Of a stretch of DNA of 56,320 bases, positions 1 through 56,320 are shown piece after piece; positions within the stretch are counted from its first letter, which is position 1, and the number at the start of each line of letters is the position of its first letter. The notes below the pieces were generated by a model. It had not been told where the DNA came from and made no database searches. It worked only from the letters and a program-made list of their open reading frames with translations. Made by a program: the position numbers and the translations under genes. Where the stretch lies: the NCBI GenBank assembly GCA_016930695.1, contig JAFGGD010000030.1, positions 1-56,320 of the forward strand, written 5' to 3'. The DNA is from Candidatus Eisenbacteria bacterium (lineage in GTDB: Bacteria > Orphanbacterota > Orphanbacteria > Orphanbacterales > Orphanbacteraceae).

Positions 1-7
1 ACCCCCA

Positions 8-31
8 CCCTCTCCCGCAAGCGGGAGAGGG
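8..31. repeat. Perfect hairpin palindrome
   Basis: Nine-base arms (8-16 and 23-31) are perfectly complementary around the six-base centre gcaagc. Neither strand has a T-run after the stem, so it is not a convincing intrinsic terminator. It may be a dispersed palindromic element. The rest of 32-220 holds no gene or site I can recognise. Confidence 0.5.
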
Positions 32-220
32 AGAAAATGATTTGGACTTCGATCGCGCTTCGAGCACGGGGACGCGTACGGAATGAAGTGGGAGTCTCAC
101 CCGCCGGTCCCGATCGTTTTCGTATACGAGGCTTCGCAATGACGCACGTGGGTGTTCACCCGGCGATCGATGGAGGATCCGTTACGAGGTCCAGGCAAGA
201 TTCGACCGGCGGGTGAAAAG

Positions 221-293
221 TGAGCCGTGTAGGGATCGAACCTACGACTTCCTGCTTAAAAGGCAGGTGCTCTACCGACTGAGCTAACGGCCC
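221..293 (-). tRNA. tRNA-Lys (UUU)
   Basis: On the minus strand the sequence folds as a full cloverleaf: 7-bp acceptor stem (GGGCCGT with ACGGCTC, one G-U pair), D arm, 5-bp anticodon stem with loop CTTTTAA giving anticodon UUU, and a T arm with TTCGATC loop. The discriminator is A at 221. The next bases are not CCA, so the 3' CCA must be added enzymatically. It lies 56 bp downstream of purA on the same strand. Confidence 0.95.
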
Positions 294-349
294 ACGCGCG
301 GATCATTGTAAGGGGGGAGCGATCCGGATGCAAGTGTGTGGGGCGGGGA

Positions 350-1627
350 TCAGGAGACGGAAAGGTCGACCGTTTCGTCCCGTTCCGGACCGATGGAGAG
401 AAATCGGACCGGAGCTCCCGCCTCGGCGCCGACCCGCTCCGCGTAGCCCAGAAGTTTTTCCGGAAGATCCCCGGCGGCCCGCGCGGGTTGACCGATCTCT
501 CCCCATCCCGGCCACTCCTCATAGACCGGTTCCAGACGGCCGAGCGCGGCGGGAAAAGGAGGGGGCTCCTCGAGCCTCTCTCCTTGAAAACGGTAGGCGA
601 CGGCGACGGGGATTCCCCGCCTGCCGTTCAACACGTCCGCCTTGGTGAGGGCCAGCTCGGTGATCCCATTCCAGCGCACCGCCGCACGCACCATCGGCAG
701 ATCGAGCCAGCCGCAGCGGCGCGGCCGCCCGGTGGTGGTCCCCACCTCTCCTCCCCGGTCGCGCAGAAGCGCGGCCTCCTCCGCGGATGCTTCCGTGGGG
801 AAAGGCCCGGTTCCGACGCGCGTGGAGTACGCCTTCACCACGCCGACCACGCGGTCGATCGCCGCCGGCCCCACGCCGAGCCCGGCGCAGGCGCCGCCCG
901 TGAGCGTGGACGAGGAAGTGACGAAGGGGTAGGTGCCGGCGTAGAGATCGAGGTGCGCCCCCTGCGCTCCCTCGAAGAGCACCCTCTCCCCGCGACGGAG
1001 GGCGCGGCCGGCCCCGGCGGAGCAGTCCCCGATGAGGGGACCCATTTCCTCGCGCCAGAGCGCCCATCGCTCCTCCAGGCGCGCGAAGCCGATCCTCTCG
1101 CTTCCGGAAAGGCGGATTCTCTCATCCGCCCGCTCGTGAAAATCGCGGAGCTTCTTCCGGCCGTCCTCTTCCAGAAGATCGGCGACCAGCAGCGCGCGCC
1201 GCGCCGCCCGATCCGCGTAGGCCGGGCCGATTCCGCGCCGCGTCGTGCCGAGGCCGCCCGCGCCGAGCCTCTCCTCTTCCGACCCGTCGAGGGCCGCATG
1301 GTGGGGGAGGAGGAGGGTGGCGCGCGCGTCGACAAGTAGACGGTCCCGGATCGTAATGCCGCGCTCCTCCAGCCCGCGGATCTCCGCGAGCAGGCGGTCC
1401 GGGTCGATCACCATCCCCCAGCCGAGGCCGCAGCGGATCTCCCGTCTCACCGCCCCGGAAGGGATCAGGTGGAGGGCGAACCGCTCGCCCCCCACCCGGA
1501 TGGTGTGCCCCGCGTTGGCGCCCCCCTGAAAACGGATCGTCCAGGACGCGCCCGACGCGAGAACGTCGATGATTTTCCCCTTACCCTCGTCGCCCCATTG
1601 GGCGCCCAAAACCACCGTGGCCGGCAT
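350..1627 (-). CDS. purA: Adenylosuccinate synthetase
   Basis: Cytosolic enzyme of AMP synthesis: joins IMP and aspartate with GTP hydrolysis to give adenylosuccinate. The 425-residue protein is of normal family length. It opens with the P-loop signature GDEGKGK (residues 12-18) and has NAGHT with the catalytic His, then typical motifs such as TTRRGIGPAYADR and the EGAQG segment. The start ATG overlaps the stop of the upstream aminotransferase by one base (TGATG), so translation is probably coupled. It closes a long minus-strand run that begins at tig. Identification is secure. Confidence 0.97.
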   Translation of the reverse strand: MPATVVLGAQWGDEGKGKIIDVLASGASWTIRFQGGANAGHTIRVGGERFALHLIPSGAVRREIRCGLGWGMVIDPDRLLAEIRGLEERGITIRDRLLVDARATLLLPHHAALDGSEEERLGAGGLGTTRRGIGPAYADRAARRALLVADLLEEDGRKKLRDFHERADERIRLSGSERIGFARLEERWALWREEMGPLIGDCSAGAGRALRRGERVLFEGAQGAHLDLYAGTYPFVTSSSTLTGGACAGLGVGPAAIDRVVGVVKAYSTRVGTGPFPTEASAEEAALLRDRGGEVGTTTGRPRRCGWLDLPMVRAAVRWNGITELALTKADVLNGRRGIPVAVAYRFQGERLEEPPPFPAALGRLEPVYEEWPGWGEIGQPARAAGDLPEKLLGYAERVGAEAGAPVRFLSIGPERDETVDLSVS

Positions 1628-2763
1628 CAGGCGTTCAAGACCTCCTGGGCGGCGCGCACGCCGCTCCCCGGTTCGACGGGATACCCGAGCCGCGGGAAGA
1701 CCGATTCGAGGGCCGCGATCGCGGTGATCACGTCGAACCGGTCGAAATAGCCCATGTGGCCGATGCGGAAGATCTTCCCCATCATCTCCCCCTGTCCGCC
1801 CGCGAAGAGGATGCCGTAGTCCTTGCGGACGATCTTGCGCATTTCCTCGACGTCCAAACCTTCAGGCGGAAGGACGGCGGTGACGGCGTTGGAGGGGCAT
1901 TTGCTGAAGAGACGGCAGCCGATGGCGAGCACGCCGGCGCGGGTCGCCTCGGCGAGCAGCGCGTGGCGCGCCGTCATTCCCTCGATCGTCTCCTCGCGCA
2001 CCCGCTTCAGCCCTTCGCGGAGCGCGCAGACCACCGACGTGGCGGTCGTGAAGAGAGGAGAGTTGGCCGCTTCCAATTGTTTCCGGTTCGCCCGGAAGTC
2101 CCAGTAGAAGCGGGGGAGATCGGCGGTCTCCATCGCCTTCCAGGCGCGCTCGGAGAGGGCGACGAAAGAGACGCCGGGCGGGCAGCCGAGCGCTTTCTGG
2201 GAGCCGCTCGCCACCGCGTCCAGCCCCCACTCGTCCGTCTTCAGCTCCAGCGCGCCCAAGCTGGAAACGGCGTCCACTACGATCAGGGGCCCGAGGTCGC
2301 GCACCTTCTCGGCGACGGCGCGGATGTCGTGGAAAGTCCCCGTCGACGTCTCGCTGTGCGTGAGGAGGATCCCCTTCACGTCCCCCTGCTTTCCGAGCCA
2401 GGCGCGAAAGGCGTCGGCGTCGGTGGTCTCGCCGTACGCCAATTCGTAGGAGAGCACCTCCAGACCGTAGGCGCGCCCGATGTTCCGCCAACGCTCGCCG
2501 AACTTGCCCGCCACCACCGCCGCGACCCTGTCGCCGCGGGAGAAGAGGTTCGCCACCGTCGCCTCCATCACGCCGGTGCCGGAAGAGACGAACATCAAAG
2601 GATCGCTTTCGGTCTGAAAGACGTAGGCGAGGTTGTCCGTCACCTCCCGATAGATGGCGCGGAACTCGGGGGAACGGTGATGCAGCTGCGGACTCGCGTT
2701 CGCGGCCATCACCTCGGCGGGAACCATGGTCGGGCCGGGTGCGAAGAGTCTGTACTTGTTCAT
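1627..2763 (-). CDS. Class V PLP-dependent aminotransferase
   Basis: Fold type I, class V aminotransferase of the alanine-glyoxylate / serine-pyruvate / phosphoserine-like branch. It starts MNKYRLFAPGPTMVP, the usual opening of this family, followed by LHHRSPEF and SSGTGVMEA. DAVSSLGA carries the PLP-ring Asp and SGSQKALGCPPG carries the Schiff-base Lys. I chose the ATG at 2763 over an in-frame ATG at 2787 because it restores the N-terminus and gives a TGATG overlap with the engB stop. The substrate cannot be fixed from sequence: serine-glyoxylate, alanine-glyoxylate and aspartate-type reactions are all possible. Confidence 0.88.
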   Translation of the reverse strand: MNKYRLFAPGPTMVPAEVMAANASPQLHHRSPEFRAIYREVTDNLAYVFQTESDPLMFVSSGTGVMEATVANLFSRGDRVAAVVAGKFGERWRNIGRAYGLEVLSYELAYGETTDADAFRAWLGKQGDVKGILLTHSETSTGTFHDIRAVAEKVRDLGPLIVVDAVSSLGALELKTDEWGLDAVASGSQKALGCPPGVSFVALSERAWKAMETADLPRFYWDFRANRKQLEAANSPLFTTATSVVCALREGLKRVREETIEGMTARHALLAEATRAGVLAIGCRLFSKCPSNAVTAVLPPEGLDVEEMRKIVRKDYGILFAGGQGEMMGKIFRIGHMGYFDRFDVITAIAALESVFPRLGYPVEPGSGVRAAQEVLNA

Positions 2764-3398
2764 CGTTCGCTCGCGCTCCTTATCCAACCGGTCAGTTTCT
2801 CTCTGCCGGCGCCGGTTTTTGCCGAGAAAAGAAGAACCTGTTCTTCCGTGAGATCGAGCGTCTTCCGGATGGTCCGCGCGGCGACGAGCGCCGCGCCGCG
2901 ACTCACCTTGTCCGCCTTGGTCGCCACGGCGAGGAAGGGAACTTCCCTCCGGGCGAGCCAGCCGCGCATGATCCCGTCCTGTTCTCCGGGAACGCGCCGG
3001 ACATCGAGCACGAGAAGACCGGCGACCAGGTTCTCCCTATTCTCGAGATACCCTTCCACGAGGCGCCCCCATCGGCGGCGCTCCGCCTCCGGCGCCTTGG
3101 CATACCCATAGCCGGGGAGGTCCACGAGAATCAGTCCGTCTCCTTGATAGAAGTTCAACGTGCGGGTGCGGCCCGGGTCGCGGCTCATCCGGGCGAGCTT
3201 GCGGTTCCGCCCCACCGTGTTGATGAGGGACGACTTCCCCACGTTCGAACGCCCCAGAAGCGCCGTCTCCGGCAGCGCCGGCGCGGGGAGCCGGTCCAAA
3301 CTCGACACGGCCCTGTCGAACTCCAAGGAGAGAGGCTTCACGTCCTGCCTTTCGTGCCGATCCGCGACGATTGTACAACCGGCGGGCTCGTCTTCCAA
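2760..3398 (-). CDS. engB: Ribosome-biogenesis GTPase EngB (YsxC/YihA)
   Basis: Small TRAFAC-class GTPase needed for large ribosomal subunit assembly. Visible motifs: G1 GRSNVGKSS, G2 region RDPGRTRTLNFY, G3 DLPGYGYA, G4 TKADK, and a G5-like FSAKTGAG. The ATG at 3398 gives 212 residues with a non-conserved leader. A GTG at 3341 (reading MKPLSLEFDRAV), preceded by AGGCAGGA, matches the usual family N-terminus better and gives 193 residues. It lies 22 bp downstream of lon and overlaps the next start, so it is part of the minus-strand run. Confidence 0.93.
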   Translation of the reverse strand: MEDEPAGCTIVADRHERQDVKPLSLEFDRAVSSLDRLPAPALPETALLGRSNVGKSSLINTVGRNRKLARMSRDPGRTRTLNFYQGDGLILVDLPGYGYAKAPEAERRRWGRLVEGYLENRENLVAGLLVLDVRRVPGEQDGIMRGWLARREVPFLAVATKADKVSRGAALVAARTIRKTLDLTEEQVLLFSAKTGAGREKLTGWIRSASER

Positions 3399-3420
3399 GA
3401 GGAGTCGGAGGGAGGCGGGA

Positions 3421-5817
3421 TCAGCGGCGACCCTTGGGCGGGGGCCGGAAAAGGGGGATCCGGTTTCTCTCCGGTTCGGCGAGCACGCGGGGGAGGACCT
3501 CGTCCATGTCGCCCACCGGAACGAGTTCGAGCCCTTCCTTCACCTCCTCCGGGATTTCGGCGAGATCCTTCTCGTTCTCCCGGGGGAAGATCACGGTCCG
3601 GTAGCCGGCGCGCTGGGCGGCGACCAGCTTCTCGTTCAGGCCGCCGATGGGGAGAATGCGCCCCCGCAGCGTGATTTCGCCGGTCATGGCCGTGTCCCGT
3701 CGGATCGGCACGCCGGTGAGCGAGGAGATGATCGCGGAGGCGATGGTGATTCCCGCCGACGGGCCGTCCTTGGGAATCGCCCCCTCCGGGACGTGCACGT
3801 GCAGATCCGTCTCGCGGTAGAAGTCGTGGGACAAGCCGAGGCGAACGGCGCGGGAGCGAACGTAGGTGAGCGCAGCCCGGGCGGACTCCTGCATCACCGT
3901 GCCGAGATGGCCGGTGAGGGTGAGCTCCCCCTTCCCCTCGACGGACGCCGCCTCGATGGAGAGCGTGTCGCCGCCCGTTTCCGTCCAGGCGAGGCCGTTG
4001 GCGACGCCGATCAGGTTGCGCTTCTCCATCTCCCTCTTCGGATGGCGCCGCACGCCGAGGTAGCGGCCGAGGGAGCGCGCCGTCACACGGACCGTCCGGG
4101 CCTTTTTTCCCCGTCCCGCCGCGGCGCGCGCCGTCCTACGGCAGATCCGGGCGATCTCCCTCTCCAGGTTGCGCACCCCCGCCTCCCTCGTGTAGTCGCG
4201 AATGATCCCGCGGAGGGCGTCATCCTCGATGGAAAGGTCGCGCGGTCGAAGCCCGTGCTCCTTCATCTGGTTGGGAATCAGGAAACCCCGTGCGATGTGA
4301 ACCTTCTCCGGTTCCAGATACCCGGGAAGACGGATGATCTCCATCCGGTCGAGAAGGGGGGCGGGGATCCCCTGCAGCGTGTTGGCGGTGGTGAGAAACA
4401 TCACCCGCGAGAGGTCCAGTTCCAGCTCCAAGTAGTGGTCGCTGAAGAGGGCGTTCTGCTCCGGGTCGAGGACCTCCAGCAGCGCCGCCGCCGGGTCGCC
4501 GTGAAAATCCTTGCTCATCTTGTCCACTTCGTCGAGGAGGAAGACCGGGTTCATGCTCTCCGCCTTCCGTATGGACTGCACGATACGGCCGGGAAGAGAC
4601 CCGATGTAGGTGCGCCTGTGCCCCCGGATCTCCGCCTCGTCCCGCACGCCGCCGAGGGAAACGCGGACGAACTTGCGCCCCAGCGCGCGCGCGATGGAGC
4701 GCCCGAGGGAGGTCTTTCCCACGCCCGGCGCGCCGACGAAGCAGAGGATCGGGCCGCGGATCCGCCGGACCCGCTGCATCACCGCCACGTATTCGACGAT
4801 CCTCTCCTTCACCCGATCGAGTCCGTAGTGGTCCTCGTCGAGAATGCGCGCCACCTCTTCGATCTCCCGGGTGTCCTCCGTCTCCACGCCCCAGGGAAGG
4901 CCGATCAGCCAGTCCACGTAGTTGCGGACCACCGTCGCCTCCGGCGACAGGGGAGGCATCTTGCGGAGCTTTTCGATCTCCTTTTCCGCCTTCACCCTCA
5001 CCGCTTCGGGCATGCGGGAGCTCTGTACCGTCTCCAGCAGTTCCTCCACCTCCGACGACCCTTCCGGCGCGTCCCCCAGTTCCTTGCGGATCGCCTTCAG
5101 TTGTTCGTGGAGGTACCACTCCTTCTGGTTCTTGTGTACCTGGGAACGCACCTCCCCCTCGATCCTCTTCTCGATCCGGAGGATCTCCAGCTCGTCGTTC
5201 AGCATCTGCGCGAGAAGGACGAGTCGCTCCCGGCTCGTCTCCGCCTGCAGGATTTTCTGCTTGCTCTCCACGGGAACCAGCAGATGGGCGCCCACCAGAT
5301 CGGCGAACTGATCCGGATCGGTCACGTTCGCCACCGGCAGAAGCACCTCCTCGGGGACTTTGCTGTGGAGCTGAGCGTACTCCTCGAACTGACTCTGCGC
5401 CGCCCGGAGCTGGGCGGTGAGGCGCCGGGAGGGTCGCGAACGGGCGCCGTAGGGGAGAATCCGCACTTCCGCGTGATCCTCGCGGGGGAGGAAGCGCGTC
5501 ATGCGAATCCGCCCGATCCCCTCGACGAGCACCTTGATCGATCCGTCGGGGAGACGGAGAAGTTGGAGGACGCGGACCACCGTGCCGACGGGGTAAAGGT
5601 CCCGTCGTTCGGGATCGTCCGTCTCGGTGCGCTTCTGGGCGGCGACCACGAGAAAGCGGTCCCCCTCCACCGCGCGGGTGAGGGCGACGACCGACTTCGG
5701 CCGGCCCACCAGGAGCGGGATGATCATGTAGGGAAAGACGACCACGTCCCGGAGGGGAAGGAGGGGGAGCTGCTCGGGGATTTCGATGATTTCCTCGCCG
5801 CGGCGGATCTCGATCAT
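3421..5817 (-). CDS. lon: ATP-dependent protease Lon
   Basis: Cytosolic AAA+ serine protease that degrades misfolded and regulatory proteins. The 798-residue protein has the standard layout. An N-terminal LON substrate domain ([19 protein letters not shown]) is followed by a coiled helical region and an AAA+ module with Walker A GAPGVGKT and Walker [11 protein letters not shown]. The C-terminal protease domain has the catalytic Ser in DGPSAG and the dyad Lys after [14 protein letters not shown]. It lies 27 bp downstream of clpX in a tig-clpP-clpX-lon order common in bacteria. Confidence 0.97.
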
Positions 5818-5844
5818 GAGCGGTTCTCCCCCGACGGGCGGCGA

Positions 5845-7107
5845 TCAGGAGCTTCCGGTGCCCTTCTTCCGCCTCTTCGCGTCGAGGGTCATCATGGGCT
5901 CTTCGCCCCGATCGATCACGGCGTCGGTAATCATGCACTCTCGGACATCGGAGAGGGAAGGAAGGCGATACATCACGTCCAGCATCGACTCCTCCAGGAT
6001 CGCCCGAAGACCCCGGGCGCCGGTCTTGCGCGCGAGCGCCTTGCGCGCCACCGCCCGGAGCGCTTCAGGGGTAAACTGGAGAGCGGTGTTCTCCATCTCG
6101 AAGAGGACCTGGAACTGCCGACACACCGCGTTTTTCGGCTCCGTGAGGATGCGGATCAGCGCGTCCTCGTCCAGGGTCTGCAACGCGCAGATCGACGGCA
6201 GACGGCCGATCATCTCCGGGATCAGGCCGAACTTGAGAAGGTCCTCCGGCTCGGCGTGGCGGAGAAGAATGCTCCCCTCGCGCTCCTTCCGGGTCTGCAC
6301 CTTGGCGCCGAAACCGAGCACCTTTTCGCCCATCCGCCGCGCGATGATCTTGTCGAGTCCCTCGAAAGCGCCGCCGCAGATGAAGAGGATGTTGCGCGTG
6401 TTGACCTCGATGTACTTCTGCTGCGGGTGCTTGCGCCCTCCCTGGGGAGGAACGTTCGCCGTGGTTCCCTCGAGAATCTTCAGAAGCGCCTGCTGCACCC
6501 CCTCGCCGGAAACGTCGCGGGTGATCGAGGGATTGTCCGACTTGCGCGAGATCTTGTCGATCTCGTCGATGTACACGATCCCCCTCTCCGCGCTCGGCAC
6601 GTCGTAGTCGGCGTTCTGGAGCAGCTTGACGAGGATGTTCTCCACGTCCTCGCCCACGTAGCCCGCCTCGGTGAGCGTGGTGGCGTCCACGATGGCGAAG
6701 GGGACCCGGAGCAGCTTGGCCAGCGTCTGGGCGAGAAGGGTCTTCCCCGTGCCGGTCGGTCCGATCAGGAGGATGTTCGATTTCTCCAGCTCCACGTCGT
6801 CGCTGGTGGATTCGAAATGGATCCTCTTGTAGTGGTTGTACACCGCCACGGAGAGGACCTTTTTGGCGTCGTTCTGGCTGATCACGTACTGATCGAGAAA
6901 CTCGTGTATCTCCGAGGGTTTGGGGATCTCCACCTCGGTGGTGACCATCTCCCGCCCCATCTCCTCGCGGAGAATGTCGTTACAGAGCTTGATGCACTCG
7001 TTGCAGATATACACCGACGGGCCGGAGATGAGCTTGGTCACCTCTTCCTGGCCCCGGCCGCAAAACGAGCAACGAATGGGGTGGGGAGAACCGATCCGCT
7101 TTTTCAC
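5845..7107 (-). CDS. clpX: ATP-dependent protease unfoldase ClpX
   Basis: AAA+ unfoldase that feeds substrates to ClpP. The 420-residue protein starts with the C4 zinc-binding domain (CSFC near residue 14, CNEC near residue 35). It then has Walker A GPTGTGKT, pore-loop GYVGEDVE, Walker [10 protein letters not shown] and sensor-2 GARGLR. The LGF in [10 protein letters not shown] is at the place of the ClpP-docking loop. It sits 26 bp downstream of clpP, fitting a shared transcript. Confidence 0.97.
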
Positions 7108-7133
7108 GTGACCAACCCCTTCTTCGGAGAGGA

Positions 7134-7718
7134 TCAGACGCGCTTGCTGATCACCTCGTCGACGATCCCGTAGTCCTTCGCCTCTTCAGCGGACATGAAG
7201 AAATTCCGATCCGTGTCTTTCCGGATCTTCGCGATGCTCTGCTCGGTGTGATTCACGAGTATCTGGTTCAGCGTCTCCCGTGTCTTCAAAAGCTCTTTGG
7301 TATAGATGTCGACATCCGACGCCTGGCCTTCGCTGCCGCCCAGGGGCTGATGAATCATGACCCGCGCGTGGGGGAGGATGGACCGTTTCCCCTTGGCGCC
7401 GGCGCACAGGAGGAGCGCGCCCATGCTCGCCGCCTGGCCCATGCAGATGGTCATCACGTCCGGCTTGATGTACTGCATCGTGTCGTAGATGGCGAGTCCG
7501 GAGGTGACGTACCCGCCCGGGCTGTTGATGTAGAGATAGATGTCCCGTTCCGGATCGTCCGCCTCGCAGAACAACATCTGCGCGATGGCCAGGTTGGCCA
7601 CGTTGTCGTCGATCGGGCTTCCGATAAAAATGATTCGGTCCTTGAGCAACCGCGAGTAGATGTCGTAAGACCGCTCACCCCGTCCGCTCTGCTCGACTAC
7701 GATTGGAACCAGTCCCAT
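7134..7718 (-). CDS. clpP: ATP-dependent Clp protease proteolytic subunit
   Basis: Forms the tetradecameric serine protease chamber used by ClpX. The catalytic Ser is in [11 protein letters not shown] and the His in [14 protein letters not shown]; the YINSPGG motif is present. I chose the ATG at 7718 ([19 protein letters not shown]), preceded by a GGGGGAG ribosome binding site, over an in-frame ATG at 7769 that adds 17 non-conserved residues and runs into tig. Length 194 residues is typical. It follows tig by 17 bp. Confidence 0.96.
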
Positions 7719-7735
7719 CGATTCCGCTCCCCCCG

Positions 7736-9046
7736 TCAAGGTTTGACGGTCGAGTGCTCCCGCACCCACTGATAGACCTTTCTTTCCCTGAGGAGCCGCC
7801 GGATATCCTTCTCCAGGTCCTCCTCGTCGCGGCGGCGCCGCTCCGCGGAGAGAGAAGGGTCGGTGCGGGGGCGGAAAACCCGCTTCATCGCCTGCACCTC
7901 CTGCTCCTTCGGCTCCAGATTCTCTCTTCTACTAATTTCGGAAAGAAGGGCCAATTTCTGAATCGCCCGGAGCGCTCCTTTTCTCTGTTCGGCGAGATAT
8001 TCCGCCTTTTGCCGGGCGGCCTCCTCGCGGTGCTCCGGTGGAATCTCCTCTTCCGAGGGGAAGGAAGGCGCGTTTTTCTCCGCCACCTTGTCCAGGAGCC
8101 TCTCGGGCACGTCGATCGGGTTCGCCTCGATGATGCGCTCCAGAATGTCCCGGTCCAGCGCCTCGTCCGCCTCCTCCTCCGCCTTTTTGGTCATCTCCTC
8201 ACGGATCTTGGCGCGGAGGTCGTCCACGCCGGCCCCCTCTTCGCCGAGGATTCGCCCCGCGAAGGCGTCGTCCACCGCCGGAAGCATCCTCTCCCGAACC
8301 TCGTCGAGCTCGATACGGAACTCCACCACTTTCCCGGCGAGAGCCGCGTTGGGGTAATCCACGGGGAAATCGACGGGAATCCCCTTCGTCTCGCCGGGGG
8401 AGAGACCGAGCATCCCCTCCTCGAGCGTCTTCTGGACGGCGTCCTCGGAAGGCTCGGGCCGGAGGATCACCTCCGCGCCGGTGACGCGCTTGCCGAAGGC
8501 GTTTCCGTTTTCCAGAAAACGCTGGTAGTGAAAGATCAGCTGATCAGTGCGGATCGCCGGACGCTCGGCGCGGACGTACTCCGGGTTCCCCTCGCGAATG
8601 CGCTCCAAGGCCTCCGCGACCTCCTCGTCGCTCACGGGTCGGACGGGGCGATCCAGCTCGAAATCCTTGTACTGCTTCAGCTCGATCGCCGGCCAGGCGT
8701 CGATCCGTATGCGGAAGCGGACCGGCTCCCCCTCGTCGGCGGAGAGATCTTCCACTTCGGGGTCGAAGAAGGGGGTCACCTCGTAGCTGTCCAACGTCCG
8801 CCAGACCACCCGGGAGACCAGTTTTTCCAAGGCGTCGCTCCGGATCGCTCCGGCGTAACGCCGCTCGAGGACGGAGCGGGGGATCTTCCCTTTCCGAAAA
8901 CCGGGCACCCGGGCGTCCCGGGCCAGGTCTCCGTACGCCTTTTCCATCTCCGCGTGAAGGGAAGCCTCGGGCACCTCAACGGAGAACACCTTCAGCCCCG
9001 GTTCCGGCTCCTCGAATTGCACGTTCGGCGTTTGTTCTTCGCTCAT
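7736..9046 (-). CDS. tig: Trigger factor (ribosome-associated chaperone/PPIase)
   Basis: Ribosome-bound folding chaperone. The N-terminal domain shows [10 protein letters not shown], the ribosome-binding signature; the middle FKBP-like domain and a long acidic, helical C-terminal domain follow, for 436 residues in all. The start at 9046 ([10 protein letters not shown]) is preferred. The open frame continues upstream to 9256, but that stretch is the tRNA-Leu gene read as protein. First protein gene of the tig-clpP-clpX-lon run. Confidence 0.95.
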
Positions 9047-9093
9047 CGATCCGTCTCGGTCCGCCTTCGTTCGTAGGATGGTTGTACGATTCC

Positions 9094-9178
9094 TGGTGCG
9101 AGAGGGGGGACTTGAACCCCCATGAGTTTCCTCACTGGATCCTAAATCCAGCGCGTATGCCAGTTCCGCCACTCTCGC
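9094..9178 (-). tRNA. tRNA-Leu (UAG), CCA encoded
   Basis: The minus strand folds as a class II tRNA: acceptor GCGAGAG with CTCTCGC, anticodon stem CTGGA/TCCAG with loop TTTAGGA (anticodon UAG), a long variable arm and T loop TTCAAGT. The 3' ACCA is encoded (9094-9097), unlike tRNA-Lys in this window. It lies between a strong promoter and tig, so tRNA and tig are probably co-transcribed. Confidence 0.95.
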
Positions 9179-9227
9179 GGGGCACCTGATCCGCATTACG
9201 CGAACGGTCCCGCGGGGGACCGCCCCC

Positions 9228-9256
9228 AATATAACAACCCCGAGGGGGTCCGTCAA
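9228..9256 (-). promoter_or_regulatory. Sigma70-type promoter for tRNA-Leu/tig operon
   Basis: On the minus strand TTGACG (9251-9256), exactly 17 bp, then TATATT (9228-9233): five of six matches in each hexamer. The predicted start lies about 40 bp before tRNA-Leu, beside a short G/C hairpin. Confidence 0.75.
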
Positions 9257-9396
9257 GGAAACGAAAGCCTAATCTGTTGATTCGGCTGGAGTTTCCCGTC
9301 GAGATCGCCGACTCACCCTAAGAAAAGCCCCTCCGGAGTGTCAAGCAGATTCCGGGCCGTGAAAAGAGGTATTTCCGCGCGCTCCCGACCGTCTCG

Positions 9397-10206
9397 CTAG
9401 TGGGAGCCCTTCATCGTGAGGACGACCCAGATCGTGCGGATGAGGATTTTCAGATCCAGGAGGGGGGATAGGTTGCGGATGTACTCCAGGTCATAACGGA
9501 GCTTGGTGCGGACATCCTCGAGGCATGTGTCGTAGTGGTGCTTGACCTGGGCGAGACCGGTGATTCCCGGTTTCACCCGGAGACGGACCGCGTATTCGGG
9601 AATCTCGTCGATCAGATCCCGCACGAAAGTGGGGCGCTCCGGCCGGGGACCGACGAGGCTCATGTCCCCCTTCACGACGTTGATCAGCTGCGGCAGCTCG
9701 TCGACGCGGAGCTTGCGGAGCACGCGGCCGAGGAGGGTGATCCTCGGATCGTTCTTGCTCGCCCAAATGGGGCCGAAGCGGTTTTCGGCGCCGTCCACCA
9801 TGGTTCGAAATTTGAAGATGATGAACGGCTTCCCCGGAAGATCGAGGGTTCTCCTGTCATAGACATCGTAATAGGAGGTCGATGCGCCCCCGCCGCGGGA
9901 CATGCCGCGCCGGTTTTGTCCGATACGCACCTGCCTGTAGATGATCGGTCCCGAAGAGGAGAGGCGGATGGCGACGGCGACGAAGGCGAGGAAGGGGAGG
10001 AGAACGATCAGCATTCCCAGGGAGAGAAGACGGTCGGCGAATTCCTTGGCGAGCGGGACACGGGGAGCGTCGTCCCAGCGCATCCGGAGGCGGTCGCCGG
10101 CGTGTCGCGTCAGATCGATGACCTTGAGGGTGCCCGGACGCGCCACCCTCTCGGCGCGCTTCCCCTTGATGGGCAGAATCCTCGACAGTCCCATGCGCCG
10201 TTTCAT
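9397..10206 (-). CDS. Undecaprenyl-phosphate sugar phosphotransferase
   Basis: Bacterial sugar transferase family (PF02397): moves a sugar-1-phosphate from a nucleotide sugar to undecaprenyl phosphate at the inner face of the membrane, priming polysaccharide synthesis. A basic N-terminal region is followed by one membrane segment near residues 60-82. The catalytic domain has IIFKFRTM, LRKLRVDELPQL, GDMSLVGPRPE and KPGITGLAQV, all hallmark motifs. At 269 residues it is the short single-span form without the four-helix bundle. An insert between IGQNRRG and the FKFRTM motif contains GGGASTSYYDVYDRR. The sugar is unknown. Confidence 0.9.
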   Translation of the reverse strand: MKRRMGLSRILPIKGKRAERVARPGTLKVIDLTRHAGDRLRMRWDDAPRVPLAKEFADRLLSLGMLIVLLPFLAFVAVAIRLSSSGPIIYRQVRIGQNRRGMSRGGGASTSYYDVYDRRTLDLPGKPFIIFKFRTMVDGAENRFGPIWASKNDPRITLLGRVLRKLRVDELPQLINVVKGDMSLVGPRPERPTFVRDLIDEIPEYAVRLRVKPGITGLAQVKHHYDTCLEDVRTKLRYDLEYIRNLSPLLDLKILIRTIWVVLTMKGSH

Positions 10207-10369
10207 GGTCCGATCCCGTGCTCCGACTGATGTGATTCCCTATCCCGCGGGCGGCTCCCCAAGAGCCCTACCCAGTCGCCGGGGACCAGGCGACGACGCG
10301 GACTTCGGGCCGCCCCGGTGGAACAACCGGTCTGTTCCTGTTGATAAGCAGCAGAGACTGGTGACAAGT

Positions 10370-10399
10370 ATTTTACCGCATCGGAGGGCGGTCGGTCAA
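10370..10399 (-). promoter_or_regulatory. Promoter for the sugar transferase gene
   Basis: Minus strand TTGACC (10394-10399), 18-bp spacer, TAAAAT (10370-10375). It lies in the 280-bp gap between the FN3 lipoprotein gene and the sugar transferase and implies a leader of about 155 nt. A G/C hairpin without a T-run (10471-10484) abuts the FN3 stop codon upstream of it. I see nothing else in the gap. Confidence 0.6.
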
Positions 10400-10486
10400 G
10401 CGCCCGGACGCTACGAGTCGTCCTTTCAAATAATCGGCCGCAGGCCCCACCGGCTGGAGTTCCGGTTCGACGCCCCTCGGGGCGCG

Positions 10487-12631
10487 TCAGGGGAGCGTCG
10501 TGAAGGAGCCGATCGACGAGACCGCCTCCCCCCCCGATTCATCCTCCACGGTGATCTGAAAGAAGTAGTTGCTGTCGGAACTCAAGCCGTCCAGGGCGAT
10601 CGAATGCACGGTTCTGTACGAAGCGGCCCCCTGCTCCTGGAGATTCAGCGACAGGCCGTTCTTGCTGTAGGAAACCACGGCGAGGGCCGGCACGTCCGTT
10701 TCGAAACTGATCACGGCGAAGGTCTGCCCGATCGTCACCTCCACGTTCGAGACGACCGGAAGATCCGCGGGCGGGAAAACCGCCTGGACCGTGTTGCTCC
10801 GTGTCGCCGCCCCGGCGAGATCGATCGTTTCCAGGTAATACTCCACGGAATAGGGGAGATCGGTCACGTCCGGATCGTGGACGTAGGATGTCGCATCGAT
10901 GTTGTTGATTTCATCGATGAGCGAGAAGGCGGGTTCCGCCGAACCGGTCGCGAACCCCGCGGCGTAGAGATGGTAGGCCGCGAAGTCGGTGTCCGGGGAC
11001 CGGTCCCAGGAGAGGATCACGTTCCCGTTCGCCTGGTCCACGCTCGGCGCGCCGAGTGTGACGAAGGAGGGAGGGAGGTCGGTGGTGGTCACGGCCGCCG
11101 CTTCCGATCCCGAGGCGAGTCCGCCCCGGTCGACTACGTAGATCCTGTAGAAATAGGTCTTCGCCTGCGCGGTGCCCTCGTCGGTCCAGTTGCGCGTGTA
11201 GATCTCGCCGATCACCCCGGCCAGCTCCGATTCGCGGCTCACCGCCTCCGACGTGGACCGGTAGATCTCGTAGTAGGCGAAATCCGCCACCGTGGACGGG
11301 TCCACCGCGGTCCAGGTGAGACGGACGGTCGTGGAGGGGGAAGAGGAAGCCTCGGCGGTGAAACTCTCCACCGCCCGGGGCGCCGCGTTCCTCGTGCTCG
11401 CCCTCAGCTCGTTGGAGCCGGAGATCCGCCCGCCCGTGTCCTCGGTGAAGACTCGGTAGTAATAGGTGGTCGAGTCCACGGCCAGCGAGGAGTCGATCCA
11501 GCTGAGACGTTCCCGATCCCGGATCACCGCCACCAGCTCTTCGTCTTCCGCGCCCTGCAGGCCGGGCAGAGCGCCGCGACAGATTCGATAGCCGTAGAAG
11601 TCGATTTCGGCGCTCCTGGACCAACGGAGGAGGATCCAGTCGCTTCCCGACTCGGCGGGATCCTCGAGCGTCACCGGCTCGGGATAGACGTCGGTTTCCT
11701 GGAGGGCGATCCGCGTGCTGGTGCGCGCGGATGCGCTGTTCCCGGCGCGGTCCGTGAAGGAACCGGCCGCGACGGCGCTCTGTGCGCTGATCCCCGCCGG
11801 CACGCGCCAGACGAGCCGGTGGACTCCGTTCAAGGTGTCGTAAGTGAGCGGCTCGCCGATGAGGGCGTCGCCGATGGTGACCGTCGCGGTTCCCCCTTTT
11901 TCGCCGGTGTTCATCTCCACGCGCAGCGTGTCGCCCGGGGCGAGAATCTTCCCCTCCGAATCTTCGGTCAGAGAGAGGATCTCCGCGCGGGTGTCCAGCA
12001 CGATCCCGTCCTCGGCGATGGCGGTTTCCACGCCGCCGGCGGTTCGGAACCGGGCGTATACGGTCTTGGCGCCGTCCCCCTCCGAGAGGAGCCAGGTGAT
12101 CGCCGTCTCATAGGCGCGATAGAAGGAGCCTTCCAGATCCGGGTCTTCGCCGATCCGCACCTCCGTCACCCCCGCGGGAGCGGTGAGGGAGAGAAGGACC
12201 GACGGGGAAGCGGTGTAGGCGGCGCGATCGTTGATGGTCAAACCGATCGACCCCGGCGTGATCGTCAAGGGGAGGGAACGCTCCGACTCGATCCCCGAAA
12301 CGCCGAACGCGGTCACTTCATAGGTATAGATACGGCCGGGAACCAGGCCGTCGTCCCGGTACTGCCGCGCTTCGGTGCTGTCGATGAGGACCGACGGCGC
12401 CGCGTCCCCTTCGCGCCGGTAGAGACGGTACCGGAGAACGGACTCCTCCCCGGTCATCTCCCAACGGAGGGTGGCCTCTTCCTCCCCCAGGGACGCCCGG
12501 AGGTCCGTCGGGGCGGCGGGGACCCGGACGGGTTCCGCCACGCGGGTGATCGAGTCGTCGCCGCAACCGGCCGGCAGGAGGAGCGCCGGGCCGAGAATCA
12601 GGAGCGCGATAGGAAGGAACCTGCGTCTCAT
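10487..12631 (-). CDS. Lipoprotein with multiple fibronectin type III domains
   Basis: A 714-residue secreted lipoprotein. Signal peptide ends in the lipobox PAGC (Cys about residue 23), followed by GDDS. Repeated FN3-type modules follow; recurring tokens such as TVRLTWTAVDPSTVADFAYYEIYRS, ILLRWSRSAEIDFYGYRI and VILSWDRSPDTDFAAYHLY mark at least four. A last FN3-like module has FAVISFETDVPALAVVSYSK and SSDSNYFFQI. No catalytic domain is visible, so a surface adhesive or scaffold role is likely. A GGAGG site precedes the ATG. The PEGA gene is 24 bp upstream and probably co-transcribed. Confidence 0.82.
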   Translation of the reverse strand: MRRRFLPIALLILGPALLLPAGCGDDSITRVAEPVRVPAAPTDLRASLGEEEATLRWEMTGEESVLRYRLYRREGDAAPSVLIDSTEARQYRDDGLVPGRIYTYEVTAFGVSGIESERSLPLTITPGSIGLTINDRAAYTASPSVLLSLTAPAGVTEVRIGEDPDLEGSFYRAYETAITWLLSEGDGAKTVYARFRTAGGVETAIAEDGIVLDTRAEILSLTEDSEGKILAPGDTLRVEMNTGEKGGTATVTIGDALIGEPLTYDTLNGVHRLVWRVPAGISAQSAVAAGSFTDRAGNSASARTSTRIALQETDVYPEPVTLEDPAESGSDWILLRWSRSAEIDFYGYRICRGALPGLQGAEDEELVAVIRDRERLSWIDSSLAVDSTTYYYRVFTEDTGGRISGSNELRASTRNAAPRAVESFTAEASSSPSTTVRLTWTAVDPSTVADFAYYEIYRSTSEAVSRESELAGVIGEIYTRNWTDEGTAQAKTYFYRIYVVDRGGLASGSEAAAVTTTDLPPSFVTLGAPSVDQANGNVILSWDRSPDTDFAAYHLYAAGFATGSAEPAFSLIDEINNIDATSYVHDPDVTDLPYSVEYYLETIDLAGAATRSNTVQAVFPPADLPVVSNVEVTIGQTFAVISFETDVPALAVVSYSKNGLSLNLQEQGAASYRTVHSIALDGLSSDSNYFFQITVEDESGGEAVSSIGSFTTLP

Positions 12632-12655
12632 CCGGATAGCCTCCGACCGCGCCGA

Positions 12656-13804
12656 TCAAAACCGGCCGCGGATACCGATTGCCGTCGATCCCCGGACGGG
12701 AGGATCGAGAAAGGAAATTTCCCAATGAGGAGCCTCTTCGCCGGGAGAATCCGGACCGATGAGGGCCGCGTCCAGAACCGCCCCGATCCAGATTCCCGCG
12801 GTGATCACCGCGGCCAGGTTTCGCCCGTCCCGGTGGTCGTCCCGCCGATTCCGAGCCGCCGTCGTCTCTCGATCCACCTCGAGGAGAAGCGCCGCCTCCT
12901 CCGGGCCTCCCGGAATCAGTTCCGCCCTTTCGCGCCCGAGCGCGTCGAGGAGGTCTACCTCTTCCTTGTAACGGACGTGCGAGACGAGCGCGGAAACGCC
13001 CGCGGCCGTCGCCGCTCCGGCAAAGGCGAGGGCGCGGATGTTTCGGCCGGAGTAGTTCTGCCCCATGCCGGGATAGAGGAGAGAGCGGAGCGCGCGGCGC
13101 AAGCGCGTCTTCCGCACCAGACCGATTTGCACCGTTCCCGGATCCCCTTCACGCACGTCGAATGAGGAACGAAAGAGGAATGCGTCCGCTGCGCCGAGAG
13201 CCCAGAAAGCGCCGAGCGTTCCGAGGGAGTAGTCGCGCGCCCTCTTGTTCCCGTTCGTCTCCGCTTCCAGCCGGAAGGTCTCGTGTAATTGATCGAGGTA
13301 GGCCGCCCGGTCGTTCGGGTCCGTCCTCTCCAACGCGGCGTCGGCGTCGTTGAAATCCTCGCGGGCGCCGCGATAGCGCGACTCGGTCACGATGGCGGCG
13401 ATACCGGCGGCGAGAGTCGCGCCCCCCCAGAAGATCCCCTCCGTCCTCCTGCCGTCGCGGATCTGTCCCGAGCCGGGGAGGAAGAGGGAGTGGACGAGCC
13501 GGTCCGCGCCGGGGGAACGGTCGTGGCGGTCGAGCCGGAGCGCGCCGTCCTCGACGCGGAAAAGGAGCGACCCCACGGCGGTTTCGTAGCCCGGCATCTC
13601 GACGCGGGCGCGGTAGGCGCCCGTGTGGTCCGCCCGGAGCGGTAGGGGGGATTCTCCGCGTAGGACCATCGATCCCTTCAGTTCGATCCGCGCGCCGAGC
13701 GGATGGGTCCAGATGGTCAAAGGATCCGCCGCGGCGTTCGCGCGGAGCGCGATCATGAGAAGAATCGGGACGGCGCCGAGAAAACGGCGGCGGTCGATGG
13801 TCAT
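12656..13804 (-). CDS. PEGA-like domain membrane protein
   Basis: A 382-residue exported protein. After a twin-Arg-containing N-terminus (TIDRRRFLGAVP) and hydrophobic signal come about 70 residues with PEGA character (WTHPLGARIELKG ... YRARVEMPGYE). Two similar hydrophobic stretches then repeat an LxPGxGQ theme (SLFLPGSGQIRDGRR and SLLYPGMGQNYSGRN), each followed by alanine-rich membrane segments. This recalls the membrane part of DUF5683-type proteins. I start at the ATG at 13804 because upstream in-frame sequence lacks protein character. Function unknown; it is paired with the FN3 lipoprotein gene. Confidence 0.65.
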   Translation of the reverse strand: MTIDRRRFLGAVPILLMIALRANAAADPLTIWTHPLGARIELKGSMVLRGESPLPLRADHTGAYRARVEMPGYETAVGSLLFRVEDGALRLDRHDRSPGADRLVHSLFLPGSGQIRDGRRTEGIFWGGATLAAGIAAIVTESRYRGAREDFNDADAALERTDPNDRAAYLDQLHETFRLEAETNGNKRARDYSLGTLGAFWALGAADAFLFRSSFDVREGDPGTVQIGLVRKTRLRRALRSLLYPGMGQNYSGRNIRALAFAGAATAAGVSALVSHVRYKEEVDLLDALGRERAELIPGGPEEAALLLEVDRETTAARNRRDDHRDGRNLAAVITAGIWIGAVLDAALIGPDSPGEEAPHWEISFLDPPVRGSTAIGIRGRF

Positions 13805-13872
13805 GGCGGGCGTTCCCCTCCTTTCCGGGTTCTCCGGGAACGGAACCAGAATAGGCGGCCCTAAGTGACGTG

Positions 13873-14778
13873 TCAAGAAGAGGGTCGCGCCTGGAAAGCG
13901 TCGGTGAGGCGCGCCGGGTCGAACGGCTCCGCGTCCACCCGATCGATCAGCTCCCCCATGGGGAGGAAATCGCCGCCCTCGATGAGCCGTCCGAGGCGTT
14001 CCTCCACGTGCTCGATGCCGTGGTAGTGACGGAAACGGGAGAGGAGAGGGAGAGGGACTCGGGGCTGGTCCGGATCGATTTCCCACGGGTGCAGGTAGAG
14101 AACCGGCGTCCCCCCCTCGGCGCGGATCGCCTCGAAACCGCGCCGGATCCAGGAAAAGGGGAGTAGGCGGAGGTAGCCGCCGCCGGATACGGGGAGGTTC
14201 CAACGCCAGAGGCGGCGCGTGGAGAGGGGGAACTCGATGATCTCCCCGGCGTCGGCGCGGATCCGGACGGGGCGGCGGGGGAAACCGGGAATACCGTAGC
14301 GGTCGTGGCGGATCGGAAAGACGCTCGAGTCGAAACGGAATCCTTCTTCGATCAGAATCGGGAAAGCCCAGAGCGAGCGGCGGGTGATGGAGAAGGTGGG
14401 GGCGCGGTAGCCCGACGGCGCGCGGCCGGTCACCGCGCCGATCGCGTCCCTGCTGCGTCGCAGGTCCGCGCGGAATCGCTCCGGACCGAGTTCATGGACC
14501 AGCGCGTGGTCGTAGCCGTGGCAGGCGATCTCGTGGCCGGCCGCGGCGATGGCGCGGATCGTGTCCGGCTCGCGTTCCGCCAACCAGCCGAGCACGAAAA
14601 ATGTGGCGCGCGCGTCCCATTCCTCGAAGCGGCGGAGAAGGCGTTCCACCGCCGCGCCGGCGCGTCCCGCGCGCGCCTCCCACTCCTTGCGACCGACGCG
14701 ATCCCGGAGTAGAGTGGCGTGAAAGTACTCCTCCACGTCGACGGTGAGCGCTCCCGTGCCGGGTCCTCTTTCCCTCAT
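13873..14778 (-). CDS. XrtA-type polysaccharide deacetylase
   Basis: NodB-fold carbohydrate esterase of the group linked to PEP-CTERM/exosortase polysaccharide systems (DUF3473 tail). Motifs in the 301-residue protein: TVDVEEYFHA (metal Asp region), ATFFVLGW, HEIACHGYDH (metal His pair), YRAPTFS, and the tail PVLYLHPWEIDPDQP. No signal peptide is evident. It likely removes acetyl groups from a cell-surface polysaccharide, fitting the sugar transferase further down the same strand. A GTAAGGAG site precedes the ATG. No exosortase gene is in the window. Confidence 0.88.
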   Translation of the reverse strand: MRERGPGTGALTVDVEEYFHATLLRDRVGRKEWEARAGRAGAAVERLLRRFEEWDARATFFVLGWLAEREPDTIRAIAAAGHEIACHGYDHALVHELGPERFRADLRRSRDAIGAVTGRAPSGYRAPTFSITRRSLWAFPILIEEGFRFDSSVFPIRHDRYGIPGFPRRPVRIRADAGEIIEFPLSTRRLWRWNLPVSGGGYLRLLPFSWIRRGFEAIRAEGGTPVLYLHPWEIDPDQPRVPLPLLSRFRHYHGIEHVEERLGRLIEGGDFLPMGELIDRVDAEPFDPARLTDAFQARPSS

Positions 14779-14799
14779 GGGTTCTCCTTACACCGGCAA

Positions 14800-14827
14800 G
14801 GTATCGGCGGGGCGGAAGAGCTGTCAA
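14800..14827 (-). promoter_or_regulatory. Promoter for the deacetylase gene
   Basis: Minus strand TTGACA (14822-14827, perfect), 16-bp spacer, GATACC (14800-14805, weak). It sits 22 bp before the deacetylase ATG in the gap divergent from the ABC transporter genes. Confidence 0.5.
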
Positions 14828-14932
14828 GCGGTCGGATCGACATGTTTTGCTTGCTCCCCTCCCGGAGCGGCCGATAGGATTCGGCCGGGATCGCCCGGCG
14901 CCGTGACCGGTTTAGCCCGAAAGGAGTCCGCA

Positions 14933-16552
14933 GTGCGTTTCATCCGCTTTCCCCTCATCGTCCTTACGGCCCTTCTGCTGCTCGCGTTCCTCTCCGGTTG
15001 TGGTGGGAAAGAGGGCGGGGAATCCGGCGCCGGCCCGGACGGACCGGGGGGAACCTGCGTGATCGGCGTGGAGACCGACGCGGACGCTCTCAGCCCCTTC
15101 GCGTCGAGCACCGTCACCGGAAGCGACGTGCACGGCATCCTCTTCCGGCCGCTCGCGCGGACCAACCCGGACATGGCGACCTACTCGCCGGAGTTGGCCG
15201 AGTCCTGGGAGTTCTCACAGGACCACAAAAGTCTCACCTTCCACCTCCGTCACAGCGTGACCTGGCACGACGGCGCACCCTTCAGCGCCTACGACGTGGA
15301 ATTCGCCCTTCCGATCTATAAGGACACGAGAATCGCCTACGGCGCCGTCCGCTGGCTCGATCACGTCACCGGCGCCGTCGCGCTCGACTCCTTCACCGTT
15401 CGCTTCGACTTCGACGCCGTCTACCCCTATCAGCTGACCGACGCCAACGTGGCGACCCCTCTGCCGAAGCACCTGCTCGAGGGGATCCCGGTGGAGGAAC
15501 TCCTGCATCATCCCTTCAACCGCCGCCCCGTCGGGAACGGTCCCTTCCTCATCGAGAGCTGGACCGCCCAGCAGTCCATCGTTCTCCGCGCCTACGAGGA
15601 CTATTTCGAAGGGCGACCGATGCTGGACCGGGTGGTTTTCAAGATCGTCCCGGACCGGACCAGTCTTCTGGCTCAGCTGAAGACGGGGGAGGTGGACCTC
15701 TATCCGAAGTTTCCGCCTCACGCCTACGAGGATCTGAGGGACACTCCGGGGATCGTCATCCACCGGGTGCCGAGCCGCTCCTATTACTATCTCGGATGGA
15801 ACAACGCCCATCCACTCTTCGCGGACCGCCGGGTCCGCCGGGCGCTGACGATGGCGATCGACCGTGAGTCGATCGTCCGTTCCCTGCTCTACGGGTTGGG
15901 GCGCGTGATCCACGGGCCGATCCTTCCGTTTCTCTGGGCGTTCGACCCGGAGATCCCTCCGATCCCCTACGACGTGGAAGGGGCGAAGCGGCTCCTCGCC
16001 GAGGCGGGTTGGGAGGACCACGACGGCGACGGCTGGCTCGACCGGGAAGGAGTCCCCTTCGAGTTCACGATGAAAACGAACGAGAACAACGATCTCCGCA
16101 AGGACATCGTCGTCGTGGTGCAGGAGATGCTCGCCAAGATCGGCGTCCGCATGCACCCCGAAACGGTGGAGTGGACCGTTTTCGTGGAACAGACGAACCG
16201 GAAGGAGTTCGAGGCCGACTGCTACGGCTGGCGACAGGCGGTCAAGGTGGACCTGACTCCGATCTGGCACAGCCGATCCATCGCGGACAAGTTCAACCAG
16301 GTCAGCTACTCCAATCCCGAGGTGGACGAGCTGATCGACCGAGCGGGGATGGAACTCGACCGGAAGAAGGCGAAGGATCTCTGGTCGCGCGTGCAGCGGG
16401 ACATCGCCGCCGACGCGCCCTACACATTCCTCTTCAATCTGGAGGACGTGCACGCCGTGCACGAGCGTTTCCGGAACGTTCGTTTCCTCACGTACTCTTG
16501 GACGTATAACATTCACGAATGGTCCGTCCCGGCGGATCGGCGCCGCTACTGA
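14933..16552 (+). CDS. ABC transporter substrate-binding lipoprotein (peptide/nickel type)
   Basis: Family 5 extracellular solute-binding protein, the kind that captures oligopeptides, dipeptides or nickel chelates. The best start is the GTG at 14933, six bases after AAGGAG. It gives a signal peptide ending FLSGCGG (lipobox) and a 539-residue protein. Family features: LSPFASSTVTGSDVHGILF, LAESWEFSQDHKSLTFHLR, VRRALTMAIDRESIVRSLLYG and the typical C-terminal DADLYGW-like segment EADCYGWRQAVKVDLTPIWHS. The oppB- and oppC-like permeases follow at once. The ligand is not predictable; sugars or other solutes are possible. Confidence 0.9.
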   Translation: MRFIRFPLIVLTALLLLAFLSGCGGKEGGESGAGPDGPGGTCVIGVETDADALSPFASSTVTGSDVHGILFRPLARTNPDMATYSPELAESWEFSQDHKSLTFHLRHSVTWHDGAPFSAYDVEFALPIYKDTRIAYGAVRWLDHVTGAVALDSFTVRFDFDAVYPYQLTDANVATPLPKHLLEGIPVEELLHHPFNRRPVGNGPFLIESWTAQQSIVLRAYEDYFEGRPMLDRVVFKIVPDRTSLLAQLKTGEVDLYPKFPPHAYEDLRDTPGIVIHRVPSRSYYYLGWNNAHPLFADRRVRRALTMAIDRESIVRSLLYGLGRVIHGPILPFLWAFDPEIPPIPYDVEGAKRLLAEAGWEDHDGDGWLDREGVPFEFTMKTNENNDLRKDIVVVVQEMLAKIGVRMHPETVEWTVFVEQTNRKEFEADCYGWRQAVKVDLTPIWHSRSIADKFNQVSYSNPEVDELIDRAGMELDRKKAKDLWSRVQRDIAADAPYTFLFNLEDVHAVHERFRNVRFLTYSWTYNIHEWSVPADRRRY

Positions 16553-16583
16553 TCCGCCGGGCCGAGGCCCGATCTTCGAGGCG

Positions 16584-17567
16584 ATGGCATCCTATCTGAT
16601 CCGACGCGTGATCGGCGCCGTCCCCCTCGTCTGGGGCGTATGCACGCTGGTCTTTTTCGTGGTCCACCTGGCGCCGGGAGACCCGACGGCGATCTATTGG
16701 AACCCGGACACGGACCCGCAGGTGATCCGGGAAATGCAGCACAACCTCGGTTTGGACCGGCCCTTGCCGGAGCAATACGTCCGCTGGCTCGGCCGCTTTC
16801 TCACCGGAGACTTCGGCCACAGCTTCGCCCGGAACCGCCCCGTTTCGGAAGTCCTCGCCGAAGCGCTGCCGAACACGCTGATCCTCTCCTCCGTCTCCCT
16901 GGTGATCCTCTTCACCCTCGGGATCCTGGCGGGAACGGCATCGGCGGTCCGGCCGCGATCTCTCTTGGATCACGCCATCACACTCGTCTCCTTTTTCTTC
17001 TACTCCATGCCCGCTTTCTGGTTCGCGCTGATGCTTCTTCTGGTCTTTCACTACCGTTTGGAGTGGTTCCCCGCCGATCAGATGCACGCGCTCGATTTCG
17101 AGTATGACGCGCTCCCCTTCCTCGGCAGGATGGCGGACCGTGTTCGGCACATCGTCCTCCCGGCGACGGCGCTGGGGCTGGGCGCGACCGCCGGCGTGGC
17201 GCGCTACACGCGGGCGAGCCTCCTCGACGTGATCCGTATGGACTACATTCGAACCGCCCGCGCGAAGGGACTGCCGGAGAGCCGAGTGATCTTCCGTCAC
17301 GCCCTCCGGAACGCCCTGATCCCGGTGGTGACCCTGGTCGGCCTCTATCTCCCCTTCCTCTTCAGCGGCGCCGTGCTCGTGGAGACGATCTTCGGATGGC
17401 CCGGCATGGGACGGGTGATCGTCACCGCCATCTTCCAGAGGGATTACCCGCTGGTCATGGCGAACGCTTTCCTGATGGCGGTGCTGGTGATCGCCGCCAA
17501 TCTCGCGGCGGATCTGGCCTACTCTTTCGTGGATCCCCGGATCCGCCACGGGGGGGAGGAACGATGA
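16584..17567 (+). CDS. ABC transporter permease, DppB/OppB type
   Basis: Inner-membrane permease of the same transporter, 327 residues and about six membrane helices. It begins ASYLIRRVIGAVPLVWGVCTLVFFVVHLAPGDP, the standard DppB opening. It carries the EAA loop that contacts the ATPase (DYIRTARAKGLPESRVIFRHALRNALIP) and the family ending LLADLAYSFVDPRIR-like sequence. Its stop overlaps the next start (ATGA). No ATP-binding subunit gene is in the window, so ATPases must come from elsewhere. Confidence 0.93.
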   Translation: MASYLIRRVIGAVPLVWGVCTLVFFVVHLAPGDPTAIYWNPDTDPQVIREMQHNLGLDRPLPEQYVRWLGRFLTGDFGHSFARNRPVSEVLAEALPNTLILSSVSLVILFTLGILAGTASAVRPRSLLDHAITLVSFFFYSMPAFWFALMLLLVFHYRLEWFPADQMHALDFEYDALPFLGRMADRVRHIVLPATALGLGATAGVARYTRASLLDVIRMDYIRTARAKGLPESRVIFRHALRNALIPVVTLVGLYLPFLFSGAVLVETIFGWPGMGRVIVTAIFQRDYPLVMANAFLMAVLVIAANLAADLAYSFVDPRIRHGGEER

Positions 17568-18670
17568 GGATTCCCCTTCCTGGTTTGGCCTCTCTCCGCG
17601 CGGGGGCGATCGGGACGGCGCTCGCCGAATTTCTCTTCTTCGCCGCGCCGGCGGCGCTCTTGGCGGCGAGGGGAGAGCGCGCCCTCGCCTTGGTCCGTTC
17701 CGGCGATCCCTCGGGAGTGGCGTCGGCAGGCGCGGCCCTGGCTCTCGTGCTCTGTCTCGCGGCGCGGGAGGCGCTCGGCGGGCGGGGGAGAGGGGGGCGC
17801 CGGCGCTCCCCCTTCCTGGATCGTTTCCGCGACAACCGCCTCGCCCTGGCCGGCCTCGTCGCGATGGGGGTGCTCTACGCGGGTGCGCTCTTCACGCCGC
17901 TCCTGGCGACGGGTTCGCCGAGCGCGCAGAACATCGAAACGGGGCGCCACCTCGCCCCGTCGGCGGACCATCCTCTCGGCACGGACAAATTCGGCAGGGA
18001 CGTTTGGACCCGTATTCTTTATGGTTCCCGCGTTTCCCTCACCATCGGTTTCGTGTCGGTGGCGATCGCGATCTCCATCGGCACCCTGGTCGGAGCCGTC
18101 ACCGGCTATTTCCGTGGATGGGTCGACGGCGTGCTGATGCGGCTGACCGACGTGCTCCTCGCCTTCCCACGGCTGGTTCTCCTCCTGGCGGTGATCGCCC
18201 TTTTCCGGCCGTCCATCTTTCTTCTGGTCGCGGTGCTCGGCGCTACGGGCTGGATGGGGACGGCGCGGATCGTGCGGGGCGAGGTGCTCTCCCTCCGCGA
18301 ACGGGAATTCGTTCTCGCCGCGCGGGCGCTCGGCTACCGCGCTCCCCGCGTGATCGTCCGGCACATACTGCCGAACCTGGTGGCGCCGATCGTGGTGGCC
18401 GCCACGCTGAACATCGGGCACACCATCATCCTCGAAGCGTCTCTCTCCTTCCTCGGTCTGGGCGTGCAGCCGCCGGCGGCGAGTTGGGGGAGCATGATCA
18501 ACGACGGCCGGGACGCCCTTCTGGGGGCCTGGTGGGTCGCCACCTTTCCGGGGCTGGCGATCGTCGGCACCGTCATCGCCTTCAACCTCGTCGGCGACGG
18601 GCTCCGGGACGCCCTGGACCCCCGTACCGCGCTCCCATGGCGGCGGAGGAGAGGGACCCAATCCGATTGA
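17564..18670 (+). CDS. ABC transporter permease, DppC/OppC type
   Basis: Partner permease, 368 residues from the ATG at 17564 that overlaps the oppB-like stop. Conserved parts: HPLGTDKFGRDVWTRILYGSRVSL, the EAA loop EREFVLAARALGYRAPRVIVRHILPNLVAP, SFLGLGVQPPAASWGSMI, and the ending NLVGDGLRDALDPR. It is longer than usual because of about 75 extra N-terminal residues holding two Ala/Leu-rich hydrophobic stretches before SPFLDRFRDNRLAL, where the family normally starts. Confidence 0.92.
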   Translation: MRIPLPGLASLRAGAIGTALAEFLFFAAPAALLAARGERALALVRSGDPSGVASAGAALALVLCLAAREALGGRGRGGRRRSPFLDRFRDNRLALAGLVAMGVLYAGALFTPLLATGSPSAQNIETGRHLAPSADHPLGTDKFGRDVWTRILYGSRVSLTIGFVSVAIAISIGTLVGAVTGYFRGWVDGVLMRLTDVLLAFPRLVLLLAVIALFRPSIFLLVAVLGATGWMGTARIVRGEVLSLREREFVLAARALGYRAPRVIVRHILPNLVAPIVVAATLNIGHTIILEASLSFLGLGVQPPAASWGSMINDGRDALLGAWWVATFPGLAIVGTVIAFNLVGDGLRDALDPRTALPWRRRRGTQSD

Positions 18671-18695
18671 CGACGGGCGGGGAACGGGTTATGGT
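18667..18695 (+). promoter_or_regulatory. Promoter for the duplicated-domain lipoprotein
   Basis: TTGACG (18667-18672) overlaps the stop codon of the oppC-like gene; a 17-bp spacer and TATGGT (18690-18695) follow. It lies about 100 bp before the lipoprotein ATG. Confidence 0.55.
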
Positions 18696-18795
18696 TCACG
18701 ACGTTGGCGGTTCCGTCCGCCGCCCCCGACGAGTGGCTCGCGGGGGGCGGAGCCGTTTCTTATTCGCTAGAGGAAACAGCGAACGGGGGAAAGGA

Positions 18796-20520
18796 ATGAA
18801 GCTCTCGCGATCCTGTTGGATCTTTCTGTCCGCACTGCTCCTCATCGGGGCCGGTTGCGGAGGCGACGATGAAAACGTGATCGGCGGTCCCGCCGACGGC
18901 GAGGATCAGGTGGTCCTCACCCTCCGAAACTTCGGCGATCCTTCGCCCGGACATTTCGCGCTTTGGGCGGAAGAGAACGGCGTGAAGACGCGGGTCGCCT
19001 CTTTCGGCGTCCTCGATGGCGCGCCGGTCACCCTCGACGGCGATCCGCTCACCTCCTTCGAGCAGGAGGATCGTCTCGCCGGCGCGGATCGCCTGCTGAT
19101 CACCGTCGAAACGGACACCGCCGCGACGACGCCGGCCGGTGCCGCCTTTCTCGCCGGAACCCCCGGCGATCTGCAGGCGGAACTGACCGTCGCCGCCGGA
19201 GTGGGCGCGGATCTCACCGGCGCGGCCGGCTTTTTCCTTTTCGACACGCCGAGTACCGAGGACGACGCGGACGCCGGGCGCGGAGTCTGGTGGACCGACG
19301 GCGAGGGAGCGGCGGGGCTGCTGCTCCCGACTCTCTCCGCCGGTTGGGTGTACGAAGGGTGGGTCACCCACCGGGTGACCGGCAAGGCATACACCACAGG
19401 CCGCTTCACCAACCCCGGCGCCGCCGATTCGGACGGAGCGGGCGCCACGGGAGGCGGCGGTGACGGCTATCCCTTCCCGGGACAGGATTTCGTAACCGCG
19501 GCCGGCGACGTGCCCGTCCTCGACGTGGACGGAGGCGTCTACGGAGTCTCCATCACGCTGGAGCCGGCCACGGATCCGTCCGATGAACCCTTCTTCCTCA
19601 CCCTTCTCCAAAAAGACGCCGGGAGCGGCAATCTCGTCCTCTCCGTGCAACGTTTTATCGGATCGCCGGCGGAAAGCTACTACGAGATCTGGGCGGACTT
19701 CCCCGATTCGACGGTCAGCCTCGGCCGCTTCGTTTACAGCCTAAGCGCCATCCGGGACGTGACCACCGGTGATGTAATCACGGGATTTCCGGTGGGGAGC
19801 AACGTCCTCTCCGCCGATGACTTCCTCATCTCGATCGAGCGGAATGACGGCGACCCGTCGCCGAGCGGTTCCTATTTCCTCGGCGCCGCCGCGAACGGGG
19901 ACACCCTGCAGATGTCTTACGATCACCCCCTCGCCCTGGGAGACGTTTTCGCCGGAACCGGCACCTACACCCTCGACACGCCGACCTCTCCGGAGAGCGA
20001 CGCGGATTACTACCGCGGTATCTGGTTCTACGACACGACGGGAACGGACACCGTCTCCTCCCTGGACCTTCCGGCGGCCCCCTCCGGCTGGATTTACCAG
20101 GGCTGGATCGTCCGGCTCCGCACCGGCACGACGAGCGACACCTTGATCTCCATCGGCACCTTCGCCGACCCGAACGGCGCGGACTCGGACGGAGCCGGCG
20201 CCTACGCGGGCGCGGGCGCCGCTCCCCTCTTCCCGGGGCAGGACTTCCTGGTGGGCTCCAATCGCCGTTTCAACCAGAGCAGTTACGCGGTGAAGATCTC
20301 GCTGGAGCCGGCGAACGACTCGACGCCCGCATCCCCCTTCCTGGTCCTTTTCGAGGATCTGCTCGTCACTCCCCAAAACCCGGGCGTCCAGCAGAGCATG
20401 ACCAACAAGTCCGCTTCTCTTCCGGCCGCGAAGGGAATCCTTGACGCATTCAACAGCCTACAGATGGCCTCCAACGGAAACCGCCTGCCGCGGGCGACGA
20501 TCCACTTCGGGAGTAAATAG
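18796..20520 (+). CDS. Lipoprotein with an internally duplicated ~250-residue module
   Basis: A 574-residue secreted lipoprotein starting at an ATG after GGGGGAAAGGA. The lipobox is GAGC, followed by GGDDENVIGG. Two homologous halves follow. Paired segments include SAGWVYEGWVTHRVTG with PSGWIYQGWIVRLRTG, GAADSDGAGAT with GADSDGAGAY, and FPGQDFV with FPGQDFL. Each half ends in a strand like VSITLEPATDPSDEPFFL or VKISLEPANDSTPASPFLV. These last strands recall the extracytoplasmic domain of anti-sigma-K factors (VAVSLEPAGGSP), but there is no sigma-binding domain or membrane anchor. Ligand and role are unknown. Confidence 0.75.
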   Translation: MKLSRSCWIFLSALLLIGAGCGGDDENVIGGPADGEDQVVLTLRNFGDPSPGHFALWAEENGVKTRVASFGVLDGAPVTLDGDPLTSFEQEDRLAGADRLLITVETDTAATTPAGAAFLAGTPGDLQAELTVAAGVGADLTGAAGFFLFDTPSTEDDADAGRGVWWTDGEGAAGLLLPTLSAGWVYEGWVTHRVTGKAYTTGRFTNPGAADSDGAGATGGGGDGYPFPGQDFVTAAGDVPVLDVDGGVYGVSITLEPATDPSDEPFFLTLLQKDAGSGNLVLSVQRFIGSPAESYYEIWADFPDSTVSLGRFVYSLSAIRDVTTGDVITGFPVGSNVLSADDFLISIERNDGDPSPSGSYFLGAAANGDTLQMSYDHPLALGDVFAGTGTYTLDTPTSPESDADYYRGIWFYDTTGTDTVSSLDLPAAPSGWIYQGWIVRLRTGTTSDTLISIGTFADPNGADSDGAGAYAGAGAAPLFPGQDFLVGSNRRFNQSSYAVKISLEPANDSTPASPFLVLFEDLLVTPQNPGVQQSMTNKSASLPAAKGILDAFNSLQMASNGNRLPRATIHFGSK

Positions 20521-20541
20521 ATTACGGGAGAGGGGAAGAGA

Positions 20542-21405
20542 ATTCTGTCCGTAAGCCGCCGGACCGACGTTCCCGCCTGGTACGGCCGCTGGTTCATGGA
20601 AAGACTGAACGAGGGGAGGGCGTGCTACGGCACGCCCTTTTCATCACGGGTTCACGAGGTTTCCCTTCTCCCCGAGGACGTTCTCGCCTTCGTTTTTTGG
20701 ACGCGGAACGCGCTCCCGTTCCTCCCCGCGGTGGACCGCCTCGAGCGGGAGGGGCGCCTCTTCTACTTCCAGTACACCCACACCGGTTACGGCCCCCCAT
20801 GGGAACCGTCGGGCCCCGGTGAGAGGGGTTTGGAGGGACTGATCCGGCTCGCGGAACGGATCGGGCCTGAGAGAGTGGTGTGGCGCTACGATCCGATCCT
20901 CCTCGCGCCCGGGGAGGAGCCGGAGGACCACAGGCGTCGTTTCCGGAGGATCGCCGGCCGCCTTCGGGGGAAGGTCGATACCGTGATCGTCAGCTATCTC
21001 GACAGGTATCGAAAAGTAGACCGCCGTTTGCGAGCCGCCGGCCTCGACGTCCGGGAACCGAGCGTAGGGGAGGCGAGGCGCTTGATGCTCGACCTCATGG
21101 AGATCGCGGCGGAGAAGGGGATCTCCCTCGCCGCCTGCTGCGAAGAGGAGAGAAAGCCCGAGGAAACGCCCGCCGCGTCCTGTGTCGATCCGGATCGGAT
21201 CCGGCGGCTCGCCGGTGATCCGGATCTACGCATCAACCGCCGCCCCACACGGCCGGGGTGCGGCTGCGCGGAGAGCCGGGACATCGGTGCCTATGACACC
21301 TGTCCCTTCGGATGCGTCTACTGCTATGCCGTGTCGAGCCCGGAGAGGGCGGAAAGGAGCCTGAGGGCTCACGAGCCCGGAGAGGACCGGCTCCGGCCGG
21401 CGTAG
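20542..21405 (+). CDS. DUF1848 family protein, non-AUG start
   Basis: Cytosolic protein of uncharacterised family DUF1848. Hallmarks: SVSRRTDVPAWYGRWFM at the N-terminus, VFWTRNALPFL, ERVVWRYDPI, and the C-terminal cysteine motif GCGCAESRDIGAYDTCPFGCVYCYA, which recalls Fe-S binding. The conserved N-terminus lies upstream of the first ATG (20596), and the in-frame stop at 20518-20520 leaves no ATG, GTG or TTG between. Translation must start at ATT (20542) or CTG (20545), just after GAGAGGGGAAGAG. The lipoprotein ends 21 bp before. The last 37 bp overlap the convergent next gene. Confidence 0.85.
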   Translation: MLSVSRRTDVPAWYGRWFMERLNEGRACYGTPFSSRVHEVSLLPEDVLAFVFWTRNALPFLPAVDRLEREGRLFYFQYTHTGYGPPWEPSGPGERGLEGLIRLAERIGPERVVWRYDPILLAPGEEPEDHRRRFRRIAGRLRGKVDTVIVSYLDRYRKVDRRLRAAGLDVREPSVGEARRLMLDLMEIAAEKGISLAACCEEERKPEETPAASCVDPDRIRRLAGDPDLRINRRPTRPGCGCAESRDIGAYDTCPFGCVYCYAVSSPERAERSLRAHEPGEDRLRPA

Positions 21406-21740
21406 CGCTGGGGGGGGACCGTTCCTTCCGGATAGGTGACACGGTAGATCGTGTCGAAGCGATGGAAGGGAACATTCACGGTTTGGTCGTATTCGATCCA
21501 GACCCGCAGGTCGTTCCTGTTTCTCCAGACCAACACGTTCTCGGGGTCGAGGGGGATCTTCTTCTCCCGGGCATACTCGAGAATCTGAGCCTTCACCCAG
21601 TGCTCGGAATGATCCATCGAGGCGGCGACGATTTCGTCGACCCGCATATCGAGGAAACGGTAAAGGATGTAAGGAGTGCCCGCCGAGACTCCCAGATGGA
21701 TCACCGCGACCAGCAGAAAAAATCGGAACACGAATCGCAC
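21369..21740 (-). CDS. Small single-pass membrane protein, unknown
   Basis: A 123-residue protein with one N-terminal hydrophobic segment (about residues 4-25) and a soluble domain that should face the periplasm. The C-terminal part has strand-like, aromatic sequence (VLVWRNRNDLRVWIEYDQTVNVPFHRFDTIYRVTYP). The layout (membrane helix, short helical stretch, then a two-strand hydrophilic tail) is like small DUF4845-type proteins, but I cannot confirm homology. The tail overlaps the 3' end of the DUF1848 gene. It has its own transcript direction, with no clear promoter seen in 21741-21902. Confidence 0.65.
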   Translation of the reverse strand: MRFVFRFFLLVAVIHLGVSAGTPYILYRFLDMRVDEIVAASMDHSEHWVKAQILEYAREKKIPLDPENVLVWRNRNDLRVWIEYDQTVNVPFHRFDTIYRVTYPEGTVPPQRYAGRSRSSPGS

Positions 21741-21902
21741 GGTACGCCTCCCAATCGATCTCCTCTACTTCTCTTATCGGCAGAGCCCCCCCGGCGAAAG
21801 ACCCGACGGAAACGTACGACTTCTAACACGCTTTATTACAACGCCTAACGGATATTATCTCCGGTGCGTTCTCACCATCTTTCCCCTCCTGTTCAAAGGA
21901 AA

Positions 21903-21936
21903 CGCCCCGCCCGGAACATCGGTCCCGAGCGGGGCG
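21903..21936 (-). terminator. Probable terminator after the 22-kb exported-protein gene
   Basis: On the minus strand an eight-bp G/C stem (CGCCCCGC with GCGGGGCG) closes a loop with a further inner pairing and is followed by GTTTCCTTTG. It lies 29 bp past the stop of the gene at 21965. Confidence 0.5.
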
Positions 21937-21964
21937 CGGCTCCCGCCTTGCGGCGTGGTCGGTC

Positions 21965-22630
21965 TCAGTACTCGACGATTTGGACGTGTTTCTCGAATCC
22001 GGCCGCGTCCAATTTACCGGCGTTGAAATCGCTGATGTACTTCATCTGCACTTTGATCACGAGGCGCCGGATATCCTTGTCCGTCCAGGCGGTCTGCAGG
22101 GGAACCGCGAAGAGGGTGAACCAATCGTCGCTGCTCGCGCGGGCGATGGTGTCTCCATAATCACGGATCACCTCGATCAGTTCCTTCTTCACGAGGCCGT
22201 ACCGCTCTTCGTCGGTGACGGCCATTTCTTCGTCATCCTCGTCCCAGTCGCCGGAGCCTTTCTTCCTCTGGATGGTGATGACCGTCTCCCCCTCATCCTC
22301 ATCCTCTTCCCGGGTCACGGTGTAGCCGCTCCCCATTTTCATCAATTGGGAGAGTTTCTGGAGCCCGAACCCCTCGTCGACGAGTCCCACCTCGAGGGTG
22401 AACACGGGACCGTATCCTTCCAGGTAGACTCCGCGGACGCATTGCGAGGATCGAACCAGGGCGTTCCGGCTCTCCACCATGGCTTCGTCTATGATCTTTT
22501 CCATGATGGAGATCTGCTTGTAGGCCTTGTCTTTCTTCATGTCGCCGGCGAATGCGTCGGCCGTGACGAGCAGAAGGGCCAGTGGAATGGCGAGCAACGT
22601 CAGCACCGTGAGTTTCCACACTCTCTGCAT
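21965..22630 (-). CDS. Exported protein of unknown function
   Basis: A 221-residue protein with a clear signal peptide (hydrophobic core about residues 6-24, cleavage near DAFAGD). The mature part is helical and charged, with two acidic clusters (EEDEDEGE and DWDEDDEE) flanking a short QRKKGSG stretch. It then has a helix-rich half ending DNIRRLVIKVQMKYISDF-like sequence. One Cys only. I recognise no domain. It is divergent from the BamA-like gene across 264 bp, and a terminator lies just downstream. Confidence 0.7.
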   Translation of the reverse strand: MQRVWKLTVLTLLAIPLALLLVTADAFAGDMKKDKAYKQISIMEKIIDEAMVESRNALVRSSQCVRGVYLEGYGPVFTLEVGLVDEGFGLQKLSQLMKMGSGYTVTREEDEDEGETVITIQRKKGSGDWDEDDEEMAVTDEERYGLVKKELIEVIRDYGDTIARASSDDWFTLFAVPLQTAWTDKDIRRLVIKVQMKYISDFNAGKLDAAGFEKHVQIVEY

Positions 22631-22894
22631 CTTCGGACCTCCTCCCTCGGGTTCGTCGTGTGGCTTTCTATCCCATTGGACGACGGCCCGTCGCGATCTG
22701 CTTAACCTTTTTATCCACGGTCCGTTCCCTCGCGCGCCGAGGAGAGCGAAACGAGGGAGCCTCGGTGGGGTGAGCCGTGTATCATGAAGTCTCGGAATAG
22801 GTTACAATAGGACGGACGCCGGGAAACCGCAACGGGGTTGTCCCATCCGTCCCGCCGTGATAGCTCTTCAGCCGAAAGGCGGAGGTTCCGAAGG

Positions 22895-24547
22895 ATGCGC
22901 GCGGTCTCGATCCTCTTCATGGTCTGCTTCTTCCTCGTCGCGGCGGTGCGCCCTTCGTCGTCCGCGCCGACCACCGGCGAAGAGGGAGAGGGAGAGGTCC
23001 TTTTCGGCGAAGCCATCATCCTCCGCAAACCCGTCTTCAATCCCTCCGTCCCCGGTTATGACCGTTTCCCATTCAGCTGGCTGAACCGCCTTCACGTGGT
23101 CACCCGTGAGAACGTCATTCGGAACGCCCTACTCTTCCGGGAAGGAGATCCCTACGACGAAGAGATCCTTCGAGAAACGGAGAGAAACCTGCGGGGGCTG
23201 ATGTTCATCAATTACGCCTCGGTGGAGCCGCTCGACCCGGATGAGAAACGGCGGAGGGTGGTGGTGGAGACCCACGACACTTGGTCCACCCAGGTGGAGC
23301 TTTCGGTGGACGACGAGGAGGAGGGGGGAGAAAAGGACGATTTCGAGATTCGCCTGAACGAGATCAACATCCTCGGTTTCGGCAAGCGGATCGGCCTGCG
23401 CTACACGCGCCGGGGGAATCGTGGGGGGCTCGGTTATGTCTACGAGGATCCCCTCCTTTTCGGGTCGCGTTGGAACATGAAAGTGGAGGTGCAGGGGGGA
23501 CCGGGCGACGACAGGAGCCACGACGCCTACCTCCGGCGACCCTTCTACTCGCTTCGCACCCGATGGGGAGGGGTGGCCCGCACGATCCGCGTGGAGAGCG
23601 TGCGCGATCTTTACCGGGCGGACCGCAGGATCGGCGATCTCTTCCGCGTCTACCGCTGGGAGAGCGTCGCCGTCGGAAGAATGCTGGGGGACAGGCGACG
23701 TAAGTTCCTCTTCCGCTTCGAGGGGACACGGGAAGAGAAGGTCTACAGGGATCTCCGCCTTCTGGAGGGTGTGGATTCGGACACGGTCGCCGCCCCGGAG
23801 AACGAGAGGCGCTGGATCGGCGGCGTCGGCCTCGGGTACGGCTCTTTCCACTTCATCGAGGAGCATCAAATCGACCATTTCGACCGCGTGGAGGACGTGG
23901 AACTGGGAGGGTATCTTTATCTGTCGGCCGGACGCGTCGTCGAAGGGGAGGGGGAGTGGCGTTTCGCCGGCCAGGGGCAGTACACGCACCCCACCGGTAG
24001 CGGGCGCTACCTCGCATGGATCGCCGGCACGCGCGCGGACCGTCTCTCCGGCGGTTGGGGGAGAACCCTCGCCTACGGCTCGATTCTCTCCCACCAGCGC
24101 TGGTCCCGCCGGAACACCCTCGCCGCCCGGATCCGATGGGACGAACTCTGGCGCGCCGATCCGGGCGAGCAATTCCTTCTCGATCACCTGAACGGTCTCC
24201 GCGGCTTCGGATCGGCGAGCGGCGCCGGGGTCCGCCGCCTGGTGATCAACGTGGAGAACCGTTTCTTCTCGAGCATACGCTTCTACACGCTCGCCTTCGG
24301 AGCCGCCTTCTTTTTCGACGCGGGCGCCACTTGGGATCGCCGGGATGCGGTTCGCGCGGAGGACATTCGCTCCTCCTTCGGCGCCGGCCTCCGCGTGGGA
24401 TTGACCAAATCGCGCAACTCGAACGTCTTCCGAGTGGACGTCGCCAAAAACCTCGAGGACGGTTCCCTTTCCGCCCATGTCGGCCTCGGGCAGATCTTTT
24501 CTCTCGCCTCTCCCTTCACCGACTTCACCAACGATCCCTCCCCCTGA
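22895..24547 (+). CDS. BamA/TamA-like outer-membrane beta-barrel protein
   Basis: A 550-residue exported protein with start at 22895, nine bases after GGAGG. After a signal peptide there is one POTRA-like region (about residues 60-120: NVIRNALLFREGDPYDEEILRETERNLRGLMFINYASVEP, pieces typical of POTRA helices). The C-terminal 380 residues alternate in beta-barrel style and end in the surface-antigen features HLNGLRGFGSASGAG, FFFDAGATWDRR and GAGLRVGLTKS. This fits the Omp85 superfamily, but with one POTRA it is not the main BamA. A specialised insertase, lipid transporter or patatin-type porin are all possible. Confidence 0.75.
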   Translation: MRAVSILFMVCFFLVAAVRPSSSAPTTGEEGEGEVLFGEAIILRKPVFNPSVPGYDRFPFSWLNRLHVVTRENVIRNALLFREGDPYDEEILRETERNLRGLMFINYASVEPLDPDEKRRRVVVETHDTWSTQVELSVDDEEEGGEKDDFEIRLNEINILGFGKRIGLRYTRRGNRGGLGYVYEDPLLFGSRWNMKVEVQGGPGDDRSHDAYLRRPFYSLRTRWGGVARTIRVESVRDLYRADRRIGDLFRVYRWESVAVGRMLGDRRRKFLFRFEGTREEKVYRDLRLLEGVDSDTVAAPENERRWIGGVGLGYGSFHFIEEHQIDHFDRVEDVELGGYLYLSAGRVVEGEGEWRFAGQGQYTHPTGSGRYLAWIAGTRADRLSGGWGRTLAYGSILSHQRWSRRNTLAARIRWDELWRADPGEQFLLDHLNGLRGFGSASGAGVRRLVINVENRFFSSIRFYTLAFGAAFFFDAGATWDRRDAVRAEDIRSSFGAGLRVGLTKSRNSNVFRVDVAKNLEDGSLSAHVGLGQIFSLASPFTDFTNDPSP

Positions 24548-24643
24548 GCCGGCCCGCGCCCGGACACGCTTTGTGCGGCTTGACTAACCCGTTTGTTCGG
24601 GAGAAGATGGTGAGTCGCCTCGCCGCGGCGACGGGGAGAAGAG

Positions 24644-25435
24644 ATGTCCGCGAGGGTACGCGAGTTGGAGGGCTGGTTTCGCGAAGCGGAGTCGGTCTTG
24701 GTCGCCTTCTCGGGGGGGACGGACAGCGCGCTTCTCGCCCGTGTGGCGCACGATGTACTCGGCGAGCGCGCGGCGGCGGTCACCGGCGTTTCCCACTCCC
24801 GTTCCGCGGCGGACCGGGAGTGGGCGGAGAAGGTCGCGCGCGAGATCGGCATCCGCCATCGGTTCGTCGAAACCGGCGAATGGGAGGATCCCCGATTCCT
24901 CGCCAACGACGGGGAACGGTGTTACCTCTGTAAGCGGGAGCTCTTCCGGCTTTGCGCGGAGAAAGCGCGGGAGGGGGGTTTCCGCCTCGTGGCGGAGGGT
25001 TCGCAGGTCGGAGACCGCGACGATCACCGGCCCGGATTCCGAGCGGCGGTGGAAGCGGGTGTCCGTTCCCCCTTCCTGGAGATCGGGATGGACAAGCGGG
25101 AGATCCGGTCGCTCTCCCGCGAACTGGGTCTTCCGACATGGAACAGGCCCACGGGCGCTTGTCTCGCCACGAGGATTCCCCCGGGAACGGCGATCACGGG
25201 TGAGCGGATCGCCCGTGCGGAGAAGGCGGAGGCCTTTCTGCGCGGCGAGGGTTTCGGGACGGTGCGGGTCAGGCTCGACGGGCCGAACGCCCGAATCGAA
25301 ACCGGCGCCGTCGAAATCGATCGATTCGCGGACGCGGACCTTCGCCTCCGGATCGCCGCGCGTTTTCGGGAGATCGGTTTCGAGAGAACCTCGCTCGACA
25401 TCGAGGGGTACCGAGAGAAAGACGGAGGGGTGTAA
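24644..25435 (+). CDS. larE: LarE-type ATP-dependent sulfur transferase
   Basis: PP-loop pyrophosphatase family enzyme that puts sulfur on pyridinium biscarboxylate mononucleotide during nickel-pincer cofactor synthesis. The PP-loop SGGTDSALLARV (residues 23-34) and RPTGACLATRIP are typical. The conserved Cys173 is the position of the sacrificial Cys. Cys93 and Cys96 (RCYLCK) supply the extra pair seen in LarE proteins that bind a [4Fe-4S] cluster instead of sacrificing cysteine. First gene of a tight plus-strand group with queD. No larA, larB or larC is in the window. Confidence 0.9.
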   Translation: MSARVRELEGWFREAESVLVAFSGGTDSALLARVAHDVLGERAAAVTGVSHSRSAADREWAEKVAREIGIRHRFVETGEWEDPRFLANDGERCYLCKRELFRLCAEKAREGGFRLVAEGSQVGDRDDHRPGFRAAVEAGVRSPFLEIGMDKREIRSLSRELGLPTWNRPTGACLATRIPPGTAITGERIARAEKAEAFLRGEGFGTVRVRLDGPNARIETGAVEIDRFADADLRLRIAARFREIGFERTSLDIEGYREKDGGV

Positions 25436-25438
25436 GCG

Positions 25439-25804
25439 ATGCGCGTTTCCCGATCCTTCCCTTTCGAGGCGGCCCACCGCCTGGAAGAATACGAGGGGAA
25501 ATGCGAAACCCTCCACGGGCATACCTGGCGGATCGAAGTGACCTTGGAAGCTCCGGTCGGCCCGGACGGCCTCGCTTTCGATTTCGTCGTACTGGAGCGG
25601 GAGGTGCGGAAACACGTTCTCGCGCACCTCGACCATACATACTTAAATGACGTGCTGCCCGTCCCGTCCGCGGAGAGGGTGGCGCTCTGGGCTTGGGAGC
25701 GGCTCTCCCATCTGCCCTTGGCGGAGATCCGAATATGGGAAACCCCGGATTGTGTCGTGAGCTATGACGGATCGCACGGAAGCGGATCGAAACAGGACGG
25801 ATGA
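25439..25804 (+). CDS. queD: 6-carboxy-5,6,7,8-tetrahydropterin synthase
   Basis: Turns 7,8-dihydroneopterin triphosphate, the FolE product, into 6-carboxytetrahydropterin, the first queuosine-specific step. The 121-residue protein has zinc ligands His13 (FEAAHRL), His26 and His28 (LHGHTW), and Cys22 at the catalytic place. CxxxHGH marks the QueD branch rather than the folate-type PTPS-III, which has Glu instead. It starts 3 bp after larE. Its 3' end overlaps the next reading frame by 41 bp. folE is two genes downstream, so substrate supply is co-encoded; queC and queE are not in the window. Confidence 0.9.
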   Translation: MRVSRSFPFEAAHRLEEYEGKCETLHGHTWRIEVTLEAPVGPDGLAFDFVVLEREVRKHVLAHLDHTYLNDVLPVPSAERVALWAWERLSHLPLAEIRIWETPDCVVSYDGSHGSGSKQDG

Positions 25805-26363
25805 TCGTCTCCGGGACGAGGTGATCCGGACCCACATGGGCGCTTATGAGCGCCGTTACCAGCGACGCTGGGGGAAGGAACCGCCGAACCGGTCCCTCCC
25901 CCGGGTGGCGCTCATCCATGACGCGCCGGCGGATGACGGTGAGAATCCTCTTCGGAACATCCTCGGATCCGGTGGCGCGGCGGTGGAGGAATGGCGCTCC
26001 GGCGGCGAGCCGATTCGGATCGAGACTCCTTTCCGGGCTCTGGTGGTGTCCGCCGCCGAGATCGGGGGGGAGAGCGAGCTGGACCATTTCCGCCGGTTCC
26101 TCCGGCGGGCCATCGGCCGCTCCACGCTGATCGCCGGTCTCGGCCCGGGCGTGCTCCTTCTCGCCCGGGAGGGCTTTCTGGGCGGGCGGCGGGCGTCCGG
26201 CGCCCCGGATCACAAAGAGTTCCTGGCCGCGCACAATGTGCACTGGGCGGACGCCTCGGTGGTCCGCGACGGACCCTTTCTCACCTGCCGGGATCCGGAG
26301 TCGGCGAGCGATCTCGCGGACGAGCTGATGGAGATGATCCGGACCGCCGGCGAGGAGGGATGA
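25764..26363 (+). CDS. DJ-1/PfpI-like protein lacking the nucleophile Cys
   Basis: 199 residues with a charged N-terminus and a domain that matches the DJ-1/PfpI fold in its last two thirds. Family-like segments: [39 protein letters not shown] and the ending [28 protein letters not shown]. In active members the elbow reads AICHG or similar; here residues 123-129 are IAGLGPG with no Cys, and the only Cys is residue 175. It is therefore probably not a cysteine hydrolase. An alternative ATG at 25836 would remove the overlap with queD. It overlaps folE (ATGA). Confidence 0.7.
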
Positions 26364-26956
26364 TGCATCACGAGGATGAGCCCGGCGCCCGCGGAGTTCC
26401 CACGGAGGAGCAGATCCGCGACCTTCTCCGCGGCATCGGCGAGAACCCCGACAGGGAGGGGCTCGTTCGGACGCCGAGGAGGGTGATCGAGGCGTTCCGT
26501 TTTCTCACCAGCGGCTACGACATGACGGCGGAGGAAGTGGTCAACGGAGCGATCTTCGAGGAGAGCGACGTCGACGAGATGGTGATGATCCGCGGGATCG
26601 AGATGTACAGTCTCTGCGAACATCACCTGCTCCCCTTCTACGGCAAGTGCCACGTCGCTTACATTCCGAACGGAAGGGTGATCGGCCTCTCCAAGATTCC
26701 CCGGATCGTGGAGGTCTATTCGCGGCGCCTGCAGCTCCAGGAGCGTCTCACCAACCAAATCGCCGAGGCGGTGCAGAGGATTCTGAAACCGCGGGGGGTG
26801 GCGGTGGTGATCGACGCGATCCATCTCTGCATGGCGATGCGCGGCGTGGAAAAGCAGAGCGCTTTCACCAAAACGAGCGCCCTCCTCGGCGGTTTCCGAA
26901 ACCAGCCGCAGACGCGGGCGGAGTTCTTCTCTCTTCTCCGCGAAAACCAGGGATAG
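26360..26956 (+). CDS. folE: GTP cyclohydrolase I
   Basis: Opens GTP to 7,8-dihydroneopterin triphosphate, the entry to folate and to queuosine (via QueD). The 198-residue protein carries the zinc ligands Cys86 and His89 ([10 protein letters not shown]) and Cys157 (LCMAMRG), plus PSKIPR-like [25 protein letters not shown]. Start codons are ATGATG at 26360 and 26363; the second is better spaced from GGAGGG. The first overlaps the upstream stop. It is part of the larE-queD group. Confidence 0.96.
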
Positions 26957-26984
26957 GCGCCGGACGCCGGCGGGAAGGAACGGG

Positions 26985-27815
26985 ATGGGCGGAATCCGGG
27001 AAAAGGTACGACGCTCCCGCGACTATCTGGGAAACGCCTGGGAGGAATGGGACGGCGATCTCACGCGCTACGACTGGAAGGTGGACACCCCGAAGGGTAC
27101 TTTTCTGCTTCTGTTCGCCCTCTTCTGGATCGCCGCGGTCGGCGTTCTTTGGCTCGCCTGGTATCTGATCCTTCCACGCCTACAGTCTTTTCACCCCCGG
27201 GCGCCGTTGCTCTCCGGTCTTCTCTTTCTGGTCGGCGGCGCGACGGTGGTGCTCGTCAGCCTCTCGGTGATCCTGAGCGTCCTCACGAACCGGAACCTGT
27301 TGGTCACCCGCCTCGCCCTCTTCATGTTGATCCTGGCGGCCAAGCCGATGGCGCGCATCGCCGGGCGTTTCGGCCTCTCCCAGGACCGCGTGTGGAACTC
27401 CTTCCTCAAGATCCACAATCTGCTGGTCCGTTTCATCGACGGCGAAAGGCGAACCGACAAGATCCTGGTTCTCCTGCCGCGCTGTCTCGCCGGCGACGCC
27501 CGCAAGAGACTGACGGCAATCGCCGAGCGTTACCGCTGCCTTCTCTACACCGCCGGCGGCGGATCGGAGGCGCTCGCAAAGGTGCGCAGCGTGCAGCCCC
27601 GTGCGATCGTCGCCGTCGCCTGCGAGAGGGACCTCATCTCCGGCATCCGGGACGTGGGAACGAACATCCCGGTGCTCGCCATCCCCAACATCCGGGACAA
27701 CGGCCCCTGCCGGATCACACACGTGGATTCGGAGGAGTTCGAGAGGGCGGTCCGCTTCTTCACCGAAGGGACCGCGCCTGCCGAGGCGGAACCGGCGACG
27801 GCGAACCCGGTCTGA
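26985..27815 (+). CDS. DUF116 family membrane protein, cysteine-poor
   Basis: A 276-residue protein with two N-terminal membrane helices (about residues 38-62 and 75-100), a third hydrophobic stretch, then a cytosolic DUF116-like domain. Matching tokens: ILVLLPRCLAGDARKRL, YTAGGGSEALAKVRSVQPRAIVAVACERDLISGIRD and IPVLAIPNIRDNGPCRITHVD. Typical DUF116 proteins have a CxxCG-type cluster between the LPxC and GG segments; here that part reads TAIAERYRCLLYTAGGG, so the paired cysteines are missing. It follows folE by 28 bp. Function unknown. Confidence 0.78.
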   Translation: MGGIREKVRRSRDYLGNAWEEWDGDLTRYDWKVDTPKGTFLLLFALFWIAAVGVLWLAWYLILPRLQSFHPRAPLLSGLLFLVGGATVVLVSLSVILSVLTNRNLLVTRLALFMLILAAKPMARIAGRFGLSQDRVWNSFLKIHNLLVRFIDGERRTDKILVLLPRCLAGDARKRLTAIAERYRCLLYTAGGGSEALAKVRSVQPRAIVAVACERDLISGIRDVGTNIPVLAIPNIRDNGPCRITHVDSEEFERAVRFFTEGTAPAEAEPATANPV

Positions 27816-27855
27816 TTCATTCCGGTAAGAACAAAACGGGGAGGGCGTGATCGGC

Positions 27856-29139
27856 TCAGCGGCCCGTTCCTTCCGGATGCCCGCCGGGATGTCCTCCCGG
27901 ATGTCCCCCTTCGTCGCTCTTTACGCCGAGAAGTACGGGAAGAGCGAGGGGCTCGCCGTCCCGGATCAATTCGACGATGACCTCCTGGCCGGGCCGATGG
28001 GAGCGGAGCACCTCGGCGTAAGTGCGGAGATTGGGGATCGACCACCCGCCGAGAGCCCTGATCAGGTCGCCGGGGAGTATCCCCGCCTTTTCGGCCGGCG
28101 AACCGGGGACGATGTCGCCGACAACGACCCCTTCCCCTTCCGGAGCTGTAAAGTCCGGAACGGTCCCCATGTAGGCTCGGGGGCCGGACGAATCGGGGGG
28201 AACAGGAGTGTATTGAGGCGATATAACGGGAAGCGGGAGCATGGGGTTTTTTGATAGACCGAGTTTTCCCCAAAGAGGCGCGTCCGTGTAGAGATAGTCG
28301 CGTACCCGGAGGAGCCCTTCCCGGTCGATCTTTTCCGCCGTATCGGTCGGCCTGTGATAATCGGCGTGGGGACCGGTGAAGAGGAAGAGAGAGGGGATCC
28401 CGGCGGCGAGGAAGCTCCCCATGTCCCCCGCCTCGTATCCGGTCGTCATGCGCTTGAGGGGCATCGTATTATCCGAAGCGTCATAGAAGTGATTCGCCGG
28501 ATCCCGGTGAGAACCTTCCGTGGCGATGAGGAGCGGTTTCCCTTCGAGCCTCCCCACCATGTCCAGATTGATCATCCCGGCGGTTCTCTTCACGAGAGGA
28601 TCATCCCGCCCGATCCACGCCTTCGACCCGAGCGCCCCCTTCTCCTCGGCGGAGAAGGCGACGAAGAGGACCGGCCCCTTCCAGGGATTCTCCTCCGCAA
28701 AGAGGCGCGCCGTCTCGATCAGCACCGCCACGCCGGAGGCGTCGTCGTCCGCGCCCGGATAGAGGACGCCGTTCTTCCTACCCAGATGATCGTGGTGCGC
28801 GCCGATGAGGAGAACGGGACCGTCCTTCTCCGGGTCGACGACCCCCGCCACGTTCCGGCACCACGCGGTGTCTCCGTTCTCCACGATACGAAAGTGATGG
28901 AACCACGACGATCCGCCTTCGCCCGCCGGTTCCAATCCCGCCTCCTTGAAACGGGAAGCGACGTAGTCCGCCGAGCGCCACGCCCCGTCGGTCCCCGCCT
29001 CGCGCCCTTCGAAGAGGGGGGAGGAGAGGGCGCGGACGTGGGCGAAGATCTCCTCCGCCGGATCAACTGAGGTCGCGGCGGCCGCCGCGGGGGCGGGAAC
29101 GAGAAGAAAGGGAATCAAGAAAAGGGCGCGGGCGCGCAT
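27856..29139 (-). CDS. Secreted M28 zinc aminopeptidase with PDZ domain
   Basis: Exported metallopeptidase: signal peptide with alanine-rich end, then an M28 catalytic domain. Zinc and catalytic residues are visible in GAHHDHLG, YPGADDDASGVAVLIE, VAFSAEEKGALGS, INLDMVGRLEG and PHADYHRPTDTAEKID. A PDZ domain follows (VVVGDIVPGSPAEKAGILPGDLIRALGGWSI), which often positions substrates. The C-terminus ends in a short His-Pro-Gly-Gly repeat (three HPxG units) after EGG. 427 residues. It likely trims peptides outside the cytoplasm. It is convergent with the DUF116 gene. Confidence 0.9.
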   Translation of the reverse strand: MRARALFLIPFLLVPAPAAAAATSVDPAEEIFAHVRALSSPLFEGREAGTDGAWRSADYVASRFKEAGLEPAGEGGSSWFHHFRIVENGDTAWCRNVAGVVDPEKDGPVLLIGAHHDHLGRKNGVLYPGADDDASGVAVLIETARLFAEENPWKGPVLFVAFSAEEKGALGSKAWIGRDDPLVKRTAGMINLDMVGRLEGKPLLIATEGSHRDPANHFYDASDNTMPLKRMTTGYEAGDMGSFLAAGIPSLFLFTGPHADYHRPTDTAEKIDREGLLRVRDYLYTDAPLWGKLGLSKNPMLPLPVISPQYTPVPPDSSGPRAYMGTVPDFTAPEGEGVVVGDIVPGSPAEKAGILPGDLIRALGGWSIPNLRTYAEVLRSHRPGQEVIVELIRDGEPLALPVLLGVKSDEGGHPGGHPGGHPEGTGR

Positions 29140-29181
29140 CGTCTTTCCTCCGAAGGGGTGGAGGGAGCGGGGCGGATATCT

Positions 29182-29487
29182 TTACTTCTTGAGCTTTCTT
29201 CCGAGACTTCTCTCCACCGATTCGATCTTTCCGGAGAGGCGGCCGGAGACGCCGACCCGATCGTCGATCTTGACGTGGGTGGAGACCCGATCCGTCCGGT
29301 CCCGCATGATCATGTGGCAGCGGCGGATCAGGTCGAAGATCTCTTCCGGCTCTCCCTCGACGATGGTCCCCATGGCGGTGAGGCGATAGTCGAGACCGCT
29401 CCGGTCGATTTCGTCCAGCACCGCCGCCACGTCTTCCGCGAGAGAGCCCGGCTTCCCGAGAGGGGAGACGGTGAACTCGGCGAGCAT
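29182..29487 (-). CDS. MTH1187/YkoF-family (thiamine-binding-like) protein
   Basis: A 101-residue protein of the PF01910 type: MLAEFTVSPLGKPGSLAEDVAAV, GLDYRLTAMGTIVEGEPEEI and RVSTHVKIDDRVG are the usual elements of this ferredoxin-like fold. Members form small oligomers and some bind thiamine or thiamine phosphate; others have no known ligand. It starts two bases after the shell-protein stop, so the two are co-transcribed. Its link to the shell protein is unexplained. Confidence 0.85.
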   Translation of the reverse strand: MLAEFTVSPLGKPGSLAEDVAAVLDEIDRSGLDYRLTAMGTIVEGEPEEIFDLIRRCHMIMRDRTDRVSTHVKIDDRVGVSGRLSGKIESVERSLGRKLKK

Positions 29488-29489
29488 GG

Positions 29490-31266
<1,777 letters not shown>

Positions 31267-31294
31267 CCCGGCGGCGCGATGCGCGAAAAAGACC

Positions 31295-31324
31295 GGGCCC
31301 GGACGTCGCCGTCCGGGCCCTTTT
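31295..31324 (+). terminator. Intrinsic terminator after mdh
   Basis: Perfect ten-bp G/C stem (31295-31304 with 31311-31320), six-base loop, then TTTT. The convergent lipoprotein gene ends 25 bp further on. Confidence 0.85.
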
Positions 31325-31348
31325 CTACCCTGGGTCGCTCCCGCTCCG

Positions 31349-32146
31349 CTAGTCTTCGAAGAAACTGTGTCCCTTGAGGAGTTGAATATCCACGCCGGTC
31401 CGGCTCGGTATCGCGTCGGTCAGAATGATGCGGCCGAGCTGTCCCGAAGATTCCTCGTCCAGGTAGTAACCGAACAGGTTGTTGTCGCCCTCCGCCGCGT
31501 ATTCTCCCTCGGTGATCTTGAAGGCGAAGAGATAGTAAAAGCCCGGCGGTAAGTGTCCGATGGAAAAATCGCCGTGGGCGTTGTCCACGAATCCGATCGC
31601 CTGCATGCTGTTGGTGAAGGCGTCGTCGTCGAGCGTGAACTCGGGGGACCAATACATTCCGTTGATCAAGAGGAGCACCGTTCCCTCGGGCCCGTAGGCC
31701 GAGGGGGTGCGAATCCGCCCCTCCAAGGAGCAGGCCGGCATGCTGTCCCGCCCGGTGAAGGTGATCATGCGCGGTTCGCCCAAGAAAACGCTGGTGTCCG
31801 CGTCGAAGGCGGAGAAGATGAGCATCTGGTAGACTTTGTCGCCCTGGATCGCGTGATCCCTGAGGAAGGAAGTCCTGTCCGCGTTCGGGACGAAATGTCC
31901 CGACTGCAGGATGTCGAAGCCGGGGACCAGGAGCGCGTAAAAATCCTCGACCGGCCGATCGAAGGCGATTTCGATCTGAATCTGATTCCCCAGACCGCAG
32001 GCTTCATCTTCCGGGGATAGGGCGACGATGGAAATGTGGTCTTCTTCGACATTGCCGCCGGAGCCGGCGGGGTTGTCGTCGCCTCCACCGCAACCGGCAA
32101 AAAGCGTCAGGCACAGCCCCAACAAGATCGCAGCGAAGCGTTTCAT
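31349..32146 (-). CDS. Lipoprotein with Ig-like fold region
   Basis: A 265-residue lipoprotein; the ATG at 32146 follows GGAGGAG. Lipobox FAGC, then GGGDDNPAGSGG. The first half resembles bacterial Ig-like modules that describe extreme values of a function (HISIVALSPEDEACGLGNQIQIEIAFDRPVE). The second half (FTGRDSMPACSLEGRIRTP ... PPGFYYLFAFKIT) looks like a carboxypeptidase-regulatory-type beta sandwich. No catalytic motif is seen. Probably on the cell surface. Function unknown. Confidence 0.7.
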   Translation of the reverse strand: MKRFAAILLGLCLTLFAGCGGGDDNPAGSGGNVEEDHISIVALSPEDEACGLGNQIQIEIAFDRPVEDFYALLVPGFDILQSGHFVPNADRTSFLRDHAIQGDKVYQMLIFSAFDADTSVFLGEPRMITFTGRDSMPACSLEGRIRTPSAYGPEGTVLLLINGMYWSPEFTLDDDAFTNSMQAIGFVDNAHGDFSIGHLPPGFYYLFAFKITEGEYAAEGDNNLFGYYLDEESSGQLGRIILTDAIPSRTGVDIQLLKGHSFFED

Positions 32147-32328
32147 CGGTTTCTCCTCCACACTCTTACGGCCCACCGGGCCGCGTACGGTTCTCTCTCT
32201 CCTCCGATCGGAATAGACGCACCAAACGCCCGTTTTGTTCAATCCGATCGACGATTCCCGGAGACGATACCGTCGGAGTCTCCCTTTTATTCAGGGGAGT
32301 CGCTGCGGGGAGGCACCGGCGAACGGAC

Positions 32329-33357
32329 TCAGTGGGTTCGGCTCACCGTAAAGCGGCAGAGGTCGAAAAGCGCCTCGCGGAAAGGCCCCTCCGGGAAGGG
32401 GAGGAGAGCGGCCTCGGCTCTCTCCGCATGCTCGCCGGCGATTTGGATCGATTCCTCGATGGCGCCGCTCTCCAGCACGCGGGAGGCGAGGAAATCCGGC
32501 GCCGGTCGAGGCGCTCCATCGCCCCGCAACCATTCCTTGAGCTCCCGGCCGATTTCGGGATCCCGCCTCACGGCCAGAATCAGGGGGAGGGTCGTCTTCC
32601 CCTCGGCGAGGTCGCTGAAGGTCCCCTTGCCCGTGGAGTCGCCGTCGCCGCTGTAGTCCAGGACATCGTCGGAGATTTGAAACGCGAGCCCGAAATGGTG
32701 ACCGAAGCGGGAGAGATCCTCCACCCGCTCCTCCGGGAGTCCGGCCAGCAGCCCGGCGGAGAGGGCGCACCAGGAAAAGAGGGAGGCGGTCTTGCAACGG
32801 ATGATCTCGCGGTACGCCTCGAGGGGAACGACCGGCTTCCCGCGATGGGCCAGCTGGATCAACTCTCCCCGGACCAGATCCTCCACGGTGGGGGCGAGGC
32901 GACGGGCGATCTCGTAATGGCGATGGTTCATCATGATCGAGAACGCGCGGGCGAAAAGGAAGTCCCCGACAAGCACGGGAGTCTGGTTCCCCCAAACTCG
33001 ATTCGCCGTGGGAATACCCCTCCGCGTCATTCCCTCGTCGATCACGTCGTCGTGAAACAGAGTGGCGGAGTGAACCATCTCGCCCACCGAGGCGACCAGA
33101 AGGTGATCTTCCCCCGCATAGTCGACCATATGGGCGGCGAGACAGTGGACGATGGGGCGGATCCTCTTTCCACCGGCCTCGAGCAGATAGCGGACCACGC
33201 GGGGAACGATGTCGAGGCCGAAGTGGATGTTGCCCACGATCATGTCCTCGACGCGGCGATAGTCGTCGACGATGGGAGCCAGGGCGCGACGTTCGAGAAG
33301 ATCGTCCAGGCCGCGGATCGCGGGGCGTGGTGTGGGGCGGGGCGCGGCGCCGCTCAT
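32329..33357 (-). CDS. Trans-polyprenyl diphosphate synthase
   Basis: Makes a long all-trans isoprenoid chain, typically for a respiratory quinone side chain. The 342-residue protein has both aspartate-rich motifs: FHDDVIDEGMTRRG (first) and ISDDVLDYSGD (second), plus GGKRIRP and GDFLFARAF. At the fifth position before the first motif the residues are small (SATL), which fits a long product such as hepta- or octaprenyl. It overlaps the regulator gene upstream (ATGA), so the two are translated together. No quinone methyltransferase is nearby. Confidence 0.92.
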   Translation of the reverse strand: MSGAAPRPTPRPAIRGLDDLLERRALAPIVDDYRRVEDMIVGNIHFGLDIVPRVVRYLLEAGGKRIRPIVHCLAAHMVDYAGEDHLLVASVGEMVHSATLFHDDVIDEGMTRRGIPTANRVWGNQTPVLVGDFLFARAFSIMMNHRHYEIARRLAPTVEDLVRGELIQLAHRGKPVVPLEAYREIIRCKTASLFSWCALSAGLLAGLPEERVEDLSRFGHHFGLAFQISDDVLDYSGDGDSTGKGTFSDLAEGKTTLPLILAVRRDPEIGRELKEWLRGDGAPRPAPDFLASRVLESGAIEESIQIAGEHAERAEAALLPFPEGPFREALFDLCRFTVSRTH

Positions 33358-33896
33358 GGCTCGTACTCCCCGACCGCCGTGAACCCGTGCAGGAACGCGG
33401 CGCCCGGGCCGCGCGGGTCGGCGAGGGCGCGGATCAGAGAACGCCCCCGCCGCGTGGTCCGAAGAAGATCGGCGGTCCGTTTGCGCAGACGCTTCCCTTC
33501 CGGGCCATAGGAGGCGAGTTTCTTCTCCTCGTTTTCCAGGCTCCGGATCGCCTCGTCCACCGCGGGGAGTTCTCTCTCCCGGAGTACGCGGACGATCACC
33601 TTGGCGACGTCCTCTTCCGCTTCGAAGAAGTCCTTCCGTTCTCCCGGCTTCCAGGATTTGCGGATCACTCCCCAGCGGAGCAGTTCCTGCAGCGACATGC
33701 TGGTCGAACCCCGGCTCATTCCCAAAGACAAAGCGATCTCGGCGGCGCCCACCGGCTCGCTACGCAGATAGAGGAGCGCCCAGATCCTCCCCAGATTTCT
33801 CCGGAATCCCCACAGTTCGAGGAGACGCCCCACGGCGTCGCAGACCTCCAGGCGGGACTTCTCGATCCTTCCCGCTCCTTTTCCCATCTCGCTCAC
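33354..33896 (-). CDS. GbsR/MarR-type winged-helix regulator
   Basis: A 180-residue winged-helix protein of the GbsR branch of the MarR superfamily. The DNA-binding part reads GRIWALLYLRSEPVGAAEIALSLGMSRGSTSMSLQELLRWGVIRKSWKPGERKDFFEA, here described in pieces: helix-turn-helix near residues 50-80 and wing near 80-92. A long helical dimerisation region follows. It is first in an operon with the polyprenyl synthase and sits 8 bp downstream of a phased repeat array overlapping its own promoter, so it most likely regulates itself and the synthase. The effector is unknown. Confidence 0.85.
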   Translation of the reverse strand: MSEMGKGAGRIEKSRLEVCDAVGRLLELWGFRRNLGRIWALLYLRSEPVGAAEIALSLGMSRGSTSMSLQELLRWGVIRKSWKPGERKDFFEAEEDVAKVIVRVLRERELPAVDEAIRSLENEEKKLASYGPEGKRLRKRTADLLRTTRRGRSLIRALADPRGPGAAFLHGFTAVGEYEP

Positions 33897-33904
33897 GGCC
33901 TATC

Positions 33905-33936
33905 CTTTCAGAACTTTCAAAACTTTCTGAAAGTTT
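33905..33936. promoter_or_regulatory. Putative GbsR operator: palindrome plus 9-bp phased half-sites
   Basis: CTTTC occurs at 33905, 33914 and 33923, exactly nine bases apart. The last copy forms a perfect 17-bp palindrome (33920-33936, arms AAACTTTC and GAAAGTTT around one T). The palindrome covers the -10 box of the regulator promoter. This is the layout of an autorepression operator; the protein that binds is inferred. Confidence 0.65.
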
Positions 33937-33960
33937 AATTCGTTCGGGGAATTCTGTCAA
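33932..33960 (-). promoter_or_regulatory. Promoter for the gbsR-like/polyprenyl synthase operon
   Basis: Minus strand TTGACA (33955-33960, perfect), 17-bp spacer, TAAACT (33932-33937). The operator palindrome overlaps the -10 box. The gap 33961-34154 shows nothing else I recognise. Confidence 0.7.
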
Positions 33961-34154
33961 TGCGGGAAGAGCAGACGGGGAAGGGGGAGGGACGCTGAAT
34001 CGGGTGGGGGGCGATCCCTTCCCGTCGCCTCTGAGGGGGTAAGGATCGGGTGCGACGGAAAAGGAGAAAAGAAATCGGCCGACGTTCTCGCGGCCGTGGA
34101 AAGAGAGGTGTGACCCGTGAGGATCGCGAGGGATGGGCCGCCTTTGGGGAGGAA

Positions 34155-34916
34155 TCAGTTTTGGAAGAGCAGCTCGGGACGGTTGGAGGCGATTCCCCTC
34201 ACGCCCATATCGGTCAGACGGCGGATCGCCGACACGTCGTCGACGGTGTAGGCGAAGACCGGGTAACCACGCTGCCGCATGAATTCGACCAGTTTGGGAG
34301 TGATCAGGCGATAGTAGAGCATGACCGCGTCCGCTTCCGCCTTCTCGACCTGCCGGATAATCCAGAAACGGAGCGTGTTTTTCACGATCCAGATAATGGG
34401 CGCCCTGAGGGGGAGCACATGTTCGAAGCTGGAGGCGTGGAAGAAATCTTTGGGAAGAGAAAGGCCGGTTCGGATTCGCGGTTCCATGTTCTTGATCTTC
34501 CGCAGGCTCTCCTTGAAATTGCTGCTGACGAGGACCTGCTCGGCCACGCCCTTGCGGACGATCATGTCGACCAGCATCTCCTCGCCCCCCTCCGCCTTCA
34601 GGTCGATGTTCATCAAAGCCCGGTTCTTGACCATGTCGATCGCGTCCTGAAGGAGCGCGAGCGGCTCGCCCCGGCGCATCCGAAGGGATTGCAGTTCTTC
34701 CAGCGGTTTGCGCGCGATGGAAGAGGAGAAGAGAAAACGGCCGAGTCGGCTGTTGTGGAGAAGCACGAAGTGGTCGTCCATAGTCTTCCGGATATCGAAC
34801 TCTACCATGTCCACGCCCAGCTCGATGGCGTGCTGGATCGAGTGCAACGTGTTCTCCAGGAAACGGGAGGGAGCTCCTCGATGCCCGATGCGCAGGATGT
34901 CGTTCCCTTCGACCAA
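34155..34916 (-). CDS. Glycerophosphodiester phosphodiesterase
   Basis: GDPD-family TIM-barrel hydrolase, cutting glycerophosphodiesters to glycerol-3-phosphate and alcohol. Motifs: IGHRGAPSRFLENTLHSI (catalytic His, metal Glu-Asn), GVDMVEFDIRKTMDDHFVLLHN (metal Glu/Asp and second His), LMNIDLKAE. I prefer the TTG at 34916 (253 residues): AAGGAG lies eight bases upstream and the family homology starts there. An ATG at 35012 adds 32 residues with no family match and no ribosome site. No signal peptide in either form, so it is cytosolic. Confidence 0.88.
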   Translation of the reverse strand: MVEGNDILRIGHRGAPSRFLENTLHSIQHAIELGVDMVEFDIRKTMDDHFVLLHNSRLGRFLFSSSIARKPLEELQSLRMRRGEPLALLQDAIDMVKNRALMNIDLKAEGGEEMLVDMIVRKGVAEQVLVSSNFKESLRKIKNMEPRIRTGLSLPKDFFHASSFEHVLPLRAPIIWIVKNTLRFWIIRQVEKAEADAVMLYYRLITPKLVEFMRQRGYPVFAYTVDDVSAIRRLTDMGVRGIASNRPELLFQN

Positions 34917-35034
34917 TTCCTTTCTCCTTCCGATCGGCCCGACCGGCGTGTCGCCCCCGAGAGAAACCTTTCTTCCGAAACATCGGCTTCCGGAGTCTCT
35001 TTCTGGATCCATGAGGCTTACGGATCAAGGCGCT

Positions 35035-35063
35035 AATGTATTCGCACCCGCAACGGATGTCAA
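35035..35063 (-). promoter_or_regulatory. Promoter for the GDPD gene
   Basis: Minus strand TTGACA (35058-35063, perfect), 17-bp spacer, TACATT (35035-35040). If the TTG start is right the leader is about 110 nt. Confidence 0.6.
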
Positions 35064-35120
35064 CCCCGGCGATTGTGCCGGCCGGACCTTCATGGTATTT
35101 TGATCGGGAGGAATGTAGGT

Positions 35121-36479
35121 ATGCTGACCCTGATTCGAGACACGGAGACGATCGCCCTCCTCGATCCGGAGCGCCGGGAGATCCGCGGCGGGTGGGTGCT
35201 GGTCGGCGGCGGAACCATCGTCGCGGTCGGTGAACCGGGGCGGGAGCCTTCGGAGGGAATCGACCGGATCGTCCGGGCGGAGGGGATGGTGCTCCTCCCC
35301 GGGCTGGTCAACACCCACCACCACCTGTATCAGACTCTCACCCGCGCCTATCCGGGGGCGACGGACGTGGAGCTCTTCGACTGGCTACGCGCCCTCTACC
35401 CGGTCTGGGCGCGAATCGACCGGACGGGGATTCAAGCGGCCGCGCGCTGTGGGATCGCCGAACTCCTTTTGTCCGGCTGCACGACCACGTCGGACCACCA
35501 TTACCTTTTCGGTCCCGCCTGCCCGGACCCGATCGACGCCACAGTCGAGGCGGCGGCGGAGTTGGGGATCCGTTTTCACGCCACCCGCGGAAGCATGAGC
35601 CTCTCCGAAAAAGACGGGGGCCTGCCGCCGGACCGCGTGGTGCAGCGGGCGGACCGCATCCTCGAGGACAGTCGCCGGATCGTGGAGCGCTATCACGACC
35701 CCAGACCGGGCGCGATGCTCCGGATCGCCCTCGCCCCCTGCTCCCCCTTCTCCGTCGACCGAGAGCTGATGATCGAGACGGCGCGACTCGCCGAGGCGTT
35801 GGACGTCCGCCTGCACACCCATCTGGCGGAGACGAAGGACGAGGAGCGATACTGTCTGGAACGGCACGGCATGCGCCCTCTCGACCTTCTCGAGGAGCTG
35901 GAATGGCTCGGCGACCGGACCTGGATCGTCCACGGCATCCATTTCAACACGGAGGAGATCGCGCGCCTCGGCAAGGCGCGCTGCGGAATCACTCACTGTC
36001 CCTCCTCCAACATGCGCCTCGGTTCCGGCATCGCCCCCACCCTCGATCTGGTCGCCGCCGGGTGCCCCTACGGCATCGGCGTGGATGGTTCGGCGAGCAA
36101 CGATTCCTCGTCGCTGATCGGCGAAGTCCGGCAGGCGCTCCTTCTCGGACGGATCCGCTACGGTCCGGCGAGGCTCGTCGCCGACGAGGTCCTCCGATGG
36201 GCGACTCGTGGGGGCGCGGCCGTGCTCGGCAGGGACGACATCGGCCGGATCGCTCCGGGCATGCGGGCGGATCTGGCGCTCTTCTCTCTCGACGCGCTCC
36301 CCTTCAGCGGCGCGGGAGACCCGATCGCCGCGCTCCCTCTCTGCGGGGCGTCGCGTGTGCACACGCTCTTCGTGGAGGGACGCATCGTGGTGGAGGATGG
36401 ACGGCTCCTCACCGGCGACGAGAGGACGATCATCCGGGACCATCGGGAGGCGGCCCGCCGCATTCGGGAAAACGATTGA
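35121..36479 (+). CDS. 8-oxoguanine deaminase-like amidohydrolase
   Basis: Metal-dependent deaminase of the amidohydrolase superfamily, closest by eye to 8-oxoguanine deaminase (8-oxoguanine to urate) and the atrazine-chlorohydrolase group. The 452-residue protein has VNTHHHLYQTLTRAYPGATDVELFDWL, CGIAELLLSGCTTTSDHHYLF, the metal/catalytic HTHLAETKDEE, VHGIHFNTEE and GVDGSASNDSS. The ATG at 35121 follows GGGAGGAATG. Cytosolic. First of four plus-strand genes with ssnA and ygeW, which supports a purine-base role. Related guanine- or isocytosine-type deaminases cannot be excluded. Confidence 0.82.
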   Translation: MLTLIRDTETIALLDPERREIRGGWVLVGGGTIVAVGEPGREPSEGIDRIVRAEGMVLLPGLVNTHHHLYQTLTRAYPGATDVELFDWLRALYPVWARIDRTGIQAAARCGIAELLLSGCTTTSDHHYLFGPACPDPIDATVEAAAELGIRFHATRGSMSLSEKDGGLPPDRVVQRADRILEDSRRIVERYHDPRPGAMLRIALAPCSPFSVDRELMIETARLAEALDVRLHTHLAETKDEERYCLERHGMRPLDLLEELEWLGDRTWIVHGIHFNTEEIARLGKARCGITHCPSSNMRLGSGIAPTLDLVAAGCPYGIGVDGSASNDSSSLIGEVRQALLLGRIRYGPARLVADEVLRWATRGGAAVLGRDDIGRIAPGMRADLALFSLDALPFSGAGDPIAALPLCGASRVHTLFVEGRIVVEDGRLLTGDERTIIRDHREAARRIREND

Positions 36480-36517
36480 AAGGGCGACGCTCGGGCGCCG
36501 CGCCGCGAGGATAGGGA

Positions 36518-37852
36518 ATGAAAGCGATCCGGCTGATCGGAGACACGGTGATCTCCCCGGGAGGGGAGACCCGCGTTTTTCGCCCCGGCGCGGTTCTCGC
36601 GGAAGGGGGGAGGATCGTCCGAGTCGGCCCGCCCGAGGATGTGCCGGAGAATGGCGCGGAGACGATCGACGCCTCCGGGTGCGCCGTCCTCCCCGGCCTC
36701 ACGATCGCCCACACTCATCTGTACAGCGTTCTCGCCCGCGGGATGCCGGCCGCCGGCGCGCCGCCCGACTCCTTCCGGAGGATCCTGGAGCGCGTCTGGT
36801 GGCGATGGGACAAGCTGCTCGACGCGCCTTCGATCGCCGCCTCCGCCCGGGCGGGGCTTCTGGAAGCGCTTCACCACGGCGTCACCTGCGTGGTGGACCA
36901 TCACGCCTCCCCTTCCGCCGTGGAAGGTTCGCTGGACGTCATCGCCGGCGCCGCCCTCGAGGTGGGCGCCCGTGTCGCCCTCGCCTATGAGGTTTCCGAC
37001 CGGGACGGAGAGGAAACGCGGGACACCGGCCTCCGCGAGAACCTCGCCTTCGCCTCGCGCGCCGGCCGGGAGCGTTCCCCCTTGCTCGCCGCGATGATCG
37101 GCGCCCACGCATCCTTCACACTCGGCGACCGCACCCTCGATCTTCTGCGGGACGCGACGGAGAGGAGCGGTCGCCCGATCCACATGCACCTGGACGAAGG
37201 CCCCGAAGACGGCGAGGCGGCGCGCGCCGCGGGGGACCGGAGCACCCTGGCGCGGCTCGATCGTTTCGGCCTCGTCCGTCCCGGCGCCCTCTTCGCCCAC
37301 GGCGTCCACCTGGACGGCGAGGACCGGGAGCTTCTGGCGCGCCGGAACGCCTTCCTGGTTCACAACCCGCTCTCCAACGGCGGAAACGCGGTGGGACGCG
37401 CCGACGTCCCCGCACTCCTCGCCGCCGGCGCGACGGTCTGCCTCGGCACGGACGGGATGAGCGGCGACCTCGCCGGAGAGGCGGCCGCCGCCGGCTCCGT
37501 TCATCGCATGACGACGGGGGACCGTTCGATCCCCTTCGACCTCGCCTACCGGCTCGCCTGGGAGGGAAACGTCCGCCTCGCCGCCTCCCTCTTCGACCCC
37601 GCGCCGGGGAGGCTCGAACCGGGCGCGGCGGCCGACATGGTCGTGATACGCTACGATCCGCCCACGCCGATCACCCCGGAGAACGCCGCGGCGCACTGGC
37701 TCCTCGGAATCTGCCACGCGCCGGTGGAGGCCGTCTTCGTCGCGGGGGAGAGGGTGATCGAAAAGGGCCGGGCGGTCCGCGTCGACGAGGCGGCGGTTCT
37801 CGCGGAGGCGCGCGACCACGCGCGAACGCTCTGGAAACGATTTACGGCTTAA
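36518..37852 (+). CDS. ssnA: SsnA-type aminohydrolase
   Basis: Second amidohydrolase of the cluster, 444 residues. The SsnA branch is marked by IAHTHLYSVLARGMP, FRRILERVWWRWDKLLD, GVTCVVDHHASPSAVEGSLDVIA and ALAYEVSDRDGEETRD. Metal residues continue in HMHLDEGPED, FAHGVHLD and LGTDGMSGD. In enterobacteria and gut anaerobes ssnA lies with ygeW, ygeX, ygeY, ygfK and hyuA in a locus tied to anaerobic purine/urate breakdown. Here it lies between an 8-oxoguanine deaminase-like gene and ygeW. The substrate is not biochemically settled. Confidence 0.88.
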   Translation: MKAIRLIGDTVISPGGETRVFRPGAVLAEGGRIVRVGPPEDVPENGAETIDASGCAVLPGLTIAHTHLYSVLARGMPAAGAPPDSFRRILERVWWRWDKLLDAPSIAASARAGLLEALHHGVTCVVDHHASPSAVEGSLDVIAGAALEVGARVALAYEVSDRDGEETRDTGLRENLAFASRAGRERSPLLAAMIGAHASFTLGDRTLDLLRDATERSGRPIHMHLDEGPEDGEAARAAGDRSTLARLDRFGLVRPGALFAHGVHLDGEDRELLARRNAFLVHNPLSNGGNAVGRADVPALLAAGATVCLGTDGMSGDLAGEAAAAGSVHRMTTGDRSIPFDLAYRLAWEGNVRLAASLFDPAPGRLEPGAAADMVVIRYDPPTPITPENAAAHWLLGICHAPVEAVFVAGERVIEKGRAVRVDEAAVLAEARDHARTLWKRFTA

Positions 37853-37914
37853 ACGACAAACCGGCCGCGGGTCTTGTCCCGCGTGATACACAAACGAGAG
37901 AAGGATCAAGGAAA

Positions 37915-38910
37915 ATGACGGAGCAGATCACGAAGGCCCTGAAGGGGCGCGACTACATCGAGACGAGCGATTGGTCGGTGAAGGAAATCGAAACCGCCCT
38001 CGACCTGTCGGCGGACCTGAAGAAGAAATTCCGCGGAGGCGTGCCCCATCGCCTTCTGCCGGACAAAACCATCTTCCTCTTCTTCTTCGACAAATCGACG
38101 CGCACGCGCAATTCCTTCGAGGCGGGGATCACCCAGCTGGGCGGCCACGGCCACTTCATCGACGCCGAGACGAGCCAGATCTCCCATGGCGAGAGCGCCA
38201 AGGACACGGGGATCATCCTCTCCCGCTACGGGCACGGCATCGCGATCCGCCACGATCTGGTGCCGGGGGAAGGGAACGCCTATATGCGGGAGGTGGCGAA
38301 GCACGCCGACCGTCCGGTGATCAACATGCAGTGCGACGTGGACCACCCCTGCCAGACGCTGGCGGACCTGATGACCATACGGGAACGCTTCGGAACGAAC
38401 CTGAAGGGGATGAAGATCGCCGTCTCCTGGGCCTACGCCCCCTCCTACGCCAAGCCGATGTCCGTTCCCCAGGGGCTGATCATGCTGATGACCCGCTTCG
38501 GCATGGACGTCACGCTCGCCCATCCGCCGGAGTTCACGCTCATGCCCCATACCGTGGAGCGGGCGCGCAAGAACGCCGCCGAATCGGGAGGCGCCTTCCG
38601 GATCGTCGACACCATGGACGAGGCGTTCGAGGGCGCCCACGTGGTCTACCCGAAGAGCTGGGGCTGCGCCTCCCTCTTCGGCGAGCCGAAGCGCTCCCTG
38701 GAGTTGGCGCGTAATTACACCGATTGGATCTGCGACGAACGCCGCATGGGGCTTGCGAAGAAAGACTCGATCTACATGCACTGTCTTCCCGCCGATCGGG
38801 GGCACGAGGTGACCGATCCGGTCATCGACGGACCTCACTCGGTGGTGTACGACGAGGCGGAGAACCGCCTTCACACCTGCAAGGCGCTGATGGCGCTCAC
38901 CATGGAGTAG
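37915..38910 (+). CDS. ygeW: YgeW-type knotted carbamoyltransferase
   Basis: Aspartate/ornithine carbamoyltransferase superfamily, YgeW branch. The carbamoyl-phosphate motif is FDKSTRTRNSFEAG. HPCQTLADLMTIRE and MHCLPADRGHEVTD complete the active site. The long match to YgeW is clear in GNAYMREV, WAYAPSYAKPMSVPQGLIMLMTRFGMDVTLAHP and VVYPKSWG. It lacks the ornithine signature loop and the aspartate-specific one; the accepted amine is unknown. Family members act in purine-ring catabolism, releasing carbamoyl phosphate from a ureido compound. 331 residues; next gene starts 7 bp after. Confidence 0.88.
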   Translation: MTEQITKALKGRDYIETSDWSVKEIETALDLSADLKKKFRGGVPHRLLPDKTIFLFFFDKSTRTRNSFEAGITQLGGHGHFIDAETSQISHGESAKDTGIILSRYGHGIAIRHDLVPGEGNAYMREVAKHADRPVINMQCDVDHPCQTLADLMTIRERFGTNLKGMKIAVSWAYAPSYAKPMSVPQGLIMLMTRFGMDVTLAHPPEFTLMPHTVERARKNAAESGGAFRIVDTMDEAFEGAHVVYPKSWGCASLFGEPKRSLELARNYTDWICDERRMGLAKKDSIYMHCLPADRGHEVTDPVIDGPHSVVYDEAENRLHTCKALMALTME

Positions 38911-38917
38911 AGAACCG

Positions 38918-40156
38918 ATGCCGGCGCCCCCCCCGAACGTCACCGGGTTCGCCTGCCTCGCCTGCGGGCGGGAAGAGCCTTCCGGCGCGGGCCGTTTCAC
39001 CTGTCCGTCCTGCGGGGGCAACCTGGACGCCCTTTATGATTACGTCGCCGCCTCCGCCGCCATGGACAGGGAAAGGATCGCCGCGTCGAGGGACCGCTCC
39101 TTCGCGCGGTGGGCGCCCCTTCTTCCCCTCGCGGAGGAGAGCCTTCCTCTGACGACGCCGGTGGGAGGGACGCCCCTCCTCCGCGCGGAACGTCTCGGCC
39201 GCTCCCTCGGGCTGGAGAATCTCTTCCTGAAAGACGACACCGCCGAGCCGACCGCCTCCTTCAAGGACAGGGCGAGCGTCGTGGCGCTTCTCCGCGCCCG
39301 CGAAACAGGAGCGGACACGGTGGCGGTCGCCTCCACGGGAAACGCCGCCTCCTCGACCGCGGGGATCGCCGCCGCCCTCGGCATGCGCGCCGTTCTCTTC
39401 GTCCCCGAGTCGGCGCCGGAGCCGAAGCTCGTCCAGATGCTCCTCTACGGCGCGCGCGTGGTCCGCGTGCGCGGGAGCTACGACGACGCCTTCGACCTGT
39501 GCGGCCGCGCCGCCGAGCGATTCGGCTGGGTCGACCGCTCCACCGGCGTGAATCCTTTCACCGCCGAGGGGAAGAAGACCGCCGCCTTCGAGATCGCCCT
39601 CGACGGGGGACGACGCGCGCCGGATTGGGTGCTCGTCCCCACGGGGGACGGCAACATCCTCGGCGCCACCGGGAAAGGCTTTCGGGAGATGCGCGCCCTC
39701 GATTGGATCGATCGCCTCCCCCGGATGGTGGCGGTGCAGGCGGAAGGGTCGTCCGCGATCGTCCGGGCCTTCCGAGAAGGGAAGAAGGAGGCGGAAGAGG
39801 GGCCGGCCGACACGATCGCCGATTCGATCCGGGTGGGCCGCCCCCGCGATTCGGTCCGCGCTCTCCACGCGCTCTACGACTCGGACGGCCTCGGTGTCTC
39901 CGTGACGGACGACAGGATTCTCGCGGCGGCTGCTCGTCTCGCCCGCGAGACCGGCGTCTTCGCGGAGCCCTCGGCGGCGGCGGGGCTCGCCGGACTGGAG
40001 AGGATGGTCGAGGAAAACCGTGTAAAGCCCCAAGATCACGTGGTTTTAGTGATCACCGGCCATGGACTGAAAGACCCGCGCACCCTTTCCTCGGGCATCG
40101 AAGTCCCCGCCGCGATCGATCCCACCCTCGAGGCGGTGGAGGAGGAGATCGGCTGA
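38918..40156 (+). CDS. Threonine synthase-like PLP enzyme
   Basis: Fold type II PLP enzyme, 412 residues. An N-terminal zinc-ribbon-like part has CLACGREEPSGAGRFTCPSCGGNLD. The PLP Lys is in TASFKDRAS, the substrate/phosphate loop in VASTGNAASSTAG, and PTGDGNILG binds the cofactor phosphate. By sequence it would be threonine synthase (thrC). By place, directly after ygeW, it occupies the slot held in other genomes by YgeX, a PLP diaminopropionate ammonia-lyase, so a lyase of the purine-derived amino acid is an alternative. It ends the four-gene run. Confidence 0.8.
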   Translation: MPAPPPNVTGFACLACGREEPSGAGRFTCPSCGGNLDALYDYVAASAAMDRERIAASRDRSFARWAPLLPLAEESLPLTTPVGGTPLLRAERLGRSLGLENLFLKDDTAEPTASFKDRASVVALLRARETGADTVAVASTGNAASSTAGIAAALGMRAVLFVPESAPEPKLVQMLLYGARVVRVRGSYDDAFDLCGRAAERFGWVDRSTGVNPFTAEGKKTAAFEIALDGGRRAPDWVLVPTGDGNILGATGKGFREMRALDWIDRLPRMVAVQAEGSSAIVRAFREGKKEAEEGPADTIADSIRVGRPRDSVRALHALYDSDGLGVSVTDDRILAAAARLARETGVFAEPSAAAGLAGLERMVEENRVKPQDHVVLVITGHGLKDPRTLSSGIEVPAAIDPTLEAVEEEIG

Positions 40157-40289
40157 GTCGTCCCTTTCGTTCCGGGGCGTCTCGTCGGTAGAACCGCTTG
40201 ACCGTGTAGAAGGAACATTAAAATTATTGCCGATGTCTTAACGGGAGGTTTTGATTCGCTTAAAGGAGCCATATCCTGCAATTTTTGCA

Positions 40290-40318
40290 TTGATATCGAC
40301 TTGCGTTTCTGTTACGAT
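40290..40318 (+). promoter_or_regulatory. Promoter for the first secreted paralogue
   Basis: TTGATA (40290-40295), exactly 17 bp, TACGAT (40313-40318), in locally AT-rich sequence. It gives a leader of nearly 200 nt. Confidence 0.65.
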
Positions 40319-40324
40319 ATTCCC

Positions 40325-40519
40325 GAGTTCTAGAAATCGGGCTCAGGGATGGTCGCGCACGGTCGTGGTATTTCGGCCGGGCGCTGAAGGATAACCCCAA
40401 GCGGTTCATCCATTTGCCGAAGGAGGAACACGCTGGAGGGCAGAGGGTTATTCGATTTTCCCGTAGTCGACGGACAGGAACACTGGGGTGATAGCCCCGC
40501 AACTCAGGGAGGTCATAGC
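40325..40519 (+). other. Long structured 5' leader of the secreted paralogue
   Basis: About 195 nt between predicted start site and ATG. A hairpin CCCGA/TCGGG (40322-40341) opens it. A GGGG-TGATAG-CCCC hairpin (40485-40498) stands just before the GGGAGG site (40507-40512). A 12-codon frame (ATG 40349 to TGA 40387) could be a leader peptide. It matches no riboswitch consensus I know. The rest of the gap 40157-40289 shows no gene. Confidence 0.4.
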
Positions 40520-41134
40520 ATGCGTTTGTTACTGATTGGTAGCCTCGTTCTGGCCCTGGCCGGTTTCGCTTGGGCCGGCACCAGCTGCTACGGCTGGGAA
40601 GACGGCACCGGCACCATCTTCGGGTTCTACGGCAACCTCTACAACCCGACCAACGTGAGCGATTTCGCCCACACCGGGAGCCACTCGCTCTACATGCAGG
40701 AGTCGCCTCTCGGCGGCACCCCGCAAGCCTACGTTGCTTGGATCAACGGCCTGACTGACGGCGACGTCGTCGACGTCAGCTTCTACGCGTACGACAACAC
40801 CGAGGGCGTGAGCCCGAGTGCGCGGATCTGGGCCCACTACACCAGCGATCCGATGGATCCGGATTCCTACGCCGGTAGCGCCTACGGTCTTTACGACTAC
40901 AGCGCCGGCCTCGGTTGGGATCTGCTCTCCTACAGCTGGACCTTCGACAGCGACGGCGGCTCCCGCGACGGTCTGATGATCGAGTTCCGTCTCTACAGCG
41001 TCGCCGAGTTCGACGAGTACTGGTGCGACGACATTTGCGTCACCGCGCCGGACGGCGCCATCATCAGCTTCCCGGGCGGAACGTCCGCTGTGGACAACAC
41101 CTCCTGGGGCAGCGTGAAGAGCCTCTTCCGGTAA
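40520..41134 (+). CDS. Secreted beta-rich protein, tandem paralogue 1
   Basis: A 204-residue exported protein: signal peptide ending GFAWAG, then a beta-sandwich-like domain with YGWEDG, FAHTGSHSLYMQESPLGGTPQAYVAWINGLTDGDVVDVSFYAYD cut into its parts, GWDLLSYSW, GLMIEFRLYS, and the ending SAVDNTSWGSVKSLFR. The GTPQAYVAWI strand and order recall carbohydrate-binding-type jelly rolls, but no family is recognised. It has its own promoter, long leader and strong terminator, which suggests high expression. It is homologous to the next gene along its full length. Confidence 0.82.
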   Translation: MRLLLIGSLVLALAGFAWAGTSCYGWEDGTGTIFGFYGNLYNPTNVSDFAHTGSHSLYMQESPLGGTPQAYVAWINGLTDGDVVDVSFYAYDNTEGVSPSARIWAHYTSDPMDPDSYAGSAYGLYDYSAGLGWDLLSYSWTFDSDGGSRDGLMIEFRLYSVAEFDEYWCDDICVTAPDGAIISFPGGTSAVDNTSWGSVKSLFR

Positions 41135-41157
41135 TTCCGGAAACACGAGGTTTCGAC

Positions 41158-41194
41158 GAGGCCCGGACCATCGCGGTCCGGGCCTCTTCTTTTT
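41158..41194 (+). terminator. Strong intrinsic terminator
   Basis: Perfect 12-bp stem (41158-41169 with 41175-41186), five-base loop, then TTCTTTTT. It ends the transcript of secreted paralogue 1. Confidence 0.92.
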
Positions 41195-41272
41195 CGTCGA
41201 TGACGCGCGCCCGATCGCTTTTCCTAAAAGGTCCTCAAGCAAGAATTCTCTCGCGGGGAAGAACCCGACCCC

Positions 41273-41301
41273 TGGACGGACATCCCGTTATCATTTATAT
41301 T
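41273..41301 (+). promoter_or_regulatory. Promoter for the second secreted paralogue
   Basis: TGGACG (41273-41278), 17-bp spacer, TATATT (41296-41301). It lies in an AT-rich patch after the first terminator; leader about 105 nt. Confidence 0.55.
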
Positions 41302-41411
41302 TGATATGTTTCCTCCCCATCCTCATCGAAGCCGCGCCTCTCGGCAGGGAGAAGGATCTATTGGGCGAAACCGCGTCGGGCCGACTCACCGGCGCCCGCA
41401 AGGAAGAGGAA

Positions 41412-42044
41412 ATGGAGATGCGGAAAAGAACGATGCTCCTCTGCGTCGCGGCGGCGTTCCTCGCCGCTCCTGCCGCGGGGGACACCTTCGGGTGGGAGGA
41501 CGGCGCGTCCACGATTCTGGGCTGTTCCGGCAACCTGATCGATGAACAGAACGTGGACGGACCCTTCGTCCACACCGGCGCGCGCTCCCTCCGCGTGACC
41601 GAGGCGCCCCACTCCGGAACGCCCCAGGCGTGGATCGCCTGGATCACGGGGATCCGCGACGACGACGTGGTGCGCGCGGGCTTCCGCGCATACGACGAGT
41701 GGGAGGATTATCCCTCGCTCCGGCTGCACGCCCACTACACGCCGGGAACCGATTTCACCATCTACATGGGGGACGCCTTCGGCCCGATGGAGTTCAGCGA
41801 TCCGGTCGGATGGGACCTTCTGGAAGGGAGCTGGAACATCGACACCTGGGAGGGCGAACGGGAAGGCCTGGTGATCGAAGCGCGCCTCTACAGCACGCCC
41901 ACGGAGTGCGATTCCTGCGCGACCGATTTCTGGATCGACGATCTCTACGTCGACGCCCCGGCGCACGCCACGGTCTACTTTCCACTCGGCCCGTCCGCGA
42001 CGGACAACACCTCCTGGGGAGGCGTGAAAAACCTCTTCCGGTAA
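41412..42044 (+). CDS. Secreted beta-rich protein, tandem paralogue 2
   Basis: A 210-residue exported protein from the ATG at 41412 (a second ATG at 41418 is possible). Signal peptide ends APAAGDTF. It matches paralogue 1 throughout: GWEDGASTILGCSGNL, HTGARSLRVTEAPHSGTPQAWIAWITGI, GWDLLEGSW, EGLVIEARLYS, WIDDLYVDAP, and the ending SATDNTSWGGVKNLFR. The conserved NTSWGxVKxLFR tail is unusual for a free secreted protein and may be a sorting or assembly tag. Two extra Cys (TECDSC) are absent from paralogue 1. Function unknown. Confidence 0.8.
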   Translation: MEMRKRTMLLCVAAAFLAAPAAGDTFGWEDGASTILGCSGNLIDEQNVDGPFVHTGARSLRVTEAPHSGTPQAWIAWITGIRDDDVVRAGFRAYDEWEDYPSLRLHAHYTPGTDFTIYMGDAFGPMEFSDPVGWDLLEGSWNIDTWEGEREGLVIEARLYSTPTECDSCATDFWIDDLYVDAPAHATVYFPLGPSATDNTSWGGVKNLFR

Positions 42045-42068
42045 TCCCGGATCACGAGATCTCTTCGA

Positions 42069-42100
42069 AGCCCGGTCCCGCGCGGGACCGGGCCTTTTTT
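42069..42100 (+). terminator. Strong intrinsic terminator
   Basis: Long G/C stem (GCCCGGTCCC with GGGACCGGGC) and a run of six or seven T (42094-42100). It ends paralogue 2, 16 bp before the stop of the convergent glycosyltransferase gene. Confidence 0.9.
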
Positions 42101-42115
42101 ATTCTTCCGGAAGAA

Positions 42116-44011
42116 TCAGCGTGGGGAGGGAGGCGCGGACGCTAAGATCTCCCGCATACGCGCCGTCGTTTCGTGATTCGGATCGGCCGCCTCGGCGAGC
42201 CGGAGATACCGCTCCGCCTCGTCCCTTCGCTCCATCGCGAGCGCGGCGGTGAAGCCCAAGTAGCATCCCCGCACATCGTCCGGACGGATCCGCAGGTAGC
42301 GATCGATTAGGTCCATCGCCTCCTCCCAGTTTCGTGCGTTCGTCTCGCCGACGGCGGCATACCAAAGAAGGTCCGGCGCGTCCGGATCGAGAAGGAGGCC
42401 CTCGCGGGCCGTTCGCAGGATCGCTTCGCGGTCTCCCGGTGCGCGTCGCCCCGCATAGGCTCGGGTCAACGCCCGGTACACCTCCGGCTGCCGCATCGAT
42501 CCCTCCGCGAGGATCCCCTCCAGGATCGGGACCGCGGCGGCCGGATCTCCGCTGTCGAGCAGATCCTGCGCCTCCGAGAGGGCGGCGAATCCGCGGGTCG
42601 ACTCGCGCACGCCGAGCGGATCCGCGTAGAGCGCCGCGGTGATCAACACGGCCGGAAGGAGAAGGCGGAGCGCGTCCGCCGGACGGGGCCCGCGTAATCG
42701 TTCCGCGATCCGGACCACGGTCCATGAAGCGCCCAGAGCGACGAAAGGAACGAGAGGAACCCGATAGCGTCCTGTGACGAAGAAGGCGACGATCGTCGCG
42801 GCGTAGATCGCCAGGAACCAGAGGATCAGTGTAAGAAACGCGCCGCGTTTCTTCTCTTCCGGACGGCGCCCCGAGCGCCGGCCCGCGGCGATCATCGCCG
42901 GGAGGGAGGCGAGGAAAAATCCGAGAAGAGGCGCGAAGCCGAGCGGCACGACGCGGAAGGCGAGGAAACGAGAGCGCCGCGCCTCATAGGGCTCGTTGTT
43001 GGGGAGTTCCGCGTTCCCGAGGAGCGCGATCGTTTTCCGCAGAGTGAGCCGCGCCCAACGTCCCGGATCGTTCCGAATGAAATCGAAGGCGCGGCCGAAC
43101 CAGTAGTCGGAAACCGCCGAGGGAAGTAAGGGCCGCCCCGCCGCTTCCTCGGCGATCCTTTTCGTGTCCTCGAAACCGCCCCACCAGGTCGCTCGCGTTC
43201 CAGGAACCACCGCTTCCATGCCGTTCGACTCCGGGTTGTTTCCGATATAAAAGTTCACGCCCCCCTGGGAGGCGATCCCCACCCAGTCGCCGCCCACGAC
43301 CCGGTTCCGGATCGTGACGCCTGCGGCCGGCAGGAGAGATCCGGCGGCGAAGAGGAGCAGAAAGAACCGCGCACGCCCGCGCGGGCCGTGGCGGAAAAGC
43401 CAGAAGAACGCGAAGGGGAAGAAGAGGAGGATGTTGGGCCGGGTGATCGCGTAGAGGCCGAAGGCGAGCCCGGACGCGCCCGAGAGGGGGACGCTCCCGC
43501 GCTCGATCGCCTCGTGGAGGAGAAGGAAGCCGAGCAGGACGAAAAAGACGAGGAGCACCGGCAGGAGAAGTTCCCCGTCGAAGTAGGCGAAGACCCAGTA
43601 GAAAGCGCAGATCGAACCCGCGAGAACGCCGGTTCTCCTGCCGAAAAACCGCGCCCCGAGCGCTCCCGCCATCGCCGACGAGAGAGAGCCGATCACCATC
43701 TGCGCGATCCGGAAGAGCACCGTCTGTTTTCCGAAGAGGAAAAAGAGTGCGGCTAGGAACCAGGGATAGAGGGGCGCCCGGAAGTAGGGGGCGTCCTTCA
43801 GCGCGTCGAAGGGGGGAGGCCAGCGACCCTCGGCGATCCCCTCCGCCCAACCCAGGTGATACTCCTGGTCCATCGTGAACAGGTGAAAATCGGGCCGGCT
43901 GCTCGCCTCCCACAGATACGCCCCCCGGTAGAGAAGGGCGGCGGCGATGATGATCCACCACCATATCCGTCCCAGGCGGAACTTACGGGATCTCGCGCTC
44001 CGCTTCGGCAA
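42116..44011 (-). CDS. Membrane glycosyltransferase (GT-C/ArnT-like) with TPR tail
   Basis: A 631-residue polytopic protein. The N-terminal 440 residues hold about ten membrane helices in GT-C style: the first loop carries FTMDQEYHLGWAEGI and APYFRAPLYPWFLA, the place of the catalytic Asp/Glu in dolichol- or undecaprenyl-sugar transferases. TGRYRVPLVPF is typical of the later helices. The last 150 residues are soluble and helical with TPR character (AALSEAQDLLDSGDPAAAVPILEGIL, WEEAMDLIDRYLRIRPDD). It probably moves a lipid-linked sugar to a protein or glycan on the outer face. Confidence 0.78.
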   Translation of the reverse strand: MPKRSARSRKFRLGRIWWWIIIAAALLYRGAYLWEASSRPDFHLFTMDQEYHLGWAEGIAEGRWPPPFDALKDAPYFRAPLYPWFLAALFFLFGKQTVLFRIAQMVIGSLSSAMAGALGARFFGRRTGVLAGSICAFYWVFAYFDGELLLPVLLVFFVLLGFLLLHEAIERGSVPLSGASGLAFGLYAITRPNILLFFPFAFFWLFRHGPRGRARFFLLLFAAGSLLPAAGVTIRNRVVGGDWVGIASQGGVNFYIGNNPESNGMEAVVPGTRATWWGGFEDTKRIAEEAAGRPLLPSAVSDYWFGRAFDFIRNDPGRWARLTLRKTIALLGNAELPNNEPYEARRSRFLAFRVVPLGFAPLLGFFLASLPAMIAAGRRSGRRPEEKKRGAFLTLILWFLAIYAATIVAFFVTGRYRVPLVPFVALGASWTVVRIAERLRGPRPADALRLLLPAVLITAALYADPLGVRESTRGFAALSEAQDLLDSGDPAAAVPILEGILAEGSMRQPEVYRALTRAYAGRRAPGDREAILRTAREGLLLDPDAPDLLWYAAVGETNARNWEEAMDLIDRYLRIRPDDVRGCYLGFTAALAMERRDEAERYLRLAEAADPNHETTARMREILASAPPSPR

Positions 44012-44053
44012 GAACCGAATCCTCCCATCGAATATTGCCGGACCGTTCCGTTG

Positions 44054-44082
44054 ATTGTAGCATCACGGGAGCCCCACTGAAA
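44054..44082 (-). promoter_or_regulatory. Probable promoter for the glycosyltransferase gene
   Basis: Minus strand TTTCAG (44077-44082, weak), 17-bp spacer, TACAAT (44054-44059, five of six). It is back to back with the nucleoside operon promoter. Confidence 0.45.
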
Positions 44083-44112
44083 CCGTCCACCCCGCTCCAA
44101 TCGGCATTTCCG

Positions 44113-44141
44113 TTGACCCGGCGCCTCGAATCGCCGATACT
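44113..44141 (+). promoter_or_regulatory. Promoter for the nucleoside catabolism operon
   Basis: TTGACC (44113-44118), 17-bp spacer, GATACT (44136-44141). It lies 30 bp before the phosphorylase ATG and is likely to drive the genes up to 49210. I see no clear operator. Confidence 0.65.
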
Positions 44142-44171
44142 GTTTGTTTCCTTTCCGATAGGAGAGCGGCG

Positions 44172-45491
44172 ATGGGCATGGTGGAAAGCATCGAGAAGAA
44201 GAAACGGGGGGGAGCGCTCGACCGCGCGGAGATCCACTCCTGGATCCGCGGCGTCACCGACGGATCGGTACCGGATTATCAGAGCTCCGCGCTCCTGATG
44301 GCGATCTGGTTTCGCGGCTTGGACCGAGAGGAGACCATCGCCCTCACCGAAGAGATGATCCACTCCGGGGACGTGCTCGACCTCGGCTCGGTGCGCGGCG
44401 TCACCGCCGACAAGCACTCCACCGGCGGCGTGGGGGACAAGCTCTCCTTCATCATCGGCCCCCTGGCGGCCGCCTCCGGCGTGCCGGTGCCGATGCTTTC
44501 GGGGCGCGCCCTCGGCCATACCGGCGGCACGCTGGACAAGCTGGAGAGCATCCCCGGTTACCAAACCCGCCTCTCCACGGAGCGTTTCATCGAGATCGTG
44601 CGGGACGTCGGGCTTTCCATCGTCGGGCAGACCGAGCGCCTCGCGCCCGCGGACGGCAAGCTCTACTCGCTCCGCGACGTGACCGGCACGGTGGACGCGA
44701 TCCCCCTCATCGTCTCCAGCATCCTCTCCAAGAAGCACGCCGCAGGACCTCACGCGCTCGTTTTCGACGTCAAGTGCGGAGACGGAGCGATCCTCCGCAC
44801 CCGCGAGGATTCCCGCCGCCTGGCGGAACTGCTGGTGGATGTCTCCTCCCGCCTCGGCAAACCCTCCACGGCGATCCTCACCGAGATGGACGTTCCCCTC
44901 GGGCGGACCGTCGGGAACGCCTTGGAGATCGCCGAATCGATCGAGTCCTTGCGGGGGGAGGGGGCGCCGGATATGATGGAGATCAGCCGGGCCCTCGCCG
45001 CGGAGATGCTTCTCCTGACCGGCGTCGCCGGCGGCGAGGAGGAAGCGCTCGCTCGTATCGACCGGGTGCACCGGAGCGGCGAAGCGCTCCGCGTCTTCCA
45101 GCGGATGATCGAGGCGCACGGCGGCGACGCCAAGGTGGTGGACGACACAACCCGGCTCCCGAAGGCGGCCCACGCCCGTGAGGTGGCGGCCCCCGCCGCG
45201 GGCTTCGTGGCGGCGCTCCCCGCGAGGGCGATCGGCCTCGCGGCGATGCGACTCGGCGCGGGCCGGGAGACGGTGGAGGATCCGGTGAGCCCGGGCGCCG
45301 GAATCGAACTCATCAAGAAGCCGGGGGACCGGGTCGCCAAAGGAGAGCCCCTGGCCCGCCTGCACGCGGACCGGGAGGACCGGATCATCGAGGTGATCCC
45401 CCGGGTGCTCGATGCGTACCGGATCGCCGAGGAGCCGCCGGCGGAAAGACCCCGAATCCTGGAGAGGATCCGTTCGGATCGAGGAGGATGA
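44172..45491 (+). CDS. Pyrimidine-nucleoside/thymidine phosphorylase
   Basis: Splits thymidine, deoxyuridine or uridine with phosphate to base and (deoxy)ribose-1-phosphate. The 439-residue protein is a standard family 3 glycosyltransferase-like phosphorylase: DYQSSALLMAIWFRGLDREE, the phosphate signature DKHSTGGVGDKLSF, SGRALGHTGGTLDKLESIPGY, and SSILSKKHAAGPHALVFDVKCGDGAI. Whether it prefers thymidine (deoA) or also uridine (pdp) is unclear; 439 residues fit both. It heads an operon with HPRT and deoC, so the sugar would flow to DeoC after a mutase step. No phosphopentomutase gene is in the window. Confidence 0.93.
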   Translation: MGMVESIEKKKRGGALDRAEIHSWIRGVTDGSVPDYQSSALLMAIWFRGLDREETIALTEEMIHSGDVLDLGSVRGVTADKHSTGGVGDKLSFIIGPLAAASGVPVPMLSGRALGHTGGTLDKLESIPGYQTRLSTERFIEIVRDVGLSIVGQTERLAPADGKLYSLRDVTGTVDAIPLIVSSILSKKHAAGPHALVFDVKCGDGAILRTREDSRRLAELLVDVSSRLGKPSTAILTEMDVPLGRTVGNALEIAESIESLRGEGAPDMMEISRALAAEMLLLTGVAGGEEEALARIDRVHRSGEALRVFQRMIEAHGGDAKVVDDTTRLPKAAHAREVAAPAAGFVAALPARAIGLAAMRLGAGRETVEDPVSPGAGIELIKKPGDRVAKGEPLARLHADREDRIIEVIPRVLDAYRIAEEPPAERPRILERIRSDRGG

Positions 45492-45497
45492 GCGCCG

Positions 45498-46064
45498 ATG
45501 ATCGGGGAGGGAGTGCGCATTCCGGCCGACGGTGATGTGGAAGTCTATATCGGCGAGGAGAAGATCCGGGAACGGGTCGCCGAGATGGGCGAAAGGATCA
45601 CCCGCGATTATCAGGGGAAAGACCTCTTCGTGGTCGCCGTCCTCCGGGGCGCCATATTTTTCGCCGTCGATCTGGTCCGCCACATCGATCTCCCCTTGGT
45701 GCTCGATTTCGTTCAGATCTCCAGCTACGGCGACGGCACCGAATCGGACGGCCGCGCCAAGATCACCCGCGAGCTGGACCTCTCGATCAAGGATAAGGAC
45801 GTGCTGGTCGTGGAGGACATCGCCGACACGCGGCATACCCTCTTCAACCTGCTCAGCTTCCTCAGCTCCAAATTCCCCCGCAGCATCCGCATCTGCACGC
45901 TGCTGGACAAACGGGAAAGGATGGAGCGAGACATCCCCCTCGATTACGTGGGCTTCACCATCGAAAACAAGTTCGTGATCGGCTACGGCCTGGATTACGC
46001 CCAGCGCTATCGGAATCTCCCCTACGTGGGGATCCTGCGCCAGGGGGGGGAGGTGCTGAAGTGA
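45498..46064 (+). CDS. Hypoxanthine phosphoribosyltransferase-like
   Basis: Type I phosphoribosyltransferase, closest to hypoxanthine/guanine PRTs: [18 protein letters not shown], the flexible loop [19 protein letters not shown] loop [16 protein letters not shown], and the base end [25 protein letters not shown]. It salvages hypoxanthine or guanine to IMP or GMP with PRPP. One oddity: the PRPP loop has DTRHT where the family has DTGxT. 188 residues. It starts 6 bp after the phosphorylase and overlaps deoC (GTGA). Confidence 0.9.
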
Positions 46065-46933
46065 GCGACGACCCCCGCGTGGACCGGATCGTCGAGGAAG
46101 TCCTCGCCCGGCTCGTCCGCAAGGAGGAGTCGGAGAAGAACCTGGACGGCAACTCCTGCGTCACCTGCGCCACGCCGGGACAGTGCGCGTCGGTTTGCCC
46201 GGAGACGACGCGAACGGTGTTTCAGGCGGGCGTGGACCGTCTCTCCAACCGGGGAAGCGCGAACGGCGTACCGGCGGATTTGGCCCGAGCCATCGATCAC
46301 ACCGTCCTCAAGGCGACGATCACCCGGAAGGATATCGACGCCCTTCTGGCGGAGGCGAAGGCGCACCGTTTCGCCTCGGTCTGCGTCAACCCGTGCTGGG
46401 TGCCCGTCTGCCGGGACGCCCTCCGCGGGACCGACGTGCTGGTCTGCACGGTGATCGGCTTCCCCCTCGGGGCGAACTCGCCGGAGACGAAAGCATTCGA
46501 AGCGCGCCGCGCCTGTTACGAGGGCGCCCAGGAAGTGGACATGGTCCTCAACGTCGGCGCCCTAAAAGGGGGGGATCTGAAACTGGTGGAGCAAGACATC
46601 CGCGGCGTGGTCGAATCGGTCGGACCCCGGGTCGTGGTGAAGGTGATTCTGGAGACCGCCTACCTCACCCGGGAAGAGAAGATCCAGGCCTGTCGGGCGG
46701 CGATGAGCGCCCGGGCCCACTTCGTGAAAACCTCCACCGGTTTCGGGCCCTCCGGAGCGACGGCGGAGGACGTGCGGTTAATGCGGGAGACGGTCGGCCC
46801 CGGCATGGGCGTCAAGGCCTCCGGGGGGATCCGCACCCGCGACGACGCGGAGGAGATGCTCCGCGCCGGCGCATCCCGGATCGGGGCGAGCGCCTCGGTG
46901 GCAATCGTTCAAGGCGAGGAGAATGATGCGTAA
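46061..46933 (+). CDS. deoC: Deoxyribose-phosphate aldolase with microcompartment-type N-terminal extension
   Basis: Cleaves 2-deoxyribose-5-phosphate to glyceraldehyde-3-phosphate and acetaldehyde. The DERA catalytic residues are Asp160 ([12 protein letters not shown]), Schiff-base Lys223 (FVKTSTGF) and Lys254 ([10 protein letters not shown]). About 70 residues precede the domain. Residues 6-20 ([15 protein letters not shown]) form an amphipathic helix like encapsulation peptides of microcompartment cargo. A CX2CX5CX3C motif (Cys33, 36, 42, 46) follows, then a linker to [13 protein letters not shown]. Acetaldehyde is a typical substrate kept in such shells. Start is GTG overlapping the HPRT stop. 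Length 290 against about 220-260 for plain DeoC. Confidence 0.94.
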
Positions 46934-47339
46934 ACATTACTGGGCGGCGGCGCTCGTGCTGGCGGCGCTTTTCGCGGCGGCCTGCCAAGATGAAAACGTG
47001 ATCCCCCGGCCGGAGAGTTTCACCGGCCTATGGTCCATCGAGGCCTTCGCGGCGCAGACCTTGATCTTCGAATGGGAGCAGGACGGGTCCGATCTCCGCG
47101 GGGACATGTACCTGGAGACCTTCACCGGCACCCAGGGTCCCTTCCCGCTCTACGAGGGACGGGTGAGCGGCGAGACCGTCACCTGGTCGATCCGTCGCGC
47201 CGAACTGGGAGGGACCGATTCCCTCTACTTCCGGGGGGATCTGGACACGCCCAACGTGATTCGCGCGCATTTGACCATCTGCACGGACACCACCATCGTC
47301 TATCCGGTGACGGTGGTTCGCGACGCCTCCGGCTTCTAG
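46923..47339 (+). CDS. Small lipoprotein inside the nucleoside operon
   Basis: A 138-residue lipoprotein: signal peptide, lipobox FAAAC, then [12 protein letters not shown]. The mature part has alternating strands ([54 protein letters not shown] in parts) and looks like a small beta barrel of lipocalin-like make-up. The start is ATGATG at 46923, overlapping the deoC end by 11 bp. No family recognised. Its place between cytosolic catabolic genes hints at a role in capturing a nucleoside or product, but that is inference. Confidence 0.75.
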
Positions 47340-47348
47340 GAGATCCCG

Positions 47349-48419
47349 ATGAACCGGGAATCGGCGGGAACCGGCAAGGGACCGTCCGGTACGGTGATCT
47401 GCACCGGCATCAGCCGGACCGAGAAAGCCCCCTTCCTGCGTGAACTCGCGGAACACGGCTGGGGACGCGGCGCCCCCGTGGAAGTCCATGACGTGGGGAA
47501 CATGCTCCTCCGCAAGGCGGAGATCCTCGGCATCCCCTACCGGGACGAGAAGATCCTCGACGCCCCGGAAGTGACGCTCAAGACCCTCCGCGCCGCCGTG
47601 TTCGAGGAAATCCTCAAGAACAGGCGCGAGGAGAGGCTGAGCCTGGTCTCCCTGCACGCCTGCTTTCGCTGGAACGGCACGCTCCTCTCCGGTTTCGATC
47701 CGTATTACCTGCACCTTCTCAAACCGTATCTCTTCCTCACCCTGGTGGACGATCTGGAGAAGATCGAGGCGAGGATGGCGGAGAGCGTGCAGTGGAAGGG
47801 GAGGCTTACCCGCACGGAAATCGTGGATTGGCAAAACACGGAGACCTTCGTCACCCAAACCATGTCCGCCTTCATGAACCGGCCCTTCTACATGGTGCCG
47901 AAGGCGCAGCCCGTCGAATCGATCTGGAGTCTCCTGGATCGTCCCGACGGGCCGAAGGCCTACCTCTCGTACCCGATCAGCGCGCTGTACAAGAAGGGGA
48001 GCGGCGTGGAGCCGGAGACCTTCTTCGAGGAGGTGCGCGCCTTCAAGACGTTCGCCGAGGAGTTCCTGACGGTCTTCGATCCGATGAGCATCAAGGATCT
48101 GGACATGGACCCGGCGAAAGCGGGCACCCCCGAGGCGGAGCTTTTGAAACGGGTCACGGTCTGGAGGGACTTCACTTTTATCAATCAGTGCGACTTCCTG
48201 ATCGTCTACAACCCCCTCGGCCTCGACTCGCCCGGCGTGAACGACGAGGTTTATCACGGCTTCTCGAACAACAAGGACGTGTACGTCTACTACGCGAGCA
48301 AGTCCCGCTCTCCCTTCCTGGAGAGCAAGACCACCCGCATCTTCTCCGACCTGGAGGAGATGAAGGGCTTTCTCCGCGAACGCTACGGCGCGCCTCCGGG
48401 CGAGGGCGCCCGGCCGTGA
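47349..48419 (+). CDS. Two-domain protein: degenerate adenylate kinase-like plus deoxyribosyltransferase-like
   Basis: Unrecognised as a whole; 356 residues. Residues 15-150 resemble an AdkA-type nucleotide kinase (TVICTGISRTEKAPFLREL, VHDVGNMLL, LVSLHACFRWNGTLLSGF, LTLVDDLEKIEARM). The P-loop is degenerate: GISRTEKA (20-27) lacks the GK[ST] end. Residues about 203-350 look like the nucleoside 2-deoxyribosyltransferase fold: AYLSYPISALYKKG, FINQCDFLIVYNP, then SPGVNDEVYHGFSNNKDVYVYY with Glu300 at the catalytic position. A nucleoside- or nucleotide-handling role fits the operon. Confidence 0.65.
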   Translation: MNRESAGTGKGPSGTVICTGISRTEKAPFLRELAEHGWGRGAPVEVHDVGNMLLRKAEILGIPYRDEKILDAPEVTLKTLRAAVFEEILKNRREERLSLVSLHACFRWNGTLLSGFDPYYLHLLKPYLFLTLVDDLEKIEARMAESVQWKGRLTRTEIVDWQNTETFVTQTMSAFMNRPFYMVPKAQPVESIWSLLDRPDGPKAYLSYPISALYKKGSGVEPETFFEEVRAFKTFAEEFLTVFDPMSIKDLDMDPAKAGTPEAELLKRVTVWRDFTFINQCDFLIVYNPLGLDSPGVNDEVYHGFSNNKDVYVYYASKSRSPFLESKTTRIFSDLEEMKGFLRERYGAPPGEGARP

Positions 48420-49210
48420 CCCCTTCTCCCTTCCTCGCGCGTCTCCCGTCGGACCGGCCCGCCCTCATCGGAGTGATCCACCTGGAGCCGCTCCCCGGAG
48501 CGCCCCGCGTCCGCCTTCCGTTGGAGGAGACGATCCGCCTCGCCGTCCGGGACGGTCACGCCTGGCGGGAGGGGGGCGCCGACGCGGTGCTGGTGGAGAA
48601 CTTCGGCGACGACCCCTTTCACCCCGGCCCGGTTCCGCCGGAAACGATCGCCTGCGTGACCGCGGCCGCGCGCGCCGTGGGCGAGGCGACCCGCCTCCCT
48701 CTCGGCGTGAATGTTCTCCGGAACGACGGCGAGGCGGCTCTCGCGGCGGCGATCGCGGCGGGAGGCTCCTTCGTTCGCGTGAACGTGCTCACGCACGCCT
48801 ACCTGACCGACCAGGGGACGGTGGAGGGGATCGCCCACCGCCTTCTCCGGATGCGCCGCTCCCTCGGGGCGGAGACGGCGATTCTTGCCGACCTGCTGGT
48901 GAAACACGCCGTCCCCCTCGCCCCGATCGATCCGGAGGACGCCTACCGTGACCTGGTGGAACGCGGCGGGGCGGACGGGGTGATCGTCACCGGCAGGGCG
49001 ACGGGCGCCCCCGCGGACCCCGCCTTCGCGGCGCGGATCGCCTCGCTCGGCGGCGCGCCCCTCTTCGTCGGGAGCGGGATCACGCCGGAGAGCGCGGCCT
49101 CCTTCGCTTCTTCGGTCCGGGGCTTTCTCGTCGGGAGTTGGGTGAAGCGGGATGGGAGAGTGGACGCCTCTCGGGTTCGGACGCTCGCCGAGGCGATCGG
49201 CGCCGCCTAG
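48416..49210 (+). CDS. BtpA/SgcQ family TIM-barrel protein
   Basis: 264-residue (beta/alpha)8-type protein of the BtpA family: LIGVIHLEPLPGAPR at the N-terminus, GADAVLVENFGDDPF, LPLGVNVLRNDGEAALAAA, FVRVNVLTHAYLTDQG and DGVIVTGRATGAPAD, GSGITPESA. The starting GTG overlaps the previous stop (GTGA), so it is translationally coupled. Members are often with sugar-phosphate (sgc) or nucleoside genes, and no reaction is firmly assigned; a phosphate-binding C-terminal GSGI loop suggests a phosphorylated sugar or base ligand. The stop overlaps the convergent udk end. Confidence 0.85.
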   Translation: MTPSPFLARLPSDRPALIGVIHLEPLPGAPRVRLPLEETIRLAVRDGHAWREGGADAVLVENFGDDPFHPGPVPPETIACVTAAARAVGEATRLPLGVNVLRNDGEAALAAAIAAGGSFVRVNVLTHAYLTDQGTVEGIAHRLLRMRRSLGAETAILADLLVKHAVPLAPIDPEDAYRDLVERGGADGVIVTGRATGAPADPAFAARIASLGGAPLFVGSGITPESAASFASSVRGFLVGSWVKRDGRVDASRVRTLAEAIGAA

Positions 49211-49851
49211 CCTCCTTCGTTTTCGGAATCCCCCTCGCGAAGTTCGGAGAGAATTCGGCCGACCACGATCTGCACCGCCGCCTCGTTGCGCCCTCCCCAG
49301 GGGACGATGATGTCCGCCCAGCGTTTGGAAGGCTCGATGAAACGGAGATGCATCGGCTTCACCTCCTCGAGGTAGCGATGCCGCACCTCTTCGAAGTCGG
49401 ATCCCTTCTCCTCGATATCTCTCTCCAGGCGCCGGATGAAACGGAGGTCCGAGTCGGCGTCGATAAATATCTTTACATCAAAAAGTTCTCGTATCACCTT
49501 CTCGGCGAAGATCAGGATCCCCTCGACGAGGATCACGCGGCGCGGTTCGATCCTTTCCGTCGTCACCTCCCGGCGGCAGGAATCCCGGTGGTAGACGAAG
49601 CGGGGGACGGGCCGTCCCGCGATCAGGTCGAGAAGGTGTCTCTCCATCAGATCGTAGTCGATCGAGTCGGGATGGTCGAAGTTGACGCGGCCGCTCGGTC
49701 CCGTGGGGCAACGGTCGCGGTCGTGGTAATAGGAAGCCTCGGCGATCACTACCGCGTCGCGCTCGCCGATCCGCAAGGCGATCCGCTCGGCGAAAGTGCT
49801 TTTCCCGGCGCTCGTTCCGCCGGCGATTCCCACGAGCAGCGGTCGTTTCAT
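49207..49851 (-). CDS. udk: Uridine kinase
   Basis: Phosphorylates uridine and cytidine to the monophosphates. The 214-residue P-loop kinase has Walker A GGTSAGKST, ASYYHDR, NFDHPDSIDYDLMERHL, VILVEGILIFAEKVIRELFDVKIFID and RRLERDIEEKG, all standard. The ATG at 49851 follows GGGGGAGAGG; an ATG at 49875 would add eight residues. It is transcribed against the flanking salvage genes and diverges from tdk. Confidence 0.92.
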   Translation of the reverse strand: MKRPLLVGIAGGTSAGKSTFAERIALRIGERDAVVIAEASYYHDRDRCPTGPSGRVNFDHPDSIDYDLMERHLLDLIAGRPVPRFVYHRDSCRREVTTERIEPRRVILVEGILIFAEKVIRELFDVKIFIDADSDLRFIRRLERDIEEKGSDFEEVRHRYLEEVKPMHLRFIEPSKRWADIIVPWGGRNEAAVQIVVGRILSELREGDSENEGG

Positions 49852-49963
49852 CCTCTCCCCCCGGGCCCGCGCCACCGAAACCGGACACTTCCTCTTCCCG
49901 ACTCCCGGCGATCCTAACCCAACGCGCCCCCCGCGGTCGAGCGGGAAGGGGAAGGCTTTCCGA

Positions 49964-49993
49964 TTGCCGCGCCGCGGGGGGATCTGCTAATAT
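49964..49993 (+). promoter_or_regulatory. Possible promoter for the tdk-rpiB-ada operon
   Basis: TTGCCG (49964-49969), 18-bp spacer, TAATAT (49988-49993); four of six matches each. It is about 80 bp before tdk in the divergent gap with udk. Confidence 0.4.
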
Positions 49994-50072
49994 TCGTCCC
50001 CAAGTTTCCGACCCCGCGCACCCTGCGAAGGGGAACCCGCCGGCGGGCCCCTCGACGCGAGGAGATCCTCCG

Positions 50073-50657
50073 ATGGAACTCATACCTTCCCGGCCCGGCT
50101 GGACCGAGCTCATCGTCGGTTGCATGTTCAGCGGAAAGAGCGAGGAACTGATCCGGCGTCTCCGACGGGCGCGGATCGCCCGTCTCAAAGTGCAGGCCTT
50201 CAAACCCGCCATCGACACCCGGTGGGATTCGAAAGAGGAAGGGGAGATCCGCTCCCACGACGCGAGGGCGGTCCAATCGATCACCGTCGGCGACGCGGAG
50301 GAGATCGAGAGGCTCGTCGAGGAGGATACGAACGTGGTGGGCATCGACGAGGCGCAGTTCTTCGACTCCACGCTGATCGGCGTGGCGGACCGTCTCGCCG
50401 CGGCCGGAAAGCGCGTGATCCTCGCCGGCCTCGACCTGGACTACCGGGGCGTCCCCTTCGGGCCGATGCCGCAGCTGATGGCCTCCGCCGACTATCTGAC
50501 CAAGGTCCACGCGATCTGCATGGTCTGCGGCGCTCCGGCGACCCGCTCCCAGCGCCTGGTTCGTTCCGATGAGCGGGTGCTGATCGGAGACGAGAAGGTG
50601 TACGAGCCGCGGTGCCGGCACTGCTTCTCGCCGGATCGACCGGAGGAAACGGAATGA
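50073..50657 (+). CDS. tdk: Thymidine kinase (type II)
   Basis: Makes dTMP from thymidine and ATP. The 194-residue protein has the P-loop GCMFSGKSEELIRRLRR, VVGIDEAQFFD (Walker B, catalytic Glu), LAGLDLDYRGVPFGPMPQLM, and a structural zinc site from CMVCG and CRHC. Its stop overlaps the rpiB start (ATGA). Confidence 0.96.
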   Translation: MELIPSRPGWTELIVGCMFSGKSEELIRRLRRARIARLKVQAFKPAIDTRWDSKEEGEIRSHDARAVQSITVGDAEEIERLVEEDTNVVGIDEAQFFDSTLIGVADRLAAAGKRVILAGLDLDYRGVPFGPMPQLMASADYLTKVHAICMVCGAPATRSQRLVRSDERVLIGDEKVYEPRCRHCFSPDRPEETE

Positions 50658-51196
50658 CCCGGGAAGAGGAGATCCGCCGAATCGCCCTGGAGACGATTCG
50701 GGAGATGGATTCGGGAGGGAAGCGGCCGGCGGACGTGGCGATCGGCGCCGATCACGGCGGCTTCGCGCTCAAAGAGAGGCTCCGCCTTTACATCGCCGAG
50801 GAGCTGGGCCGCACCGTGACCGACTGCGGCGCCTTCTCCGCCGAAGCGGTGGACTACCCGGACGTGGCGGCGACGGTGGCGCGCCGCGTCGCCGGCGGCG
50901 ACTCCCCGCGCGGAATCCTGATCGACGGCGCGGGCATAGGCTCCTCCATGGCGGCGAACAAAATCCCCGGCGTCCGCGCGGCGGTCTGCCACGACGAGGC
51001 GACGGCGCGAAGCAGCCGGGAACACAACAACGCCAACGTGCTCTGTCTCGGCGCGAACGTAATCCGCGTCGGCGAAGCGAGACGGCTCGTTCGCATCTGG
51101 TTGGAAACGCCCTTCGCCGGCGGACGTCACGCGCGCCGGGTGGACAAAATCGACGCTCTCGACCGGGAGCGCCGCCAGGAAGGAGGATCGCGATGA
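50654..51196 (+). CDS. rpiB: RpiB-family sugar-phosphate isomerase with N-terminal targeting-like extension
   Basis: RpiB/LacAB family; RpiB interconverts ribose-5-phosphate and ribulose-5-phosphate. Core motifs: VAIGADHGGFALKERL, AAVCHDEATARSSREHNNANVLCLGANVI. Two departures. Residues 1-24 precede the usual start and contain an amphipathic helix (EEEIRRIALETIREM) then a Gly/Lys linker, as in microcompartment cargo. The canonical catalytic Cys in ICGTGIG is Asp91 here (LIDGAGIGSSMAANKIPG). So the reaction or base may differ from plain RpiB. 180 residues. It is coupled to tdk and ada by ATGA overlaps. Confidence 0.9.
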   Translation: MTREEEIRRIALETIREMDSGGKRPADVAIGADHGGFALKERLRLYIAEELGRTVTDCGAFSAEAVDYPDVAATVARRVAGGDSPRGILIDGAGIGSSMAANKIPGVRAAVCHDEATARSSREHNNANVLCLGANVIRVGEARRLVRIWLETPFAGGRHARRVDKIDALDRERRQEGGSR

Positions 51197-52356
51197 CGAT
51201 CCCGAGCACCACCGACGGGGGTACGCGGCGCTACCGCAAGCGGGAGGAGTGGCGCGAGTTCACCACCGATCTCGTCCGCCGTCTCCCCAAGACGGACCTC
51301 CATTGCCACCTGGACGGCTCGGTACGCCTGCGCACGGTTCTCACGCTCGCCAAGGAGCAGGGAATCCGTCTCGGCGTCCGGGACGTTCCCTCGCTCCGCA
51401 AAAAGGTGGTCGCCGGCGACCGCTGCCGCAGCCTCGGGGACTATCTCAAGGCGTTCCCGATCCTCCTCAAGGTGATGCAGGAACCGGAAGCGCTCACCCG
51501 GATCGCCTACGAACTCGCGGCGGACGCCGCGCGGGAAAACGTCCGCTACCTGGAGGTGCGTTACTCGCCCCTTCTCCACACCGAGCGGGGCATGCGGATG
51601 GAGGAGTCGGTGGACGCCGTCCTCCGGGGTCTCAAGAGCGCGGAGCAGCGCTACCTGATCCGGACCGGCGTGATCCTCTGCGGCATCCGCTCCATGACGC
51701 CCCGCCACTCCATGCGTCTCGCCGACACGGCGGTGGCGTACCGCGACGACGGCGTGGTCGCCTTCGACCTCGCCGGCCAGGAAAAGGACTATCCGGCCAA
51801 GAAACACCGCGAGGCTTTCTACCGCGTGCTGAACGCCAACCTGAACGTGACGGTTCACGCCGGGGAAGCTTTTGACGTGCGAAGCATCCATCAGGCGATC
51901 CACTACTGCGGCGCCCATCGGATCGGCCACGGCACGCGGCTTCTGGAAGACCCGAGCCTGATGGACTACGTGAACGACCACAGGCTCCCCCTGGAGGTCT
52001 GTCTCAGCTCGAACGTGCAGACACGCGTGGTGAAGCGGATCCAAGATCATCCTTTCCGGACCTACTTGGACGAGGGGCTCCGGGTCACTCTGAACACGGA
52101 CAGCCGTCTCGTCAGCGACACGAGCATGACCAAGGAGCTGGTGCGGGCCTGTCGCGCCTTCCATCTGAACCACTATGAGCTGCGCCACGTGCTGCTGAAC
52201 GGATTCCGAAGCGCCTTCGTCCACTACCCGGTCAAGGTGGACATGATCCGTCTGGCGCTCAAGGAGATCGACCAGATCTTGGGAGAACGCTTCCCCATGG
52301 ACGACCTGGTGGTCCTGCAGGATTGGAGAAACGTGCAACACGCGCGACGCCGCTAG
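51193..52356 (+). CDS. add: Adenosine deaminase
   Basis: Turns adenosine and deoxyadenosine into inosine forms and ammonia. The 387-residue protein has the zinc and catalytic motifs: KTDLHCHLDGS, NVTVHAGEAF (metal His and catalytic region), AHRIGHGTRL, LEVCLSSNVQT, and LNTDSRLVS (metal Asp). There are about 32 leading residues before the domain. It overlaps the rpiB stop (ATGA). It feeds purine nucleoside phosphorylase at 54669-55502. AMP- or adenine-deaminase variants of the fold are less likely given SGIR-like ICGIRSMTPRHS, a feature of ADA proteins. Confidence 0.93.
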   Translation: MTIPSTTDGGTRRYRKREEWREFTTDLVRRLPKTDLHCHLDGSVRLRTVLTLAKEQGIRLGVRDVPSLRKKVVAGDRCRSLGDYLKAFPILLKVMQEPEALTRIAYELAADAARENVRYLEVRYSPLLHTERGMRMEESVDAVLRGLKSAEQRYLIRTGVILCGIRSMTPRHSMRLADTAVAYRDDGVVAFDLAGQEKDYPAKKHREAFYRVLNANLNVTVHAGEAFDVRSIHQAIHYCGAHRIGHGTRLLEDPSLMDYVNDHRLPLEVCLSSNVQTRVVKRIQDHPFRTYLDEGLRVTLNTDSRLVSDTSMTKELVRACRAFHLNHYELRHVLLNGFRSAFVHYPVKVDMIRLALKEIDQILGERFPMDDLVVLQDWRNVQHARRR

Positions 52357-52395
52357 CACGCCATTCATTCGTGAAAGAAACAGCGAGGAGAGACG

Positions 52396-53115
52396 ATGGG
52401 AAAGGACGCGTTCGAGATTGTCGCGCTCGTCGCCCGCCCGGCGGCCGGCAAGTCGGAGGTGATCGATTATCTGAAGAAAGTCGGCGAAACCGAGCGCCGC
52501 GAGCGCTTCCACGTCGGCTCATTCGAGGAGCTGGACGATTTTCCGATCATCTGGCGGTGGTTTCAGGAAGACGACGTGCTCACCCGGATGGGCCGTGAGC
52601 GGAACTGGACCGACGAACGGTACTACTTCAGAAATCCGGACGACTGGAACGTGCTGATCGAAATGATGAGCGCGATCTGGGAGGAGAAACTCGCCGCCGA
52701 TCCGAAGCTGCCGGACCGCACCACCACCATCGTCGAGTTCGCCCGCGGCGGCCCGAACGCGTTTCGGGAGGCGTTCTCCCATCTGAGCGAGAACATGCTC
52801 CGGCGGATGGCCGTGCTCTACATCGATGTCTCCTACGAGGAGTCCTGCCGCAAGAACCGGCGGCGCGCCCGCCCGGGACTGGAGGGTTCGATCCTCCATC
52901 ACTCCCTGCCGGACGACAAGATGGAGTTCTATTACAAAGAGAACGATTGGCGGGAGATGGCGCCGGACGGGGAGGGATGGTTCGAGGCGAAGGGGATCCG
53001 CGTCCCTTACGTCGTTCTCCCCAACGAGCCGGAGGTGACCGACGACCCGGCCAAGCTCGGTCCCGCGCTGGAGAAGGCCTTCGGTGCGCTCTGGAGGATC
53101 CGCTCCGGCGGCTGA
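52396..53115 (+). CDS. Uncharacterised P-loop NTPase, probable kinase
   Basis: A 239-residue protein with a good Walker A (LVARPAAGKSEVIDYL, residues 11-26, GKS at 18-20). A Trp- and charge-rich middle follows (WRWFQEDDVLTRMGRERNWTD), then TTIVEFARGGPNAFREAFSHL and a Walker-B-like VLYIDVSYEESCRKNRRRARPG, where Arg-rich sequence could be a lid. I know no named family. It resembles small nucleoside/nucleotide kinases in outline. It follows ada by 39 bp with a GAGGAGAG site, so a phosphotransfer role on a nucleoside is inferred. Confidence 0.65.
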   Translation: MGKDAFEIVALVARPAAGKSEVIDYLKKVGETERRERFHVGSFEELDDFPIIWRWFQEDDVLTRMGRERNWTDERYYFRNPDDWNVLIEMMSAIWEEKLAADPKLPDRTTTIVEFARGGPNAFREAFSHLSENMLRRMAVLYIDVSYEESCRKNRRRARPGLEGSILHHSLPDDKMEFYYKENDWREMAPDGEGWFEAKGIRVPYVVLPNEPEVTDDPAKLGPALEKAFGALWRIRSGG

Positions 53116-53136
53116 AGCGTGCAGCGGCGCGGGCGG

Positions 53137-54672
53137 TCAGTCGAGGAAGCGGATCCGTCCCTCGACGCGCGCCTCGATCGGCCGCCCCGCCGCGGTCCTT
53201 TCCTCCAACTCGCGCACGAAAAGATCCCGTGTGAGGATCATCGTGTCCCGTGAGCCGGGGAGCCGGGCGAAAGATCCCAGGCCGTCCCCTCCCTCGGCGA
53301 CGAAGCTGTTCACGCCGACCCGATAGACCCGCCCCGCTTCGAGGAGCCGGCCCGCGTCATCCCTCAGGTCACGGATCTCCGGCCCGGCCGGCCCGCGCCG
53401 GTCCACGACGTAGCGAATCCCCGAGACGTGCAGGAATCCCGTGTGAGCCGTCGCCTCCCGGAGTGCGTCCTCGATCCCCCTTGCGGTCATGGTGAAAACC
53501 ACGACGGTGTTGTCGAAGGGTATGACGCGGTGGGCGTCGGCGTAGGTGATCTCCCCGGCCGGGAGGGAGGCGCGGATCCCGCCGGGGTTCTCGAAGTAGA
53601 CGTCCAAGCCGAGTCCGTTGCGGACGGCGTCGCAGAAGAGGTTCGCCACGGCGGACTCCCCGTCGCCGCGGTCGATAGGCGACGGGGCGACGCCGACGAC
53701 GCGCCGAAGAAGCGGCCCCGCCTCGTCGGCGAAGGCGCGCACCATCGCCTCCACCTCCGGGTCCGGCGGGAGCGAATCGGCGCGGATCGACACGACGCGC
53801 GCCTCGGCGGAGAGGATCCGTTTCTCCCTCCGGTCCCAGAGAAGATCGATCCGGGAAAAGGCGCGGAGCGAAGAGCCGGCCATGACCACCGGGGTCCCGT
53901 CCACTTCGACGGCGAAGGTCCGGTGGCTGTGTCCGCCGAAAACGGCCGCCTCGCCGCGTACTTCACGGGTCAACTGTTCGATGGGGCCGCGGACCCGCCC
54001 CTCGTCGATCGTGTTCCCGCCGATGTGAACGAGGAGAACCGCCGCGTCCGCCGAGTCGGGGACGAGCCTGTCGATCCAGGCCTGCGCCGAAGCCGCCGGC
54101 TCCAGGAAATCGAAAGGGGCCACCGCCGAGGGGAGGGTGGTCCGCGGCGTCTCCGGCGTGGAAAGGCCGATCACGGCCACGCGCATCCCCGAGCGCCCGA
54201 GGATCACGTAGGGCCGGAGCCAGGACGGAATCGATCCGGTGGACTTCTCCGTCAGGTTGGCGGCGAGAAAGGGGAAGTCCGCTTCGCGCACCCTCTCCTC
54301 CAACACAGCCGCCCCCCGATCGAATTCGTGGTTCCCCACGGCGGCGGCGTCGTAGCCGAGGACGTTCATGACCGCCGTCATCGGCCGGCCTTCGAGGTGG
54401 TCCGAGAGGGCCGTCCCCTGGAAGATGTCCCCCGCGTCGAGCAGGATCACCGTCCCCGGCGCCTCCTCCCGGATCGCCCGGAGATAGGCGGCGAAGGAGG
54501 CCGCCCCCCCGAGAGGCCGGTCCGTACCCGGCTCGAAGCGGGCGCTCTCCAGGGCCCCGTGCATGTCGTTGGTGGAGAGAAGCACCAGGCGAACCGGTTC
54601 GCGGTCGCCGCAGCCGGCCGCCGCGAGGAGCGCCGCGAGAAGGAAAAGGGGAAGAACGGTTCTTTTTTTCAC
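53137..54672 (-). CDS. Surface 5'-nucleotidase/metallophosphatase lipoprotein
   Basis: UshA-type enzyme that removes phosphate from nucleotides outside the cytoplasm. The 511-residue protein has a lipobox AAGC followed by GDRE. Its dimetal phosphatase domain has STNDMHGALES, LDAGDIFQGTALS, VGNHEFDRGA, LVHIGG and FGGHSHRTF. The C-terminal 5'-nucleotidase domain has YFENPGGIRASLPAGEITYADAHRVIPFDNTVVVF in parts and an ending with VAEGGDGLGSF. It is downstream of purine nucleoside phosphorylase and overlaps it (ATGA), so nucleosides released outside are matched to their intracellular phosphorolysis. Confidence 0.93.
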   Translation of the reverse strand: MKKRTVLPLFLLAALLAAAGCGDREPVRLVLLSTNDMHGALESARFEPGTDRPLGGAASFAAYLRAIREEAPGTVILLDAGDIFQGTALSDHLEGRPMTAVMNVLGYDAAAVGNHEFDRGAAVLEERVREADFPFLAANLTEKSTGSIPSWLRPYVILGRSGMRVAVIGLSTPETPRTTLPSAVAPFDFLEPAASAQAWIDRLVPDSADAAVLLVHIGGNTIDEGRVRGPIEQLTREVRGEAAVFGGHSHRTFAVEVDGTPVVMAGSSLRAFSRIDLLWDRREKRILSAEARVVSIRADSLPPDPEVEAMVRAFADEAGPLLRRVVGVAPSPIDRGDGESAVANLFCDAVRNGLGLDVYFENPGGIRASLPAGEITYADAHRVIPFDNTVVVFTMTARGIEDALREATAHTGFLHVSGIRYVVDRRGPAGPEIRDLRDDAGRLLEAGRVYRVGVNSFVAEGGDGLGSFARLPGSRDTMILTRDLFVRELEERTAAGRPIEARVEGRIRFLD

Positions 54673-55502
54673 GTCGTTTCGCGCCGAATCCGCCGGACCA
54701 CACGGGCGACCAGTTCGGAGAAGGGACCGGAGACACGGGCGGTCGTGTCCAGCACCTCTTGATGGGTGAGCGGTGATGTGGTGATTCCGGCGGCCATGTT
54801 GGAGACGCAGGAAAGCACCAGAAGGCGGAGGCCCGCCTGGGCGGCCACGATCACGTCCGGGACCGTGCTCATCCCCACCAGGTCCGCGCCCGCGCCGGCG
54901 AGCAACCGGATCTCGGCGGGAGTCTCATAGCTCGGCCCGGAGACGGCGGCGTAGACCCCCTCTTTCAAAACGAGGCCGATCCCCTCCGCCTCTTCGCGTG
55001 CGATCCGACGCAGCTCCTCTCCGTAGGCGTGGGAGAGATCGACGAAACGTTCCTCGTCCAACGCCGGCTGATAGCCGATGAGCGGATTCGTCCCCATCAG
55101 ATTGATGTGATCCCGAATCGCCACCAGATCGCCGGGGGCGAATGCCGGATTGATGGCGCCGCTGGCGTTGGTGATGATCAGATCACGCACGCCGAGCCGG
55201 CGGATCACGCGGAGGGGAAGGGTGGAGGTGGTGAGGGGCACGCCCTCATAGTAGTGTACGCGCCCCTGGAGAAAGAGCACGGGCGTATCTCCGACGCGCG
55301 CGACGATCAGGTGCCCGGCGTGCCCCGCCACGGTGGCCTGGGGGAAATGGGGAATCTGCCAATAATCGAGGGAAAATACCCGCTCGGCCGAGTCGGCGAG
55401 CGGCCCGAGGCCGGATCCGAGAAGCACGGCGATCTCCGGCTTCTCGGGGAGTCGGAGATCGAGAAAGCCGACCGCCTGCTCGACCTGTTTCGCCAGTTCC
55501 AT
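54669..55502 (-). CDS. punA: Purine-nucleoside phosphorylase
   Basis: Trimeric PNP: inosine or guanosine plus phosphate to base plus ribose-1-phosphate. Motifs: AVLLGSGLGPLADS (phosphate loop), FPQATVAGHAGHLIVARV, FLQGRVHYYEG, ITNASGAINP, RDHINLMGTNPL, SGPSYETPAEIRLLAGAGADLVGMSTVPDVIVA in parts. 277 residues from the ATG at 55502, preceded by GGGAGGGG; an upstream in-frame ATG (55724) adds 74 non-homologous residues. First gene of an operon with the surface 5'-nucleotidase. Confidence 0.95.
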   Translation of the reverse strand: MELAKQVEQAVGFLDLRLPEKPEIAVLLGSGLGPLADSAERVFSLDYWQIPHFPQATVAGHAGHLIVARVGDTPVLFLQGRVHYYEGVPLTTSTLPLRVIRRLGVRDLIITNASGAINPAFAPGDLVAIRDHINLMGTNPLIGYQPALDEERFVDLSHAYGEELRRIAREEAEGIGLVLKEGVYAAVSGPSYETPAEIRLLAGAGADLVGMSTVPDVIVAAQAGLRLLVLSCVSNMAAGITTSPLTHQEVLDTTARVSGPFSELVARVVRRIRRETT

Positions 55503-55602
55503 GATCCCCTCCCGGAGATGGTCAGCCCGACAGGGACGGCGGCCTCTATTTTTGGAAAAGATTTCCTTGTCCGCCGCCGCCCTCTCTCTTATAGTTGCCG
55601 AA

Positions 55603-55631
55603 ACTCTAATCGACGCGGCCGCCGCCGTCAA
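55603..55631 (-). promoter_or_regulatory. Promoter for the punA/5'-nucleotidase operon
   Basis: Minus strand TTGACG (55626-55631), 17-bp spacer, TAGAGT (55603-55608). The leader to punA is about 95 nt. Confidence 0.6.
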
Positions 55632-55702
55632 CGATCGCCCGGTAGAGGAATCGCCGGCCGGTGGTGGAGTCGCCCCCCCGACAACTGGAGTGGGTGGACC
55701 CG

Positions 55703-56320
55703 ATGCCGTTCCCGATCTCCGCAAGGAAAACGACAGGCCCGCGCCCTTACGGGCGCGCCGTCGGTACGCACCGCCTTCTTCTCGCCCTCTTCCTCGTTCT
55801 GATTCTCGCCGCCGCAGCGCCCGCGGAGGACCAGGAGGAACTCATCGGCTCCATCCAAGGACGCGTATACGACAAAGAGACCGGCGAATCGGTCTCATTC
55901 GCGGACGTGATCCTGGTCGGCACGGGCAAGGGGGTCATCTCGGGGCAGGACGGCTCCTTCCGTTTCGTCCAGATCCCCGAGGGTATTTACCAGGTGCGGG
56001 TGAACCGGATGGGGTACGCCACGGAGCTGGTCGACCAGGTCCGGGTGGAGGCGGGCTACGTGAAGAAGCTCGCCATCGGTCTCGATCCGATCGAGGTGAG
56101 GGAGGTGGAGGCGATCCGCGTCGGCGGCGACCGGGAATTCGTCGACGTGGAGGTGGCCAAGACGTCCCACATGGTGACCGCCGAACAGATCGAGGGGATG
56201 GCGGTCACGGTGATCGACGACGTGGTCGGCAAGCAGACCGGCGTCGTTCAGGAGGACGACAACCTCTACGTCCGCGGCGGGCGAGCCGAGGACACGGTCT
56301 ACCGCGTCGACGGCGTGGTG
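55703..56320 (+). CDS. TonB-dependent receptor, N-terminal part (cut by window end)
   Basis: The frame starts at the ATG at 55703 and is open to the window edge (206 codons). A signal peptide with core RLLLALFLVLILAAAAP is followed by a carboxypeptidase-regulatory-like domain (GSIQGRVYDKETGESVSFADVILVGTGKG, FRFVQIPEGIYQVRVNRMGY), then the start of the plug domain (TAEQIEGMAVTVIDDVVGKQTGVV, LYVRGGRAEDTVYRVDGVV). This domain order is frequent in FCB-group receptors. Being next to the 5'-nucleotidase/PNP operon it could import nucleosides or oligonucleotides, but the barrel is not visible. Confidence 0.88.
   Translation, partial: MPFPISARKTTGPRPYGRAVGTHRLLLALFLVLILAAAAPAEDQEELIGSIQGRVYDKETGESVSFADVILVGTGKGVISGQDGSFRFVQIPEGIYQVRVNRMGYATELVDQVRVEAGYVKKLAIGLDPIEVREVEAIRVGGDREFVDVEVAKTSHMVTAEQIEGMAVTVIDDVVGKQTGVVQEDDNLYVRGGRAEDTVYRVDGVV

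Follow-up and report, generated by a model that had tools for sequence, protein, structure and literature searches.

A short linear C-terminal tag on paired secreted proteins of Candidatus Eisenbacteria recurs on many secreted proteins and may be linked to the type IX secretion system

Two tandem genes on the plus strand of a 56,320-nt stretch of DNA (the window), taken from a 3.78 Mb draft genome of Candidatus Eisenbacteria, encode small secreted proteins, here called A and B, whose last ~16 residues are, as judged by sequence comparison, a shared linear C-terminal tag of the relaxed form E-x-x-[ST]-W-[GS]-x-[VIL]-K-x-x-[FY]-R-COOH. The same tail is found on many secreted proteins, most of them unrelated, in several phyla, which strongly supports the suggestion of an earlier sequence-only reading that it may be a secretion or assembly signal. 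We read A and B as small Sec-exported beta-sandwich proteins that carry a linear sorting tag linked to the type IX secretion system (T9SS), with a rough probability of 0.52. Taken on its own, the narrower view that the tail is a short C-terminal sorting or retention signal is very probable, and the view that it is read by T9SS or by a T9SS shuttle stands at about even odds.

The features of the locus are collected in Table 1. The two genes lie between a threonine-synthase-like gene on one side and a convergent membrane/TPR gene on the other (names from reading the translations). Their products are 49% identical over the alignment, start with a signal peptide as judged by reading and end in DNTSWG(S/G)VK(S/N)LFR, so that the earlier description of two full-length secreted homologues with a common tail holds. 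For gene B, 41418 is read as a likelier start than the ATG at 41412 by the spacing to the ribosome site; P0002 was read from 41412. In the consensus scans, each gene was flanked by a promoter-like site and a terminator-like hairpin, in agreement with the proposal of two separate transcription units, the promoters being putative. The scans gave three promoter-like sites, the third at 40198-40227, where shuffles gave 0.3 on average, and five terminator-like sites, where shuffles gave 1.6 on average; the hairpins of genes A and B were by far the longest of the five. The DNA pattern of the tail occurred in the window only at genes A and B and in 0 of 100 shuffles. A structured RNA at the locus was also considered and was rejected, as five weak matches were obtained and none was at the gathering score.

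Table 1. Features of the tandem locus (positions are those of the window)
Feature	Position	Strand	Basis
Promoter-like site 5' of gene A (TTGATA-17-TACGAT)	40290..40318	+	consensus match 9/12; predicted
Gene A, P0001, 204-aa secreted protein, signal peptide ~residues 1-19	40520..41134	+	translation, by reading
C-terminal tag of gene A: SAVDNTSWGSVKSLFR	41084..41131	+	motif; low-confidence model (pLDDT ~30, residues 188-204)
Intrinsic-terminator-like hairpin after gene A	41158..41196	+	12-pair stem 41158-41186, T-run; folding z -5.4
Promoter-like site 5' of gene B (TGGACG-17-TATATT)	41273..41301	+	consensus match 9/12; predicted
Gene B, P0002, secreted paralogue, 210/208 aa	41412 or 41418..42044	+	translation
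C-terminal tag of gene B: SATDNTSWGGVKNLFR	41994..42041	+	motif
Intrinsic-terminator-like hairpin after gene B	42070..42103	+	10-pair stem 42070-42093, T-run; folding z -2.5

The tail was searched for with the pattern WGxxKxL[FY]R-stop written as DNA, with the reversed pattern as the control. In the own genome, 18 matches were obtained (control 0), and the 18 proteins have signal-peptide-like starts, bodies that are mostly unrelated (two pairs are paralogous) and endings close to [ST]xTExxSWGxVKxLFR. All seven phylum genomes searched, which represent one family and five genera, contained the tail, with 7 to 32 copies each and 152 in total (control 0), and the consensus was E-x-x-[ST]-W-G-x-[VIL]-K-x-L-[FY]-R-COOH. 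Relaxed tails also exist (WS for WG, KAMFR, KSFYR and FRR) and are not in the counts, so that the counts, including the 18 of the own genome, are lower bounds. Of the 152 matches, 45 distinct tails were read (46 rows minus one truncated duplicate), and these are conserved at columns outside the search pattern too: 40 have E at -13, 40 have S or T at -10 and 43 have V, I or L at -6. The tail was terminal 113 times in 326,010 residues of ORFs from loci fetched for terminal tails, with no truly internal copy, the one "internal" hit being one residue from the stop. Among 44 tails read from the pattern loci, 42 belonged to ORFs of at least 100 aa, and L034 is truncated where its contig stops. The tail proteins read from the phylum were 161-383 aa in length. 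The tail of L042 lies in a 72-aa frame and may be a chance match or part of a broken gene.

The bodies of the A and B proteins belong to no family in Pfam or NCBIfam, a scan of genome contigs for close relatives of P0001 returned none, and only one further homologue of gene A was found among the seven phylum genomes (55%, locus L166 of G003). A structure model of P0001, built from a three-row alignment, was poor (pLDDT 56.8, and ~30 over the last 17 residues), and it suggests a beta-sandwich body with a weak jelly-roll or carbohydrate-binding-module-like fold. Its PDB matches, which included CBM22/27/35 and gingipain adhesin domains among others, are leads only, none being at E <= 0.001, and sequence searches of solved structures with alignments A1 and A2 gave no match. 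Because of the weak carbohydrate-binding-module-like fold and the single further phylum homologue, there is no reason to prefer an abundant structural component, as the sequence-only reading had it, to an ordinary binding protein of the surface or the periplasm.

The search for genes with the same tail returned 18 in the own genome and also many in other phyla. The tail is not confined to the A and B pair, contrary to the refuting case named in the sequence-only reading, in which no other protein would carry it. A named scan of the species collection found it in at least 118 stretches, several of which can share one genome. Among the matches listed, at least 38 were labelled Eisenbacteria, at least 19 Krumholzibacteriota/-iia, at least 9 Gemmatimonadota groups, at least 3 each Latescibacterota, Kapaibacterium and Melioribacter, at least 2 each Ignavibacteria, Chlorobiota/Thermochlorobacteriaceae, Coatesbacteria and Kerfeldbacteria, and at least 1 each UBP1, Fibrobacter, Verrucomicrobia, Planctomycetota and Bacteroidia, with at least 30 unlabelled, the MAG labels being as deposited and the stretches being counted by eye. 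The Bacteroidia match is a membrane protein and probably a chance hit. Thirty genomes chosen for having the tail were searched whole and gave 1 to 36 matches each, 226 in total, against 1 for the reversed control; two of these genomes, G009 and G022, are, judged by identical match coordinates, G003 and G006 of the phylum set.

A signal-peptide-like start was present in all 42 phylum tail ORFs of at least 100 aa according to a hydrophobicity rule, and in 140 of 150 complete tail ORFs over all loci; of the 10 ORFs that failed, most seem to be truncated or broken in frame, and L102 has a clear signal peptide which escaped the rule. The rule is loose, since 178 of 460 neighbouring ORFs pass it vs 46 of 50 tail ORFs. 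The bodies differ, with a mean column identity of 13% in alignment A3, and they matched beta-helix/NosD, X25, CHRD, PPC and choice-of-anchor W, X and J families, with lamin-tail-like, FN3-like and NHL-like bodies recognised by reading. Some tail genes are tandem paralogues, as would be expected if all tail proteins had come from one ancestral gene and the tail had no sorting role, but bodies from different families contradict such an origin, which we regard as barely credible. For the tail itself, the scan of 42 proteins against NCBIfam and Pfam showed no match, with single-protein rows for 22 of them. A transmembrane-type tag was rejected, as a hydrophobic stretch near the tail (17-residue window with mean hydropathy >= 1.6 within the last 45 residues) occurred in only 1 of 113 proteins. 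An outer-membrane lipoprotein was likewise rejected, a lipobox-like regular expression, itself a loose rule, being matched in 12 of 113 N-terminal parts.

Exactly one tail was found in each of the seven genomes labelled Ignavibacteria, Kapaibacteria or Chlorobi that were searched whole (G019, G021, G023, G024, G029, G030 and G031). It belongs to an orthologue of ~130-147 aa with a signal peptide, one FN3-like domain and a tail of the form [RK]TWG[SM]IK[AE]LFR, and across 15 such orthologues the identity to the first row ranged from 29 to 55%. W, G, K, L and R do not vary in the 15, but this was not taken as evidence, the fetch pattern itself demanding those residues; T and I were invariant in the seven orthologues whose fetch pattern had left them free, and F was never replaced by Y. 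Of 98 genomes from one class, 9 yielded the whole FN3-like protein in a profile search that was independent of the tail; eight of these proteins have the canonical tail, and one, in L193, ends in TWQRFANLFK. In an AlphaFold model from the 15 rows, the core was mostly at pLDDT > 90, the tail was at 61-65 and a short helix was placed at residues 122-128, and from this model the tail is a separate and probably flexible peptide. Among the fold matches were FN3-like modules such as 3mpc (E 4.8e-4) and N-terminal modules of the pectate lyase PelI type, and matches in NCBIfam and Pfam were weak and scattered. As Melioribacter is a genus with a cultured species, the orthologue in Melioribacter-labelled genomes may offer an entry point.

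Two further readings concern docking and direct membrane attachment. In the first, the tail would be a docking ligand that plugs varied modules into a common scaffold such as a matrix, a surface layer or a cellulosome-like complex, which comes near the earlier idea; one peptide common to many different modules and tandem arrays such as that in G004:C21, where five tails stand at 612-618 bp spacing, speak for it. A single tail protein in the seven Ignavibacteria, Kapaibacteria and Chlorobi genomes implies no many-part assembly, however, and a scaffold with repeated receptor modules was not seen among the best 14 neighbour groups, so we consider docking improbable. In the second, the tail, as an amphipathic peptide of W/I/L/F and K/R residues, would attach to a membrane without a receptor. 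The helix modelled in the FN3-like orthologue, of low confidence, is compatible with this, but the conservation of the unselected columns (E at -13, S/T at -10 and V/I/L at -6) exceeds what amphipathicity needs, and direct membrane attachment seems distinctly improbable.

A link to T9SS was suggested by the position of the tail on homologous proteins. The phylum genomes are rich in T9SS C-terminal domains (CTDs), with 100-148 matches to TIGR04183 per genome at E <= 0.001 in the seven genomes, and none of the 42 phylum tail proteins matched TIGR04183 at E <= 0.01. L059 has a 738-aa protein with a T9SS-type end and, directly after it, a 231-aa frame that ends in the tail; the two are 39% identical over 188 residues, and L068 holds a similar pair of a T9SS-type end and a tail with 40% identity over 149 residues. 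Furthermore, L088 and L089 encode proteins with T9SS-type ends that are matched by the beta-helix-like body of L026, and long ORFs have the FN3-like body of the orthologue as the module directly before the T9SS domain; in all these comparisons, the T9SS-type ends were recognised by reading and by regular expression. Choice-of-anchor domains take their name from the alternative C-terminal anchors that follow them, and residues 8-197 of the 218 in L033 are taken up by a choice-of-anchor W domain (179 bits, cut-off 45) with the tail behind it; L025 matches choice-of-anchor X at 26.1 (cut-off 25), and L021 matches choice-of-anchor J at 20.6, below the cut-off of 30. Taken together, the sequence comparisons place the tail where homologous proteins have a T9SS C-terminal domain, that is, in its stead. 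The last three residues were hydrophobic-hydrophobic-K/R in 22 of 29 T9SS-type ends, in 112 of 113 tails, where the ending is partly selected by the search pattern, and in 25 of 801 other ORFs.

The co-occurrence of the tail with SprA was compared across genomes. SprA was present in all seven phylum genomes. In the 98 genomes of the class to which G023 belongs, SprA occurred in 12 and the tail in 8, the tail being found in 8 of the 12 SprA-positive genomes and in none of the 86 SprA-negative ones, and FN3-like profile matches were confined to the 12; since the 12 are probably one clade, the association amounts to one evolutionary contrast. As for the other four SprA-positive genomes of the class, G123 has a diverged tail, and no tail was found in G124, G129 and G130. 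SprA was also present in 21 of 29 tail genomes, or in 19 of 27 once the two that repeat phylum genomes are set aside, all of them having been chosen for having the tail; G007 and G008, with SprA, have one tail each. The eight tail genomes in which no SprA_N match was found were G017, G020, G021, G025, G027, G032, G033 and G035. A T9SS-domain HMM, home-made from 29 ends and liable to detect also Ig-like ends that are no T9SS signals, gave 5 matches in SprA-negative G020 (400 kb of one 2.34 Mb contig) and 7 in SprA-negative G035 (220 kb), with controls of 9 in 180 kb of SprA-positive G018 and 0 in 50 kb of E. coli. SprA-negative G017 has a T9SS-type CTD in locus L068, by reading. G025 and G033 are small MAGs, and G027, a MAG of 7.1 Mb, has its three tails together on a single 3.5 kb contig; the tails in these three genomes are likely to be due to chance or contamination.

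Because the SprA correlation is phylogenetically confounded, the co-occurrence might instead reflect a common FCB lineage, and an unrelated outer-membrane, peptidoglycan-linked or surface receptor might hold the proteins in the periplasm or at the surface independently of T9SS. A small, linear tail without CTD motifs would suit such an anchor, as would the size of the phylum tail proteins, many T9SS CTD open frames being much longer. Against it stand the body swaps with T9SS CTDs, which include adjacent paralogues and the FN3-like module that precedes a CTD, and we regard a T9SS-independent anchor as unlikely, with some weight left to it. Clustering of neighbouring genes yielded no convincing partner gene or receptor among the best 14 groups. 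T9SS cargo was the only frequent family in these groups, at 27 of 118 loci, and such cargo is plentiful in any case. ABC ATPases recurred at 9 loci, and a maf-like gene at 5, each of these five being of the Ignavibacteria type.

In our preferred reading, the proteins of genes A and B would be exported by Sec, with the tail exposed at the C-terminus. An outer-membrane T9SS receptor, for which the SprA translocon or a PorV/PorP-like shuttle barrel is a candidate, may then bind the terminal Arg of the tail together with its W/I/L/F face, and this receptor would export the small cargo or hold it at the surface, so that the tag would act as a minimal signal linked to T9SS, alongside the type A domain. 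A T9SS component is the most economical receptor because the body swaps and the co-occurrence both point to T9SS, and also because T9SS reads more than one signal class via different shuttles and shortened type A signals still work; the T9SS step nevertheless stays near even odds because the receptor was not found. Still more tentatively, and with odds somewhat below even, the tail could represent a third type IX signal class, namely a 16-residue linear peptide without a folded domain that directs up to dozens of small proteins per genome in several uncultivated phyla through or onto T9SS, and that in Ignavibacteria, Kapaibacteria and basal Chlorobi marks one conserved FN3-like protein, which may itself be a part of T9SS.

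Sorting tags at the C-terminus point to secretion machinery, and through them the surface proteome of uncultivated bacteria can be read from sequence. The tail adds a large group of secreted proteins, from several candidate phyla, that had no label before. If T9SS reads it, a signal far smaller than the folded domain so far considered necessary would suffice for that system, and the recognition step could be tested directly with short fusions. Among the openly accessible journal papers listed on these lineages with T9SS or sorting, none described the tail.

Compared with known systems, the tail resembles PEP-CTERM, GlyGly-CTERM and MYXO-CTERM tags in that dozens of unrelated secreted proteins in a genome end in one and the same short tag. 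Those tags have a transmembrane helix and a basic end, whereas the tail here is without a transmembrane helix (1 of 113). The choice-of-anchor W, X and J domains of NCBIfam are alike in preceding the tail in L033, L025 and L021. The T9SS type A CTD (TIGR04183, Por_Secre_tail) is likewise a C-terminal signal of Sec-exported proteins in FCB bacteria, takes the same position on homologous bodies and shares the hydrophobic-hydrophobic-K/R end, but it has ~70-80 residues vs ~16 and an Ig-like sandwich that the tail does not have. Motifs B, D (GxY) and E of the type A CTD are described in PMC11969387, and motifs B and D are absent from the tail. According to the same source, the short T9SS CTDs of Prevotella intermedia have 40-55 residues with motifs B, D and E kept and three strands; they are likewise shortened, and the tail here keeps at most the terminal basic residue. 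The signal of HBP35 was localised to the last 22 residues, as stated in PMC11285876. Type A signals pass via PorV and type B signals via PorP/SprF shuttles to the same translocon, according to PMC12618676, which gives a precedent for a different C-terminal signal on the same translocon with a different shuttle. Type B signals are longer than the tail. No type B-like NCBIfam match was found in the 42 tail proteins, and no shuttle family was found among the best 14 neighbour groups. C-terminal sorting tags are known as a kind, and this tail differs from those compared in its size, in having no fold and in having no membrane helix.

The tandem pair A and B is flanked by two genes that read as a threonine synthase and a membrane glycosyltransferase/TPR protein, an ordinary context. 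The gene A homologue (L166) of G003, a genome of the same phylum, appears by reading to be close to a pyrimidine-phosphorylase-like region, as in the window. In G004, another genome of this phylum, five matches ending in the tail (WGxxKxL[FY]R-stop) formed a tandem run with a spacing of 612-618 bp; a search of this genome with gene A gave no match at E <= 0.01.

Coordinates of the features
Feature	Location
Threonine synthase (by reading)	window 38918-40156
Membrane glycosyltransferase/TPR protein (by reading)	window 42116-44011
Tandem tail run	G004:C21:223729-226221
ftsQ-ftsA-ftsZ and single-copy tail protein	L107:842-4609
Drifted single-copy orthologue	L193 (G123:C1:2606473-2606841)
Tail gene, large secreted protein (T9SS-like end), ABC ATPase	L076:5292-7543; L091:1630-3821

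The single-copy tail protein gene directly followed a run read from sequence as ftsQ-ftsA-ftsZ in a Kapaibacterium MAG, and its orthologue in G123, a SprA-positive genome, had a tail drifted to TWQRFANLFK, which retained W, L-F, and a terminal basic residue. A maf-like gene was close to the tail gene in five loci (L080, L081, L109, L117, and L138). Tail genes were also present in L102, L095, and L136, from MAGs labelled Planctomycetota and Kerfeldbacteria; these contigs are probably misbinned, originating from a tail-bearing lineage.

In two mutually distant genomes, the genes after the tail gene code for a large secreted protein, which has a T9SS-like end (T9SS, type IX secretion system), and for an ABC ATPase.

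Follow-up and report, generated by a model that had tools for sequence, protein, structure and literature searches.

The gene at 47349-48419 of the window, by which we mean the whole 56,320-nucleotide stretch of Candidatus Eisenbacteria DNA analysed, encodes an AdkA-like kinase domain joined to a domain of the deoxyribosyltransferase (NDT) fold. The fusion is a real, old family, apparently undescribed, and we consider it somewhat probable (roughly 0.55) that it is a DNPH1-like (deoxy)nucleoside 5'-monophosphate N-glycosidase carrying an AdkA-derived pseudo-kinase half; substrate and activity are predicted from folds, conserved residues and gene neighbourhoods. The gene and its two halves are located as follows:

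47349..48419, + strand: whole fusion gene, AdkA-like pseudo-kinase plus DNPH1/NDT-fold domain (356 aa, ATG start)
47385..47951, + strand: N-terminal AdkA-fold domain, residues 13-201 (profile 6ln3, Foldseek 6pjw, Pfam AAA_17)
47949..48416, + strand: C-terminal NDT/DNPH1-fold domain, residues 201-356 (Foldseek, PF05014, hhalign)

With regard to the reading frame, AGGAG is observed just 5' of the ATG, and the stop codon overlaps the GTG start of the downstream BtpA-family gene. A chance ORF or a frame artefact is ruled out by the conservation of the full length across phyla. The antisense frames opposite the gene, considered as a competing gene, are long but typical of GC-rich DNA, and the forward reading is preferred because the forward protein is the one conserved across phyla. 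A scan for promoters and terminators around the gene was uninformative. The first-pass annotation had described this ORF as a fusion of kinase-like and deoxyribosyltransferase-like halves, which we confirm at these coordinates: neither a C-terminal fold unlike that of the deoxyribosyltransferases nor variation at Glu300 was found when both were checked.

All six genomes of the phylum with a completeness of at least 90% contain the full-length fusion, and the copies exhibit 66-75% identity. It was found at 34 genome-contig loci in bacteria (Eisenbacteria, Chloroflexota, Caldisericota and one Clostridia bin) and archaea (Brockarchaeota, Bathyarchaeota, Thermofilum and other Thermoproteota). The hosts are mostly heat-loving archaea, chiefly Thermoproteota, and nearly every sampled close relative of Thermofilum carries the gene. 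A second, strongly diverged archaeal clade comprises 16 sequences. The phylogenetic tree places the window copy beside those of Eisenbacteria, and long branches separate them from every other sequence. Residue conservation was counted on an alignment of 53 fusion members from Eisenbacteria, Chloroflexota, Caldisericota and many archaea; short matches confined to the first 150 positions represent ordinary AdkA and were left out of the counts. Twelve columns are invariant in these 53 members, namely L70 and W161 and, in the C-terminal domain, ten others (Y205, L206, S207, P209, F243, P245, D274, G296, E300 and F323). No description of an AdkA-like/NDT-fold fusion was found in a literature search of open-licence papers. 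Since defining features of both AdkA and NDT were looked for and found lacking, the fusion was assigned to neither.

For the C-terminal half, Foldseek matched the predicted structure to the NDT 7o62 (TM 0.76) and also to MilB 4jem, so that the deoxyribosyltransferase fold proposed in the first-pass annotation is borne out by structure prediction and fold search. The Pfam NDT family PF05014 was detected in 27 of 32 fusion members (best E 4.7e-6), the window copy itself being unmatched. With hhalign, the domain aligned to a DNPH1-like set (E 5.7e-6) and to an NDT set (E 1.9e-5), with moderate probabilities (78-86%) and no clean separation between the two. The residues predicted to be catalytic are:

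47961..47963, + strand: Y205, counterpart of the DNPH1 catalytic Tyr24 (53/53, alignment)
48168..48170, + strand: D274, counterpart of the DNPH1 catalytic acid Asp80 (53/53)
48246..48248, + strand: E300, predicted nucleophile, equivalent to Glu104 in DNPH1 and Glu103 in MilB (53/53)

The catalytic triad of DNPH1 comprises Tyr24, Asp80 and Glu104 (PMC10603095), and all three residues align with residues that are present in all 53 aligned members, including the Glu300 singled out earlier for a conservation check. The fusion further shares with DNPH1/RCL, the 2'-deoxynucleoside 5'-phosphate N-hydrolase, the fold class and a Gly-Val before the Glu. In contrast, DNPH1 is a stand-alone homodimer of about 150-170 aa that lacks a kinase domain, and its base-recognition and hydrolysis residues, Glu55/His56 and Arg30, appear not to be conserved in the fusion. 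For the Glu55/His56 element, no clear counterpart could be aligned; the nearest conserved segment is F243-D244-P245, in which D244, the nearest conserved acid, is found in 47 of the 53 members.

The setting of the gene is that of a nucleoside operon, as had been proposed, with PyNP, phosphoribosyltransferase and DeoC genes upstream:

44172..45491, + strand: pyrimidine nucleoside phosphorylase (PyNP) of the fusion operon (Pfam Glycos_transf_3 and PYNP_C)
45498..46064, + strand: HPRT-like phosphoribosyltransferase, which could consume the free base (Pfam Pribosyltran)
46061..46933, + strand: deoxyribose-phosphate aldolase DeoC, which could consume deoxyribose 5-phosphate (Pfam DeoC)
46923..47339, + strand: small putative lipoprotein between DeoC and the fusion, synteny kept (no Pfam match)
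48416..49210, + strand: BtpA-family protein, start overlapping the fusion stop (Pfam BtpA, E=1.7e-68)

DeoC is thus encoded two genes upstream of the fusion, and genes for thymidine kinase, RpiB, adenosine deaminase and PNP follow downstream of the fusion and BtpA. A second genus of the phylum keeps the order PyNP-HPRT-DeoC-lipoprotein-fusion-BtpA. Thymidylate kinase directly precedes the fusion gene in two Chloroflexota genomes, and at one Bathyarchaeota locus pyrB/pyrI is located about 1 kb upstream. At most archaeal loci, no nucleoside or nucleotide genes were found adjoining the fusion. The co-occurrence of DeoC was tried as a test of function and rejected as uninformative, since PF01791, present in 24 of 26 fusion hosts, is nearly as common in control genomes (13/14). 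The only conserved neighbour to emerge in archaea is a small glutaredoxin-like gene, divergently oriented and located upstream at a distance of about 0.4 kb at 11 loci (L015, L017, L020, L022, L023, L028, L029, L030, L032, L040 and L041); it gives no functional lead.

Differences from NDTs that bear on the substrate class are observed at two serines of the predicted phosphate site:

48228..48230, + strand: S294, six residues before E300, counterpart of the phosphate-binding Ser98 of DNPH1 and Ser97 of MilB (alignment)
48309..48311, + strand: S321 of the SPFL motif, aligned with Ser128' of DNPH1 and with the Asn of the NDT motif NPMI (alignment, hhalign)

DNPH1 binds the phosphate through S98 and S128', the latter contributed by the adjacent subunit (PMC10603095), and MilB possesses the phosphate ligand S97 as well as E103 (PMC4081090). 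Position 294 is a serine in 48 of the 53 fusion members and a histidine in the other five, which belong to one archaeal clade, whereas the NDT sequences examined (our own set and PDB sequences) have an aspartate six residues before the Glu. Position 321, the equivalence of which rests on alignment, is a serine in 47/53 members, where NDTs have the Asn of NPM. As regards the sugar, the F17Y substitution switches the preference of MilB from CMP to dCMP (PMC4081090), and all 53 members exhibit a tyrosine, Y205, at the position of Phe17, which fits a deoxy sugar. The fusion has in common with MilB and the CMP N-glycosidases the counterparts of Ser97 and Glu103 and an S-P-G motif, as in 4jen. It differs from MilB, which also lacks a kinase domain, in having Tyr, Ile and Ser/Thr in place of Phe17, Phe22 and Arg23; the MilB motif F-L-(G/A)-(G/A)-P-F, with Phe17 and Phe22, reads Y-L-S-Y-P-I in the fusion. 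Based on the serine six residues before the Glu, as in DNPH1 and MilB, on S321 at the position of Ser128' and on Tyr205, we read the fusion as a 5'-monophosphate N-glycosidase, and we infer hydrolysis rather than transfer for its C-terminal domain.

The earlier suggestion of base exchange on nucleosides is not supported as written by these serines. An NDT proper was rejected on the Asp-to-Ser change, and the broader reading of the C-terminal domain as a true NDT or a nucleoside hydrolase, with unphosphorylated (deoxy)nucleosides as substrates, is rather improbable. It would account for PF05014 being the only recurring Pfam family of the domain, for an NDT being its best fold match, and for the nucleoside phosphorylases and kinases of the operon. 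The fusion shares the Glu nucleophile and the Tyr with NDTs. However, the family has SPF in place of NPM and Ser in place of the NDT Asp, and PyNP and PNP are already available in the operon for nucleosides.

The predicted phosphate pocket and the Glu would also suit NMN, and NADases and ADP-ribosyl cyclases are among the members of the DrHyd superfamily (PMC9503650). The substrate of the C-terminal domain could be a different 5'-phosphorylated N-glycoside, for example NMN, NAD+ or a nucleotide that is modified or damaged, in the manner of related TIR/DrHyd/SLOG-clade enzymes. We regard this as unlikely, as Tyr205 fits deoxyribose and the neighbourhoods in Eisenbacteria and Chloroflexota are those of nucleoside and nucleotide metabolism. 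A role as a defence system was rejected: PADLOC gave no match to a defence family, and no relatives were found in viral contigs, which likewise counts against the reading with NMN, NAD+ or modified nucleotides.

Within the TIR-DrHyd-SLOG clade, inactive proteins function as sensors (PMC9503650), and one half of the fusion is already devoid of catalytic residues, so that both halves might simply bind ligands and regulate a partner. Such a non-catalytic nucleotide sensor is very unlikely, since a pure sensor would not be expected to keep the full triad invariant in two clades that have diverged deeply.

The N-domain profile matched archaeal AdkA 6ln3 with E=1.4e-12, and Foldseek aligned the N-domain model to AMP-bound AdkA 6pjw with a TM of 0.85, in agreement with the AdkA-like body described earlier. 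The AlphaFold model of the fusion, computed with 32 sequences, reached a pLDDT of 88.1 and a pTM of 0.86, superseding a run with seven sequences in which the N-domain was weak (pLDDT 73.6). Pfam AAA_17 was seen in all 32 members, at a score below the cut-off in the window copy, and the AdkA model PRK04040 of NCBIfam gave 13.9 bits against a cut-off of 155. The nucleotide-binding motifs are altered at two places:

47406..47429, + strand: degenerate Walker A G-I-S-R-T-E-K-A, residues 20-27 (53-member alignment)
47649..47657, + strand: lost Walker B Asp, S101-L102-H103, equivalent to D-T-H in AdkA (alignments to AdkA)

None of the 53 members exhibits the Walker A Ser/Thr at position 27, and only 10/53 exhibit the Lys at position 26, where Arg or Lys is found in 39/53. 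Main-clade members typically read GISGSGR, with no Ser/Thr in any of them at the next position, and in the diverged archaeal clade the P-loops (GHSGLDKHR, GPTGVNMRE or GTTGLNMKA) are barely recognisable. The GISRTEKA segment had been called a non-working Walker A, and its degeneracy indeed proves to be conserved throughout the family. Just 2/53 members retain the Walker B Asp, while the His of the AdkA DTH motif is kept in 43/53. As the P-loop Lys is likewise missing from the methanococcal AdkAs of the PDB (GVPGVGGTT), loss of the Lys alone is weak evidence for a dead kinase; the case for a pseudo-kinase rests on the joint loss of the Walker A Ser/Thr (53/53) and the Walker B Asp (51/53). A working phosphotransferase with a non-standard P-loop, which would make the protein bifunctional and for which the Arg/Lys at the Walker A Lys position and the methanococcal AdkAs could be invoked, is highly improbable given these two losses and the barely recognisable P-loop of one archaeal clade. 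One fusion-bearing Brockarchaeota genome encodes a separate, intact AdkA with GVSGVGKST and DTH, so the fusion is not the adenylate kinase of that host; a search of the window's own genome with the N-domain profile detected no second AdkA-like gene. The fusion also differs from AdkA in the FRW motif of its main clade and in the attached glycosidase domain. It resembles the Zobellia HGPRT/adenylate kinase (PMC7326950) in that a base-salvage enzyme is fused to an adenylate kinase, but the Zobellia protein was characterised as bifunctional and has a different salvage domain. A regulatory role is inferred for the N-terminal half, for which a function as a putative nucleotide sensor is plausible.

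Under the DNPH1-like reading, Glu300 would attack C1' of a nucleoside 5'-monophosphate while Asp274 would protonate the leaving base. Tyr205 would complete the triad and disfavour a 2'-OH, and Ser294 and Ser321, the latter possibly from a partner subunit, would hold the 5'-phosphate. Water would then free deoxyribose 5-phosphate and the base, which could pass to the DeoC and the phosphoribosyltransferase of the operon, respectively. The N-terminal half would descend from an archaeal adenylate kinase, having lost phosphoryl-transfer chemistry, and would now most likely be a nucleotide-binding or oligomerising regulatory domain. More tentatively, the family may represent an ancient class of deoxynucleotide N-glycosidases, found in Thermoproteota and a few bacteria, in which the retired AdkA domain reads adenine nucleotide levels.

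On this more tentative view, Eisenbacteria would be able to convert deoxynucleotides directly to deoxyribose 5-phosphate, without the nucleotidase, phosphorylase and mutase steps, and the enzyme might feed a DeoC-linked microcompartment. To our knowledge, few nucleotide-level N-glycosidases have been identified (DNPH1, MilB/BlsM), and the fusion would add one attached to a retired kinase that perhaps also controls it. It would provide a concrete case of a metabolic kinase turned regulatory domain. A protein that nearly all sampled close relatives of Thermofilum retain, apparently with no described function, would also become testable.

Microcompartments of the SPU type are defined by a DeoC-like aldolase and RpiB, and their presumed function is DNA catabolism (PMC4207490, PMC8156839). 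On the same contig, about 40 kb downstream of the fusion and outside the window (C30:87000-90900, L123), a microcompartment locus with genes for BMC-H, BMC-T, EutN, an aldehyde dehydrogenase and a class II aldolase is observed, and BMC genes are present in 7/7 genomes of the taxonomic family. DeoC (46061-46933) is extended at its N-terminus by about 70 residues, which include an amphipathic stretch and a Cys-rich motif. The stretch resembles one on the BMC aldehyde dehydrogenase, with weak helical-moment statistics, and the extension is possibly a microcompartment targeting peptide. We treat the tie between the fusion operon and the microcompartment as a lead only. The window also encodes, at 29490-30113 on the minus strand, a 207-aa protein whose C-terminal part carries a single BMC domain, and in several relatives similar single-BMC-domain matches are found at 15-26 kb from the fusion.

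Two further observations concern the same window. Adjoining adenosine deaminase, with synteny kept in another genus, 52396-53115 encodes a 239-aa protein with a P-loop-like start (VARPAAGKSEVIDYL) and no Pfam, PADLOC or PDB match. At 35073-40156, successive genes encode two amidohydrolases, one carbamoyltransferase and one PLP enzyme, an arrangement like that of a purine/ureide degradation cluster.
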